This document shows, piece after piece, positions 1 through 64,000 of a stretch of DNA of 64,000 bases. Positions within the stretch are counted from its first letter, which is position 1; each line of letters opens with the position of its first letter. Both the position numbers and the translations under genes were made by a program. The DNA comes from Pseudomonas sp. LS44 (GTDB lineage: Bacteria; Pseudomonadota; Gammaproteobacteria; Pseudomonadales; Pseudomonadaceae), in contig NZ_CP102830.1 of NCBI RefSeq assembly GCF_024730785.1, forward strand, positions 3,758,001-3,822,000. Reading direction: 5' to 3'. The notes under the pieces were generated by a model. The model saw only the letters and a program-made list of their open reading frames with translations, did no database searches and was not told the origin of the DNA.

Positions 1-505
1 AGGCTGGCAGTGCCCAACTTTTATAGTCGAAGTTGAAGCGCGGCTCGGCTTTGGCGAGGTCGGCGTCTTCGGTGGACTGCGATTGCGAGCGGGCGAAGTC
101 CTTGCGCAGCGCACGGGTAAGATCGCGCACCTGCACCAATACGCCGTATTCCCAGCTGGGCATGTTGTCCAGCCACAGACCGGGCGGCGCCAAATCGTTG
201 GACAGGTAGCCGCCGGACTTGTCGAGCAAGGTGCTGGCGACTTCCTTGAGGGTTTCCACGGTGAGGTAGCCAGTCACCAGTTGCCGCTGCGCCTGTTCGG
301 CAGCGACTTTGCTGTGCTGCACCACCGGGAAGAGATCCGGCTCCTGACTCCAGTACCAGCCGACCACCAGGGTTGCCAGCAGGTACAGACCAATCAGCAC
401 GCCCAGGGCTCGACTCCACAGCCCGCCAAAATAGCTGCGGGCGCCTTCGACGCCATCGGCCGTACGCTCGCGAGCGCTGCTTGCGCGGTTCTTCCAATCC
501 AACAT
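1..505 (-). CDS. DUF2333 family membrane protein, C-terminus cut by window edge
   Basis: The minus-strand frame opens at an ATG at 505 (MLDWKNRASSARER...) and runs off the window start without a stop, giving about 168 residues. One membrane segment is visible at about residues 33-52 (ALGVLIGLYLLATLVVGWYW). The rest should be periplasmic and contains the family-like segment LLDKSGGYLSNDLAPPG. I recognise it as the DUF2333 family, roughly twice this length in Pseudomonas and of unknown function. It is divergent from gcbA, across a 287-bp gap (506-792) that must hold both promoters. I saw no convincing promoter boxes there. The family assignment is from memory of the sequence pattern. Confidence 0.8.
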   Translation of the reverse strand, partial: MLDWKNRASSARERTADGVEGARSYFGGLWSRALGVLIGLYLLATLVVGWYWSQEPDLFPVVQHSKVAAEQAQRQLVTGYLTVETLKEVASTLLDKSGGYLSNDLAPPGLWLDNMPSWEYGVLVQVRDLTRALRKDFARSQSQSTEDADLAKAEPRFNFDYKSWALPA

Positions 506-792
506 GGCAGTTGTCCTTAAGAAAGCGAATTCAAAGTTCTGACCGCGGGCTCGCCGTGGGGTGCCGTGCGGTCTGGGCACTATCGGTCGACGCGGTAGAT
601 CAGGCCACTATAAGACAAGCCAGCGAGGATACGCAGCGCGGCCCGGCAAACTTTGGGCGGGGAACATGGTCGGAAGATTAATCAGTCAACGACCTGACGC
701 CAGGTTATTAGCGGTACTATCGTACTGATTGGAGACCAGTGATATCATCAGGCCACCACGCAGCTCGTACGTCTCTGCATAAGAAGTCAGCC

Positions 793-2409
793 ATGACCGA
801 GCCAGAAGATCTCAGCCACGACCGCCTTAAACACCATTTCGCCCAACGCGTGATCCACCAGGCGCGGCAAGTGCTGGAAGTCTGGCAGCGCTTGCAGCAG
901 CGTGAGTGGAACAGCGCTGACATGGCCGAGTTGCACGAGGCCAATCTGCGTCTGCTGCGCTATGCCGGACGCTTCGAGCAGGCCGAACATGCGCGCCTGG
1001 CCAGCGATATTGACCGCAGTCTGCAGGCGGTGCTGGCTAACAACAGCCGCCTCAGCAGCCACCTGATCAGCGAGCTGAGCCAGGTCATGCAGCGTTTGTC
1101 ACGCACCGGCCTGCGCCATGGCGATCAACTCGAACAAACCTTTCTGCCACCGCTGCGCAAGCCGGTGTACCTGGCATTGCTGGATCACGAGCGCGCCGAA
1201 CGCCTGACCCGACAAATGGAGTCCTTCGGCGTGATCGCCCAGCCATTGGCCAACGCCGCGGCCTTTCAGGCGGCATTGGCCGAGCGCCTGCCCGCCGCGG
1301 TGGTCATGGACGTCGACTTTTCCGGGCCCGACTGCGGCCTAAAACTCGCCGAAACGCTGCAGCAAAGCCTGGAACACAAGCTGCCACTGCTGTTTTACAG
1401 TCAGGAAGAAGCCGACACGCCGACCCGTCTGGCCGCCGTGCGCGCCGGCGCCAAGGAGTTCTACAGCGGCAATCTGGACGCATCGAGCCTGATCGAGCGC
1501 ATCGAAGTCCTCACCCATGTCGCCCAGTACGACCCTTACCGCGTGCTGGTCATCGACGACTCGCGCGCCCAGGCGACGCACACCGAGCGCGTGTTGAACA
1601 GCGCCGGGATCATCACCCGCAGCCTTACCGGGCCGATCCGGGCGATGGACGAACTGGCCGAATTCCAGCCCGACCTGATCATCCTCGACATGTACATGCC
1701 CGATTGCAGCGGCACCGAGCTGGCCAAGGTGATCCGCCAGCATGAGCGCTATGTCAGCGTGCCGATCATCTATCTGTCCGCTGAGGATGATCTGAGCAAG
1801 CAGCTCGACGCGATGAGCGAGGCCGGCGACGACTTCCTCACCAAGCCGATCAAGCCGCGGCACCTGATCGCTACCGTGCGCACTCGTGCCGCCCGCGCGC
1901 GCAGCCTCAAGGCGCGCATGGTGCGCGACAGCCTGACCGGCCTGTACAACCACACGCACACCCTGCAATTGCTCGAGGACGCCACCTCGCGGTCGCGCCG
2001 CGATGGCAAGCCACTGTCCTTCGCGATGCTCGATATCGACCATTTCAAGAAGGTCAACGACAGCTACGGCCACCCGATGGGCGATCGGGTGATCAAGAGC
2101 CTGGCGCTGTTTCTCAAGCAGCGCCTGCGCAAGACCGATCAGATCGGGCGCTACGGTGGCGAGGAGTTCGCCGTGGTGTTGCCCGATACCGATGCAACCG
2201 GCGCGGCCCGCCTGCTCGATGAGATTCGCCGACGCTTCGCGGAAATCCATTACCCCGCGCACCCGGCGGACTTGAGTTGCACGTTTAGCTGCGGCATCGC
2301 CGAGCGGGTCGACGGCGTCGACGGTGCGGCCCTGGCCAAGCGTGCCGACGAAGCGCTCTACGCCGCCAAACATGGCGGGCGTAACCGGGTGAACGTCCAT
2401 CAGGACTGA
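793..2409 (+). CDS. gcbA: Diguanylate cyclase response regulator GcbA
   Basis: A 538-residue protein that makes cyclic-di-GMP from GTP; GcbA promotes biofilm initiation in Pseudomonas. An N-terminal helical region (1-120) is followed by a degenerate receiver (about 125-240), a canonical receiver (about 249-365, phospho-acceptor Asp299 in LIILDMYMPD, Lys in TKPIKP) and a GGDEF domain. The catalytic motif is GGEEF at 455-459. The inhibitory RxxD site (RKTD, 446-449) lies five residues before it, so product inhibition is expected. I chose the ATG at 793 (MTEPEDLSHDR) over an upstream in-frame ATG at 739 because the upstream peptide looks non-coding; the RBS is weak. A strong hairpin follows the stop. 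Confidence 0.93.
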   Translation: MTEPEDLSHDRLKHHFAQRVIHQARQVLEVWQRLQQREWNSADMAELHEANLRLLRYAGRFEQAEHARLASDIDRSLQAVLANNSRLSSHLISELSQVMQRLSRTGLRHGDQLEQTFLPPLRKPVYLALLDHERAERLTRQMESFGVIAQPLANAAAFQAALAERLPAAVVMDVDFSGPDCGLKLAETLQQSLEHKLPLLFYSQEEADTPTRLAAVRAGAKEFYSGNLDASSLIERIEVLTHVAQYDPYRVLVIDDSRAQATHTERVLNSAGIITRSLTGPIRAMDELAEFQPDLIILDMYMPDCSGTELAKVIRQHERYVSVPIIYLSAEDDLSKQLDAMSEAGDDFLTKPIKPRHLIATVRTRAARARSLKARMVRDSLTGLYNHTHTLQLLEDATSRSRRDGKPLSFAMLDIDHFKKVNDSYGHPMGDRVIKSLALFLKQRLRKTDQIGRYGGEEFAVVLPDTDATGAARLLDEIRRRFAEIHYPAHPADLSCTFSCGIAERVDGVDGAALAKRADEALYAAKHGGRNRVNVHQD

Positions 2410-2426
2410 GCCGCACACCCACTGAC

Positions 2427-2450
2427 CGTGACGCCGCTTCCGGCGTCACG
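2427..2450 (+). terminator. Hairpin between gcbA and ctpL
   Basis: A perfect 10-bp stem (CGTGACGCCG/CGGCGTCACG) closes on a CTTC tetraloop 17 nt after the gcbA stop. There is no clear U-tract, so it may be an attenuating or RNA-stabilising hairpin, not a strong intrinsic terminator. Confidence 0.55.
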
Positions 2451-2453
2451 AAT

Positions 2454-2471
2454 CTGCAACAAAACCGCAAT
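2454..2471 (+). promoter_or_regulatory. Possible PhoB box upstream of ctpL
   Basis: Two related heptamers, CTGCAAC and CCGCAAT, are separated by AAAA in the 11-bp periodicity of a Pho box (consensus CTGTCAT-N4-CTGTCAT). Each half departs from consensus at two or three positions. The site lies about 30 nt before the ctpL start codon. CtpL is a phosphate-taxis receptor induced by phosphate limitation in P. aeruginosa, which gives a reason to look; the match alone is weak. Confidence 0.25.
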
Positions 2472-2500
2472 AAGATCATGGACTTATCGTTTAGTCGTCG

Positions 2501-4471
2501 ATGAAGCCCATGCGCCTGAAAGCCCTTACCAATCTCAATACCCTGCTGTTGCTCGGTGTCTGCCTGGCCCTCGGCGCGACACTCTGGTGGTCGCAGCGCG
2601 CCCTCGAGCGGCCCTATCAGCTGATGGCGCAATACCTGACCCTGTCGCAGCAGTTTCAGCGCCAGGTCGCCGACAACGTGGGCGCCTATCTGGCCAGCGG
2701 CGATGCCCTGCGCCACAGCACCGCCAGTCAGGCGCTGGAGGAGTTGGCCGCGCAGCTCGATCAACTGCCGACAACCCTGGCCAGCCCCCTGCGACCCAGC
2801 CTCGAGGACCTGCGCCAATTCGCCAGCACCGAGTTGCTCGCCGCCGGCAAACTCGCAGGCGACCCGCAGGGCCTGCTGGTCCAAGCCGAGCGCGACCTCG
2901 CCGGCACCCTCGAACAGCTCAGCGCGTACGCCGACGCCAGCACCGGCACCGCGGCCGGCGATTATCGCCCGCCCTTGCTGCGCGCCGCCCAGCACCTGCT
3001 ACGCCTCAGTCACGCGCGCGACAAACTGGTTAGCAGTGGGCGCGCCGAGCTCATGGCCGAACTCGATCGCGAATTAGCCGCCCTCACCCGGCAAACTGCC
3101 AGCCTGGATGCCCTGCCGCTGCTCGGTCTGACCAATGAAGCCAGCTCCGGCGCCGACGACTTCGCCGCCCAGATGGGCCTGGCCGCAGCCGCTGAAGAGC
3201 AACGCGAGGACCGCGGCATCGCCCTCAAGCGCGAGCTGGCCAGCCTGCTCAAACGCTACCCGGCCGAACTCGCACGGACCCGCGAGCTGATCCTGCGGCG
3301 CAGCCAGTTGGCCGCTAGCACCGAGGCCAAAGTCGACGCCCTGCAACAGGCGCTGCTCGCCAGCGAGCCGACCGTGCGCGCCGAACACGCGCGCATCCAG
3401 CGCGAGGTGCAGCTGCTCCAGGGCCTGATCATCGGCCTGATCCTGTTGATCGCGCTGACCATCGACCGCATCCAACGGCGGCTCGCACGAGTCCTCAGGC
3501 AACTGGTGCCGGCGCTGTCGGCCTGGGCCGCCGGCGATTTCGCCGCGCCAATCCACTTGCCGACCCGTACCCGCGAGTTGCGCGACATCGAAGCATCGCT
3601 CAACCGCCTGCGCCTGTACCTGGTCGAACTGGTCGGCACCTTGCGCGGGCATGCCGAGCAAGTCGCCGGCAGCAGCCGCAGCCTGGCTGATCTGAGCGGC
3701 GGCCTACACAGCGGCGCCCAGCGTCAGGCCGGCGGCACGGCGCAGATCCGCGACGCGCTGGGCGAACTGGAAGCGACCATCCAGCAAGTCGCCGGCAACG
3801 CCAGCCACGCCGCCGCGGCCAGTCGCGATGCCGACCTCGCCCTGGAAAAGGGCCAGCAGGTGATAGGCCAAAGCCTCGGCGGCCTGCATGCGCTAGTCGG
3901 TGAAGTACAAGGCAACGCCCAGGCCATCGAACGTCTAGCGACGGAGACGGAAACCATCGACCAGGTGTTGACGGTGATCCGCAGCATCGCCGAACAGACC
4001 AACCTGCTGGCCCTCAACGCGGCCATTGAGGCGGCGCGTGCCGGCGAAACGGGCCGCGGTTTTGCGGTGGTCGCCGAAGAGGTGCGCTCGCTGGCGCAGC
4101 GCACCAGCGGCGCCACCGGCGAAATCCAGCAGCTGATCGGGCGCCTGCAACAAGCAGCCACACAATCGTTGAACGCCATGCGCAGCCAGGTCGAGCATGC
4201 CGAGTCGAGCACTCGCCAGGCTCAGGCGGCCGACGGCGCGCTGGACGAAATCATCGCGGCGATCCGCACCATCGCCAGCATGGCCGAACTGATCGCCGCC
4301 GCCACCGCCCAGCAAACTGGCGCGGTCAGCGAGATTCGCGACCATAGCGAGCGCATCCACCTGCTCGGCGACGACAACCTGCAACGGATTGGCCAGAGCC
4401 GCCAGCAAGGCGACCACCTACTGCAACTGGGCGAGCAATTGCACCACGCGGTGCAGGCGTTCCGCGTCTAG
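2501..4471 (+). CDS. ctpL: Methyl-accepting chemotaxis protein CtpL
   Basis: A 656-residue transmembrane chemoreceptor. TM1 is at about 14-33 ([19 protein letters not shown]), followed by a large periplasmic sensor of about 270 residues. TM2 is at about 308-325 ([17 protein letters not shown]), then a HAMP domain and the cytoplasmic signalling hairpin with the conserved tip ([20 protein letters not shown], then [10 protein letters not shown]). It directs the Che phosphorelay. The CtpL name rests on length, the large sensor and its position right after gcbA and before dsbD, as in P. aeruginosa, where CtpL mediates taxis to low inorganic phosphate. It lacks the C-terminal pentapeptide used to tether CheR/CheB in some receptors. 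The exact ligand is inferred. Confidence 0.85.
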
Positions 4472-4556
4472 CCTCCGGTCCATGCGCTGAATCGTCGCCG
4501 GCATAGCGGGCGACGAGTTGGTTATGATGCACAGGTCCACGCCTATCGAGTCCGTC

Positions 4557-6293
4557 ATGCGTCGTCTGCTGCCCCTTCTGCTGCTCCTGCTCGCCCTACC
4601 CGCCGCCGCCGGCCTGTTCGACAAGCGTCCCAACCCGGAGCTGGGCGGGCAACTGAACAACAGCGCCGATTTCTTGCCGGTGCGCGAGGCGTTTCGCCTG
4701 AGCCTGGTGCAGAGCACACCACAGTCGCTGAAGCTGCGCTTTGTCGCCGCCGAGGGCTACTACCTGTATCGCCACCGCTTCCAGTTCCGCGTCGAGCCTA
4801 CCGATCTGGCGGGCGGCGCGGTGCAGCTGCCGCCGGGCGAAGCCAAGCACGATCAGTATTTCGGCGACGTCGAGGTCTATCACGGTGTGCTGGATATCGA
4901 TGTGCCGCTGAACAATCCCTACAACCTGCCGATCAACCTGCAGGTGACCTACCAGGGCTGCGCCGACAAAGGCCTCTGCTATCCGCCGGAAACCGAGCGT
5001 CTGGATATCGGCGCACCGCCCAGTCCGGCTGGCCCGAGCAGCACAGAGGAAGGCACCTGGACCTGGCATGCGCTGGCACTGTTCTTTCTCGCCGGCCTGG
5101 GCCTGACGTTCACTCCGTGCGTGCTGCCGATGCTGCCGATCCTGTCTGGCGTGGTGTTACGCGGGCAGGTTGGCGGACTGCGCGGCTTGAGCCTGTCGCT
5201 CGCCTATGTGCTGCCGATGGCCGCCTGCTTCGCTCTGCTCGGGGCGCTGATGGGCGTGTTCGGCGCCGAGCTGAATCTGCAGGCACGCCTGCAATCACCG
5301 TGGGTACTGGTGCCGTTCGCGGCCTTCTTCGTGGTGTTTGCCCTGGCCATGTTCGGCGTCTTCGAGCTGCGCCTGCCGCGCCTGATCAGCGAGCCACTCG
5401 ACCGCCTGGCCGGCAACGCGCGCGGCGGTTCGCTCTGGGGTGCAGCGCTGCTCGGCGTGCTCTCCAGCCTGCTGGTCTCGCCCTGCGTCTCGGCGCCGCT
5501 GGCGGGTGCCCTGCTCTACATCGGCGCCAGCGGTGATGCGCTGGGTGGCGGCCTCAAGCTGTTCGCCCTGGGCCTTGGCATGGGTGCGCCACTGGTGCTG
5601 TTCGCCACCGGCGGCGGCGCCTTGCTGCCGAAATCCGGCAACTGGCTGCTGACCGTGCGCAACACCTTCGGCGTCTTGCTGCTGGCGGTCGCGGTGTGGC
5701 TGCTCGAGCGGGTACTGCCCGGCCCGCTGGCCTTGGCGCTGTGGGCGACGCTGGCTGCCGGCAGCGGCTATTTCCTCGCCCGCCGCGGTCGCCTGCGTTT
5801 GGGCCTCGGCCGGCATGTCAGCCTGCTCGCCGCCGCGCTGCTGCTTAGTTATGCGGTGAGCGCGGCGGTCGGCGCGGTGCGCGGCGGCTCCGATCCGCTG
5901 CGCCCATGGAGCGGCGCCCTGGCCACCGGCGAATGGGTGACTCTGGACAGCGCCAGTGAGCTGGACAGCGCCCTGGCGCGGGCCAAGGCTGCCGGCCAGC
6001 CGCTGCTGCTCGACTGGTACGCCGACTGGTGCATCAGCTGCAAGGTCATCGAACGCGAAGTGTTCGGCACCGAGCAAATCAAGGCGCAACTCACCGGCTA
6101 TCGCTTGATCCGTTTCGACATCACCGCCAGCACCGCCGAACAACGCGCCGTGCTCGACCGTTACAAACTGTTCGGTCCACCGGCGGTCTTGTTGTTCGAC
6201 GAAAAGGGTGACGAGCGCAGTGATTTGCGTGTCGTAGGTGAGATCGATGCAGCGGCGTTCAGTGCACGCCTACAGAAAGCCGCCGATCGGTAA
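4557..6293 (+). CDS. dsbD: Thiol:disulfide interchange protein DsbD (DipZ)
   Basis: A 578-residue inner-membrane reductase that carries electrons from cytoplasmic thioredoxin to periplasmic DsbC/DsbG and cytochrome c maturation. A signal peptide (MRRLLPLLLLLLALPAAAG) leads into the periplasmic alpha domain (cysteine pair in GCADKGLC). The membrane beta domain follows, with cysteines in FTPCVLP and SPCVSAP. The C-terminal thioredoxin-like gamma domain has WCISC (Cys492/Cys495). All three redox pairs are present, so the protein should be functional. The ATG at 4557 is chosen because it begins the signal peptide; an in-frame ATG at 4524 would add a hydrophilic leader. The next gene is aroQ, 109 nt downstream. 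Confidence 0.96.
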   Translation: MRRLLPLLLLLLALPAAAGLFDKRPNPELGGQLNNSADFLPVREAFRLSLVQSTPQSLKLRFVAAEGYYLYRHRFQFRVEPTDLAGGAVQLPPGEAKHDQYFGDVEVYHGVLDIDVPLNNPYNLPINLQVTYQGCADKGLCYPPETERLDIGAPPSPAGPSSTEEGTWTWHALALFFLAGLGLTFTPCVLPMLPILSGVVLRGQVGGLRGLSLSLAYVLPMAACFALLGALMGVFGAELNLQARLQSPWVLVPFAAFFVVFALAMFGVFELRLPRLISEPLDRLAGNARGGSLWGAALLGVLSSLLVSPCVSAPLAGALLYIGASGDALGGGLKLFALGLGMGAPLVLFATGGGALLPKSGNWLLTVRNTFGVLLLAVAVWLLERVLPGPLALALWATLAAGSGYFLARRGRLRLGLGRHVSLLAAALLLSYAVSAAVGAVRGGSDPLRPWSGALATGEWVTLDSASELDSALARAKAAGQPLLLDWYADWCISCKVIEREVFGTEQIKAQLTGYRLIRFDITASTAEQRAVLDRYKLFGPPAVLLFDEKGDERSDLRVVGEIDAAAFSARLQKAADR

Positions 6294-6402
6294 CCGTTTT
6301 GCGATAAACATCTGCCATCGTGCCGGCAACTGCCGGCAACTGGACAGCGCTTGCTAGTCTCCGGCATAGTCCGCTGCAGCTCGCCCGATAAGGAAATAAC
6401 TC

Positions 6403-6846
6403 ATGGCCACGCTTTTGGTCCTGCATGGGCCCAATCTCAATTTGCTCGGCACCCGCGAACCGGGCGTCTACGGCGCTGTTACGCTCGAGCAAATCAACCA
6501 GGATCTGGAGCGCCGTGCTCGCGAAGCCGGCCATCATCTGCTCTATCTACAGAGCAACGCCGAGTACGAACTGATCGAGCGAATTCACGCCGCCAGGACC
6601 GAAGGTGTCGACTTTATCCTGATAAATCCCGCCGCTTTCACGCATACCAGCGTCGCATTACGTGACGCGTTGCTGGCGGTGAGCATCCCATTCATCGAAG
6701 TGCACCTGTCCAACGTGCACAAGCGCGAACCTTTCCGCCATCACTCCTACTTCTCCGACGTTGCGGTGGGAGTGATCTGCGGCCTTGGCGCCAGTGGTTA
6801 TCGACTGGCCCTGGAGGCCGCCCTGGAACAACTGGGCGTCGCGTGA
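6403..6846 (+). CDS. aroQ: Type II 3-dehydroquinate dehydratase AroQ
   Basis: A 147-residue enzyme of the shikimate pathway that dehydrates 3-dehydroquinate to 3-dehydroshikimate in the cytoplasm as a dodecamer. The diagnostic N-terminus [21 protein letters not shown] carries Arg18 and the catalytic Tyr23. The substrate-binding [17 protein letters not shown] motif is intact. An AAGGA ribosome site precedes the ATG. It sits just before accB-accC, the usual Pseudomonas arrangement. Length is normal for the family. Confidence 0.97.
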
Positions 6847-6913
6847 AAACAGATCAGCGTTTTCCAATGACGCCGCTAACACCCCCTGAACCGAGCTTGG
6901 GAGTTGATGCTTG

Positions 6914-7363
6914 ATGGATATTCGTAAAGTCAAAAAACTGATCGAACTGCTGGAAGAGTCCGGTATCGATGAACTGGAAATTCGCGAAGGCGAAGAGTCC
7001 GTGCGCATCAGCCGCCACGGCAAGCAGCAGTTCGCACCGCAACCGGTGTATGCCGCCGCACCGGCTCCGGTCGCCGCTCCGACTGCCGCACCGACAGAGT
7101 CCGCTGCTCCGGCGGCGGCCAAGCTGAACGGCAACGTGGTGCGTTCGCCGATGGTCGGTACCTTCTACCGCGCCGCCTCGCCGACCTCGGGCAACTTCGT
7201 CGAAGTAGGCCAGAGCGTGAAGAAAGGCGACATTCTGTGCATCGTCGAAGCCATGAAGATGATGAACCACATCGAAGCCGAAGCCAGCGGTGTCATCGAA
7301 TCAGTTCTGGTGGAAAATGGTCAGCCGGTTGAATACGACCAGCCGATGTTCACCATCGTTTGA
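6914..7363 (+). CDS. accB: Biotin carboxyl carrier protein of acetyl-CoA carboxylase
   Basis: A 149-residue BCCP subunit that carries the biotin swung between the carboxylase (AccC) and carboxyltransferase (AccA/AccD) sites in the first step of fatty-acid synthesis. An N-terminal AccB-specific region is followed by an Ala/Pro/Thr-rich flexible linker (about 43-70). The biotinyl domain has Lys115 in EAMKM as the biotinylated residue. I chose the ATG at 6914, preceded by GGGAG, over the adjacent TTG at 6911. accC follows 17 nt after the stop, so the two are cotranscribed. Confidence 0.97.
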
Positions 7364-7380
7364 TGCGCGGAGAGCCTGCG

Positions 7381-8730
7381 ATGTTGGAAAAAGTACTGAT
7401 CGCCAACCGCGGTGAGATCGCCCTGCGTATCCTGCGTGCCTGCAAGGAACTGGGCATCAAGACCGTGGCGGTGTACTCCACGGCCGACCGCGAACTCATG
7501 CACCTGGGCCTCGCCGACGAGACTGTGTGCATCGGCCCGGCGCCGGGAGCGCAGTCCTACCTGCACATTCCGGCGATCATCGCCGCCGCCGAAGTAACCG
7601 GCGCCACAGCGATTCACCCGGGTTACGGCTTCCTTGCCGAGAACGCCGATTTCGCCGAACAGGTGGAAAACTCCGGCTTCGCCTTCATCGGCCCGAAAGC
7701 CGAGACCATTCGCCTGATGGGCGACAAGGTGTCAGCCAAGGACGCCATGAAGAAAGCCGGCGTGCCGACCGTACCGGGCTCCGATGGGCCGCTGCCGGAA
7801 GACGAAGAGACTGCGCTGGCGATTGGCCGTGAAGTCGGCTATCCGGTGATCATCAAAGCCGCTGGCGGCGGCGGCGGTCGCGGCATGCGCGTGGTGCATG
7901 CCGAGGAAGACTTGATCAAGTCGGCCAAGCTGACCCGCACCGAAGCCGGCGCGGCGTTTGGCAACCCGATGGTCTACCTGGAGAAGTTCCTCACCAACCC
8001 ACGTCACGTGGAAGTGCAGGTACTGTCCGACGGCCAGGGCAACGCCATCCATCTCGGTGATCGCGACTGCTCGCTGCAACGTCGCCACCAGAAGGTCTTG
8101 GAAGAAGCGCCAGCACCGGGCATCGATGAAGGCGCCCGTCAGGAAGTCTTCGCTCGCTGCGTTAAAGCCTGCATCGATATCGGCTACCGCGGCGCCGGCA
8201 CCTTCGAATTCCTCTATGAGAACGGTCACTTCTACTTCATCGAGATGAACACCCGCGTGCAGGTGGAGCATCCGGTATCGGAGATGGTTACCGGGATCGA
8301 CATCGTCAAGGAAATGCTCAGCATCGCCGCCGGCAACAAGCTGTCGATCAAGCAGGAAGACGTGGTGATTCGTGGTCACGCGCTGGAATGCCGGATCAAC
8401 GCGGAAGACCCTTCGACCTTCATGCCGTGCCCCGGCAAGGTCAAACACTTCCACGCCCCGGGCGGCAATGGCGTACGCGTCGACTCGCACCTGTACAGCG
8501 GTTACAGCGTACCGCCGAACTACGACTCGCTGATCGGCAAGCTGATCACCTACGGCGCCACCCGCGACGAAGCCATGGCGCGCATGCGCAATGCTCTGGA
8601 CGAGATCGTGGTCGACGGGATCAAGACCAACATCCCGCTGCATCGCGACCTGGTTCGTGACCAGGGCTTCTGCAAAGGCGGCGTGAATATCCATTACCTG
8701 GAAAAGAAACTGGGTATGGATAAGCACTAA
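7381..8730 (+). CDS. accC: Acetyl-CoA carboxylase biotin carboxylase subunit
   Basis: A 449-residue ATP-grasp enzyme that carboxylates the biotin on AccB using bicarbonate and ATP. The start ATG at 7381 ([16 protein letters not shown]) has a GGAGA site upstream; the length equals the usual 449. The glycine-rich ATP lid ([11 protein letters not shown]), the catalytic [11 protein letters not shown] strand and the C-terminal biotin-carboxylase region are intact. It is the second gene of the accBC operon, which ends at a clear hairpin. Confidence 0.98.
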
Positions 8731-8750
8731 GCCGCTATCGCGCGTTACCC

Positions 8751-8776
8751 CACGGGCTGCCTTCGGGCGGCCCGTG
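8751..8776 (+). terminator. Terminator-like hairpin after accC
   Basis: An 11-bp GC-rich stem (CACGGGCTGCC against GGCGGCCCGTG, one G-U pair) closes on the stable TTCG tetraloop, 20 nt after the accC stop. A short T-rich stretch (GCTTTGT) follows. Confidence 0.75.
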
Positions 8777-8863
8777 TGCTTTGTGCCGGCCCAGCGGTAG
8801 CCGCTCCGGCGGCGCTGCAGTAAGCTTGCCGGCTTTTCCGCCCTACGCGTCATGAGGTTGCCC

Positions 8864-9742
8864 ATGCCCTGGTTACAAGTCCGTCTCGCCATCGCCCCGG
8901 AGCAGGCGGAAACCTACGAAGACGCCCTGCTGGAAGTCGGCGCGGTGTCGGTAACCTTCATGGACGCCGAAGATCAACCGATTTTCGAGCCGGACCTGGG
9001 CACCACGCCGCTGTGGTCGCACACTCATCTGCTCGCCCTGTTCGAAGCGGATACCGATGAAACCAGCCTGCTCGCCCACCTGCAGTTGCTGACCGGCGCG
9101 CAGTTGCCCGAGCATCAGATCGAACGCATCGAGGATCAGGACTGGGAACGCAGCTGGATGGACAACTTCCAGCCGATGCGCTTCGGCCGGCGCCTGTGGA
9201 TCGTGCCGAGCTGGCACGCCGCGCCCGAGCCCGAGGCGGTCAACCTGCTGCTCGACCCCGGCCTGGCCTTCGGCACCGGCACCCACCCGACCACCGCGCT
9301 GTGCCTGGAATGGCTCGACGGCCGTGAGCTGGCTGGCTGCGATGTGGTGGATTTCGGCTGCGGCTCGGGGATTCTGGCCATCGCCGCGCTGTTGCTGGGC
9401 GCGCGCCAGGCGGTCGGTACCGATATCGATCCGCAGGCGATCGAGGCCTCGCGGGACAACGCCTCGCGCAACGGCATCGATCCGGCCCGTTTCCCGATCT
9501 ATCTGCCGGCCGATCTGCCCGCCCAACAGGCGGATGTGGTGGTCGCCAACATCCTCGCCGGTCCGCTGGTGCAACTGGCGCCGCAAATCACCGGCCTGGT
9601 CAAGAGTGGCGGCCAACTGGCGCTGTCCGGCATCCTCGCCGAACAAGCCGAGGACGTGCGCGCCGCTTACAGCCAGGCCTTCGATCTCGACCCCACGGCG
9701 GAAAAAGACGGCTGGATCCGCATCAGCGGCCGCCGCCGCTGA
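8864..9742 (+). CDS. prmA: Ribosomal protein L11 methyltransferase PrmA
   Basis: A 292-residue SAM-dependent methyltransferase that trimethylates ribosomal protein L11. The N-terminal L11-recognition domain ([16 protein letters not shown]) precedes a Rossmann methyltransferase domain with motif [15 protein letters not shown] and the post-I acidic [11 protein letters not shown]. The PrmA-type catalytic strand is [10 protein letters not shown]. The ATG at 8864 fits the family N-terminus and has GAGG upstream; an in-frame ATG at 8852 would add four residues. Length matches the family. Confidence 0.97.
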
Positions 9743-9813
9743 GGCTCCATCCGCCCAGCGCCTTGAGTTAGACTAAACGCCGCAATTTGCCCTCTGTACC
9801 GCCGGAACCCCGC

Positions 9814-11061
9814 ATGATCGACAGCTTCGTCACCCAATGCCCCCATTGCAGCACCAGCTTTCGCGTCACTCGCGCACAGCTTGGCGCCGCCCGTGGTGCG
9901 GTGCGGTGCGGTGCCTGCATGCAGGTGTTCAATGCCGGCCAGCAACTGCTGATCGATCAGCCTGGCGTCCTCGGCGACCAGCCACCGCCCAGCCCGTCGC
10001 CAGCCAAGTCACCGGTAACGCCGGCACCCGCTAGCAAAGCAGCCGACGATACGCTGTGGATTCACGACGATCTCGACCTCGACGGCCTCGATCTCGACGA
10101 GGAACTGGCTCGTCTGGAACAGCAGGAAATGCAGCTGTCCCGCGAGTTTGTCGCCCTCGAGCGCGGCGCCAAACCGGCCGAACAAATTCTCCAGCGCCGC
10201 GAAGAAAGCCCTCACAGCGCCGACGAAGCATGGGCCGAGGCGTTACTGCGCGAGGAAATTCGCGACCTGGCCGCACCATCCCCCAGCACCGTAGCGAGCG
10301 AGCCCATCGAGTCGCTCGCGATATCGGCGACAACGGATGTCCAGCCGCTCGACGTCGACGATGAGCCCACGCCGCAGGTCGAACGCCAAGCCGAGGACGG
10401 CGAAGACGATTTCGCTCTCAGCGCCGTGCCCGATGAGCCGCCCGTCGCCGATCAGCCGCGCAGCCAGGAGTCCTTCTCGGCGCTGCCGCCGCTGGGTCGC
10501 AAAGAGCGCCAGGCCGACGACAGCTTGAGCAATCTGAATGACGAGCCGCTGCAATTCGACTGGGAAGCACCGCGCAAACCCTGGGGTCGCTGGATCGCCT
10601 GGGGGCTTCTCAACCTGATCGCCGCCGTGGCGCTGGCCAGCCAGTACATCGCCTATCACTTCGACGAATTGGCCCGCCAGGACCAATATCGCCCCTGGTT
10701 CGAACAGCTGTGTCCGACGCTTGGCTGCCAGCTGCCGTCCAAGGTCGATATCGACCTGATCAAGAGCAGCAACCTGGTGGTGCGCAGCCATCCGGAGTTC
10801 GCCGGGGCGCTGGTGGTCGACGCCATCCTCTACAACCGCGCGCCGTTCTCCCAGCCATTCCCGCTGCTGGAAATGCGCTTCGCCGACATCGGTGGCCAGT
10901 TGCTCGCCAGTCGCCGCTTCAAACCCAGCGAATACCTGGCCGGTGAGCTAGCCGGGCAAGCGGAAATGCCGCCGCAAACGCCTATCCATATCTCCCTGGA
11001 CATCCTCGATCCAGGCACCAAGGCGGTGAATTACAGCCTAAGCTTCCTCTCCCCGGAGTAA
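9814..11061 (+). CDS. Zinc-ribbon, DUF3426 membrane protein
   Basis: A 415-residue protein of unknown function. The N-terminus carries an MJ0042-type zinc ribbon with Cys9, Cys12 (CPHC), Cys32 and Cys35 (CGAC). A long acidic, probably disordered region follows (about 60-250, rich in Asp/Glu/Pro/Ser). One membrane segment lies at about 257-280 (WIAWGLLNLIAAVALASQYI). The C-terminal DUF3426 domain should be periplasmic. This places the zinc ribbon in the cytoplasm. It is conserved between prmA and dusB in Pseudomonas. The pattern of a zinc ribbon tethered to a periplasmic domain suggests a sensor or scaffold, but that is inference only. Confidence 0.85.
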   Translation: MIDSFVTQCPHCSTSFRVTRAQLGAARGAVRCGACMQVFNAGQQLLIDQPGVLGDQPPPSPSPAKSPVTPAPASKAADDTLWIHDDLDLDGLDLDEELARLEQQEMQLSREFVALERGAKPAEQILQRREESPHSADEAWAEALLREEIRDLAAPSPSTVASEPIESLAISATTDVQPLDVDDEPTPQVERQAEDGEDDFALSAVPDEPPVADQPRSQESFSALPPLGRKERQADDSLSNLNDEPLQFDWEAPRKPWGRWIAWGLLNLIAAVALASQYIAYHFDELARQDQYRPWFEQLCPTLGCQLPSKVDIDLIKSSNLVVRSHPEFAGALVVDAILYNRAPFSQPFPLLEMRFADIGGQLLASRRFKPSEYLAGELAGQAEMPPQTPIHISLDILDPGTKAVNYSLSFLSPE

Positions 11062-11228
11062 GCGGTGCACCACGGTTCTTGCCTGTAACGGGTTATTAAC
11101 AACCGCTGGCAATAACTCGCTGGCTGCTCAGAATTTGTTCAAAACGACCTTTATCCGGTCATCGAGAGTGGGTATCATGCCCACCCTTTTCGAACTCACA
11201 GATCCGGCCCCACAGGCAGGGAAGACCC

Positions 11229-12227
11229 ATGTCGGCGGTACGCATCGGCCCCTATGCATTGCCCAACCAATTGATCCTCGCCCCCATGGCGGGTGTCACG
11301 GATCGCCCATTCCGCCAGCTCTGTCGGCGCCTGGGTGCAGGTCTGGTGGTTTCGGAGATGGTGACCAGCGATATCAGTCTGTGGAAGACCCGCAAATCCA
11401 GCCTGCGCCTGATGCACGCCGGCGATCCCGAGCCGCGCTCGGTACAGATCGCTGGCGGCGACCCGCAGATGCTCGCCGACGCCGCCCGCGCCAACGTGGA
11501 ACTCGGTGCGCAGATCATCGACATCAACATGGGCTGTCCGGCCAAGAAGGTCTGCAACAAGGCCGCCGGCTCGGCGTTGATGAAGGATGAGGCGCTGGTG
11601 GCCGAAATCCTCGCTGCAGTGGTCCAGGCGGTGGATGTGCCGGTGACCCTGAAGATCCGCACCGGCTGGGATCGCGACAACAAGAATGGTCTGCGCGTGG
11701 CGAAGATCGCCGAGCAGGCCGGCATCCAGGCGCTGGCCGTGCATGGCCGCACGCGCGCCGATCTGTACACCGGTGAAGCCGAATACGACACCATCGCCGC
11801 GATCAAGCAGGCGGTGTCGATGCCGGTGTTCGCCAATGGCGACATCGATTCGCCGGAAAAGGCCCGCCGGGTCCTCGATGCCACCGGCGTCGATGCCCTG
11901 CTGATCGGCCGCGCGGCCCAGGGGCGGCCGTGGATTTTCCGCGAGATAGAACATTTTTTGCGCACCGGCGAGCATCTGCCGGCGCCAACCGTGCATGAGG
12001 TGGAACGCATTCTGCTAGGGCATCTGGCCGAACTGCATAGTTTCTACGGCGACGTGATGGGCGTGCGTATCGCCCGCAAACACGTCAGCTGGTACCTCGC
12101 AACCCTGCCGGGCGCCAGGGAATTTCGCGCCCAATTCAATCGTCTGGAAAACACGGACGTGCAATGCGCCAGCGTTCAGCAATTTTTTGCCGAACGTCGC
12201 AACCGGGGGGAGGAAGTGGCCGCATGA
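11229..12227 (+). CDS. dusB: tRNA-dihydrouridine synthase B
   Basis: A 332-residue FMN-dependent enzyme that reduces uridine to dihydrouridine in the tRNA D-loop (position 17 in E. coli). The TIM barrel opens with [15 protein letters not shown]. The catalytic cysteine is Cys103 in NMGCPAKK, and the FMN/tRNA motif VHGRTR follows. An AGGGAAG site precedes the ATG. The stop overlaps the fis start by 4 nt (ATGA). The dusB-fis pairing is conserved across gamma-proteobacteria, so fis is almost certainly transcribed from the dusB promoter. Confidence 0.97.
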
Positions 12228-12544
12228 CGACGATGACTGAGACATTAGTGAGTGGAACCGCACCTGTGAGCGACAACGTTAATCTGAAACAGCACCTGAA
12301 TACGCCGAGCGAAGAAGGGCAAACCCTGCGCGGCAATGTGGAGAAGGCGCTGCACAACTACTTTGCTCACCTCGATGGGCAGGACGTCTCCGATGTCTAC
12401 AACCTGGTGCTCTCCGAAGTGGAAGCACCGCTCCTGGAAACCGTGATGAACTACGTCAAGGGCAACCAGACCAAGGCCTCCGAACTGCTCGGCCTCAACC
12501 GCGGCACGCTGCGCAAGAAGCTCAAACAGTACGACCTGTTGTAA
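12224..12544 (+). CDS. fis: DNA-binding protein Fis
   Basis: A 106-residue nucleoid protein that bends DNA and activates rRNA, tRNA and many growth-phase genes. The C-terminal helix-turn-helix ([20 protein letters not shown]) and the end KQYDLL are diagnostic. The start ATG at 12224 overlaps the dusB stop and follows a very strong GGGGGGAGGAAG site; an in-frame ATG three codons later is possible. A strong intrinsic terminator ends the dusB-fis operon. Confidence 0.97.
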
Positions 12545-12560
12545 GCACGCATTCATACGG

Positions 12561-12602
12561 AAAAGGGCGGCCCCCAGACTCATCGGAAGGCCGCCCTTTT
12601 TT
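12561..12602 (+). terminator. Intrinsic terminator after fis
   Basis: A 12-bp stem (AAAAGGGCGGCC/GGCCGCCCTTTT) with a 16-nt loop is followed by further T residues, 16 nt after the fis stop. The A-rich 5' arm would also make it work for antisense transcription. Confidence 0.92.
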
Positions 12603-12633
12603 GCTGATTTCTCTGCTTTAGATGGAAACCGTG

Positions 12634-14235
12634 ATGACCGACCAAACCACCCGCCTTGCCGTCCGCCGCGCGCTGATCAGCGTCTCCGATAAGACCGGCA
12701 TCCTTGAATTCGCCCGTGAACTCGTTGCCCTTGGCGTCGAAATCCTCTCCACCGGCGGCACCTACAAGCTGCTCAAGGACAACGGCATCGCCGCCGTGGA
12801 AGTCGCCGACTACACCGGCTTTCCGGAGATGATGGACGGCCGGGTGAAGACCCTGCACCCGAAAATCCATGGTGGCATCCTCGGTCGCCGTGCGCTCGAC
12901 GGCGCAGTCATGGAGCAGCACGGCATCAAGCCGATCGACCTGGTCGCGGTCAACCTCTACCCGTTTGCTGCCACCGTGGCGAAACCGGGCTGCGATCTGG
13001 CCGACGCCATCGAGAACATCGACATCGGCGGCCCGACCATGGTCCGCAGCGCGGCGAAGAACCACAAGGACGTCGCCATCGTGGTCAATGCCGGCGACTA
13101 CGCCAGCGTCCTCGACAACCTCAAAGCCGGCGGCCTGACCTACGCGCAGCGCTTCGACCTGGCGCTGAAAGCCTTCGAGCATACCGCCGCCTACGACGGC
13201 ATGATCGCCAACTACCTGGGCACCATCGACCAGGCGACGGAAACCCTGTCGACCGACAACCGCAGCGCCTTCCCGCGCACCTTCACCAGCCAGTTCATCA
13301 AGGCGCAGGACATGCGCTACGGCGAGAACCCGCACCAGAGCGCGGCGTTCTATGTCGAAGGCGGCGAAGCCAGCGTGTCGACTGCGGTGCAGCTGCAGGG
13401 CAAGGAACTGTCGTTCAACAACGTCGCCGATACCGACGCCGCGCTGGAATGCGTGAAGAGCTTCGTCAAGCCGGCCTGCGTGATCGTCAAGCACGCCAAC
13501 CCGTGCGGCGTGGCCGTGGCCCTGGACAGCGAAGGCGGGATCCGCCAGGCCTACGAACTGGCCTATGCCACCGACACCGAATCGGCGTTCGGCGGAATCA
13601 TCGCCTTCAACCGCGAGCTGGACGCCGCAACCGCCCAGGCCATCGTCGATCGGCAGTTCGTCGAAGTCATCATCGCCCCGAAAGTCAGCGAGGCCGCGCG
13701 CGCCGTGGTCGCCGCCAAAGCCAACGTTCGCCTGCTCGAATGCGGCGAATGGCCGGCCGAGCGCAGCCCGGGCCTGGACTTCAAACGCGTAAACGGCGGC
13801 CTGCTGGTGCAGAGCCGCGATATCGGCATGATCAGCGCTGACGACCTGAAAATCGTCACCCAGCGCGCGCCGACCGAGCAAGAAGTGCACGACCTGATCT
13901 TCGCCTGGAAAGTGGCCAAGTTCGTCAAGTCCAACGCCATCGTCTACGCCAAGAATCGGCAGACCATCGGTGTCGGCGCCGGCCAGATGAGCCGCGTCAA
14001 CTCCGCGCGTATCGCGGCGATCAAGGCCGAGCACGCCGGTTTGCAAGTGGCCGGTTCGGTGATGGCCAGCGACGCCTTCTTCCCGTTCCGCGACGGCCTG
14101 GACAACGCCGCCGCCAATGGCATCACCGCGGTGATCCAGCCGGGCGGCTCGATGCGCGATAGCGAAGTGATTGCTGCCGCCGACGAGGCGGGTATCGCCA
14201 TGGTCTTCACCGGCATGCGTCACTTTAGACATTGA
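12634..14235 (+). CDS. purH: Bifunctional AICAR formyltransferase / IMP cyclohydrolase
   Basis: A 533-residue enzyme for the last two steps of de novo purine synthesis, AICAR to FAICAR to IMP. The N-terminal MGS-like cyclohydrolase domain ([13 protein letters not shown], then STGGTYKLL) covers about 1-195. The AICAR transformylase domain carries MRYGENPHQ and the catalytic [10 protein letters not shown] prefer the ATG at 12634, which has GGAAA upstream; an in-frame ATG at 12622 would add METV. purD lies 219 nt downstream, with a palindromic repeat between them. Confidence 0.97.
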
Positions 14236-14379
14236 TTCCGGCCGCACTGAAACCGGCATCTGCCATGTTGCCCCGGGTTCCGCCAATGCTCATTGCCACT
14301 AGGCAACTCCGCTTGTCGAAATCCAGGGAGCCTTGCATCTACCGGCTTCATTGCGACCTACACCGAGTCGCCTAGCGTT

Positions 14380-14438
14380 GTAGCCCGGATGAAATCCGGG
14401 GACACCCACTCAAAAGCCCCGGATTGCATCCGGGCTAC
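14380..14438. repeat. Palindromic intergenic repeat, family B (copy 1)
   Basis: Two inverted arms (GTAGCCCGGATGAAATCCGG... and ...CCGGATTGCATCCGGGCTAC) flank a 15-nt centre, between purH and purD. Related copies lie at 23428-23479 and, as a half element, at 28981-29019. It can fold into a long hairpin in either strand. Confidence 0.85.
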
Positions 14439-14454
14439 GGTCAGGAGAAACCCC

Positions 14455-15747
14455 ATGAACGTACTGATCATCGGCAGCGGCGGTCGCGAACACGCCCTGG
14501 CCTGGAAAGTCGCCCAGGATGCGCGGGTGCAGAAAGTCTTCGTCGCGCCGGGCAACGCCGGCACGGCCACTGAGGCCAAGTGCGAGAACGTCGCCATCGA
14601 CGTGCTGGCCATCGAGCAACTGGCCGACTTCGCCGAGCAAAACGTGCAGCTGACCATCGTCGGTCCGGAAGCGCCGCTGGTGAAGGGCGTGGTCGACCTG
14701 TTCCGCTCGCGCAAGCTGGACATCTTCGGCCCCAGCGCCGCGGCCGCCCAGCTGGAAGGTTCGAAGGCCTTCACCAAGGACTTCCTCGCCCGTCACGCGA
14801 TCCCCACCGCCGACTACCAGAACTTCACCGAAGTCGAACCGGCGCTGGCCTATTTGCGTGAGAAAGGTGCGCCGATCGTGGTCAAGGCCGACGGCCTGGC
14901 CGCCGGCAAGGGCGTGATCGTCGCCATGAGCCTGGCCGAAGCCGAGGACGCGGTGCGCGACATGCTCGCCGGCAACGCCTTCGGCGACGCAGGTTCGCGC
15001 GTGGTGATCGAGGAATTCCTCGACGGCGAGGAAGCCAGCTTCATCGTCATGGTCGATGGCAAGAATGTCCTGCCGATGGCCACCAGCCAGGACCACAAGC
15101 GCGTCGGCGACGCCGATACTGGGCCGAACACCGGCGGCATGGGCGCCTACTCGCCGGCCCCGGTGGTCACCGATGCGGTGCACCACCGGGTGATGGACGA
15201 AGTCATCTACCCGACCGTGCGCGGCATGGCCAGCGAAGGCAATGTCTACACCGGTTTCCTGTATGCCGGACTGATGATCGACAAGGCCGGCCAGCCGAAG
15301 GTCATCGAGTTCAACTGCCGCTTCGGCGATCCGGAAACCCAACCGATCATGGTGCGTCTCGAGAGCTCCCTGGTGCTGCTGGTCGAGGCCGCGCTGGCTA
15401 AGGCACTGGATAAAGTCGAAGCCACCTGGGACCCGCGTCCGACCGTCGGCGTGGTACTGGCTGCCGGCGGTTATCCGGGCGACTACGCCAAGGGTGACGT
15501 GATCGAAGGCCTGGATGCCGCCGCCGCGCTGGAAGGCAAGGTGTTCCACGCCGGCACCGCGCTGAACAGCGCCGGCCAGGTGGTCACCGCCGGCGGCCGC
15601 GTGCTGTGCGCCACCGCCATTGGCAAGAGCGTCGCCGATGCGCAGCAGCAGGCCTACCGACTGGCTGAGAAAGTCCGCTGGAACGGCAGCTTCTACCGTA
15701 ACGACATCGGCTACCGGGCGATCGCCCGCGAGCGCGGCGAGGGCTGA
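14455..15747 (+). CDS. purD: Phosphoribosylamine-glycine ligase
   Basis: A 430-residue GAR synthetase that joins glycine to phosphoribosylamine with ATP, the second step of purine synthesis. The N-terminal [17 protein letters not shown] motif, the ATP-grasp region ([16 protein letters not shown]) and the family block [20 protein letters not shown] are all present. The ATG at 14455 has AGGAGA upstream. Upstream open frame to 14293 runs through a palindromic repeat and is not part of the gene. Confidence 0.97.
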
Positions 15748-15778
15748 AGCCCGCAGCGCAAGCTGTTTGTAGGAGCGG

Positions 15779-15838
15779 ATTTATCCGCGAATCCGGGAGA
15801 ACGGCGTGCCTGCCCTTCGCGAATGAATTCGCTCCTAC
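15779..15838. repeat. Palindromic intergenic repeat, family C (copy 1)
   Basis: Inverted arms GTAGGAGCGGATTTATCCGC and GCGAATGAATTCGCTCCTAC, each itself internally palindromic, lie 32 nt after purD. The same family appears at 20718-20788 and 29040-29108, with partial copies at about 37208-37229 and 37351-37375. It is a REP-type element common in Pseudomonas genomes. Confidence 0.85.
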
Positions 15839-15870
15839 AAGTCCGGCGTGTGCGTAAGCGAATGAAAGGA

Positions 15871-15898
15871 AAGGCCCCGCAGATGCGGGGCCTTGTCG
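15871..15898 (+). terminator. Intrinsic terminator after purD
   Basis: A perfect 10-bp stem AAGGCCCCGC/GCGGGGCCTT with an AGAT loop and a following TGTCGTTT tract. It lies downstream of purD, and of the convergent transporter gene on the other strand. Confidence 0.85.
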
Positions 15899-15930
15899 TT
15901 TCAGTCAACGAGAGATGCGGCTTTGGCTGA

Positions 15931-15962
15931 CATCCCCTCTCCCATAAACGGGAGAGGGGATG
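15931..15962. repeat. Palindrome, family D (copy 1), possible bidirectional terminator
   Basis: A perfect 13-bp inverted repeat CATCCCCTCTCCC/GGGAGAGGGGATG with loop ATAAAC, 9 nt past the transporter stop on the minus strand. A shorter copy of the same hairpin occurs at 30367-30390 before ureC. Confidence 0.8.
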
Positions 15963-15971
15963 CTGGGGCTT

Positions 15972-17648
15972 CTAGTGCCAGTTGCGCAGGTCGCGGTCCT
16001 TGGTTTCCGGCATCAGGAACAGGCCGATGATGAAGGTCATCACCGCCACGACGATCGGATACCACAGCCCGTAGTAGATATCACCGGTGGCGGCGACCAT
16101 GGCGAAGGCAGTGGTCGGCAGGAACCCGCCAAACCAGCCGTTGCCGATGTGATAGGGCAGCGACATGGCCGTGTAGCGGATGCGCGTCGGGAACAGCTCG
16201 ACCAGCAGCGCGGCGATGGGACCGTAGACCATAGTCACGAACAGCACCAGCACCGTCAGCAGCAGCACCACCATCGGCGTGTTGATCTGCGCCGGATCGG
16301 CCTTGGCGGGATAACCATTGCCGCGGATCGCCTCGGTCATCTGGGCGTTGAATACTTCGGACTGCGCCTTGAACTGATCGGCAGGCATGCCGGCGCCGGT
16401 AAAGGAGGCAATGGTCTCGTCACCGATCTTGACGCTCGCCACGGTGCCAGCCGGCGCCGCCTCGTTGGCATAGTTCACCGAGTTGCGGGCCAGGAAGCTC
16501 TTGGCGATGTCACAGGAGGTGACGAACTTCGAGGTGCCGACCGGGTTGAACTGGAACGAGCACTCGCTCGGGTTCGCCACCACGGTCACCGGCGCCGACG
16601 CTTGGGCCTGCTCCAGCGCGGGGTTGGCGTAGTGGGTGATCAGGCTGAACAGCGGGAAGTAGGTCAGCGCTGCGATCAAGCAACCACCGAGGATGATCGG
16701 CTTGCGGCCGATCTTGTCGGACAGCCAGCCGAACACGATGAAGAACGGCGTGCCGATCAGCAGCGACAGGGCAATCAGAATGTTCGCCGTCGCCGCTTCG
16801 ACCTTGAGCGTCTGGGTCAGGAAGAACAGCGCGTAGAACTGGCCGGTGTACCACACCACCGCCTGCCCCGCCGTACCGCCGAACAGGGCGATCAGCGCCA
16901 CCTTGGCGTTGTCCCAGCGGCCGAACGCCTCGGTCAGCGGCGCCTTGGAGGTCTTGCCTTCATCCTTCATCTTCTTGAAGGCCGGGCTCTCGCTCAAGGT
17001 CAGGCGAATCCACACCGAGATGCCGAGCAGAATGATCGACAGCAGGAACGGAATGCGCCAGCCCCAGGCGGTGAACGCTTCCTCGCCTAGCCAGGTGCGC
17101 GTGCCGAGGATCACCAGCAGCGAGAGGAACAGGCCGAGCGTCGCGGTGGTCTGGATCCACGCGGTGTAGTAGCCGCGCCGACCGTGCGGCGCGTGTTCGG
17201 CGACATAGGTCGCCGCGCCGCCGTATTCACCGCCGAGCGCCAAGCCCTGGAACAGCCGCAGCACGATGAGGATGATCGGCGCCGCGATGCCCCACGACGC
17301 GTACGAAGGCAGGATGCCGACGATGAAGGTCGACAGGCCCATGATCATGATGGTGATCAGGAAGGTGTACTTGCGCCCAACCAGATCGCCGAGCCGCCCG
17401 AAGAACAGTGCCCCGAACGGACGCACCGCGAAGCCGGCGGCAAACGCCATCAGGGCGAAGATGAACGCTGCCGTGGGATTCACGCCCGAGAAAAACTGGG
17501 CGGCGATGATCGCCGAGAGCGATCCGTACAGGTAGAAGTCGTACCACTCGAACACTGTGCCGAGGGAGGACGCGAAAATGACTTTCCGCTCCTCCGCAGT
17601 CATGGGTCTGGCCGGTGCGTATCCGGCAACTAACGTCGCTTCGCTCAT
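15972..17648 (-). CDS. MFS transporter, MHS (metabolite:H+ symporter) family, with a large loop
   Basis: A 558-residue, 12-TM major facilitator. Hallmarks are EWYDFYLYGS in TM1, GRLGDLVGRKYT after TM2, LRLFQGLALGGEYGG in TM4 and SDKIGRKP after TM8, typical of the MHS/ProP-like group that imports carboxylates or osmolytes. About 118 extra residues (340-457) sit between TM9 and TM10, predicted periplasmic, with two cysteines (363 and 379). Ordinary MHS proteins are about 430-450 residues. The substrate cannot be told from sequence. It is divergent from retS across a 277-bp gap; in P. aeruginosa purD and retS are, from memory, adjacent, so this gene looks inserted. A dyad at 17760-17773 may be its operator. 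Confidence 0.9.
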   Translation of the reverse strand: MSEATLVAGYAPARPMTAEERKVIFASSLGTVFEWYDFYLYGSLSAIIAAQFFSGVNPTAAFIFALMAFAAGFAVRPFGALFFGRLGDLVGRKYTFLITIMIMGLSTFIVGILPSYASWGIAAPIILIVLRLFQGLALGGEYGGAATYVAEHAPHGRRGYYTAWIQTTATLGLFLSLLVILGTRTWLGEEAFTAWGWRIPFLLSIILLGISVWIRLTLSESPAFKKMKDEGKTSKAPLTEAFGRWDNAKVALIALFGGTAGQAVVWYTGQFYALFFLTQTLKVEAATANILIALSLLIGTPFFIVFGWLSDKIGRKPIILGGCLIAALTYFPLFSLITHYANPALEQAQASAPVTVVANPSECSFQFNPVGTSKFVTSCDIAKSFLARNSVNYANEAAPAGTVASVKIGDETIASFTGAGMPADQFKAQSEVFNAQMTEAIRGNGYPAKADPAQINTPMVVLLLTVLVLFVTMVYGPIAALLVELFPTRIRYTAMSLPYHIGNGWFGGFLPTTAFAMVAATGDIYYGLWYPIVVAVMTFIIGLFLMPETKDRDLRNWH

Positions 17649-17759
17649 GGCTTGCCTCCACGACGGCCTGCCGGCAAGAGCGTGGATCGCCCTGTGCCCG
17701 GACGTCTTCTTGTGTTTGTTCTGCAGAGCAAGGCTAGACGGGCGAATGGCAATCAGTAC

Positions 17760-17773
17760 TAGACATTAGTCTA
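17760..17773. promoter_or_regulatory. Operator-like dyad in the transporter/retS intergenic region
   Basis: TAGAC-ATTA-GTCTA is a perfect inverted repeat, with a second nested dyad CATTA-GTC-TAATG overlapping it. It lies 111 nt upstream of the transporter start codon and 152 nt from retS. It looks like a binding site for a dimeric regulator; which one cannot be told. Confidence 0.5.
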
Positions 17774-17889
17774 ATGCCTATTGAAATCTGCAAAGCCGCA
17801 CGGCGCGTGGGCTGCGAGGCACTAGCAACCATACCGCGACGCCCGATAGCTGGCCGCCGAGGTCATGGCCCTACGGTGAGTGGCATGAC

Positions 17890-17895
17890 TATAAT
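17890..17895 (+). promoter_or_regulatory. Probable retS promoter -10 box
   Basis: A consensus TATAAT lies 30 nt before the retS GTG start, placing transcription start near 17902. The -35 region is not recognisable. Confidence 0.5.
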
Positions 17896-17925
17896 CGGTC
17901 ACTCACTATTCGAAGGGATTTCGCC

Positions 17926-20706
17926 GTGCGCGGGCTCAGGATCGCCATAGGACTCATTGCCTGCATGCTGCTGACGGGGCTCACCCCGTTGTCCGGCCAG
18001 GCCGCAGAAAGCACGCAGTGGTCCGCGCTGGTCGATCGCCATGGTGACCTGCACTTCAATGACATCCGCACCGCCACCTACCGCAACCAGTTCAATCACG
18101 TCGACAGCGAACAGCTGTATGTGCCCGGCGGCCAGCAGGCGCTATGGCTGCATCACCGCCTGCCTGAACAGAGTCACGAGTCGCTGCTGCGGGTCTTCGC
18201 GCCATACCTGGCGCACCTCGACCTGTACGTGGTGCGCAACGGCGAACTGCTGACTCACACCCGTAGCGGCAGTCAGTTGCCCCTGGCCAACCGCCCCCTG
18301 CCCAGCCGTGATTTTCTGCTCCCCGTGCCACTGTCCCAGGAGCCGCTGGATATCTTCGTGCGCCTGGCCTCCGAGCACGCCCTGCGGCCGGTCGTGGAGA
18401 TTCAATCCGCGGTATTGATGGCCAGCGAAAGCGGCCGCCCGCTGCTGTTCGGCATGTTGATCGGGATTTTCATCGTCTTGATCGTCTACAACCTGGTGCG
18501 CTTCAACTACTCGCGCGCACCCGCTGCACTATGGCTGGCGGCGACCCAGGCGTGCCTGCTGATGACCGCGCTGTATCAGTTGGGCATCGTCAATCCGGTG
18601 TTGAGCGGCTGGCCAGGCCTACAGGCCCAACTGGGCAATCTGGCGATGCTCCTGGCGATGCTCTGCGCCTTGGCGTTCACCTCGAGCTTCTTCGCCAAGG
18701 TCTGCAGCACCAATGGCATGCGCCACCTGCTGCTGGGCGAAGGCGTGCTGATTGGCGTGGCGTGTTTGCTGCTGTTGCTTGCCAGCGATGCACATTTCAA
18801 CCAGGCGGTGTACCTGATCACCGTCGTCACCACGCTGAGCATCTTCGCTATCGCACTGTTCCATTGGCAGCACGGTTACCGACCGGCACGTCTGTTCAGT
18901 GCCGCCATGCTGCTGTTCGGCCTGGCGTTCATCGGCGCACTGCCGGCCTTGTTCGGTTACTGGACGGTCGCCTCCGACTGGCTGGCGTTCTTCACTCTCG
19001 GCACCGCCAGTGTGAGCGGCCTCCTACTCAGCATCGCCCTCAGCGAGCGCCAGCAACGCATTCTCTACGAGCGTTTCAGCAGCAGTCAGGCGCACGCCGC
19101 GAACTCCGCCGAGCTGAAAGCCAAGGCTGAGTTCCTCGCCAAGATCAGCCATGAAATCCGCACGCCAATGAATGGCGTACTGGGCATGACCGAGCTGCTC
19201 CTCGGCACGCCGCTATCAGCCAAACAACGCGACTATGTGCAGACCATCCATAGCTCGGGCAATGAACTGCTGGGCCTGATCAACGAGATTCTCGACATCT
19301 CCAAACTGGAGTCCGGGCAGATCGAGCTGGATGACGTGCAGTTCGACCTCAACGCGCTGATCGACGATTGCCTGGACATCTTCCGCGCCAAGGCCGAGCA
19401 GCAGAAAATCGAGCTGATCAGTTTCACCCAGCCCCAGGTGCCACGGGTGATCAGCGGCGATCCGACGCGCCTGCGCCAGACGCTGCTGAGCCTGCTCGAT
19501 AACGCTTTCAAACAGACCGACGAGGGCGAGATTTTGCTCGCCGTGGCCCTCGACCAGAACGCCGCCCAACCGCGTCTGCGCATCGCCGTCCAGGACAGCG
19601 GGCGGCCGTTGGAAGCCGACGAGCGCGCCGCCCTGCTCACCGCCGAGCTACACAGCCGCGACTTCCTCGCCGCCACCAAGCTGGGCGGCCGCCTCGGGCT
19701 GATCATCGCCCGTCAGTTGGTGCGCCTGATGGACGGCGAATTCGGCATCCAGGGCGGCGGCCAGGGCAATACCCTGTGGCTGACCCTGCCGCTGGACGTC
19801 GAGCGCCTGCAACACCCGACCACCGACCTCGACGGCCCGTTGCAGGGCGCGCGCCTGCTGGTGGTGGATGACAACGACACCTGCCGCAAGGTTCTGGTCC
19901 AGCAGTGCAGCGCCTGGGGCCTGCAAGTCAGCGCCGTGCCGTCCGGCAAGGAGGCGCTGGCCCTGCTGCGCACCAAGGCACACATCCGCGAATATTTCGA
20001 CGCGGTGCTGCTCGACCAGGACATGCCGGGCATGACCGGCATGCAGCTGGCCGCACGAATCAAGGAAGATCCGAGCCTCAATCACGACATCCTGATCATC
20101 ATGCTCACCGGTATCAGCCATGCGCCGAGCAAGGTGATCGCGCGCAACGCCGGGATCAAGCGCATCCTCGCCAAGCCGGTAGCCGGCTACACCCTGAAGA
20201 CCACCCTGGCCGACGAATTGGCCCAGCGCTACAGCGGCTCCGTTGTTCCGCCATACGCTGCCGCCAACACGGCGCTGCCGGTGCCGACAGACTTCCGCAT
20301 CCTGGTCGCCGAAGACAACAGCATCTCCACCAAGGTGATCCGCGGCATGCTCGGCAAGCTCAACCTGCAGCCGGACACTGCCAGCAACGGCGAAGAAGCG
20401 CTGCACGCCATGCAGGCCACGCAATACGACCTGGTGCTGATGGATTGCGAAATGCCCGTGCTCGACGGCTTTTCCGCCACCGAGCGGCTGCGCAGCTGGG
20501 AAGCGCAGGAGCAGCGCCGACGCACCCCGGTGGTGGCACTCACCGCGCATATTCTCAGCGAGCACAAGGAGCGCGCACGCCAAGTGGGCATGGACGGCCA
20601 CATGGCCAAGCCGGTGGAAATGTCGCAGCTGCGCGAGCTGATCGCATTCTGGGTCAGCGAGCGCGAGGCACGCCGCCAGCGCGAGCAAAGCAACGCGCTG
20701 TCCTGA
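17926..20706 (+). CDS. retS: Hybrid sensor kinase RetS
   Basis: A 926-residue membrane sensor. In P. aeruginosa RetS binds and inhibits GacS, lowering RsmY/Z and favouring the acute, type-III-secretion lifestyle over biofilm. Domains: signal peptide (1-25), periplasmic 7TMR-DISMED2 carbohydrate-binding-like domain (about 27-160), seven TM helices (about 170-380), HisKA with His409 in ISHEIRTP, and a HATPase domain (about 510-625). Two receivers follow, with Asp697 (LLDQDMPG) and Asp840 (LMDCEMPV). The whole order is the RetS signature. The start is a GTG at 17926 preceded by GAAGGGA. A family C repeat follows the stop. Confidence 0.95.
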   Translation: MRGLRIAIGLIACMLLTGLTPLSGQAAESTQWSALVDRHGDLHFNDIRTATYRNQFNHVDSEQLYVPGGQQALWLHHRLPEQSHESLLRVFAPYLAHLDLYVVRNGELLTHTRSGSQLPLANRPLPSRDFLLPVPLSQEPLDIFVRLASEHALRPVVEIQSAVLMASESGRPLLFGMLIGIFIVLIVYNLVRFNYSRAPAALWLAATQACLLMTALYQLGIVNPVLSGWPGLQAQLGNLAMLLAMLCALAFTSSFFAKVCSTNGMRHLLLGEGVLIGVACLLLLLASDAHFNQAVYLITVVTTLSIFAIALFHWQHGYRPARLFSAAMLLFGLAFIGALPALFGYWTVASDWLAFFTLGTASVSGLLLSIALSERQQRILYERFSSSQAHAANSAELKAKAEFLAKISHEIRTPMNGVLGMTELLLGTPLSAKQRDYVQTIHSSGNELLGLINEILDISKLESGQIELDDVQFDLNALIDDCLDIFRAKAEQQKIELISFTQPQVPRVISGDPTRLRQTLLSLLDNAFKQTDEGEILLAVALDQNAAQPRLRIAVQDSGRPLEADERAALLTAELHSRDFLAATKLGGRLGLIIARQLVRLMDGEFGIQGGGQGNTLWLTLPLDVERLQHPTTDLDGPLQGARLLVVDDNDTCRKVLVQQCSAWGLQVSAVPSGKEALALLRTKAHIREYFDAVLLDQDMPGMTGMQLAARIKEDPSLNHDILIIMLTGISHAPSKVIARNAGIKRILAKPVAGYTLKTTLADELAQRYSGSVVPPYAAANTALPVPTDFRILVAEDNSISTKVIRGMLGKLNLQPDTASNGEEALHAMQATQYDLVLMDCEMPVLDGFSATERLRSWEAQEQRRRTPVVALTAHILSEHKERARQVGMDGHMAKPVEMSQLRELIAFWVSEREARRQREQSNALS

Positions 20707-20717
20707 GTAACCACCCT

Positions 20718-20788
20718 GTAGGAGCGAATTCATTCGCGATATAGGCATTACGCGAGTCGCCCCGGCTCGCGGATAAATCCGCCCCTAC
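20718..20788. repeat. Palindromic intergenic repeat, family C (copy 2)
   Basis: Arms GTAGGAGCGAATTCATTCGC and GCGGATAAATCCGCCCCTAC lie between retS and the MarC-family gene, 12 nt after the retS stop. Confidence 0.85.
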
Positions 20789-20822
20789 ACTAACAGCCAA
20801 CCCACCCGCACGAGCCCAGTCC

Positions 20823-21419
20823 ATGCATTCCGAGCTGTTCAGCCTGTATTTGAAGATGCTGGTGCTCTACAGCCCGTTCTTCGTGTTGTCGTGCTTCATC
20901 AGCCTGACCCGCGGCTACACGGCCAAGGAACGCAAGAAGCTGGCCTGGAAAGTCGCCCTCGGCGTGGTGATTGCCAGCGTGCTGCTGTACCTGTTCGGGC
21001 AGACGATCTTCATCGGGTTCGGCATCACCATCGACGCCTTCCGCATCGGTGCCGGCAGCGTGCTGTTCATCTCGGCGCTGGGCATGGCCCAGGGCAAGTC
21101 GGTGGTGCAGAGCGACAACGTGCAACAAGACGTCACCATCGTGCCGCTGACCATCCCTTTGACGGTCGGCCCCGGCACGATCGGCGCCATGCTGGTGATG
21201 GGCGCCGGCCAGGTGCACTGGAACGACAAGCTGATCGCCGTTCTGGCCATCGTTTTGGCCAGCCTCACCGTCGGCGTGGTGCTCTATCTCTCCGACCTGT
21301 TCGAACGCCTGCTCGGCGAGCAGGGTCTGCAGATCGTCAGCCGCCTGATGGGCCTGTTCGTTTGCGCGCTGGCGGCGCAGATCATCTTCACCGGGGTGAA
21401 GAACTACCTGCTCGGCTGA
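20823..21419 (+). CDS. MarC family integral membrane protein
   Basis: A 198-residue protein with about six membrane helices and the family motifs PLTIPLTVGPGTIGAMLVMG and RLMGLFVCALAAQII. MarC/UPF0056 proteins are inner-membrane proteins of unknown transport function; despite the name, a role in multiple antibiotic resistance is not supported. It follows retS in the same direction, separated by a family C repeat. A weak GC hairpin (21444-21460) and a long repeat follow, so it probably ends a transcription unit. Confidence 0.92.
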   Translation: MHSELFSLYLKMLVLYSPFFVLSCFISLTRGYTAKERKKLAWKVALGVVIASVLLYLFGQTIFIGFGITIDAFRIGAGSVLFISALGMAQGKSVVQSDNVQQDVTIVPLTIPLTVGPGTIGAMLVMGAGQVHWNDKLIAVLAIVLASLTVGVVLYLSDLFERLLGEQGLQIVSRLMGLFVCALAAQIIFTGVKNYLLG

Positions 21420-21518
21420 GGTCCGCATTCATATCTAAAAGGCCGGCGGAAAACCCGCCGCCGCTGCCGACCGCGGGCTGTGCGTCTGCTCAAGGTCTAC
21501 GGCGACCGCTGCGCTTTT

Positions 21519-21606
21519 GTAGGGTGGGTTGAGCACAGCGATACCCGCGCGGTTGGATTGTGATGGGTATCGCTACGCTCAGACTGCGCGTCCCGACCCA
21601 TCCTAC
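21519..21606. repeat. Palindromic intergenic repeat, family A-related (copy 1)
   Basis: Arms GTAGGGTGGGTTGAGCACAG and CTACGCTCAG...CCCATCCTAC enclose GCGATACCC/GGGTATCGC. It belongs to the GTAGG(G/T)TGG...ATGCCCAAC superfamily that also flanks the RAYT gene. It lies between the MarC-family gene and the urtA promoter. Confidence 0.8.
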
Positions 21607-21686
21607 GGCTCTGGCGTCATCCGGCCACCCCTCGAGTAGCCAGGCGCCCCGGCCTGGAGAGCCCGCCCCGATCTGCCGCACGCTTG

Positions 21687-21703
21687 CGCACACACGTGGT
21701 GCA
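21687..21703. promoter_or_regulatory. NtrC binding site 1 (urtA enhancer)
   Basis: CGCACACACGTGGTGCA matches the NtrC dyad TGCACYA-N3-TRGTGCA, with a perfect right half-site TGGTGCA. Its centre is 51 bp from that of site 2, about five helical turns, so both lie on one DNA face. Confidence 0.75.
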
Positions 21704-21737
21704 ACACCGCGCATCCGCCACCGTGTCCGCTTACTTT

Positions 21738-21754
21738 CGCACCGTCCAGGTGCA
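21738..21754. promoter_or_regulatory. NtrC binding site 2 (urtA enhancer)
   Basis: CGCACCGTCCAGGTGCA is a clean GCACC-N5-GGTGC dyad of NtrC type, centred about 100 bp upstream of the predicted transcription start, the usual enhancer distance for sigma-54 promoters. Confidence 0.8.
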
Positions 21755-21818
21755 ACGGATTCTCAACCACCGCGTGCTCCATCGCCGAAAAGCCCGCGCT
21801 TATGCGCTTGCCGCGCAG

Positions 21819-21835
21819 CCGGCACGCCTATTGCT
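21819..21835 (+). promoter_or_regulatory. Sigma-54 (RpoN) promoter of urtA
   Basis: CCGGCACGCCTATTGCT matches TGGCACG-N4-TTGCW, with the invariant GG (21821-21822) and GC (21833-21834) exactly 10 nt apart. Transcription should start near 21846, giving a leader of about 113 nt before urtA. Together with the two NtrC boxes it puts urea uptake under nitrogen-limitation control. Confidence 0.85.
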
Positions 21836-21958
21836 GAATGCCTTGCCGAGGCCGCAGTAGAAAGGAGCACTGGCGCCCAGACGCCGTGACGACAAGAACC
21901 TCGATGAATGCCGACGAAGTCCACTTTTAAAACACGTTTTGTGAATGGAGATCGCACT

Positions 21959-23224
21959 ATGCAACGTCGCAGCCTGATCAAGGCTTTCACCCTTTCCGCA
22001 TCCATCGCCGCCATGGGCATGACCTGGACCATTCAGGCCGCCGAGACCATCAAGGTCGGCATCCTGCATTCGCTGTCCGGCACCATGGCGATTTCCGAGA
22101 CCTCGCTGAAAGACATGGCGCTGATGACCATCGACGAGATCAACGCCAAGGGCGGGGTCAACGGCCAGATGCTCGAGCCGGTGGTGGTCGACCCGGCGTC
22201 CAACTGGCCGCTGTTCGCCGAGAAGGCGCGCCAACTGCTGACCCAGGACAAGGTCGACGTGGTGTTCGGTTGCTGGACCAGCGTGTCGCGCAAATCCGTG
22301 CTGCCGGTATTCGAGGAGCTCAACGGCCTGCTGTTCTACCCGGTGCAGTACGAAGGCGAGGAAATGTCGCCAAACGTCTTCTACACCGGCGCGGCGCCGA
22401 ACCAGCAAGCCATCCCGGCCGTCGAGTACCTGATGAGCGAGGACGGCGGCGCTGCCAAGCGCTACTTCCTGCTCGGCACCGACTACGTCTACCCGCGCAC
22501 CACCAACAAGATCCTGCGCAACTTCCTGCACAGCAAGGGCATCGCCGACAAGGACATCGAAGAGGTCTACACCCCGTTCGGCCACAGCGACTATCAAACC
22601 ATCGTCGCCAACATTAAGAAGTTCTCCGCCGGCGGCAAGACCGCGGTGATCTCCACCGTCAACGGCGACTCCAACGTGCCGTTCTACAAGGAACTGGCCA
22701 ACCAGGGCATCGACGCCACCGACATCCCGGTGGTGGCCTTCTCGGTCGGCGAAGAAGAACTGCGCGGCATCGACACCAAGCCGCTGGTCGGCCAGCTGGC
22801 CGCCTGGAACTACTTCGAGTCGGTGGAGAACCCGGTCAACGGCAAGTTCGTCGAGCAGTGGAAAGCCTACGCCAAGGCCAAGAACCTGCCCAACTACAGC
22901 ACCGCGGTGACCAATGACCCGATGGAAGCCACCTACGTCGGCATCCACATGTGGGCGCAGGCGGTCGAGAAGGCCAAGTCCACCGACGTCGCCAAGGTCC
23001 GCGAAGCGCTCGCCGGGCAGACCTTCGCCGCGCCGTCCGGCTACACCCTGACCATGGACAAGACCAACCACCACCTGCACAAGCCGGTGATGATCGGCGA
23101 AGTGCAGGCCGACGGCCAGTTCTCCGTCGTCTGGCAGACCGAAGGACCGATCCGCGCCCAGCCGTGGAGCCCGTTCATCCCGGGTAACGACAAGAAGCCG
23201 GATTACGCGGTGAAGAGCAACTGA
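21959..23224 (+). CDS. urtA: Urea ABC transporter substrate-binding protein UrtA
   Basis: A 421-residue periplasmic binding protein that delivers urea to the UrtBCDE permease. The mature part starts AAETIKVGILHSLSGTMAIS, and the UrtA-type block DNVFGCWTS/SRKSVLPVFEELNGLLFYP is present. The leader MQRRSLIKAF has a twin-arginine-like RRSLIK motif, so Tat export is possible. I chose the ATG at 21959, with GGAG upstream, over an upstream in-frame ATG at 21908. It is the first gene after the sigma-54/NtrC promoter. A 129-bp palindromic repeat separates it from urtB, which may explain higher expression of the binding protein than of the permease. Confidence 0.96.
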   Translation: MQRRSLIKAFTLSASIAAMGMTWTIQAAETIKVGILHSLSGTMAISETSLKDMALMTIDEINAKGGVNGQMLEPVVVDPASNWPLFAEKARQLLTQDKVDVVFGCWTSVSRKSVLPVFEELNGLLFYPVQYEGEEMSPNVFYTGAAPNQQAIPAVEYLMSEDGGAAKRYFLLGTDYVYPRTTNKILRNFLHSKGIADKDIEEVYTPFGHSDYQTIVANIKKFSAGGKTAVISTVNGDSNVPFYKELANQGIDATDIPVVAFSVGEEELRGIDTKPLVGQLAAWNYFESVENPVNGKFVEQWKAYAKAKNLPNYSTAVTNDPMEATYVGIHMWAQAVEKAKSTDVAKVREALAGQTFAAPSGYTLTMDKTNHHLHKPVMIGEVQADGQFSVVWQTEGPIRAQPWSPFIPGNDKKPDYAVKSN

Positions 23225-23246
23225 TGCTGCAACGCAGGTTACGTGC

Positions 23247-23375
23247 GTAGGTTGGCGCTGAGCGCAGCGATGCCCAACAAGGAACCGCTCGCGGTTCCCG
23301 TGGTGGCCGCCGGCAACCCTGCCGGTCCCTCCGGACCGGTTGTTGGGCATCGCCTTCGGCTCAGCGCCAACCTAC
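23247..23375. repeat. Palindromic repeat doublet, family A (copy 2)
   Basis: A 32-nt arm beginning GTAGGTTGGCGCTGAGCGCA and ending GATGCCCAAC (23247-23278) faces an inverted arm (23342-23375) ending CTCAGCGCCAACCTAC. The arm is nearly identical to those flanking the RAYT gene. It lies in the urtA-urtB gap. Confidence 0.88.
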
Positions 23376-23427
23376 CTCTGCTGCCCCACGTGAACCTCGC
23401 TCCACGAGATAGCCATGCCACAGGACC

Positions 23428-23479
23428 GTAGCCCGGATGTAATCCGGGAATAACCGATCCCGGATTGCATCCGGGCTAC
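23428..23479. repeat. Palindromic intergenic repeat, family B (copy 2)
   Basis: Arms GTAGCCCGGATGTAATCCGG and CCGGATTGCATCCGGGCTAC flank a short centre, ending 30 nt before the urtB start codon. Confidence 0.85.
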
Positions 23480-23509
23480 GACGCTAGCGGCGACCTGAAG
23501 GACCTTGCT

Positions 23510-25084
23510 ATGCCCACTGCCCTCTACCCCTTTCTGCTGTCACTGGCACTGCTCCTGCTGCCGATGACCACCCACGCCGGCGATGCCAATGATTTCGTTG
23601 CGGCCAACCCGGCTCAACAAGCCAAGCTGCTGGAAAGCTGGGCCGCCAAACCCGACCCGGCGCGTCTGCCGCTGCTCGACGCATTGCAACAAGGCCGCCT
23701 GGCTGCCGACAGCAGCAAGACCCCATTCATCGAAGCAGGCGGCCAGTTCCACGCCGCCGAAGGTGACCAACCGCCCGCCAGCCCGCCCAAACAGCTGCGC
23801 CTGAACAACCGCCTGCGCGGCCTGCTAGCCACCGTTTTGGCCAGCCACCAGCTGCTCGCCGACGCCCCGGCCGTGCGTCTGGCAGCCGCCCGCCAGCTGC
23901 AGAAATCCGCCAAGCCGGCGCAGCTCGCCCTGCTCAATGGTCGCGTCGCCACGGAAAGCGATGAGGCGGTGCGCGACGCCCTAGCCCTGGCGCTGGCCAA
24001 CCTGCAACTGGTCGATCCCGACCCGGCCGTCCGCCTGAATGCCGTGCGCCTACTCGGCGCCACCGGCGACCCGCTGGCGAAGACCCGCCTGGAAGCGCTG
24101 CTGGCCGACGGCGTGGAAGCCGACGCCACGGTGCGCACCGCCGCCGAGACCAGCCTGGCCCAGGTCAAGCGCCGCCTGCTGCTGGGCGAACTGCTCGGCC
24201 AGGCGTTCAGCGGCATGAGCCTCGGTTCGATCCTGCTGCTCGCTGCCCTCGGCCTGACGATCACCTTCGGCCTGCTCGGGGTGATCAACATGGCCCACGG
24301 CGAAATGCTGATGCTCGGCGCCTACGCCACCTACCTGGTGCAGCTGGGGTTCCAGCGTCTGGCCCCCGACTACCTGGCGCTGTATCCGCTGGCCGCGCTG
24401 CCGGTGGCGTTCTTCGTCACCGCCGCCATCGGCATGGCCCTCGAGCGCACGGTGATCCGCCACCTCTACGGTCGCCCGCTGGAAACCCTGCTGGCCACCT
24501 GGGGCATCAGCCTGATGCTGATCCAGCTGGTGCGCGTGCTGTTCGGCGCGCAGAACGTCGAAGTAGCCAACCCCGGCTGGCTGTCCGGCGGCATCCAGGT
24601 GCTGCCGAATCTGGTGTTGCCCTACAACCGCATCGTGATCATCGGCTTCGCGCTCTTTGTCGTTGCCTTGACGTGGTTGTTGCTGAACAAGACCCGCCTC
24701 GGCCTCAACGTCCGCGCGGTCACCCAGAACCGCAACATGGCAGCCTGCTGCGGCGTGCCGACCGGGCGTGTGGACATGCTCGCCTTCGGCCTCGGCTCCG
24801 GTATCGCCGGGCTCGGCGGCGTGGCGCTGAGCCAGATCGGCAACGTCGGTCCGGACCTCGGCCAGAGCTACATCATCGACTCGTTCCTGGTGGTGGTGCT
24901 CGGCGGCGTCGGCCAGCTGGCCGGCAGCGTGCTGGCGGCCTTCGGCCTGGGCATCGCCAACAAGATCCTCGAACCGCAGATCGGCGCCGTGCTGGGCAAG
25001 ATCCTCATCCTCGCGCTGATCATCCTGTTTATCCAGAAACGCCCGCAGGGCCTCTTCGCCTTGAAAGGCAGGGTGATTGACTAA
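23510..25084 (+). CDS. urtB: Urea ABC transporter permease UrtB
   Basis: A 524-residue permease. A signal peptide (LLSLALLLLPMTTHAG) leads a periplasmic alpha-helical, HEAT-like region of about 200 residues that is specific to UrtB. The LivH-type membrane domain follows, with VINMAHGEMLMLGAYATYLV and the conserved RPLETLLATWGISLMLIQLV. The ATG at 23510 starts the signal peptide; sequence upstream of it is repeat. The stop TAA shares its last base with the urtC ATG, indicating translational coupling. Confidence 0.96.
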   Translation: MPTALYPFLLSLALLLLPMTTHAGDANDFVAANPAQQAKLLESWAAKPDPARLPLLDALQQGRLAADSSKTPFIEAGGQFHAAEGDQPPASPPKQLRLNNRLRGLLATVLASHQLLADAPAVRLAAARQLQKSAKPAQLALLNGRVATESDEAVRDALALALANLQLVDPDPAVRLNAVRLLGATGDPLAKTRLEALLADGVEADATVRTAAETSLAQVKRRLLLGELLGQAFSGMSLGSILLLAALGLTITFGLLGVINMAHGEMLMLGAYATYLVQLGFQRLAPDYLALYPLAALPVAFFVTAAIGMALERTVIRHLYGRPLETLLATWGISLMLIQLVRVLFGAQNVEVANPGWLSGGIQVLPNLVLPYNRIVIIGFALFVVALTWLLLNKTRLGLNVRAVTQNRNMAACCGVPTGRVDMLAFGLGSGIAGLGGVALSQIGNVGPDLGQSYIIDSFLVVVLGGVGQLAGSVLAAFGLGIANKILEPQIGAVLGKILILALIILFIQKRPQGLFALKGRVID

Positions 25085-26171
25085 TGACCATGCCCCTCAA
25101 TCAAACGTTGCTGGCCCGCGCCGGCACCAAGCTCGGCCCGCAGCTGAGCCTGGCCGTCGGCGCGCTAGTGCTCGCCGTGCTCATCGCCCTGCCGCTGCTG
25201 CACCTGCTGTCGGCCGAGCATGCCTTGCACGTCTCCGCCTACACCCTGACCCTGATCGGCAAGATCCTCTGCTACGCCATCGTCGCTTTGGCGCTGGACC
25301 TGGTGTGGGGCTACGCCGGGCTCTTGTCGCTTGGCCACGGCCTGTTCTTCGCCCTCGGCGGCTACGCCATGGGCATGTACCTGATGCGCCAGTCGGCCGG
25401 CGACGGGCTGCCCGGGTTCATGAGCTTCCTCGCCTGGACCGAGCTGCCCTGGTACTGGTACGGCACCGGGAGCTTCCTCTGGTGCCTGGCCCTGGTGGTC
25501 CTCGCCCCCGGCCTGCTGGCCCTGGTGTTCGGCTTCTTCGCCTTCCGCTCGCGGATCAAGGGCGTGTACTTCTCGATCATGACCCAGGCGCTGACCTTCG
25601 CCGGCATGCTGCTGTTCTTCCGCAACGAGACCGGTTTCGGCGGCAACAACGGCTTCACCAACTTCCGCAGCATCCTCGGCTTCGAGATCACCGCGCCGGG
25701 CACCCGCGCCGCGCTGTTCCTCTGCACCGTGCTGCTGCTGGTCGGCAGCCTGCTGCTCGGCTGGAAGCTGGCGCGCAGCAAGTTCGGCCGGGTACTCACC
25801 GCGCTACGCGACGCGGAGAACCGCCTGATGTTCTGCGGCTACGACCCGCGCGGCTACAAACTGTTTATCTGGGTATTGAGTGCCGTGTTGTGCGGTCTGG
25901 CCGGCGCGCTGTACGTGCCGCAGGTGGGCATCATCAACCCCAGCGAGATGTCGCCGACCAACTCCATCGAGGCCGCCGTGTGGGTAGCCCTCGGCGGGCG
26001 CGGCACGCTGATCGGCCCGCTGCTCGGCGCCGGCCTGGTCAACGGCATGAAGAGCTGGTTCACCGTGGCCTTCCCCGAGTACTGGCTGTTCGCCCTCGGC
26101 GCGCTGTTTATCGTGGTCACGCTGTTCCTGCCCAAAGGTGTCATTGGTTTGCTCAAGCGGGGGAAAGCCGA

Positions 26172-26175
<4 letters not shown>
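25084..26175 (+). CDS. urtC: Urea ABC transporter permease UrtC
   Basis: A 363-residue LivM-type membrane permease, partner of UrtB. Key blocks are YAIVALALDLVWGYAGLLSL, GHGLFFALGGYAMGMYLM and FGRVLTALRDAENRLMFCGY. About ten TM helices are expected. The start overlaps the urtB stop by one base and the stop overlaps urtD by four (ATGA), so urtB-urtC-urtD are tightly coupled. Confidence 0.96.
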
Positions 26176-27032
<857 letters not shown>

Positions 27033-27045
27033 CGCTGAGCATCAC

Positions 27046-27120
27046 GTAGGTTGGCGTTGAGCGCAGCGATACCCAACATGGCATATCCGCATGGGTATCG
27101 CTTCGCTCAACCCATCCTAC
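27046..27120. repeat. Palindromic repeat doublet, family A (copy 3)
   Basis: Arm 27046-27077 (GTAGGTTGGCGTTGAGCGCA...ATACCCAAC) faces the inverted arm 27091-27120 (ATGGGTATCGCTTCGCTCAA...CATCCTAC), starting 13 nt after urtD. Confidence 0.85.
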
Positions 27121-27133
27121 GAAATGAGATTTT

Positions 27134-27253
27134 GTAGGGTGGATGACGCGCAGCTCATCCACCCATGACACCGATCGGTGGATGGCTTCGGCCATCCACC
27201 CTACACCGGGCCCAGACATCCGTAGGGTGGACAACGCCGCAGGCTTGTCCACC
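27134..27253. repeat. Two further GTAGGGTGG palindromes before urtE
   Basis: The first element (27134-27204) has arms GTAGGGTGGATG... and ...CATCCACCCTAC. The second (27222-27253) starts GTAGGGTGGACAACGCCGCA and folds on GGTGGACAA/TTGTCCACC. They lie immediately upstream of the urtE ribosome site, so urtE may be translated from a heavily structured leader. Confidence 0.75.
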
Positions 27254-27276
27254 GACAAGACGACAAGGACATCCCC

Positions 27277-27975
27277 ATGCTGCAAGTCCAACAGCTCCAC
27301 CAGTACTACGGCGGCAGCCACATCCTCCGCGGCCTGTCGTTCGACGTGAAGATCGGCGAAGTCACCTGCCTGCTCGGCCGCAACGGGGTGGGCAAGACCA
27401 CCCTGCTGAAATGCCTGATGGGCCTGATCCCGAGCAAGGAAGGCCAGGTCGCCTGGGAAGGTAAACCGATCACCGGCTACAAGCCGCACCAGCGCGTGCA
27501 CGCCGGCATCGCCTACGTGCCGCAGGGTCGCGAGATCTTTCCGCGCCTGAGCGTCGAGGAAAACCTGCTGATGGGCCTGTCGCGCTTCGGCGCCAAAGAC
27601 GCCAAGAGCGTGCCGGCGTTTATCTACGAGCTGTTCCCGGTACTGGAACAGATGAAGGCGCGGCGCGGCGGCGACCTCTCCGGCGGCCAGCAGCAACAGC
27701 TGGCGATCGGCCGCGCGCTGGCCAGCCAGCCGCGCCTGCTGATCCTCGACGAGCCCACCGAGGGCATCCAGCCCTCGGTGATCAAGGAGATCGGCGCGGT
27801 GATCAAGAAGCTCGCCGAGCGCGGCGACATGGCCATCCTGCTGGTCGAGCAGTTCTACGACTTCGCCGCCGAACTGGCCGACCAGTACCTGGTGATGGCG
27901 CGCGGCGAGATCGTCCAGCAGGGCCGTGGTGCGGACATGGACGCCGAGGGCGTGCGCGGCCTGGTGGCGATTTAA
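27277..27975 (+). CDS. urtE: Urea ABC transporter ATPase UrtE
   Basis: A 232-residue LivF-type ATPase, partner of UrtD. Walker A GRNGVGKTT, signature LSGGQQQQLAIGRAL and Walker B LLILDEP are intact. The LivF-family IAYVPQGREIFPRLSVEENL block is present. AAGGA precedes the ATG. It completes the urea importer; ureD follows after another palindromic repeat. Confidence 0.96.
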   Translation: MLQVQQLHQYYGGSHILRGLSFDVKIGEVTCLLGRNGVGKTTLLKCLMGLIPSKEGQVAWEGKPITGYKPHQRVHAGIAYVPQGREIFPRLSVEENLLMGLSRFGAKDAKSVPAFIYELFPVLEQMKARRGGDLSGGQQQQLAIGRALASQPRLLILDEPTEGIQPSVIKEIGAVIKKLAERGDMAILLVEQFYDFAAELADQYLVMARGEIVQQGRGADMDAEGVRGLVAI

Positions 27976-27982
27976 GAAACTC

Positions 27983-28058
27983 GTAGGATGGGTCGAGCGA
28001 AGCGATACCCATCGTGGCCATGATGGGTATCGTCGCTGCGCTCCTCGACCCATCCTAC
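27983..28058. repeat. Palindromic intergenic repeat, family A-related (copy 4)
   Basis: Arms GTAGGATGGGTCGAGCGAAG and GCTCCTCGACCCATCCTAC enclose GCGATACCCATC/GATGGGTATCG, 7 nt after urtE. Confidence 0.85.
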
Positions 28059-28149
28059 GGGCTACGCCTCTCCGCGCACCGCTTTGGCCCGAGGCACGCC
28101 TCTTGCTTGGCCAGGTGGTCAACTTTTCGCACGGACCACCGCGCCTGTC

Positions 28150-28983
28150 ATGAACCGCCCCGCTGCTCTGTTCACGCCCAGCTGGCATGCCGAACTGGAG
28201 CTGGCCTATGCTCGCTTCGACGAGTGCACCCGTCCGGTGCAGCGTCGCCACCTCGGCCCGCTTAGGGTGCAGAAGCACCTCTACCCCGAGGGGCCGCAGG
28301 TCTGCCAACACATCATCGTCCACCCACCCGGCGGCATCGCCGGCGGTGATCGCCTGGGCATCGACGTGAGCGTCGGCGCACACGCCTGGGCGCAGCTGAC
28401 CAGCCCCGGCGCCGCCAAGTGGTACCGCGCCGCCGGCCCGGCCTATCAAACCCTCGACCTGCGCGTCGCCGCCGGCGCCACCCTGGAATGGCTACCGCAG
28501 GAAACCATCGTCTATTCCGCCGCCCAGGCCGAACTGACCACCCGCATCGAACTCGAAGGCGACGCCCGCCTGTGCTACTGGGACATCGTCGCACTCGGTC
28601 GCCCGGCGGCCGGCGAGCGCTTCGCCGACGGCCATCTGCAGGCGCGCGTGGATATCCGACGCGACGGTCAGCTGCTCTGGCACGAACGCCAACGCGTGAT
28701 CGGTGGCGACGGCCTACTCGACTCGCCGATCGGTCTCGCCGGCCAGCCGGTATTCGCCACGCTGCTGGTCAGCGGCGAGATCGACGCCGAGCTACTCGAA
28801 CGCTGCCGCGAACTGCCTTGCGCGGTGCGCGGCGACCTGACCCAGCTGCCCGGCCTGCTGGTTGCACGCTGCCTGGCCAGCGAAGCGCTGCACGCCCGCG
28901 CCTGGCTGATCGCGCTGTGGCGCCTGCTGCGCCCGGCGCTGCTCGGTCGCGAGGCGGTGCCACCACGCATCTGGAGTACGTAA
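28150..28983 (+). CDS. ureD: Urease accessory protein UreD
   Basis: A 277-residue urease chaperone that binds the apo-enzyme with UreF and UreG for nickel insertion. Diagnostic segments are [39 protein letters not shown] and [10 protein letters not shown]. The ATG at 28150 ([12 protein letters not shown]) suits the family N-terminus; the ribosome site is weak. It heads the structural-gene cluster, while ureE, ureF and ureG are absent from the window. Confidence 0.95.
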
Positions 28984-29019
28984 TCCGGCTACTCCGCTCC
29001 CGGATTGCATCCGGGCTAC
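28981..29019. repeat. Family B half element after ureD
   Basis: One complete arm (CCCGGATTGCATCCGGGCTAC) and a decayed second arm (TAATCCGGCTACTCCG). It overlaps the ureD stop codon, so the repeat contributes the gene's last base pairs. Confidence 0.7.
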
Positions 29020-29039
29020 GAGCCGCTACCGACGAACCT

Positions 29040-29108
29040 GTAGGAGCGAATTCATTCGCGATCATCGGCGCCACCGAACCGCCCCATCGCGAATGAATTC
29101 GCTCCTAC
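29040..29108. repeat. Palindromic intergenic repeat, family C (copy 3)
   Basis: Arms GTAGGAGCGAATTCATTCGC and GCGAATGAATTCGCTCCTAC form a near-perfect inverted pair, ending 19 nt before ureA. Confidence 0.88.
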
Positions 29109-29127
29109 CGAACCACACGGACGCACC

Positions 29128-29430
<303 letters not shown>

Positions 29431-29432
29431 CC

Positions 29433-29483
29433 GTAGGGCGGGTGCAACCCACAGCAGCCCCGCGCGGGTTGCACCCGCCCTAC
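29433..29483. repeat. Palindromic intergenic repeat, family E (copy 1)
   Basis: GTAGGGCGGGTGCAACCC and GGGTTGCACCCGCCCTAC are perfect 18-nt inverted arms with a 15-nt centre, directly after the ureA stop. A second copy lies at 37257-37311. Confidence 0.88.
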
Positions 29484-29512
29484 CCGATCACCGCCCTGAC
29501 CGACGTGAACCT

Positions 29513-30013
29513 ATGTCCCATTTGCTCGACAACGCCGGCGAAACCGATCTACCCGGCATCCTCGCGATCTACAACGACGCGGTGCTGAACAGCACGGCGA
29601 TCTGGAACGAAACCGAGGTGGACCTGGCCAACCGCCGCGCCTGGCTGAGCGAGCGCCACGCCGCCGGCTTTCCCGTGCTGGTCGCGCGCGACGCCCAGGG
29701 GGCGGTGCTCGGCTATGCCAGCTACGGCACCTGGCGGAGCATCGAAGGCTTTCGCCACACCGTCGAGCATTCGGTGTATGTGCGGGGCGACCAGCGCGGC
29801 CAGGGCCTCGGCCCGGCGTTGATGCAAGCGCTGATCGAACGCGCCCGGGCGGCCAAACTGCACGTCATGGTCGCCGCCATCGAGCGCGAGAACAGCACCT
29901 CGATCCGCCTGCACGAACGCCTCGGCTTCGTCATCTGCGGGCAGATGCCCCAGGTCGGCCGCAAGTTCGGCCGCTGGCTGGATCTCACTTTTATGCAACT
30001 GATCCTGGAGTGA
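29513..30013 (+). CDS. GNAT N-acetyltransferase, phosphinothricin/methionine sulfoximine type
   Basis: A 166-residue acetyltransferase. Family features are the [15 protein letters not shown] segment, the GYASYGTWR strand, the acetyl-CoA motif [14 protein letters not shown] and the [17 protein letters not shown] region. The homologue at the same position in P. aeruginosa acetylates methionine sulfoximine and methionine sulfone, which are glutamine synthetase inhibitors. Location inside a nitrogen-scavenging cluster fits protection of glutamine synthetase, but the substrate is inferred. The ATG at 29513 follows a family E repeat; ureB starts 7 nt after its stop. Confidence 0.9.
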
Positions 30014-30020
30014 CCCACAG

Positions 30021-30326
30021 ATGATCCCCGGCGAATACCAGATCCAGGACGGCGAGATCGAGCTCAACGCCGGCCGCCGCACTCTGACCCTCAACGTGGC
30101 AAACAGCGGCGACCGGCCGATCCAGGTCGGCTCGCACTACCACTTCTTCGAAACCAACGACGCGCTGCTGTTCGACCGCGCCAGCGCACGCGGCATGCGC
30201 CTGAACATTCCGGCCGGCACCGCGGTGCGCTTCGAGCCGGGACAGAGCCGCGAGGTCGAGCTGGTCGAACTGGCCGGCCTGCGCCGCGTGTATGGCTTCG
30301 CCGGCCGGGTGATGGGCGATTTGTGA
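30021..30326 (+). CDS. ureB: Urease beta subunit
   Basis: A 101-residue structural subunit. [32 protein letters not shown] and [11 protein letters not shown] are diagnostic UreB segments. It starts 7 nt after the acetyltransferase stop, so the two are cotranscribed. A family D hairpin lies between it and ureC. Confidence 0.97.
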
Positions 30327-30366
30327 CCAACAGCGCGCGCGGGCCGCTTGTCTCCCCTCTCCCTAG

Positions 30367-30390
30367 CCCTCTCCCATAAATGGGAGAGGG
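30367..30390. repeat. Palindrome, family D (copy 2)
   Basis: CCCTCTCCC-ATAAAT-GGGAGAGGG, 9-bp stem, in the ureB-ureC gap; it shares arm and loop sequence with 15931-15962. Confidence 0.75.
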
Positions 30391-30466
30391 GACTGTCTGC
30401 CGTGAACGAAACAACCCCGTGGCCCGCATCCAAGCGCGAGACCGGACACATGACAAGGAACGAGCG

Positions 30467-32167
<1,701 letters not shown>

Positions 32168-32219
32168 GATCGTGCAAACGAGCCCTTGCTCGTCTGTCGA
32201 GCGAGGGCGGCGGTGTCTT

Positions 32220-32328
32220 GTTGGGCATCGCTTCGCTCAGCACCAACCTACGTCGAGGTCGGCCTGCTGGATTCGCGAGGTGAGGAGATCGCCTTGGTAG
32301 GTTGGTGCTGAGCGCAGCGATGCCCAAC
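32220..32328. repeat. Family A repeat doublet, left flank of the RAYT unit
   Basis: Inverted arms 32220-32251 (GTTGGGCATCGC...CAACCTAC) and 32297-32328 (GTAGGTTGGTGC...GCCCAAC) are separated by a 45-nt spacer starting GTCGAGGTCGGCCTGCTGGA. The right-flank copy (32931-33039) has the same 109-bp length, orientation and a related spacer. Confidence 0.92.
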
Positions 32329-32407
32329 ATGTAGGCCTGCCGCTGGGGATCACCTCCCCGATTGACTTACACTCTCACCGGTTGCACTCACACCAAGGAT
32401 GGTGGCT

Positions 32408-32905
32408 ATGCGGTATCGACGCGCCTATGTGCCGGGCGGCACATTCTTTTTTACGGTCAACCTGGCTGACCGTTCGCAAACCCTCTTGACCGACCATATC
32501 GATGCGTTGCGCGCTTCGGTACGCCATGTGCGTTCACTGCATCCGTTCGAGATCCTGGCGATGGTGGTGTTGCCGGATCACTTGCATGCGCTCTGGCGAC
32601 TGCCGGAAAACGACACCAATTACCCGCTGCGCTGGTCGTTGATCAAGGCCGGTTTCTCCCGTGCCATCGGTCACTTGGAAACCGTCACGCTGTCACGCCG
32701 GCTCAAGCGCGAGCGCGGCATTTGGCAGCGGCGTTATTGGGAGCACCAGATCCGCGATGAGCAGGACCTCGCGCGGCATATCGATTACATCCATGGCAAT
32801 CCGCTCAAGCATGGCTACGTAAGCCGCGCCGTGGATTGGCCGTATTCGTCGATTCACCGCTATGCGCGCGAGGGGGTGGTGACGCCGGATTGGTCTGGAG
32901 GTTGA
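32408..32905 (+). CDS. REP-associated tyrosine transposase (RAYT, Y1 transposase)
   Basis: A 165-residue IS200/IS605-like single-domain transposase. The HUH metal-binding motif is in LPDHLHALWRLP, and the catalytic tyrosine is in HIDYIHGNPLKHGYV. RYRRAYVPGGTFFFTVNL is the typical RAYT N-terminus. The ATG at 32408 has AAGGATGG upstream; an in-frame ATG at 32399 is possible. RAYTs are single-copy enzymes that process REP hairpins and are thought to disperse them. Here the gene is flanked by two 109-bp doublets of a repeat found at several other sites in the window, so its substrate is probably that family. No frameshift or loss of active-site residue is seen. Confidence 0.93.
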   Translation: MRYRRAYVPGGTFFFTVNLADRSQTLLTDHIDALRASVRHVRSLHPFEILAMVVLPDHLHALWRLPENDTNYPLRWSLIKAGFSRAIGHLETVTLSRRLKRERGIWQRRYWEHQIRDEQDLARHIDYIHGNPLKHGYVSRAVDWPYSSIHRYAREGVVTPDWSGG

Positions 32906-32930
32906 AAACCAGGGCGCCCCGCGTCATCGC

Positions 32931-33039
32931 GCTGGGCATCGCTGCGCTCAGCGCCAACCTACGTCGAGGTTGCCCTGCTGGATTTACGGTGCAGGGATGC
33001 AACTCTGGTAGGTTGGTGCTGAGCGCAGCGATGCCCAAC
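32931..33039. repeat. Family A repeat doublet, right flank of the RAYT unit
   Basis: Inverted arms 32931-32962 (GCTGGGCATCGC...CAACCTAC) and 33008-33039 (GTAGGTTGGTGC...GCCCAAC) flank a 45-nt spacer starting GTCGAGGTTGCCCTGCTGGA. It is a diverged direct repeat of the left flank. Confidence 0.92.
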
Positions 33040-33083
33040 ATGCAGGTCGCGGGCCTGCCACACGGGATTGGAGCCCTGCGCCC

Positions 33084-33389
33084 CTACTCCAACTGGAATC
33101 TATCCAAACGCTGCCGCAACCGGCGGTTCTCTGCGCGCAACTGCTCCAGCTCATCGAGCAGATTCAACGCCAAGGCGATGCCCGCCCACTCGATATCCAG
33201 ATCCCGGCGCATCCGCGCTGCGCGTTTGGCAATCGCCAGCGCAGCGGCATCGAACAACCACTCCTCCGGCAACCTGCCGCGCGGCTCGACAATCCCATGC
33301 TCGACGATCTCGTAGACGTAGTCGGTGGAGAGTTCGGCGCACTGGCAGAACTCCTGCAAATTGAACTGGATGATCAAACGGCTGGCCAT
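33084..33389 (-). CDS. cbpM: Chaperone modulatory protein CbpM
   Basis: A 101-residue specific inhibitor of CbpA that blocks both its co-chaperone and DNA-binding activities. It has a MerR-like helix-turn-helix region (EFCQCAELSTDYVYEIVEHG) and a C-terminal coiled coil (LLDELEQLRAENRRLRQRLD). I chose the ATG at 33389, which shares its A with the cbpA stop (TGATG) and has GGAGGAG upstream, over an ATG at 33404 inside cbpA. Translational coupling would keep inhibitor and target in step. Confidence 0.93.
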   Translation of the reverse strand: MASRLIIQFNLQEFCQCAELSTDYVYEIVEHGIVEPRGRLPEEWLFDAAALAIAKRAARMRRDLDIEWAGIALALNLLDELEQLRAENRRLRQRLDRFQLE

Positions 33390-34351
33390 CAGCGGCTCCT
33401 CCATTCGGCGCGGGGATCGAAGGCGGCGTGCTCAGCCAGTTGCTGCCAGAGCTGCCGGGCCTGCTCGTCGCCGTGCGCGGGAATGACAATTTTGAACAAC
33501 GCGTACAGATCGCCGCGCTCACCGAGTTTGTTGACCAAGCCTTTGCCTTTGATCCGCAGCCGCTGGCCGCTTTGGCTGTTGGCCGGGACGGTCAGGTTGA
33601 TCGTGCCGTCCAGGGTCGGCACCGCGACCTTGGCGCCCAGCGCCGCTTCCCAGGGCGCCAGCGGCACGACAATGATCAGGTTGTGTGCCTCCACATCGAA
33701 CAGCGGGTGCGGCACCAGGCGGATGATCAGGTACAGGTCGCCCGGCGCACCGTCGCCGAAACCCGGCGCGCCCTGGCCTTTGAGCCTAATGCGCTCGCCA
33801 TCAGTGACCCCGGCGGGAATCTTCACCTTCAAGGTCTTGCTCAGCGGCGCCAGTGGCTGGCCATCGGCACTGTATTGCGGCAGCTGGTAAGCGACCTGCT
33901 TGGCTTCCTCGGCGAGGGTGTCCTCGAGGAAGATCGGCAGCTCCATCTCCACATCCTGGCCGCGATGCGCGCTGCGGCGCGCGTGACCCTGCGGCCCCTG
34001 CGAGCGCCCGCTAGCGCCAAAGATGGACTCGAAGAAGTCGGAAAAATCCCGCCCACCACCACCGAATTCGTCGGCATAGCCGCCGGAACTGCGCGACTGC
34101 CAACCGGGCGGTGCCTCGAAGGGTCGGCCCTGCTGGGCATAATTGCGCAGCTCATCGTATTCGGCGCGCTTCTCGGTGTTGCTCAACACCTCATAGGCCT
34201 CGGCCACTTCCTTGAAACGATTCTCCGCGTCCGTCTCCTGGCTGACGTCGGGGTGATATTTGCGCGCCAGCTTGCGATAGGCGGTCTTGATCGCCTTGCT
34301 GTCGGCGTCCGCTGCAACGCCGAGAACCTGGTAGTAATCCTTGAAATCCAT
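33389..34351 (-). CDS. cbpA: Curved DNA-binding co-chaperone CbpA
   Basis: A 320-residue DnaJ-like protein. The J domain ([20 protein letters not shown]...) has the HPD motif at 33-35 that stimulates DnaK. A G/F-type linker follows, and then two beta-barrel substrate-binding domains ending in [19 protein letters not shown]. There is no cysteine-rich zinc domain, which separates it from DnaJ. It is cotranscribed with cbpM and divergent from an Hsp70-family gene across 199 bp (34352-34550). Confidence 0.95.
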
Positions 34352-34550
34352 CGAGCCACCTTTGCCTTCAGTCGACCAGCCGCGAGCACGGAACCAGTGC
34401 TGACCGGGTTAACCGGCCACTGCCTGAGCTATGACTTTAGAGCGCCTGACGCGTTCCGCCTGCTCTATGTCGGACCGTCGCGCGCAGACGCAGCACTTCG
34501 CCGCGCGCTCGCGTACACTGCGCGGCCGTTTTTTCCGGACCGCCTGCGCC

Positions 34551-35816
34551 ATGACTTTCGCTCAGCCCGCCAACGCCCTCGGCATCGACTTCGGCACCTC
34601 CAACTCCACCGTCGGCTGGTGGCGTCCCGACGTCGATCCGCTGATCGCCCTGGAGGACGACAAGCTGACCCTGCCCTCGGTGGTGTTCTTCAACGCCGAG
34701 GAACGCCGCCCAGTGTACGGCCGCCTGGCCCTGCACGAGTACCTGGACGGCTACGAAGGGCGGCTGATGCGCTCGCTGAAGAGCCTGTTGGGCTCCAGTC
34801 TGCTGAAGAGCGAGACCACCGTGCTGGGCAGCGCGCTGCCGTTCAAGGAACTGCTGCGGTTGTTCATCGGCCAGCTCAAGCAGCGCGGCGAAGCGGCGGC
34901 CGGGCGCGAGTTCGAGCAGGTGGTGCTAGGCCGGCCGGTGTTCTTCGTCGACGACGATCCGCAGGCCGACCTGCTGGCCCAAAACACCCTGGTCGAGGTG
35001 GCGAGCAAGCTCGGTTTCAAGGACGTGTCGTTCCAGTACGAACCGATTGCCGCGGCGTTCGACTATGAGCGCGGCATTGAGCGCGAAGAGCTGGTGCTGA
35101 TCGTCGACATCGGCGGCGGTACCTCGGACTTCTCGCTGGTGCGCCTGGCGCCGGAGCGCCGCGAAGTGGCCGAGCGGCAGGATGACATCCTCGCCACCGG
35201 CGGCGTGCACATCGGCGGCACCGACTTCGACAAGCAACTCAGCCTGCAGGGCGTGATGCCGCTGTTCGGCTACGGCAGCCGGATGAAGAGCGACGCCTTC
35301 ATGCCGACCAGCTACCACCTCAATCTCGCCACCTGGCACACCATCAACGCGGCGTACGCGCAGAAGAGCCAGCTGGCGCTGAAGAACATGCGCTACGACA
35401 TCGTCGACGGCACCGGCATTGACCGCCTGTTCAGCCTGATCGAACAGCGCGCCGGGCACTGGCTAGCGATGCAGGTGGAAGACAGCAAGATCGCCCTGAC
35501 CGATAGCGAGCAGCACTCCATCGACCTCGGCCGCGTCGAGCCGGGGCTGGTCGCCGAGCTGAGCCGCAGCCTGTTCGAGGCGGCCATCGACAGCCAGCTC
35601 ACGCGCATTCGCGGCGGTGTTACCCAATTGCTGGCCGACGCCGGGATCGGCGCCGAGCAAGTCGACACGCTGTTCTTCACTGGCGGCTCGAGCGGCGTGC
35701 CGGCGCTGCGCCAGAGCATCGCGACGATGCTGCCGAAGGCGCGGCTGGTCGAAGGCAACCTGTTCGGCAGCATCGGCAGCGGCTTGGCCATCGAGGCGAA
35801 GAAACGCTACGGCTGA
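34551..35816 (+). CDS. Hsp70-family ATPase without a substrate-binding domain (YegD-like)
   Basis: A 421-residue protein that is only the actin/Hsp70 nucleotide-binding fold. Phosphate loops are LGIDFGTSNSTVGWW and VDIGGGTSDFSL, and the adenosine motif is FTGGSSGVPALRQSI. The peptide-binding and lid domains of DnaK are missing, as in E. coli YegD. Its partner and substrate are unknown. Divergence from cbpA, a J-domain protein, makes a functional link tempting, but that is inference. The ATG at 34551 begins the conserved fold; open frame upstream to 34431 is the divergent promoter region, with a possible -10 TACACT at 34514. Confidence 0.88.
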   Translation: MTFAQPANALGIDFGTSNSTVGWWRPDVDPLIALEDDKLTLPSVVFFNAEERRPVYGRLALHEYLDGYEGRLMRSLKSLLGSSLLKSETTVLGSALPFKELLRLFIGQLKQRGEAAAGREFEQVVLGRPVFFVDDDPQADLLAQNTLVEVASKLGFKDVSFQYEPIAAAFDYERGIEREELVLIVDIGGGTSDFSLVRLAPERREVAERQDDILATGGVHIGGTDFDKQLSLQGVMPLFGYGSRMKSDAFMPTSYHLNLATWHTINAAYAQKSQLALKNMRYDIVDGTGIDRLFSLIEQRAGHWLAMQVEDSKIALTDSEQHSIDLGRVEPGLVAELSRSLFEAAIDSQLTRIRGGVTQLLADAGIGAEQVDTLFFTGGSSGVPALRQSIATMLPKARLVEGNLFGSIGSGLAIEAKKRYG

Positions 35817-35909
35817 CCGCCGACGCTCGACGCAGCATCGCTCGCTCGCCGAGTGACGGGCGGCGCGCACGATACGCTTGCAACAGCGGGACCAAGCGCC
35901 TCCCGCCAC

Positions 35910-36803
35910 TCAGCGCAGCAAGCACGCCATCCGCTCGCGCACGGCATCGGCCTCGGGGATCGGAAACAGTGGCCAGACGTGCACCAGCCCGTCGCCGCGC
36001 ACCAGGTCGACGGTCACGCCCTGGGCGCGGGCCCTATCCGCCAGCAGCAGGGCATCCGGACAGGCTGTATCGCGGGTACCGACGACCAGCAGCAGGGGCG
36101 GCAGGCCGCTGAACTCGCCTTCCAGCGGGCTCACCGACGGATGCTCCAGCGACAACTCCCCGGCGTACAAGCGCCCGGCCTCGCGGGTTCCGGCCAGCGC
36201 CAGCATCGGGTCGCGCGGCTCGATCGCCGCGCACGCGGGGTTGGTCATTCGCACGTCCGCCCACGGACAGATCAGCAGCAGCCACTCCGGCAGCGCCTCG
36301 TTCCGCTCGCGCAGGGCGAAGGCGAGCGCCAGCGCCAGCGCGCCACCGGCCGAATCGCCGCCGAGCAACAGCGGCTGGCTGCCGGCACGTTCGCGGGCCA
36401 GCGCCCAGGCCTTGTGGGCGAACGCCAGAGCCTGCTGGCAGGTATGTTCCGGCGCCAGCGGGTAGAACGGCACGCTGATGGTGCAGCCGCTGCGCCGTAC
36501 CAGATCGGCCAGCAATCCCCAGTGGTAGCGACTGATCGGTCGCACGTAGGCACCGCCGTGCAGGTACAGCAGATGCTTCGCTCCGGCCATCGGCGCGCGC
36601 GGTGCCAGGGTGTAGAGCTCCTGGCCGTCGAGCCATTCGTGGCGCACCTCGAACTCGCGCTGTAATCGCTCGGACGGCCGCTCCGGCCCGCTCTGGCGGA
36701 CCTCGGCGAGGCTGGCGTGAAGGTTGGGAATCGAGGCCCAGATCCGTTTCCGGCGGATCAACCGCAAGGCAAGGACGACCAGACGATGCTGCAGGCTCGG
36801 CAT
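35910..36803 (-). CDS. Alpha/beta hydrolase, hormone-sensitive-lipase (HSL) family
   Basis: A 297-residue esterase. The oxyanion-hole motif is LHGGAYVRP, the nucleophile Ser is in GGDSAGGAL, the acidic residue in VVGTRDTACPD and the catalytic His in GLVHVWP. These mark family IV (HSL) carboxylesterases acting on short acyl esters; the physiological substrate is unknown. It lies downstream of the small zinc-finger gene on the same strand and converges with the Hsp70-family gene. Confidence 0.9.
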   Translation of the reverse strand: MPSLQHRLVVLALRLIRRKRIWASIPNLHASLAEVRQSGPERPSERLQREFEVRHEWLDGQELYTLAPRAPMAGAKHLLYLHGGAYVRPISRYHWGLLADLVRRSGCTISVPFYPLAPEHTCQQALAFAHKAWALARERAGSQPLLLGGDSAGGALALALAFALRERNEALPEWLLLICPWADVRMTNPACAAIEPRDPMLALAGTREAGRLYAGELSLEHPSVSPLEGEFSGLPPLLLVVGTRDTACPDALLLADRARAQGVTVDLVRGDGLVHVWPLFPIPEADAVRERMACLLR

Positions 36804-36854
36804 GGGGACTCCGGATGGCTGACGGGCAATATGCCGCTAACCATAGCGGAGAAT

Positions 36855-37121
36855 TCAACGCAGTTGACTGTCCTTGCTGCCCCGCCGGTTGTAGCCGCTG
36901 ACGGCCTTCTGCTCCTGGTCATGCACGCTCTGGCAACTCACGCACAGGTGCACGCCGGGAACCGCCTGGCGCCGCGCCTCGGGGATTGGTGCGTCACACT
37001 CTTCGCAGTGAGTCAGGCTCTCGCCACGCGGAATCTCGCTGCGCGCCCGGGCGATGGCATCGGCGATGCTGTCGTCGATCTGCTCCTGGATGTTGTCGTC
37101 GTTGGTCCAGCCACCGGCCAT
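36855..37121 (-). CDS. DksA/TraR-family C4 zinc-finger protein (YbiI-like)
   Basis: An 88-residue protein with the four-cysteine finger CEEC...CVSC (ECDAPIPEARRQAVPGVHLC between). The N-terminus MAGGWTNDDNIQEQIDDSIA is conserved in this subgroup. It lacks the long coiled coil of DksA, so it may not reach the RNA polymerase active site in the same way. The ATG at 37121 has GGAGG seven bases upstream; upstream frame to 37271 crosses a repeat and is not coding. Confidence 0.9.
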   Translation of the reverse strand: MAGGWTNDDNIQEQIDDSIADAIARARSEIPRGESLTHCEECDAPIPEARRQAVPGVHLCVSCQSVHDQEQKAVSGYNRRGSKDSQLR

Positions 37122-37207
37122 CGCGCACCTCCGCAACTGTTCAGTTATTGACCAGATATGCGCGCCCGTCAGTCGTTTTACAAGCCGGGTGACGAGCACT
37201 GCGATGA

Positions 37208-37229
37208 TCGCGGATAAATCCGCTCCTAC
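37208..37229. repeat. Family C half element
   Basis: A single arm, GCGGATAAATCCGCTCCTAC, upstream of the zinc-finger gene. Confidence 0.65.
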
Positions 37230-37256
37230 GAAAAGACGAAATTGCGCATCGCTCTT

Positions 37257-37311
37257 GTAGGGCGGGTGCAACCCGCCGATAGAGGCACCACGCGGGTTTC
37301 ACCCGCCCTAC
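37257..37311. repeat. Palindromic intergenic repeat, family E (copy 2)
   Basis: GTAGGGCGGGTGCAACCC faces CGGGTTTCACCCGCCCTAC with an 18-nt centre. Confidence 0.85.
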
Positions 37312-37350
37312 GTTCTGAGCGGCCATAGGCCGCGAAGGCCAATAGCCGCT

Positions 37351-37375
37351 CAGAGCATCGCGAATGAATTCGCGA
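37351..37375. repeat. Family C fragment
   Basis: ATCGCGAATGAATTCGCGAT, the internal palindrome of family C without the outer GTAGGAGC arm, next to the oxaloacetate decarboxylase stop. Confidence 0.6.
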
Positions 37376-37387
37376 TAACCACCGTCA

Positions 37388-38254
37388 CTACTCGCGGACG
37401 TCCATGAACTCGCGCGCCCAGGCCTGATAGTCCTCCGGCTCGGTGTACTTGTGCGCTAACTCGGACGCGCTGAGGCCGATGCTGCCATCCAACTGACGCT
37501 GTTCGCGCAGACAGTCGTAGGTGGCCTTGATCGCCGCGAAGTACGCCGCGTGGCCGTTGACCACGATGCGCACGCCGAGCTCGGCGAGGCGTTGGTTGTC
37601 GCGCAGTTTGGGGTTGCCGTAGGTGACCAGCATCAGCGGGATATGCAAATGCGCGGCGATCTCCTCGAGGTGCTCGAAGTCGCGCACCCCGACCAGGCAG
37701 ATGCCGTCGGCGCCGGCTTCCTGATAGGCCACGGCGCGTTCGATGACCTGCTCGGTGGTCTGCACGCCGGCGTGACTGCGGGCGATGATCACCAGCTCCG
37801 GATCGACCCGCGCCTCCAATGCTGCGCGGATCTTGCCGACGCCCTCTGCGAGCGGAATCAGGTCGGTGGATTTGCACCCGAACTGCGCCGGCAGCAGGGT
37901 GTCCTCGATGGTCAGCGCCGCCACACCGGCACGTTCCAGCTCGACCACCGTACGCATCACGTTGAGCGCGTTGCCGTAGCCGTGGTCGGCGTCGGCGATC
38001 ACCGGCAGGCGCGCCACCCGACCGATGCGCGTGGCCTGTTCGGCGAACTCGCTGAGGCTGATCAAGGCGAAGTCTGGCGCGGCCAGCACCTGCAGCGAGG
38101 CCACCGATCCGCCGAGGATGCCCATTTCAAAACCGAGGTCGGCGGCGATCCGCGCAGACATGGGGTCGAACACCGAGGCGGTGTGATAGCAGGCAGGGAA
38201 TTTCAGCAGCGTACGAAAACCGCGGCGTAATTCCTGGGGGGAAACTCTGTACAT
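37388..38254 (-). CDS. Oxaloacetate decarboxylase, PEP mutase/isocitrate lyase superfamily
   Basis: A 288-residue TIM-barrel enzyme. Superfamily features are [20 protein letters not shown], the metal-site [12 protein letters not shown] and TIEDTLLP. The lineage with [13 protein letters not shown] is the PA4872-like group, which was shown to decarboxylate oxaloacetate to pyruvate, not to act as a mutase or lyase. The isocitrate lyase cysteine signature KKCGH is absent. The ATG at 38254 ([14 protein letters not shown]) is the family start; an in-frame ATG at 38278 would add eight residues. Confidence 0.9.
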
Positions 38255-38461
38255 GGCGGGTTCCAGATATAACGGCAAAGAAGCGAAATCGACTCGGCTA
38301 TAGCTCAGATGTTGTCGGCGCGGCCAGGAACACTAACACGACGAGGTTTCGACTAGCGCCCATACTATTGTCTACAAAAGTATCACCGCATGTATACATA
38401 ACCGCATGCACACCGCCCAGCCTTTGGCCGCACTTGTCCGCCGCCGCCGGGTCGCCGAGAA

Positions 38462-38932
38462 TTGCCGCCCCGCATTCGAGCCCTTCCCGTGCTGGCATTC
38501 GCCTCGCTGTTCTTCGCCGCCTTCGGTGCCGCCACCCTGCTGCCGCTGCAGTCCGAGGCCGTGCTGGTGGCGCTGTTGCTCGACGGTCGGCACGCCGCCT
38601 GGGCGCTGCTGGCCGTCGCCACGGCGGGCAACGTGCTCGGCTCGCTGGTCAACTGGCTGCTCGGTCGCTACTTCGAGCACTTTCACGAGCGCCGCTGGTT
38701 CCCGCTCAACGCCGAGCAACTGGCCAAGGTCCAGGCGCGCTACCGGCGTTATGGCTGCTGGTCGCTGCTGCTCAGCTGGCTGCCGATCATCGGCGATCCG
38801 CTGACCGTGGTGGCCGGGGCGATGCGCGAACCCTTGTGGCGATTCATCCTGCTGGTGACGCTGGCCAAGGCAGGCCGCTACCTGGCGCTGGCGGGCTTCG
38901 TACTGGGCTGGACGACCACCGGCGCGAGCTGA
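38462..38932 (+). CDS. YqaA-like (DedA/VTT-related) membrane protein
   Basis: About 148-156 residues with four or five hydrophobic segments. LLPLQSEAVLVALLL, GNVLGSLVNWLLGRYF and LLSWLPIIGDPLTVVAGAMR match the YqaA family, distantly related to DedA/SNARE-associated proteins, of unknown transport role. There is no ATG at the N-terminus: candidates are a TTG at 38462 and a GTG at 38489. The GTG start gives a cleaner hydrophobic N-terminus. Confidence 0.82.
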   Translation: MPPRIRALPVLAFASLFFAAFGAATLLPLQSEAVLVALLLDGRHAAWALLAVATAGNVLGSLVNWLLGRYFEHFHERRWFPLNAEQLAKVQARYRRYGCWSLLLSWLPIIGDPLTVVAGAMREPLWRFILLVTLAKAGRYLALAGFVLGWTTTGAS

Positions 38933-39222
38933 CGATAGCCACGGCCAGCGCCTGCACCACCCTCGCCGCTGCACTGACGAACAGACCGACCGGCAACGCC
39001 AAGCGCGGATGCACAGCCCTTCGGCACCGAAAACCCGGCGCCGACTGCCGGCTTGCGGTTTCCCGCCGAGGAAAAGGCAGGTGCTGCCGGATAGTCGTAG
39101 GCATAACCCACCGACCCGGCTGAACGCTGCTGTCCAGGCCGACGACTCCGGCGGGTTGCGCCGCTACGCGGCTACCCCACCCTACAAAAGCGCCGCTATC
39201 CAGACGAACCCGGGTGAACCCG
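38933..39222. other. Non-coding stretch with one decayed repeat
   Basis: Between the YqaA-like gene and the tRNA terminator I see no gene. The only recognisable feature is a diverged palindromic element at 39097-39185, with outer arms GTAGGCATAACCCACCGAC and GCTACCCCACCCTAC, related to the GTAGGGTGG superfamily. Confidence 0.6.
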
Positions 39223-39254
39223 GAAAAAAGAAAACCGGCTCAAGGGGCCGGTTT
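39223..39254 (-). terminator. Intrinsic terminator of tRNA-Thr
   Basis: An 8-bp stem AAACCGGC/GCCGGTTT (39232-39254) is followed on the minus strand by TTTTCTTTTTTCC, about 55 nt past the tRNA 3' end. Confidence 0.85.
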
Positions 39255-39308
39255 CTCTTGTCTTCCGTCTTATCCGGGTGAACTGGGGAGAAGGCGAAAG
39301 TATGTCAA

Positions 39309-39384
39309 TGGTGCCGGATATAGGAATTGAACCTACGACCTTCGCGTTACGAGTGCGCTGCTCTACCTGCTGAGCTAATCCGGC
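39309..39384 (-). tRNA. tRNA-Thr (anticodon CGT)
   Basis: A 76-nt gene reading ACG codons. Acceptor arms GCCGGAT/ATCCGGC pair perfectly, the 3' CCA is encoded, the D arm is GCTC/GAGC, and the anticodon loop CTCGTAA carries CGT. The T arm GTAGG-TTCAATT-CCTAT matches E. coli tRNA-Thr(CGT) except in the loop. The anticodon stem has an A31-C39 mismatch below the loop, where E. coli has A-U. Confidence 0.95.
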
Positions 39385-39445
39385 GTGGGCTGCAAATCTA
39401 CACAAAGGCGCGCCGAAATGGCACTCCCCCCGCCGTCGATTGCGC

Positions 39446-39634
39446 CTAGCCCTCCTCCTCGATGGTCGACACCTCGTCGGCGCGTACACGGACCTTTTTA
39501 CCGGCGATATCTTCGAACTCGTAGTAGCCATCGAGGCTCTTGATATCCGGCTTGGAGTTGATCAGATATTGCGTGCCGTCACGCATGGTCACCACGGTTT
39601 CCGCGGCGCAGCCGGCGAGCAGTGCGCTGCTCAT
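39446..39634 (-). CDS. YgdI/YgdR-type small lipoprotein, start apparently damaged
   Basis: A 62-residue frame from ATG 39634. The body (VVTMRDGTQYLINSKPDIKS, then GYYEFEDIAGKKVRVRADEV) is the YgdI/YgdR SH3-like lipoprotein fold, with lipobox LLAGC. From this ATG the leader is only eight residues and lacks the usual basic start, so it is probably not the native start. A perfect AGGAGG (39675-39680) lies where an earlier start is expected. There the sequence reads CTTATAGCTCACTCACAGC, which would encode a normal leader if two bases had not been lost after AT. It is cotranscribed with the upstream Pmp3-type gene. Confidence 0.7.
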   Translation of the reverse strand: MSSALLAGCAAETVVTMRDGTQYLINSKPDIKSLDGYYEFEDIAGKKVRVRADEVSTIEEEG

Positions 39635-39678
39635 CAGCGTGGCGATGGCGAGGCTGTGAGTGAGCTATAAGCAGCCTC

Positions 39679-39837
39679 CTAACGTTTGGCGATGATGTAC
39701 ACCGCGTGGACGATGCCCGGGATGTAGCCCAACAGCGTCAGCAGGATGTTCAACCAGAAAGCGCCGGCGAAGCCGACTTGCAGGAACACGCCCAGTGGCG
39801 GCAGCAGGATGGCGATGATGATGCGAACCAGATCCAT
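39679..39837 (-). CDS. Pmp3/YqaE-family stress membrane protein
   Basis: A 52-residue, two-helix hydrophobic protein: MDLVRIIIAILLPPLGVFLQ then NILLTLLGYIPGIVHAVYII. YqaE/Pmp3 proteins are proteolipids linked to salt and membrane stress. The ATG at 39837 has AAGGAGAG upstream. Its stop codon abuts the AGGAGG of the following lipoprotein gene. Confidence 0.93.
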   Translation of the reverse strand: MDLVRIIIAILLPPLGVFLQVGFAGAFWLNILLTLLGYIPGIVHAVYIIAKR

Positions 39838-40003
39838 GTGATCTCTCCTTGTTGATTGCACTGTCAATCGACCGCGGCGCCGGCGCCAAGGTTCACTCGA
39901 GTGCATTGCACCTTCGGGCGGTAAAAAACTGAACAACCAGACAGTTCTCGCTCCTGGCGACTAAAATCAGCGGCCTACCGTCAGCGCTCGTACAAGGATC
40001 TGC

Positions 40004-40888
40004 ATGGCCACCGCCAACCCGCGTCGCGGGTATCTCTTGGGCCTTTGCGCCTATGTCATCTGGGGCTTGTTTCCGCTCTATTTCAAAGCGATCCAGCAGG
40101 TGCCGGCAGTGGAGATCATCGTCCACCGCGCGCTCTGGTCGGCGCTGTTCGGCGCCTCGCTGCTGCTGGTTTGGAAGCATCCCGGCTGGTGGCGCGAACT
40201 GCGCGAGAATCCCCGCCGCTTTGCAGTCTTGGGCGCCAGCGGACTGTTGATCGCCAGCAACTGGCTGGTCTACGTCTGGGCGGTGAACAACGGGCGGATG
40301 CTGGAGGCCAGCCTCGGTTACTACATCAATCCACTGATCAACGTGCTGCTCGGTCTGCTGCTGCTCGGCGAACGCCTGCGCCGCCTGCAATGGCTGGCCG
40401 TGGGGCTGGCCGCTCTGGGGGTTGCCCAACAGGTCTGGCAGGTCGGCAGCCTGCCCTGGGTGTCGCTGGCACTGGCGCTGACCTTTGGCTTCTACGGGTT
40501 GATCCGCAAGCAGGCACCGGTGGCCGCGCTGCCGGGGCTGGTGGTGGAGACTTGGTTGTTGCTGCCCTTGGCGCTTGGCTGGCTGCTCTGGCATCCGACG
40601 GCGATGAGCAGCCAAGCGGAGTTCTGGAGCACGCCGCAAGCCCTCTGGCTGCTCGCGGCCGGCCCGATCACCTTGGTGCCATTGGTATGCTTCAACGCCG
40701 CAGCGCGCGATTTGCCCTACACCACCCTGGGCTTTCTCCAGTACGTGGCGCCGACCTTGGTCCTGCTGCTGGCGGTATTCGTGTTCGACGAGCACTTCGA
40801 ACCGAGCAAGCTGGCCGCGTTCATCTGCATCTGGCTCGGCCTGCTGATTTATAGCGTCGACGCCTGGCTGACCTTGCGGCGTAACTGA
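40004..40888 (+). CDS. rarD: EamA-family transporter RarD
   Basis: A 294-residue, ten-helix DMT-superfamily permease. RGYLLGLCAYVIWGLFPLYF, VHRALWSALFG, LLIASNWLVYVWAVNNGRML and the C-terminal DLPYTTLGFLQYVAPTLVLL are RarD signatures. The name comes from a chloramphenicol-sensitivity phenotype; the true substrate is uncertain. A possible -10 (TAAAAT, 39962-39967) lies 36 nt upstream. Confidence 0.93.
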   Translation: MATANPRRGYLLGLCAYVIWGLFPLYFKAIQQVPAVEIIVHRALWSALFGASLLLVWKHPGWWRELRENPRRFAVLGASGLLIASNWLVYVWAVNNGRMLEASLGYYINPLINVLLGLLLLGERLRRLQWLAVGLAALGVAQQVWQVGSLPWVSLALALTFGFYGLIRKQAPVAALPGLVVETWLLLPLALGWLLWHPTAMSSQAEFWSTPQALWLLAAGPITLVPLVCFNAAARDLPYTTLGFLQYVAPTLVLLLAVFVFDEHFEPSKLAAFICIWLGLLIYSVDAWLTLRRN

Positions 40889-40948
40889 GCGAGCCGCCAC
40901 CGGTAAGCGCGGCGCTGCGGCGCTGTTGCATAACCGACGTATTGCTCA

Positions 40949-41045
40949 GTTTTCCACCAACCCCGGCAAAGCCTCGCCGCACTAGCGCAGGCCTCAGCGC
41001 TCCTCAGGTTATCCACAATCCTATCCACGACAATGGTGGATAGCT
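40949..41045. other. DnaA-box cluster 1 (first unit of a diverged direct repeat)
   Basis: The unit runs from GTTTTCCACCAA (40949-40960) to a group of boxes: perfect TTATCCACA (41009-41017), then CTATCCACG, then an inverted TGGTGGATAG. The same order recurs about 286 bp downstream. TTATCCACA is the strong E. coli-type DnaA box. The 514-bp gap between rarD and rhdA (40889-41402) contains no gene. Confidence 0.75.
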
Positions 41046-41233
41046 GAGCCGAGCAGCTGGCCGGTGCACCGCGCTGCGCCGCTCGGACCCGCCGATAGCC
41101 ATCTACAGATTCTCAGCAAGTCCGCAGAAAACCTCCGCAACCACCGATTGACGGGGCCTGCAGGGCAATAGCGGCACCCATTCGCGCCCACCGCAACACT
41201 GCTGTGCATCCAAGCGCCCGCGCCGATTGAGCG

Positions 41234-41329
41234 GTTTTCGACCAAGCCCGCCGCAGCCCAGCTGGGCCGTCGCCTCGACCGCTAACTCCCCAGGTTATCC
41301 ACAGCGCTATCCACACAAACACTGGATAA
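41234..41329. other. DnaA-box cluster 2 (second unit of a diverged direct repeat)
   Basis: GTTTTCGACCAA (41234-41245) is followed by perfect TTATCCACA (41295-41303), CTATCCACA and an inverted TGGATAACC. Offsets from unit 1 are 285-286 bp throughout, which supports an ancient duplication. Confidence 0.75.
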
Positions 41330-41369
41330 CCTGAACCGGGCGCAGCGCCTCAAGCACGCCGGCTTCCGC

Positions 41370-41375
41370 TACAAT
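41370..41375 (+). promoter_or_regulatory. Possible rhdA -10 box
   Basis: TACAAT lies 27 nt before the rhdA start codon; no good -35 is visible. The DnaA-box cluster 2 ends 40 bp upstream, so DnaA binding could affect this promoter. Confidence 0.35.
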
Positions 41376-41402
41376 TCGCGACTTTCCATGTGGAAGATCA
41401 TC

Positions 41403-42218
41403 ATGTCCGCCTTCTCTACCTTGCCGCTGGTCATCGAACCAGCCGATCTGGCTAGCCGGCTGGCTGCGCCGGAGTTGATCCTGGTCGATCTGACCAGCGC
41501 CGCGCGCTACGCCGAAGGGCATATTCCCGGCGCCCACTTCGTCGATCCCAAGCGCACCCAGCTCGGCCGTCCGCCGATTCCCGGGCTGCTGCCGCCGCAG
41601 GCGCAACTCGAAGCGTTGTTCGGCGAACTGGGCCATAACGCCGACGCGATCTACGTGCTGTATGACGATGAGGGCGGCGGCTGGGCCGGGCGCTTCCTCT
41701 GGCTGCTGGATGTCATCGGCCACCCGAACTACCACTATTTGAATGGCGGCCTGCATGCCTGGTTGGCCGACGGCCGTGCGCTCGATCAACGCGTTCCCGA
41801 GCCAGTCGGTGGACCGTTGCCGTTGACCTTGCATGAGGCACCAACCGCCACCCGCGAATACCTGCAGAGCCGTCTGGGCGCGGCGGATCTGGCCGTGTGG
41901 GATGCGCGCAGCCCCGCCGAATATCGCGGCGAGAAGGTGTTGGCCAGCAAGGGCGGACACGTTCCCGGCGCGATCAACTTCGAATGGACCGCCGGCATGG
42001 ATCCAAGCCGCGCGCTGCGCATCCGCGAAGACATCGCGCAAGTGCTGGCCGGCCTGGGCATCACCCCAGACAAAGAAATCATCACCCATTGCCAAACCCA
42101 TCACCGCTCCGGCTTCACCTATCTGGTGGCCAAGGCGCTCGGCTATCCGCGCGTCAAGGGCTATGCCGGCTCGTGGGGCGAATGGGGCAATCATCCCGAC
42201 ACGCCCGTCGAGCAATAA
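41403..42218 (+). CDS. rhdA: Thiosulfate sulfurtransferase (rhodanese) RhdA
   Basis: A 271-residue tandem-rhodanese enzyme that moves sulfane sulfur from thiosulfate to cyanide or other acceptors. The active loop is CQTHHR with Cys230, the same sequence and number as Azotobacter vinelandii RhdA and unlike the CRKG loop of bovine rhodanese. The first rhodanese domain (1-130) is inactive, without a cysteine loop. The ATG at 41403 has GGAAG upstream. psd follows 21 nt downstream, so they form an operon. Confidence 0.96.
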   Translation: MSAFSTLPLVIEPADLASRLAAPELILVDLTSAARYAEGHIPGAHFVDPKRTQLGRPPIPGLLPPQAQLEALFGELGHNADAIYVLYDDEGGGWAGRFLWLLDVIGHPNYHYLNGGLHAWLADGRALDQRVPEPVGGPLPLTLHEAPTATREYLQSRLGAADLAVWDARSPAEYRGEKVLASKGGHVPGAINFEWTAGMDPSRALRIREDIAQVLAGLGITPDKEIITHCQTHHRSGFTYLVAKALGYPRVKGYAGSWGEWGNHPDTPVEQ

Positions 42219-42239
42219 TCGCGTCATCAAGGAATCCGC

Positions 42240-43106
42240 ATGAAAGACCGCTTGTTCATCCTCAGCCAATACCTGCTGCCGCATCACCTGTTGTCGCGCC
42301 TGATCGGTTTCGCCGCCGAATGCCGCGCGGCCTGGTTCAAGAACCGCCTGATCGACTGGTTCGCCCGTCGCTACGAAGTAAATATGAGCGAGGCGCAAGT
42401 CGAAGACCTGCACGCCTATGAGCACTTCAACGCGTTCTTCACCCGCGCCCTGAAAGACGGCGCCCGCCCGCTCGACTCCAGAGCCGACGCGGTGCTGTGC
42501 CCGGCCGATGGCGCCATCAGCCAACTCGGCAAAATCGAGCACGGCCGCATCTTCCAAGCCAAAGGCCATGGTTTCAGCGCGGTCGAACTGCTCGGTGGTG
42601 ATAGCGAACGCGCTGCACCATTCATGGGTGGCAGCTTCGCTACGGTGTATTTGTCGCCGAAGGACTATCACCGCGTGCACATGCCGCTGGCCGGCACGCT
42701 GCGGGAAATGGTCTATGTGCCGGGACGGCTGTTTTCGGTCAACCAGCTGACCGCGGAAAATGTCCCGGAGCTGTTCGCCCGCAACGAACGCGTGGTGTGT
42801 CTGTTCGACACCGAGCGCGGTCCGATGGCCGTGGTGCTGGTCGGCGCGATGATCGTCGCCTCGATCGAAACGGTATGGGCGGGGCTGATTACGCCGCCCA
42901 AGCGCGAGCTGAAAACCGTTCGCTACGATGCCGCCGCCCGCGCGCCAATCGAGCTGGCCAAAGGCGCAGAACTGGGCCGTTTCAAGCTGGGCTCCACTGC
43001 CATCGTGTTGTTTGGTCCGGAGCAAGTGCAATGGGCCGCTGAACTCGCCGCCGACAGTCCGGTCCGGATGGGCCAGCGTTTTGGCGCGCCGCACATTTCG
43101 GCGTAA
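42240..43106 (+). CDS. psd: Phosphatidylserine decarboxylase
   Basis: A 288-residue proenzyme that makes phosphatidylethanolamine in the inner membrane. The autocleavage motif LGST contains Ser252, which becomes the pyruvoyl group on the alpha chain. The charge-relay block is [23 protein letters not shown] precedes the ATG. Length and domain order are standard for the prokaryotic type I enzyme. Confidence 0.97.
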
Positions 43107-43275
43107 CGTCAGTCCAATGCTGGCGCATACTGACTAGTGTGAGCCGTCCGCCGACCCGTAATTCGGTCGGCTGCGGCGCTCGCAAGATACTGCTAGAGTT
43201 CGAAAAAACCGGTATTTTCAAACGACTCGCTGCCCTGTGTCGTTGGATTATCCAAGTCAATGGATAACGAGTTAC

Positions 43276-45102
43276 ATGGAAAAACAGAGTCCTCATCTAC
43301 TGTTACGTGTGCCTACTCCCAACAAGCAGGGCTTGTCTTTTTGCGAGCCTAATTTCCGCGATCTGAAGCGCTGGATCGCCGGCTTGCCCAAGGCCAATCT
43401 CGGCGAGACCGCGCGCCAGCTTTATCAGTGCCTGATTGAACTCAATCACCTGATTACCCCGAGCGACAATCGCCTGCAGCTGCTCGAGCTGCTGCGCGCC
43501 GAGGTCTATTACGTCTGCAAGCATCTGGAACGACATTTCCTCAACCAGGCCATCGTGCTGGATGAGCGCCCGCGCAAGATCGCCAACCTCTGCCAAGCCC
43601 TGCAGAACCACCTGGCCGCTGGCTACAAGCTGATCATCACCCAGGAAGCACCGCGCGGCGGGCGTGAGCGTGAACGCGAGCGCGCCGAACTCCTCGCGGT
43701 TGCCTTGCAGCGCGCCACCCATGCCCTGTGCGGCCCGCTGATTCGCGCCAGCCAGCTGTATTGCCCAGTCCCGGAAGGGCTCTGGCTCGAACTGCATCAG
43801 CTCTATCAGATCGCCGTTCAACGCAAACTGAACACCGTGGTGGTACGCGACAAACTGGCCCGCCACACCCCAGGGCTAAGCGTGCAACAGACGTACATCG
43901 TCGCTCTGCTACTGGGCTGCGCGCGCTGCAACCAGATGCGCCAAAGCAGCATCGCCCGCCTGGCCGAAGTGCTGGAACCTTGGAGCGCCTTGGTGCACCT
44001 GCAACTGGCCGACGAGCCAGGCAGCCTGTTCGTGGTCGCCACCCAGGTCGATGGTCCACCGCGCTACAAATCGTTGTTCCAGGAAAACGAGCTGCACAAC
44101 CTGCTCGGTATCGATCCGCAAGCGCTGGTCGATGCGATCAAGGAATACTTGCTGCTGCCCGAGGAAAATCGCGCGCAGTCGCGTTTGTTGATGCCGGATA
44201 CCGTCAGCCTCGACCTGCTGCAGCACCTCAGCTCCGCGTGGGGTGACATCGCCGAGCGAACCTTCCAGCGCACCCCGGGCCAGGGCACTCTGACCGTCAA
44301 CATCGGCATGAGCGCCTTGCACTATTACCTGGCAGGGCGCATGCCATTCAACGAAGTGCTCAAGCATCCGCCGCAGAGCAAAAACGCCGTCTTCCAGGCC
44401 GATAGCAAACCAGGCGCTCCCGATATATGGGGAACCGCGTTCGACGCCCAGCAACAAAATGACTGGGAAAAGGGCATGCCGCTCGAGGAAATCCAGTACA
44501 CGCATCCGGCCCAAAGCACAGCCGAACTGACCAATATCAGCAACGACGACTATCCGACCTATACCTTGCCAATCGTCAATCACAGTCCCGGCGGTTATTG
44601 CCTGAGCTGGCCCAAGGAAGTTCCCGCCCAGCTGCAAGCTGGCGAGCTACTGGGCATACAGGACGCACCGGAACAAAGCTGGAGTATTGCCTTGGTGCGC
44701 TGGATTCGTCAGGTGCGCGGCGGCGGCACGCAGATGGGGATCGAATTGATCGCCCCGCACGCCCTGCCATGCGGACTGCAACTGCTGCGCAAGGCCGAAC
44801 AGAACAGCCAGTTCCTGCGCGCACTGCTGCTGCCGGAAATCAGCGCGATTTCCCGCCCGGCAACGCTCATCACCCCGCGCCTGCCCTTCCAGGAAGGCAA
44901 CAAGGTGCTGATCAACCTCAACGGCGATGAACGCCGCGCCGTACTGAGTCGCAAACAAGCCGGCAGCGGCAGCTTCAATCAGTTCGAATATCGCGTCGTG
45001 GAACAGACGCCCAGCGAGCCAACCGGGAAACCGCTCACAGCCGAGAAAGGCCCTAAAGACGGCGGCGAGGAAGATTTTGACTCACTTTGGAAGTCACTAT
45101 AG
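43276..45102 (+). CDS. Conserved protein with PilZ-like C-terminal motif, upstream of fimX
   Basis: A 608-residue cytoplasmic protein, largely helical, with no membrane segment. Near residue 430 it has YTLPIVNHSPGGYCLSW, in which Asn435-x-Ser437-x-x-Gly440 matches the (D/N)xSxxG half of the PilZ cyclic-di-GMP motif; the RxxxR half was not found. The rest resembles no domain I can name. It occupies the position of PA4958 in P. aeruginosa. fimX follows 62 nt downstream on the same strand, so a role in cyclic-di-GMP or type IV pilus control is plausible but unproven. The ATG at 43276 (MEKQSPHLLLRVP) is chosen on conservation; its ribosome site is weak. Confidence 0.75.
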   Translation: MEKQSPHLLLRVPTPNKQGLSFCEPNFRDLKRWIAGLPKANLGETARQLYQCLIELNHLITPSDNRLQLLELLRAEVYYVCKHLERHFLNQAIVLDERPRKIANLCQALQNHLAAGYKLIITQEAPRGGRERERERAELLAVALQRATHALCGPLIRASQLYCPVPEGLWLELHQLYQIAVQRKLNTVVVRDKLARHTPGLSVQQTYIVALLLGCARCNQMRQSSIARLAEVLEPWSALVHLQLADEPGSLFVVATQVDGPPRYKSLFQENELHNLLGIDPQALVDAIKEYLLLPEENRAQSRLLMPDTVSLDLLQHLSSAWGDIAERTFQRTPGQGTLTVNIGMSALHYYLAGRMPFNEVLKHPPQSKNAVFQADSKPGAPDIWGTAFDAQQQNDWEKGMPLEEIQYTHPAQSTAELTNISNDDYPTYTLPIVNHSPGGYCLSWPKEVPAQLQAGELLGIQDAPEQSWSIALVRWIRQVRGGGTQMGIELIAPHALPCGLQLLRKAEQNSQFLRALLLPEISAISRPATLITPRLPFQEGNKVLINLNGDERRAVLSRKQAGSGSFNQFEYRVVEQTPSEPTGKPLTAEKGPKDGGEEDFDSLWKSL

Positions 45103-45164
45103 ATTGCCGAACCCCTACCATTTGTCGCATTTTCGCTCCCGTTTAGCGCAGACTTAAGCAAACC

Positions 45165-47234
45165 ATGGCCATCGAAAAAAAAACTATTCGGCTACTGATT
45201 CTGGAAGACTCGCAGAACGAGGCCGAGCGCCTTGTTAGCCTGTTCCGCAACGCCGGCCGCGCCACGCGGGTCCATCGCCTGACCTCCAGCGACGACCTGG
45301 CGGAGGCCCTGCAACAAAGCTGGGACTTGCTGATCGCCGCACCGAGCAGCGAAAACCTCGAGCCCAGCGAAGCCATCACCGCGATCCGCCGCCAGGCCAA
45401 GGACATCCCGGTGATTCAACTGCTCGTCGGCAACGATTCCGACGATGTCACCGAAGCCCTGACTCTCGGCGCCCAGGATGCCTTGCCCCAAGGCGAAGAC
45501 GAACGCCTGATCCTGGTCGCCAACCGCGAACTGGCCAACCTCGAAGAGCGTCGTGCCCGCCGCACGGCCGAAGTGGCTCTACGCGAAGCAGAAAAACGCT
45601 GTCAGCTATTGCTCGACAGCTCGGTGGACTCCATCACCTATGTGCACGATGGCATGCACGTCTATGCCAACCGCTCTTACCTGCAGCTATTCGGCTATGA
45701 AGATGCCGACGAGCTGGAAGGCATGCCAATGATCGATCTGATCGCCAGCGCCGACCAGGGCCGATTCAAGGACTTCCTGAAGAACTACCAAAGCAGCGAA
45801 GGTGGCGCAGAGCTGGCCTGTAGCGGTATGAAAGCCAGCGGCCAGGACTTCCAGGCCCGCATGGGGTTTTCCCAGGCGACCTACGATGGCGAGCCCTGCA
45901 TTCAGGTGGTGATTCGCGGCGAAAGCGGCAATGCCGAACTGGAAGAGAAACTGCGGGAAATCAGCAGCCAGGATCTGGTCACCGGCCTATTCAATCGCAC
46001 CCACTTCATCGAGCTGCTGGATGCGGCCGCGCAGCGCGCCGTGAGCAATAGCGAGCCGGCCAACCTGGCCTACGTACGCGTCGACCGCTATCCCGCCTTG
46101 TTGGCGGAGGTCGGCTTGGCCGGGATCGATTTGCTACTTACCGACCTGGCCAACCTGTTGCGCCAGCACTTCCCGCGCGACGCGCAACTGGCGCGCTTCG
46201 GCGACGGCGTGTTCGCCGTACTGCAGCCCGGACAAACGCCGGAGCAGAGCCAGGATAGCCTGCACAGCCTGCTGAAAAAGATCGAAAGTCATCTGTTCGA
46301 CGTCAGCGGCCGCACCGTCCAAACCACGCTATCGATCGGCAGCGCCGGGCTCAACGAAACGACCGCCAAAGCCCAGGAAGTGATCAATCGCGCACACCGC
46401 TGCGCGGACGAATTGAGCGAGGGCAACGGCCTCAACGTCTATTGCCCGGCCAGCGAGCTGGCTGCCGCCGCCAATCGCGGCAACGTTCTGGCGATGCTTC
46501 AGCAGGCCTTGGATAACAACCAGTTCCGCCTGCTGTTCCAGCCGATTATCAGCCTGCGTGGCGATAACAACGAGCACTACGAAGTGCTGCTGCGCCTGCT
46601 CAATCCGCAAGGCAAGGAAGTACCGCCCAGCGAATTCCTCAGCGCGGCCTTGGACGCCGGGCTGGCCGAGAAAATCGACCGCTGGGTGATCCTCAACTCG
46701 ATCAAGCTGCTCGCCGACCACCGCGCCAAGGGTCACAACACCTGCCTGTTCGTGCATCTGTCCAGCGCCAGCCTGCAGGATCAAACCTTGCTGCCTTGGC
46801 TCAGCGTGGCCCTCAAGGCCGCGCGGCTACCCTCCGACGCCTTGGCCTTCCAGATCAACGAACCGGATGCGATTGCCTATCTGAAACAAACCAAGGCGCT
46901 GACCCAGGGCCTGGCCGAACTGCATTGCAAGGTCACCCTGTGCCAATTCGGCTGCGCGCTCAACCCGTTCAACACGCTCAAATACATGAACGTCGATTAC
47001 GTCAAAATCGACGGCTCCTACTCGCAAGACCTGTCCACCGCCGAGAGCCAGGAAGCGCTAAAAACCTTGCTGGCCAGCCTCCACGCGCAAGCCAAGCTGA
47101 CCATCGTGCCGTTCGTGGAGAGCGCTAGCGTGCTGGCCACACTCTGGCAGGCCGGGGTCAATTACATCCAGGGCTATTACTTGCAGGGTCCCAGCCAGTC
47201 GATGGACTACGACTTCTCAGCCGGCGACGAATAG
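45165..47234 (+). CDS. fimX: Cyclic-di-GMP effector FimX
   Basis: A 689-residue regulator of type IV pilus assembly and twitching. Domains: receiver-like (1-125) without a phospho-acceptor Asp (WDLLIAAPS), PAS (about 135-250), degenerate GGDEF (GDGVF at 346-350) and degenerate EAL (EVL at 473-475). Both enzymatic motifs are lost, as in P. aeruginosa FimX, where the EAL domain instead binds cyclic-di-GMP tightly. It should act as a receptor, not as a cyclase or phosphodiesterase. A bidirectional terminator separates it from serB. Confidence 0.95.
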   Translation: MAIEKKTIRLLILEDSQNEAERLVSLFRNAGRATRVHRLTSSDDLAEALQQSWDLLIAAPSSENLEPSEAITAIRRQAKDIPVIQLLVGNDSDDVTEALTLGAQDALPQGEDERLILVANRELANLEERRARRTAEVALREAEKRCQLLLDSSVDSITYVHDGMHVYANRSYLQLFGYEDADELEGMPMIDLIASADQGRFKDFLKNYQSSEGGAELACSGMKASGQDFQARMGFSQATYDGEPCIQVVIRGESGNAELEEKLREISSQDLVTGLFNRTHFIELLDAAAQRAVSNSEPANLAYVRVDRYPALLAEVGLAGIDLLLTDLANLLRQHFPRDAQLARFGDGVFAVLQPGQTPEQSQDSLHSLLKKIESHLFDVSGRTVQTTLSIGSAGLNETTAKAQEVINRAHRCADELSEGNGLNVYCPASELAAAANRGNVLAMLQQALDNNQFRLLFQPIISLRGDNNEHYEVLLRLLNPQGKEVPPSEFLSAALDAGLAEKIDRWVILNSIKLLADHRAKGHNTCLFVHLSSASLQDQTLLPWLSVALKAARLPSDALAFQINEPDAIAYLKQTKALTQGLAELHCKVTLCQFGCALNPFNTLKYMNVDYVKIDGSYSQDLSTAESQEALKTLLASLHAQAKLTIVPFVESASVLATLWQAGVNYIQGYYLQGPSQSMDYDFSAGDE

Positions 47235-47248
47235 TCCTAGCGCGCATG

Positions 47249-47276
47249 AAAAAAGCCGCCCGAGGGCGGCTTTTTT
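47249..47276. terminator. Bidirectional terminator between fimX and serB
   Basis: AAAAAAGCCGCC-CGAG-GGCGGCTTTTTT: 6 bp of GC stem extended by A/T arms, with T-tracts on both strands between convergent genes. Confidence 0.93.
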
Positions 47277-47294
47277 CTGAGCGGAATGTCGCAA

Positions 47295-48509
<1,215 letters not shown>

Positions 48510-48580
48510 AGCGCATCCCTCGCGGTGGAAAAGGCGCTCATTCTACCCACTTTCACCGCCATACGGGCACGCCCGGCGCT

Positions 48581-48608
48581 TTGCCCTATCAGGGTCGCTC
48601 GTTATACT
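48581..48608 (+). promoter_or_regulatory. Sigma-70-type promoter of the AhpA-like gene
   Basis: TTGCCC (48581-48586) and TATACT (48603-48608) are spaced by 16 bp, 35 nt before the GTG start at 48643. Confidence 0.6.
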
Positions 48609-48642
48609 GCGCAGCAACTTCATTCGATAAGAGCCGCGCTCT

Positions 48643-50181
48643 GTGAACCGGCCCGCGCCCGTCAAACCCGATAATTTCTTCCTGTTGATCTTCCATGCCC
48701 TGCGCCAGCGGCGCGTGCCGATCGCCTTGCGCGTCGCCAGCCACAGCTTATTGCTGGTGGCGCTCGCACTGGTGATCTACGCCCTGGTCATGGGTCTGCA
48801 ATTCAAGCAGGCCATGCAGCAGCAAGCCGACGCGCTGGGGCAGAGCCTGATCACCCAGACAGCCGCCTCGGCCACTGAGCTCCTGGTGTCCAATGACATC
48901 CTCAGCCTCAATGTGCTGCTCAATAACCTGGTGAAAAACCCGCTGGTGGCCCACGCCGCGATCTATAGCGTCGATAACCGCATCCTCGCCGAAGCGGGGT
49001 CGCGGCCGACACAGAATATGCTCGGCGATAACGAAGGGCTGTTTTCCACGCCGATTACGTTCCAGGAAGTGATCGCCGGGCATCTTCGCCTCAGCCTCGA
49101 CATGCAGCAATTTCAGCAGCCGATGACCATCAGCCTGCAGAGCATGGGCCTGCTTAGCCTGATCTTGCTGGCCTTGACCCTGTCGTTGAGCCTGCGCCTG
49201 GGCCGACACCTGTCGACGCCGCTGATGCAGCTGCGCGTGTGGCTGCGCGATCCGGACGATCCGGCTCCGGCCGCGGGTCGCCAGGACGAGATCGGCGATC
49301 TGGCCCGCCAGCTACAGGCGCGCCTGGTCCCAGAGAAACCCGAGCCGGAGCCGGCGCCCATCGACGAACACGACTTCGGCGAAGAAGACGATTTTCCAGA
49401 CGAAGAAGATCCGAGCCCCAGTTTTGAAATCCGTGATCTGCGCGACGACAGCTTCGATCACGGCGACCTGGATGATGACCTTCGCGAGCCACCCCTGAAA
49501 CCAGCGGCACGCCTGACCAGCATCGATGAGGACGATCCCTTCGTGGAACTGCGCGAGCCGCTGTTCGAGGAAGAGCAGGCGCCGCCCCCGGTCATCGTCG
49601 ACGAACCGCAACAGAGCGCCGTGCTGGCCATTCAACTGGGCGCGCAAGAACAGCTGCGACGCCTGCCACGCGCACGCCTGATGGATCTGCTGCAGCGCTA
49701 TCGCGATTGCCTGGAAGAAGCCGCCGCGCTCTATAAGGGCACCTTGCATACCCTCAGTGACGGCGGCAGCCTGATCGTTTTCCACAGCAAGGCCAGCGGT
49801 GATGATTACCTGACCCATGCCATCTGCTGCGGCGAACTGATGCGCGCCCTCGGCCATGCCTTGCAGATTGAAGTGGCGGACAGCGGCATCACCCTGCAAC
49901 TGCAACTCGGCCTGACTCACGGCGACAATCTGAACGGTCTCAGCCAAGGCGATCTACTGCTCAGCGAGACCGCGCAGAACGCCCTGGCGCTATCACAACA
50001 CAGCCGCAATCTGCTGCTGGTCGAACGCGACGTGGCCGACGACAACCTGCTACGTCAACGGGTGCGCATCCGGCCGATCGCCAGCCCGGAAGGTGCCTGC
50101 TGCGTCGAGCGCTTGCTGGAGCCGTATCCGTCACTGCTCGAACGGCAATTGACGCGCATGCACGAAGGCCGCCCGCACTGA
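48643..50181 (+). CDS. AhpA/YtjB-like membrane protein with HAMP and acidic linker
   Basis: A 512-residue protein. TM1 is at about 29-50 (HSLLLVALALVIYALVMGLQ) and TM2 at about 168-187, enclosing a periplasmic sensor-like domain. HAMP-like sequence follows, then a very acidic stretch (about 230-315, rich in Asp/Glu/Pro). The cytoplasmic C-terminus (LDLLQRYRDCLEEAAALYKG...FHSKASGDDYLTHAICCG) vaguely recalls a nucleotide cyclase fold without recognisable catalytic residues. The N-terminal half matches the AhpA/SMP family. The start is a GTG at 48643. It corresponds in position to PA4961. Function is unknown. Confidence 0.75.
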   Translation: MNRPAPVKPDNFFLLIFHALRQRRVPIALRVASHSLLLVALALVIYALVMGLQFKQAMQQQADALGQSLITQTAASATELLVSNDILSLNVLLNNLVKNPLVAHAAIYSVDNRILAEAGSRPTQNMLGDNEGLFSTPITFQEVIAGHLRLSLDMQQFQQPMTISLQSMGLLSLILLALTLSLSLRLGRHLSTPLMQLRVWLRDPDDPAPAAGRQDEIGDLARQLQARLVPEKPEPEPAPIDEHDFGEEDDFPDEEDPSPSFEIRDLRDDSFDHGDLDDDLREPPLKPAARLTSIDEDDPFVELREPLFEEEQAPPPVIVDEPQQSAVLAIQLGAQEQLRRLPRARLMDLLQRYRDCLEEAAALYKGTLHTLSDGGSLIVFHSKASGDDYLTHAICCGELMRALGHALQIEVADSGITLQLQLGLTHGDNLNGLSQGDLLLSETAQNALALSQHSRNLLLVERDVADDNLLRQRVRIRPIASPEGACCVERLLEPYPSLLERQLTRMHEGRPH

Positions 50182-50200
50182 TCGAGTGCGGCGCGCGCCC

Positions 50201-50482
50201 ATGACCACCCCCGATCAACCATCCACTCCCCAGGCGGGCCGTTGGCCTAGCGCTGGGGCCGAGTCATTTCTAGCCGATTGCTAGTCGCCGGACTGCTACC
50301 TGCCCGACGCCGATGCGCTCGCCTTCAAGCTAGGCACCGGTTACGCCGGCGCCTTCGGCCATCGGGGTTTCCGCCATTCGTTGTTATTGGCCCTGCGCGA
50401 CCTGGGCGGCGCGCTGAAGGCCGGCGCATTGGCCTTAGACGGCGGCGCCGTACGCCTCTGGCTGCGCGCCAGACGGACATAA
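50201..50482 (+). pseudogene. Decayed DUF457 (YdjM-like metal-dependent hydrolase) remnant
   Basis: Reading from ATG 50201, codon 28 is an in-frame TAG (50282-50284). The frame then continues open to a TAA at 50480. The part after the stop, CYLPDADALAFKLGTGYAGA then FGHRGFRHSLLLAL, carries the PDxD and HRGxxHS motifs of membrane-bound DUF457 hydrolases. The N-terminal helix before PDxD and most of the membrane region after HRGxxHS are missing (the family is usually about 200-330 residues). A truncated, stop-interrupted relic fits best. Confidence 0.65.
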
Positions 50483-50506
50483 AAAAGCCCGCGCTGGGCG
50501 GGCTTT
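50481..50506 (-). terminator. Intrinsic terminator after pqiC
   Basis: A 9-bp stem AAAGCCCGC/GCGGGCTTT with loop GCTGG; on the minus strand it is followed by further T residues. It also overlaps the stop of the DUF457 relic. Confidence 0.88.
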
Positions 50507-50522
50507 GGGAATGTTGCAGCGC

Positions 50523-51233
50523 TTAGAAGCGAAACACCTCGACGTCGGTACGCACTGGCGCGGCCATCGGAATCTTCGGCTCCTCGGGCTCCTTGGGTTT
50601 CGCCGCGGCAGCCGCCGGCTTGCGCGGCGTCTCGGCAACCGGCGCTGGCTCCCGAGCCACCGGCCGCACCGCCACCGCCAACTCTTCGACCATGCGCTGC
50701 AACAGCAGGCTCTGCGCGCGGACCTGATCGGCCGGCGTACCCTGATGTGCTTCCTGCAATCGCACCATACGGCTTTCGCGGAGCTGGCCACGCTTATCCA
50801 GCACACGCCAATGCGCTTCGAGCACCGCCGGCTGTTGCGGACCGGAATCGAGCCGGGAGATCGACACCAGAACCTGCGCATCCGCGCTGAAGCCTTCTGA
50901 CGCCGGTGCCAATGCCAGGCGCTGGGTATCCAAGCGCCAGGCCAGCTGATGCAACAGCAACTGCTTGATATCCGCCGCCAGACTGCCGGCCCAGCGTTCA
51001 TCGGGCGCTGGAGTCAGGCTGCCGTCGGGTTGGCGCTGCAAGAGCGTTTCCCGCTGCAGGTAATCGGCTACCTCGACCGGCCCAAGCAGAACCGCTGGGC
51101 CGTCTTTATGTTCGGACACGCTCGGGGCGCCACTGTCGAGCTTATACAGCGGCAACGGTTGATGACTTACGCAAGCCGCCAGGCCGAGCACCCCTACCAG
51201 CAGAATGAGTTTTGGGACACGCAATCCAATCAT
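50523..51233 (-). CDS. pqiC: PqiC/YmbA-family outer-membrane lipoprotein
   Basis: A 236-residue lipoprotein. The leader MIGLRVPKLILLVGVLGLAA ends in lipobox LAAC with Cys21. The ABC_trans_aux-type core includes YKLDSGAPS, LLGPVEVADYLQRETLLQR and DERWAGSLAADIKQLLLHQL. PqiC partners PqiA/PqiB in MCE-type lipid transport, but no pqiAB genes are nearby, so the symbol marks the family, not a shown pathway. The Pro/Lys/Glu-rich tail (about 195-228) is unusual. The ATG at 51233, with GGTGGGA upstream, is preferred to 51245. Confidence 0.82.
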   Translation of the reverse strand: MIGLRVPKLILLVGVLGLAACVSHQPLPLYKLDSGAPSVSEHKDGPAVLLGPVEVADYLQRETLLQRQPDGSLTPAPDERWAGSLAADIKQLLLHQLAWRLDTQRLALAPASEGFSADAQVLVSISRLDSGPQQPAVLEAHWRVLDKRGQLRESRMVRLQEAHQGTPADQVRAQSLLLQRMVEELAVAVRPVAREPAPVAETPRKPAAAAAKPKEPEEPKIPMAAPVRTDVEVFRF

Positions 51234-51374
51234 TTTTCCCACCATGCAGTCAGTGCACACCGACCGGCAGTCCACCAGGCGCCCAACTGGCGCGTTTCGC
51301 AAGGCGCATATCATCCGCGAAAGTGGCGCCCGACTCCAGCCTGGCTAATGACTGGAATCGCTCTGCAATCAGCT

Positions 51375-53627
51375 TTACGGCTCGACCAGCAGGCTATCGA
51401 CACGCTGAAAGCCCCGCGGCAGCTTGTTACCGCGCCGACCACGCTCGCCTTTGTAATGCTCGAGATCGTCGCTTTTTAGCGACAAAGTGCGCTTCCCTGC
51501 CTGCAACACCAAAGTCGCGCCGGCCGGCAAAACCGCCAGATCGGTCAGATATTCCTCACGGCTGGCGACTCGCTCGCCAGGAATGCCGATGATCTTGTTG
51601 CCCTTGCCCTTGCCGAGTTGCGGCAGATCGCGGACCGGGAACAGCAGCAGACGCCCTTCAGTAGTCACCGCCGCCAGCCAATCCTCTTCGCGGCTGGCCA
51701 GTGGGCGCGGTGCCACGACCTTGGCGCCGCTGGGCAGGCTGAGCAGAGCCTTGCCCGCCTTGTTCTTGGCCTGCAGGTCCTCGCCCTTGACCACAAAGCC
51801 ATAGCCGGCGTCGGAGGCGATCACGTACAACGCCTCGTCCTCGGGCAGCAGAACGCACTCGAAACTGGCGCCTGGCGGCGGCGTCAGCCGGCCGGTGAGC
51901 GGCTCGCCCTGACCCCGCGCCGACGGCAGCGAATGCGCGGCCAACGAGTAGCTGCGCCCACTCGAGTCGATAAACACCGCATATTGGTTGGAACGCCCAG
52001 GAGCGGCAATCTTGAACGCGTCGCCGGCCTTGTACGACAGACCTTCGGCATCGATCTCATGACCCTTGGCGCAGCGCACCCAGCCCTTCTCGGACAGCAC
52101 CACGGTGACCGGCTCGGTTGGCAGCAGCTCGGTTTCCGACAGCGCGCGGGCCTCGACACGGGACACGATCGGCGAACGGCGCGCGTCGCCATACTTGACG
52201 GCATCGTCGAGGATTTCCTGACGCACCAGCTTCTTCAGCTTGGCTTCACTGCCGAGCAGGCTTTGCAGTTTGTCGCGCTCTTTGGCCAGCTCGTCTTGCT
52301 CGCCGCGGATCTTCATTTCTTCCAGGCGCGCCAACTGGCGCAGGCGGGTATCGAGGATGTAATCGGCCTGGATATCGCTGAGATTGAAACGCGCCATCAG
52401 CACCGGCTTGGGCTGATCCTCGGTGCGGATGATGTGAATCACTTCATCCAGATTGAGGAACGCGGTGAGCAAACCTTCCAACAGGTGCAGGCGTTTCTCG
52501 ACCTTGTCCAGGCGGAACTGCAAGCGCCGGCGCACGGTACCGACGCGATACACCAGCCATTCGGTCAACAGCGTGCGCAGGTCCTTGACCTGCGGCTTGC
52601 CGTCCAAGCCGATGACGTTGGTGTTGACCCGGTAGCTGGATTCCAGATCGGTGGTGGCGAACAGGTGCTGCATCAGCTCGTCGGCATCCACCCGGTTGGA
52701 GCGCGGAATGATGACGATGCGGCACGGATGCTCGTGGTCCGACTCGTCGCGCAGGTCGGCGACCATCGGCAGCTTCTTGGCCTGCATCTGCGCGGCGATC
52801 TGCTCGAGCACCTTGGCCCCGGACACCTGGTGCGGCAGCGCAGTGACCACGATGTCGCCATCCTCGACGCGGTACACGGCGCGCATGCGCACCGAGCCAC
52901 GCCCGGTTTCATAGATCTTCAGCAGATCGGCACGCGGGGTGATGACCTCCGCCTCGGTGGGGAAGTCCGGGCCTTGGATATGCTCGCAGAGCTCAGCGAC
53001 CGTGGCCTTCGGCTCGTCGAGCAAATGCACGCAGGCACTCGCCACTTCGCGCAGGTTATGCGGCGGCACATCGGTGGCCATGCCCACGGCGATGCCGGTG
53101 GTGCCGTTGAGCAGGATGTTAGGCAGGCGCGCGGGCAGGGTCGCCGGCTCGTCGAGGGTGCCGTCAAAGTTCGGCACCCAATCCACCGTGCCCTGGCCGA
53201 GCTCGGACAGCAGCACCTCGGAGTAGCGCGACAGGCGCGCCTCGGTGTAACGCATAGCGGCGAAGGACTTCGGATCGTCCGGCGCACCCCAGTTACCCTG
53301 ACCGTCGACCAGCGTGTAGCGGTAGCTGAACGGCTGCGCCATCAACACCATGGCCTCGTAACAGGCGCTGTCGCCGTGCGGGTGGAACTTGCCGAGCACG
53401 TCGCCGACGGTACGCGCCGACTTCTTGTGCTTGGAGTCGGCGTCCAGACCCAACTCGCTCATCGCGTAGACGATGCGCCGCTGCACCGGTTTCAAGCCGT
53501 CGCCGATGTGCGGCAGGGCGCGGTCCATGATCACGTACATGGAATAGTTGAGATAAGCCTGTTCGGTGAAGTCGGCGAGGGAGCGACGCTCCACGCCATC
53601 CAGGCTCAGATCGAGGGGTTCGCTCAT
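51375..53627 (-). CDS. parC: DNA topoisomerase IV subunit A
   Basis: A 750-residue subunit that cuts and rejoins DNA to decatenate chromosomes. The catalytic tyrosine is Tyr127 in [10 protein letters not shown]. The quinolone-resistance region [13 protein letters not shown] has wild-type Ser87 and Glu91, so no classic parC resistance change is present. A C-terminal beta-pinwheel region follows. It starts 7 nt after the retropepsin-like gene, within the parE operon. Confidence 0.97.
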
Positions 53628-53634
53628 GCGTGCC

Positions 53635-54155
53635 TCACGGAGAAGTGTGTTGGCGCAGCAGCAAGGTGCCGTCGCGCTGGGTGAATTCGAGTTGTTTGAG
53701 GGCGCTCATGCCGAGCAGCACCTCGTCGCCATCCATATTCGGCACGATCAGCGCGGCAACATCCCGCAGCACGATATCGCCCAAGTGCAGACGCGCCAGA
53801 GCGGTCCGCCAGCCGGTGACACGGCCATTGGCGGTGCTCAGTTCGATCGGCGCACCCCGCGACAAACCAAGCCGCTCGGCCAGCGCCGCAGGGATCGCCA
53901 CCTGGGTCGCGCCGGTATCGAGCAGGAAGGTCACCTGTTGGCCGTCGATCTGTCCGTCGAGCAAATAGTGGCCACCGCGACTGCTGAGCAGACGCACTTC
54001 GATATAGCCCTCGCCGCGCACCGATTGCGGCGCACGGTTGGGATTGTGCTGGCGCTGCTCCCACAAGCCAAACAAATGCGTGGCCAGCAACAGTCCGGCG
54101 CCCCAGGCGAGGACCCACATGACCCGCCCGGCGCGGCGGCCAGCGCCCTGCTCGC

Positions 54156-54159
<4 letters not shown>
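53635..54159 (-). CDS. Membrane-anchored retropepsin-like aspartic protease
   Basis: A 174-residue protein with one N-terminal membrane helix ([20 protein letters not shown], about 13-32) and a periplasmic clan AA protease domain. The catalytic motif is [12 protein letters not shown] with Asp81. Single-domain retropepsins of this type act as dimers. The C-terminal [20 protein letters not shown] segment is conserved. Its ATG overlaps the stop of the phytase-like gene (ATGA). The substrate is unknown. Confidence 0.88.
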
Positions 54160-57648
<3,489 letters not shown>

Positions 57649-57695
57649 GGGCGGGAGGCTACAGGCTGCATGCGGCACGCTGCAAGCTCGGGGCC

Positions 57696-58511
57696 TCAAT
57701 AGCCTTTGACGCTGTAGTCGACCTCGAAATCGATCCCGGTAACCCGCGATACTCCGGTGTCCAGACGACCGTCGGCATGCAGGCGCAGCCAGCGATAACC
57801 GGGCGCCTCGGCGCCCACGCAGAACTCCTCGCTGCCCGGCGCGAACTGCACGCAGGTGGACGGCGAGGCGAGCAGCCGCACACCATTGCGCTGCCGGTCG
57901 ATCTCCTGGTGAACGTGGCCCCAGAGCACCGCGCGCACCTGCGAATAGCGGTCGAGTACCGCGAACAGCGCATCGGCATTGCGCAAGCCGATCGGCTCCA
58001 TCCAGGCGCAGCCGATGTCCACCGGATGGTGATGCAGGCAGATCAGATGATGGCGCTGCGGCGCCTCCCGCAGGGCCTGCTCGAGCAGCTCCAGCTGCTC
58101 TGCATCGAGTAAACCGGGCACGGCACCGGGAATCGAGGAGTCGAGCAGGACGATGCGCCAGGCACCCAGGTCGACGATCGGCTCGAGCAAATCACTGCCG
58201 CTGCAGGCGTCCTCCATGACCGGTATCTCGTCATGATTGCCGGCCAACCAGCGCGCTGGCGCGGCTAGCGTCTCGCTCATCTGGCGAAAACGCCGATAGG
58301 ACGCTGGGCTGGCATCTTGCGAGAGGTCGCCGGTGGCTAGCACCAGATCGATGTCCGCCTGTTCTTCGCTGACCCGCTGGATCACCTGCTGCAGGCTGTC
58401 GCGGGTATCCATGCCAAGCAGCTTGCCGTCCGCCTCGGCGAACAGGTGGCTGTCGGACAACTGGACCAGCAGTACCGAAGAATCAGCAGCGGAAAGCAAT
58501 GAGCTGGGCAA
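57696..58511 (-). CDS. cpdA: 3',5'-cyclic-AMP phosphodiesterase CpdA
   Basis: A 271-residue calcineurin-type phosphoesterase that lowers cAMP and so restrains Vfr in Pseudomonas. Metal-site motifs are QLSDSHLF, ATGDLSQD, LAGNHDEIP, LHHHPVD and LWGHVHQEI, all intact. The frame opens with a TTG at 58511, with GGAAA upstream; no in-frame ATG fits before the first motif. yqiA follows after 47 nt. Confidence 0.94.
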   Translation of the reverse strand: MPSSLLSAADSSVLLVQLSDSHLFAEADGKLLGMDTRDSLQQVIQRVSEEQADIDLVLATGDLSQDASPASYRRFRQMSETLAAPARWLAGNHDEIPVMEDACSGSDLLEPIVDLGAWRIVLLDSSIPGAVPGLLDAEQLELLEQALREAPQRHHLICLHHHPVDIGCAWMEPIGLRNADALFAVLDRYSQVRAVLWGHVHQEIDRQRNGVRLLASPSTCVQFAPGSEEFCVGAEAPGYRWLRLHADGRLDTGVSRVTGIDFEVDYSVKGY

Positions 58512-58632
58512 GGCGACATTTCCAGATCAGGGTCAGAGAATTATGGTGGCTCAATGACAGGGGGGTAAAGCGGCGTTCTAGACGCGCGTCACAGTTAGCT
58601 ATCGGCGGGTGCGCAATTTTCTGCACAACCCA

Positions 58633-59085
58633 TTACAGCAACGGCTCCAGTTCATGCCCACAGGCCAGGCAATAGCTGAGCCATTCGCCGAGGAACAGAT
58701 TGAGCTGGGATTTCTCATCCGGCTGATGCATGGCGGCGTTGGGATAGGGATAGATACTGCGGAAACGCCGAGCATTTTCGGCGCGCACCACTTCGGCCAT
58801 GCGCGCATCGTGATAGACCCGCACCTCCAGGCGCGGCACCGGCAACCACGGCAGGCTGTGCTCCTGGCAGACCTGCAAGGTTGTGGTGTAGGGACAGCTT
58901 TCCAATACATCCAGAGCCAGCACGCCGAGCAGTCGCTCGCCTTGGCTCAAGCCCACGCGCCGGGAGTCCGGTTTGTCGCGCATCGCCGGCAACAGGCGCA
59001 TCAGATGGGCGTAGTTGGTCTCGCAGGTGGACTGCAATTCGACCAGGTCGACCCGGTAGCGATCCCGTAGCAGGGTTACACCCAT
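58633..59085 (-). CDS. DUF1249 family protein (YqiB-like)
   Basis: A 150-residue cytoplasmic protein of unknown function. RDRYRVDLVELQSTCETNYA and LEVRVYHDARMAEVVRAENA are the DUF1249 signature. The ATG at 59085 lies inside the end of aspP (10-nt overlap), so translation is coupled. It is conserved between the nudix and cpdA genes from Pseudomonas to E. coli. Confidence 0.9.
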   Translation of the reverse strand: MGVTLLRDRYRVDLVELQSTCETNYAHLMRLLPAMRDKPDSRRVGLSQGERLLGVLALDVLESCPYTTTLQVCQEHSLPWLPVPRLEVRVYHDARMAEVVRAENARRFRSIYPYPNAAMHQPDEKSQLNLFLGEWLSYCLACGHELEPLL

Positions 59086-59693
59086 AGCCCCCGTACCTCG
59101 GCGCGATTGAGCGCCAGCCACTGCAGCGCAATGATGCTCGCCGCATTGTTGATCCGCCCATCCCTGACCGCCTGCAAGGCATCTTCAAGCGGCCAGACGT
59201 GGACGCGAATATCCTCGCCCTCTTCGGCCAGCCCATGTACTCCGCCAGCGCCAGCGCTGTCGCAGCGCGCCAGGAATAGATGCACCAGTTCGTCGCTGCC
59301 GCCCGGCGAGGGGAAATACTGGGTGATCGGCCACAGCGCGCCGAGTTGCAAACCGGCTTCCTCCTGCGCCTCGCGGTGCGCGACTTCCTCGGGCTGCTCG
59401 TCGGTGTCGATCAACCCGGCGACCAGCTCCAGCAACCACGGGCTGGTGGCTTTGCCCAACGCGCCAACCCGAAACTGCTCAATCAGCACCACGCAATCGT
59501 GCTGTGGATCGTAGGGCAGCACGCACACGGCGTCGTGGCGAACGAACAGCTCGCGGTCGATCTGCCGGCTCATGCCCCCGCCAAACAGCTCATGACGCAG
59601 GTGCACACGGTCGAGCCGGTAGAAGCCGCGAAAGCAGTTTTCGCGCTGGACGATCTCGACCGCGTTCGGACCTGGTTTGAATGTTTCGCTCAT
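59076..59693 (-). CDS. nudF: ADP-ribose pyrophosphatase, Nudix family
   Basis: A 205-residue hydrolase that splits ADP-ribose into AMP and ribose-5-phosphate. The Nudix box is complete: GLIDTDEQPEEVAHREAQEE followed by AGL. The N-terminal strand pair (RLDRVHLRHELFGGG) and the dimerising SPWLLELVAG fit the ADPRase group; called aspP in E. coli and some Pseudomonas annotation. Two adjacent ATGs (59696 and 59693) follow a GGGGGA site; I use 59693. It heads the operon leading through cpdA to parC. Confidence 0.94.
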   Translation of the reverse strand: MSETFKPGPNAVEIVQRENCFRGFYRLDRVHLRHELFGGGMSRQIDRELFVRHDAVCVLPYDPQHDCVVLIEQFRVGALGKATSPWLLELVAGLIDTDEQPEEVAHREAQEEAGLQLGALWPITQYFPSPGGSDELVHLFLARCDSAGAGGVHGLAEEGEDIRVHVWPLEDALQAVRDGRINNAASIIALQWLALNRAEVRGLWV

Positions 59694-59901
59694 CATTCCC
59701 CCACTAACTGCATTTGGTGCCGGCGAAGCCTTGATTCTGGTCATCCTAGCGCGCCATCGAGAGCCGCGCAGCCTCTTTCAAGATCATTCATAGGCTGCCA
59801 GCATAGGCCGTACGCAAGCCGCCTCGGTTGTCGAACTCAACGGCTCGCCGGCAGTCGAAGACCGACAGCCATCCCCCTGAAATACACCGCCAAGGATGCC
59901 C

Positions 59902-60645
59902 ATGCAGTTGCTGAAAGCCACCCTGTTCGCCACCCTGATCATCAGCCTGGCCAGTTGCAGCCTGGTGCCCACGCCGAGCAGCAAAACCGTCGTTCCTCAA
60001 CGCCACGCCTGGGAGCATACCCAGCCCGGTTGTCAGGCAGATGACTGCCCGCTGGTGAATATCGACACGCTGACCTTCACCGACGACCCGCAGCTCAACG
60101 CCCTGATCGAAAAAAATCTGCTGGAAATGACCCGCGACAGTGAGGGCGATCCATTGCCAGCGTCCCTGCAGTCCTACGAACAGGACTTTCTCGCCAGCGC
60201 ACAGCCTGGCTGGAGCAGCTACCTGCAAGCCAAGCTGCGTGAACAGCACGATGGCCTGTTGATCATCGAACTGTCCAGCTACCTGGCGACCGGCGGCGCA
60301 CATGGAATGCCGGGGCGACGCTTCATCAACTACGACAGCAAGCTGAAAAAACCGCTGACATTGCGCGACATGCTATTGCCCGGCCAGGAAGATGCCTTCT
60401 GGAAACTGGCGCAGGACGCACACCGTCGCTGGCTCGCCGCCGAGAAGCTCGATCAGGATGCCGACTATCAGAAGACCTGGCCGTTCCAGGAAACCGCCAA
60501 CGTCGCGCTCACCTACGGTGCGGTGCTGCTGAAATACGACAGCTACAGCATCGCACCGTACTCCAGCGGCCATCCGGAACTGAAAATCCCCTACCCGCAG
60601 CTCAACGGCGTACTCAAGCCGCAGTACTTCCCGGGCCGTGGCTGA
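59902..60645 (+). CDS. RsiV-family (DUF3298) lipoprotein
   Basis: A 247-residue lipoprotein with lipobox LASC (Cys19). The mature part has a DUF4163-like region (NALIEKNLLEMTRD) and a DUF3298 region with LATGGAHGMPGRRFINYD and KKPLTLRDMLLPG. The same fold occurs in the anti-sigma factor RsiV, but no sigma-factor gene is nearby and there is no cytoplasmic domain, so a regulatory role is not implied. AAGGA precedes the ATG at 59902. It is divergent from nudF. Confidence 0.87.
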   Translation: MQLLKATLFATLIISLASCSLVPTPSSKTVVPQRHAWEHTQPGCQADDCPLVNIDTLTFTDDPQLNALIEKNLLEMTRDSEGDPLPASLQSYEQDFLASAQPGWSSYLQAKLREQHDGLLIIELSSYLATGGAHGMPGRRFINYDSKLKKPLTLRDMLLPGQEDAFWKLAQDAHRRWLAAEKLDQDADYQKTWPFQETANVALTYGAVLLKYDSYSIAPYSSGHPELKIPYPQLNGVLKPQYFPGRG

Positions 60646-60669
60646 GCCGCGCATGGCCAGACTCGACAC

Positions 60670-60771
60670 GTAGGGCGGACCGGTGCGCCGGCCGCTCAGG
60701 AGCGCAGCGAACAGTCCGCCAGTGATAGCCGGTCAGCATTGTCGGCGTACTGCTGCGCGAGTACGCCCTAC
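60670..60771. repeat. Diverged GTAGGGCG palindrome
   Basis: Outer arms GTAGGGCGGAC and GTACGCCCTAC enclose about 80 nt between the convergent lipoprotein and cytX genes. It appears related to family E but is decayed. Confidence 0.5.
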
Positions 60772-60786
60772 TCCCGAATCACCCTG

Positions 60787-62088
60787 CTACGTGGCGGCAC
60801 TGGCCTTGACCGCGCCCGGCATGCCGAACAACCTCCCGAGGGCAAATTGCAGGCCGCCGGCCAGCAGCAGGGCCGGCAGGCTGGCGCCGATCTGCGGGGC
60901 GAAATGCGCCAGCAGGTGATACAGCACCACTCCGCAGCCCCAGGCCAGCAGCGTGTCCCAGCGCAACGCGACGCGCGGCGCCAGGTCGGCCCGGCGGCGA
61001 CGCAGGATGAAGTGGTCGACCAGCACCACGCCGAACAGCGGGGCGAACACCGAGCCGATCAGCAGCAGGAAGTTCTGGTACTCGGCCAATGGCGCCAGCG
61101 CAGCGATCAGCGTACACAGCAGGCCGATCACCAGAGCCAGCTGCTCGACCTTGAGCGGCAGCAGGATGCCGACCGATACCGCCGCCGAGTGGATATCGGC
61201 AAAAGCCTTTTCCGACTCGTCGAGCAGGATCAGCAACAGCGGAATGCCCAACCCGGCGCCGCCTAGCGCCAACAGCAAAGCATTGGCCTCACTGCCACTG
61301 GTGAAAGCCAGGGTGTAGGCGACGCCCAGACTCATCAACCAGACGTTGCCGAGGAAGAAGCCGATGGCGGTACCGGCGAACACCCCACCGCCGCGCTTGC
61401 CGAAGCGCGAATAGTCGGCAATCAGCGGCAGCCAGGACAGCGGCATGGCGATGGCGATGTCGAAGCCCAGCGCGAACGGCAGCGAGCCGTCGCCGCGTTG
61501 CGCCCACAGTGCGGCCAAGTCGGCCTTGGCCAACAGATTCCAGGTCAGCCAGATACAAGCGCCGAGCAGCAGCCAAATACCCCACTTGCGCAGCACGCGA
61601 CGCACGAAGGTCAGTGGGCCGGTCACCGCCAGGAAGGTCGCCAGCGCGCCGAAGAACAGCGTCCACAGCAGCGGGCTGGTCCAGGCGCTGTCCGCGCCGA
61701 AGGCCTTGCCGGCCAGCAGGCTGGCGGCGTCGCGCATGACGATGATCTCGAACGCGCCCCAGCCGACCAGTTGCAGCAGGTTGAGCAGCGCCGGCAGCGC
61801 CGCGCCGCGCGAACCGAGGCTGAGCTTGAGCGCGGCCATGGTCGCCAGGCCGGTATCGCTACCAATCACCGCCACGCTGCCGAGCAGCAACACGCCGACC
61901 AGGGTGCCGCACAGGATCGCCAGCAGCGCCGCGCTCATGCCCAGGCCCGGCGCCAGCAGCGCGCCGAGTTGCAGGACCATCAGGCCGATGCCGAGGGAAA
62001 ACCACAGGGAAAACAGGTCGCGGGCGCCGAACACACGGCGCTCGGCAGATACGGCAACATCGGGGGCATACAGACTGGGAGTGGTCAC
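60787..62088 (-). CDS. cytX: Putative hydroxymethylpyrimidine transporter CytX (NCS1 family)
   Basis: A 433-residue, 12-helix permease of the nucleobase:cation symporter-1 type. ARDLFSLWFSLGIGLMVLQL, LVGWGAFEIIVMRDAASLL and MPLSWLPLIADYSRFGKRGG match CytX. It lies downstream of thiC on the same strand, and ThiC makes the phosphorylated form of the same pyrimidine, so CytX probably salvages hydroxymethylpyrimidine for thiamine. No riboswitch is seen in the 153-bp gap, which is filled by a repeat. Confidence 0.88.
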   Translation of the reverse strand: MTTPSLYAPDVAVSAERRVFGARDLFSLWFSLGIGLMVLQLGALLAPGLGMSAALLAILCGTLVGVLLLGSVAVIGSDTGLATMAALKLSLGSRGAALPALLNLLQLVGWGAFEIIVMRDAASLLAGKAFGADSAWTSPLLWTLFFGALATFLAVTGPLTFVRRVLRKWGIWLLLGACIWLTWNLLAKADLAALWAQRGDGSLPFALGFDIAIAMPLSWLPLIADYSRFGKRGGGVFAGTAIGFFLGNVWLMSLGVAYTLAFTSGSEANALLLALGGAGLGIPLLLILLDESEKAFADIHSAAVSVGILLPLKVEQLALVIGLLCTLIAALAPLAEYQNFLLLIGSVFAPLFGVVLVDHFILRRRRADLAPRVALRWDTLLAWGCGVVLYHLLAHFAPQIGASLPALLLAGGLQFALGRLFGMPGAVKASAAT

Positions 62089-62116
62089 GATCGGTTATCC
62101 GCAAAGTAAGTATTTA

Positions 62117-62221
62117 TCGTTCCCACGCTCTGCGTGGGAACGCCTTTCTAGACGCTCCCGCGTCTGCTCTTGTGACGCAGAGCGTCACGGGCTGCGTTCC
62201 CACGCCGGAGCGTGGGAACGA
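62117..62221. repeat. Palindromic repeat doublet, family F, between thiC and cytX
   Basis: Two palindromic units, CGTTCCCACGC/GCGTGGGAACG at 62118-62142 and again at 62194-62221, flank two smaller hairpins (GACGC...GCGTC and GTGACGC...GCGTCAC). This family has no other copy in the window. Confidence 0.88.
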
Positions 62222-62241
62222 TCGTCGTTACCGACACCCCG

Positions 62242-64000
<1,759 letters not shown>

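Follow-up and report, generated by a model that had tools for sequence, protein, structure and literature searches.

The window, a 64,000-nucleotide stretch of the Pseudomonas sp. LS44 genome, carries a gene for a REP-associated tyrosine transposase (RAYT, or TnpAREP) at 32399..32905 on the plus strand, which encodes 168 aa from the first ATG or 165 aa from an alternative start at 32408. The product scored 199 bits against NCBIfam NF047646 'REP-associated tyrosine transposase' (cut-off 80) and 21.8 against Pfam Y1_Tnp, slightly below the cut-off of 23, and aligned to E. coli TnpAREP (PDB 4er8) with an E value of 1e-41 over residues 5-167. Residues His61, His63 and Tyr130 are invariant in an alignment of six RAYTs and have counterparts in 4er8; with the family score and the match to 4er8, they uphold the original prediction of an intact Y1 transposase with HUH and Tyr motifs. 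We found one copy of this gene in the 4.46-Mb single-contig genome. Its upstream neighbour, also in relatives, is ureC for the urease alpha subunit (30467..32167, plus), and downstream lies a cbpM-like gene (33084..33404, minus), whose match of 101 bits falls short of the curated threshold of 138. The minus strand at 30614-30899, antisense to ureC, matches the Rfam 5' ureB small RNA at 118 bits (cut-off 40), a match that probably mirrors coding-sequence homology, the RNA itself being only putative.

Two direct 109-bp copies, 711 bp apart, bracket the RAYT at 32220-32328 and 32931-33039, and both their coordinates and their anatomy agree with what was first described. The 5' doublet comprises an outer REP arm (32220..32251, minus), a 45-nt linker (32252..32296, plus) and an inner arm (32297..32328, plus). 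The 3' doublet comprises an inner arm (32933..32962, minus), which is without the last AAC present in the other arms, a second 45-nt linker (32963..33007, plus) and an outer arm (33008..33039, plus). Both outer arms were recognized by sequence and by inverted-repeat match. The matches pair 32219-32251 with 32297-32329 (33 nt) on the 5' side and 32933-32962 with 33008-33037 (30 nt) on the 3' side, each 97% complementary with 45 nt between, and the 5' linker is 82% identical to the 3' linker in the same direction. If GTAG is taken to mark the head of a REP, the locus reads arm (-), 45-nt linker, arm (+), gene, arm (-), 45-nt linker, arm (+); the gene therefore lies between heads-outward REPs, and in both 109-bp doublets the two arms meet head to head. 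The REP-RAYT-REP core (32297..32962, plus) has the GTAG tags of both its REPs outward, read as CTAC at the right end. Two inverted GTAG-tagged REPs thus flank the RAYT, as the definition of a REPtron asks, and the same kind of flanking is described for REPtrons by Nunvar 2010 (PMC2817692), where BIME-like neighbours occur in one third of cases and REPs are dimorphic. A gene between copies of its REP is therefore the ordinary arrangement, that of a known kind of REPtron.

The flanking arms belong to a REP family, here called A, with types A1 and A2. The predicted DNA fold of the A1 arm is an irregular hairpin that leaves GTAG unpaired, with a 4-nt one-sided bulge in the inner 5' arm; given a z of -1.9 and 8 of 200 shuffles folding as well, this is weak evidence for the fold. 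In arm length, GTAG tag and irregular stem the arms resemble the substrates of the group 2 E. coli TnpAREP (PMC8266576). The arms, at 32 nt, had been considered longer than typical REPs, which the E. coli REP lengths of 35, 29 and 37 nt contradict (PMC8266576). We also considered the A1 to A2 difference at positions 12 and 26 as a compensatory stem change and dropped this idea, the predicted DNA fold leaving these positions unpaired.

The window RAYT differs from E. coli TnpAREP at its C-terminus, which in the 4er8 alignment ends one residue past the position matching E. coli residue 152; the last ~13 residues of the E. coli protein have no counterpart. Within the group 2 C-terminal extension (~20 residues including helix alpha5), the alignment runs through E. 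coli residue 152, and the helix alpha5 may be kept. In E. coli TnpAREP, G160 and E161 of this tail contact the GTAG tag, and removal of the 13 last residues is reported to give activity above wild type (PMC8266576). The tail was readable in 115 of 128 RAYTs (13 were not readable) and measured at least 8 residues with GE or GD in 88 of the 115 and at least 8 residues without GE/GD in 18; only 9 had fewer than 8 residues, including the window RAYT and that of genome G266. Given that the tail is the rule among readable RAYTs, it has most likely been lost in the lineage of the window RAYT, as judged from these alignments. REP copy numbers in the window genome are not high. The ureC site offers natural RAYT pairs with and without the last tail residues.

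A genome-wide count confirmed that the arm is repeated, with 48 copies of the 30-nt arm at no more than 3 mismatches in the 4.46-Mb genome and none for a reversed-pattern control. In the genome stretches examined we found 49 arms at 41 sites (33 A1, 15 A2 and 1 other). Inverted partners were sought within 125 nt at a score threshold of 30, with shuffled flanks as the control; 99.9% of the shuffled-flank scores lay at or below 29 and 30 in the two genomes, with maxima of 31 and 32, leaving room for a few chance pairs. The partner lay tail-side in 20 and head-side in 5 of the 29 dispersed A1 arms and was missing in 4, and the 25 with a partner correspond to what the REPIN definition asks; the 4 A1 arms at the RAYT had a head-side partner only. 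Among the 20 tail-side cases the partner was best matched by a longer arm (A1') in 9, by A1 in 9, by A2 in 1 and by the family B arm in 1. Arms of type A2 pair mostly with family B, which supplied the tail-side partner in 7 of 9 cases in the window genome and in 23 of 28 in G266. The dispersed family A thus resembles REPINs (Bertels and Rainey 2011, PMC3116915) in consisting mostly of two inverted REPs separated by a short spacer, but many pairs of the window genome differ from them in having two unequal arms, and the 109-bp doublets differ in being joined tag-to-tag, the reverse of what most dispersed pairs of this genome show.

We evaluated the 109-bp doublet as the dispersed REPIN unit and rejected it: dispersed copies are mostly opposite to it, with GTAG tags outward and often with two unequal arms. 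At full length the doublet was found twice here (40 of 111 candidates scored) and once in G266, each time at the RAYT, and not in six other genomes (40 candidates scored per genome, all candidates for G180 and G242). Among the candidates scored, the doublet is consequently confined at full length to the RAYT, contrary to its proposed role as the spreading unit.

Within the window, the family A REPIN at 23247..23375 has its tags outward and a tail-side partner score of 50, and the predicted arm at 23247-23278 and its inverse at 23342-23375 were both recovered. The three further sites named as family A relatives fared differently: 27046 is an A2 arm, which forms a composite REPIN with a tail-side family B arm (27046..27122, score 60), but 21519 and 27983 are of family B. 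B-type REPs in G266 flank another RAYT, L078, and it is therefore to that other family that the 21519 and 27983 repeats and one of the two arms at 27046 belong; no RAYT of the L078 lineage was among the three RAYT matches of the window genome. Two other repeats were observed nearby. The GTAGGAGCGAATTCATTCGCGAT repeats at 20718-20740 and 29040-29108 are of the type that flanks a distant RAYT-like gene of the window genome at C1:2187459-2187728, and a further palindromic repeat, GTAGCCCGGATG..., lies at 23427-23480 and 28998-29020 and is absent from the examined flanks of the three RAYT matches.

In all, the window genome has three genes of RAYT or RAYT-like type, and the repeat that flanks them is a different one in each case. 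The second RAYT scored 194 bits against NF047646, the distant RAYT-like gene is 31% identical over part of the query, and these two are flanked by two repeats that differ from family A. Across 99 genus genomes, the window genome included, the matches listed include no RAYT above 59% identity outside the window genome. The strict arm (at most 1 mismatch) has 29 copies in the window genome and a single one in G082; the 97 other congeners searched gave none. In a wider set an exact 26-mer of the arm was present in 6 of 398 genus genomes, with 26 copies here, 5 in G266, 2 in G123 and 1 each in G180, G242 and G318; best RAYT identities were 93% in G266, 68% in G123, 58% in G180 and 34% in G242, so that among the other holders of the 26-mer only G266 has a RAYT above 70%. 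The original pairing of the RAYT with its cognate REP is thereby supported, the strict arm being nearly private to the window genome and to G266, which has the closest RAYT.

Abundance follows the enzyme less closely. When one pattern was applied to both genomes, we counted 28 A1, 13 A2 and 1 other arm here (42) and 7 A1 and 32 A2 in G266 (39); the low A1 share in G266 (7 of 39 against 28 of 42), despite a 93% RAYT, counts against a simple abundance link. Looser BLAST matching gave 76 matches in G318 and 53 in G123, counts in which both strands of one arm can figure. The G318 near-arms are mostly 94-97% identical among the matches listed, and no RAYT was found in that genome, whose assembly is 87% complete. 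Equal abundance of family A in close relatives without the RAYT would argue against the original interpretation, and G318, with its many near-arms, is in part such a relative, with its incomplete assembly as the reservation. A different flank at an orthologous RAYT would argue likewise: G123 has a 68% RAYT at the same ureC site with a different REP, yet REPs and RAYTs are known to diverge together, as described under the term 'orthogroups' (PMC3686654), and the G123 case is of this kind. The link between arm abundance and RAYT holds for the strict arm only. The REP and RAYT distribution of the window genome fits the published picture, in which REP abundance tracks the cognate RAYT with exceptions (PMC3686654).

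The place behind ureC is occupied in several species. We identified 20 distinct loci with a RAYT directly behind ureC, 6 co-directed with ureC and 14 opposite, and when 17 ureC loci of genus genomes were examined, a RAYT followed ureC inside the stretch read in 5 of them. The order ureC (+), RAYT (+), dksA-like gene (-), in some cases with cbpM between, is found in the window genome, G266, L074/L099, L097 and L137, and the order ureC (+), RAYT (-), dksA-like gene (-) in L102, L103, L105, L112, L119 and L210. These observations bear on the original view of the 820-bp doublet-RAYT-doublet as a transposon moving as one unit, for which the direct 109-bp copies on both sides speak. An autonomous insertion sequence would show several copies or variable places, but the gene is single-copy and keeps its place behind ureC in several species. 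Neither a second copy nor the whole 820-bp unit elsewhere was found in the genomes searched, G266 is without the 5' doublet, and the full-length doublet was not found elsewhere in 8 genomes (40 candidates scored for most). We therefore regard movement as one unit as very hard to credit. The site resembles the REP orthogroups and orthoswitch of Nunvar 2013 (PMC3686654), where one chromosomal RAYT site has different flanking REPs per species, and the RAYTs reported from locally syntenic regions (PMC3390384), likewise at one chromosomal site, but differs from both, as far as their available text describes them, in occurring in both orientations.

Comparison with G266 revealed rearrangement at the REPs themselves. 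With gene and flanks collinear, the 3' linker is 60% identical to its G266 counterpart on the plus strand and 89% on the minus strand, and blastn aligned the 3' doublet at 94.4% on the minus strand over 108 nt. By these alignments, the linker at 32963-33007 is inverted in place between the window genome and G266. The 5' doublet is present here and absent at the corresponding place in G266 (32221..32331, boundaries by eye), as a loss or a gain when the two sequences are compared, and the remaining short ureC-RAYT intergenic sequence also differs.

Relatives in the Pseudomonas oryzihabitans group displayed a larger change. Gene order is ureC (+), RAYT (+), symporter (-) in G473 (L224) and ureC (+), RAYT (-), symporter (-) in G459, G466, G506 and G418. 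In all four comparisons the immediately adjoining flanks align collinearly with 89-95% identity (81-88% farther out), and a RAYT and REP segment of 715-746 bp matches on the minus strand at 83.9-85.5%; the only plus-strand match inside the inverted segment is to its REP ends. In coordinates of the oriented L224, the left-hand collinear stretch runs up to 4843, immediately after a REP at 4810-4841, and on the right collinearity resumes at 5739, 5741, 5883 or 6021, at or no more than 7 nt from a REP. The sister pair G402 and G452 has the same RAYT-symporter relation as G473, ureC being absent from the stretch examined, and since these sisters keep the non-inverted relation to the symporter gene, the flip in this group is derived. 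Collectively, these alignments show that, as judged from collinearity, the RAYT segment has been inverted in place between REPs in relatives.

A second site beside nifE (720 bits) provides another case, where L095 is flipped relative to L098 and L200. Between L098 and L095 the flanks match on the plus strand at 93% and 90% and the RAYT segment on the minus strand at 83%; with L095 a draft that has 50 Ns in one flank, this apparent inversion is the weaker case. Among 124 distinct RAYTs, 73 locus pairs could be classified on both sides, 50 collinear and 23 inverted, a tally that is not an event count because pairs share loci. Opposite orientations could also arise from assembly errors at repeats, given that G473 (L224) and L095 are drafts and L095 has Ns nearby. 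Such errors are extremely improbable as the explanation: G459 and G506, with the opposite orientation, are single-contig assemblies in agreement with G466 and G418, G402 and G452 agree with G473, and the two genomes that differ in linker direction, the window genome and G266, are both single contigs. We saw no standing inversion polymorphism, with one genome per species, and no flipped form of the window's own RAYT among the genomes compared.

The two orientations behind ureC could instead reflect independent RAYT insertions into a hot spot. The same place behind ureC is taken in L175, L176 and L181 by RAYTs of a distant lineage that have another REP (GTAGGGCGGGTGAAACCCGCC), suggesting that the site may attract RAYTs independently. 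On the free tree, the two main lineages of the ureC site are not grouped; forcing one clade on 20 rows costs 12 log units, yet a p-AU of 0.344 does not reject it. When orientation is traced on the tree for the ureC-site rows without L175, L176 and L181, and with L208 and L212 included on the basis of their relation to the symporter, two changes are needed. One falls within the P. oryzihabitans group, where a single change on the tree accounts for the flip. There the flipped RAYTs are sisters of the unflipped one and 88-92% identical to it, and they have both neighbours and related flanking repeats in common. Taken together, independent insertion is an unlikely source of the two orientations, although for the deeper split of the ureC-site lineages it is possible.

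We consider it likely that the window locus is a group 2 (E. coli-type) REPtron, in which a single-copy RAYT behind ureC maintains the A1 REPs in trans and the locus is rearranged in place via inverted REPs. Co-occurrence and the published biochemistry of relatives suggest that the RAYT would act on single-stranded GTAG-tagged REP hairpins, and that this action in trans would maintain the A1 family of the window genome. The 109-bp doublets, in which each of the two bracketing REPs is joined tag-to-tag by another REP 45 nt away, would represent a BIME-like array at the gene, not a dispersed unit. Rearrangement in place would follow from REPs in both directions bracketing the RAYT, as inverted copies may recombine or switch template to produce an inversion, and nicking of the tags by the RAYT may assist. 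Such recombination or template switching is the most likely cause, by analogy with an IS that flips naturally between 23-bp inverted ends (Ling and Cordaux 2010, PMC3004938); since repeats of 23 bp suffice there, short REPs should be enough in principle. The systems are alike in that an element with inverted ends flips in place, but the IS is multi-copy in Wolbachia and here a single-copy RAYT flips at its REPs.

The RAYT could itself catalyse the flips, with the REP-bounded segment excised as a single strand and reinserted at the same REPs. The breakpoints coincide with what is presumed to be its substrate, related genomes differ in whether they have a doublet, and in vitro E. coli TnpAREP can cleave REP strands and recombine them (PMC8266576). 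The data are equally compatible with homologous recombination, for which the 23-bp IS ends are precedent (PMC3004938), and we regard catalysis by the RAYT as decidedly doubtful. As a long shot, RAYT loci might act as reversible switches, in which REP recombination flips the gene with or against an upstream operon, here urease, and so turns read-through on or off; if so, REPs would control their own enzyme, in this lineage also one without the tail thought to restrain it.

Returning to recombination between inverted REPs, the observations bear on the means by which REPs spread and on the long persistence of RAYTs as single copies: at the ureC site the gene stays while hairpins, linkers and even gene direction change. 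What is new is that the REPs beside a RAYT are also breakpoints, having been treated as flanks in the literature examined. Inversion of the gene, as found in relatives of the window genome, is not among the features that the available text of Nunvar 2010 describes for REPtrons (PMC2817692), and no account of RAYT gene inversion was found in the RAYT literature examined, all of it openly accessible. Two further arrangements were observed among the relatives. In L224, with ureC forward, five directly repeated 39-40-nt REPs lie 62 bp apart at 4848-5134, between ureC and the RAYT, and in L097 the RAYT stop codon apparently, by eye, overlaps with the following REP, as a piece of its GTAG tag.
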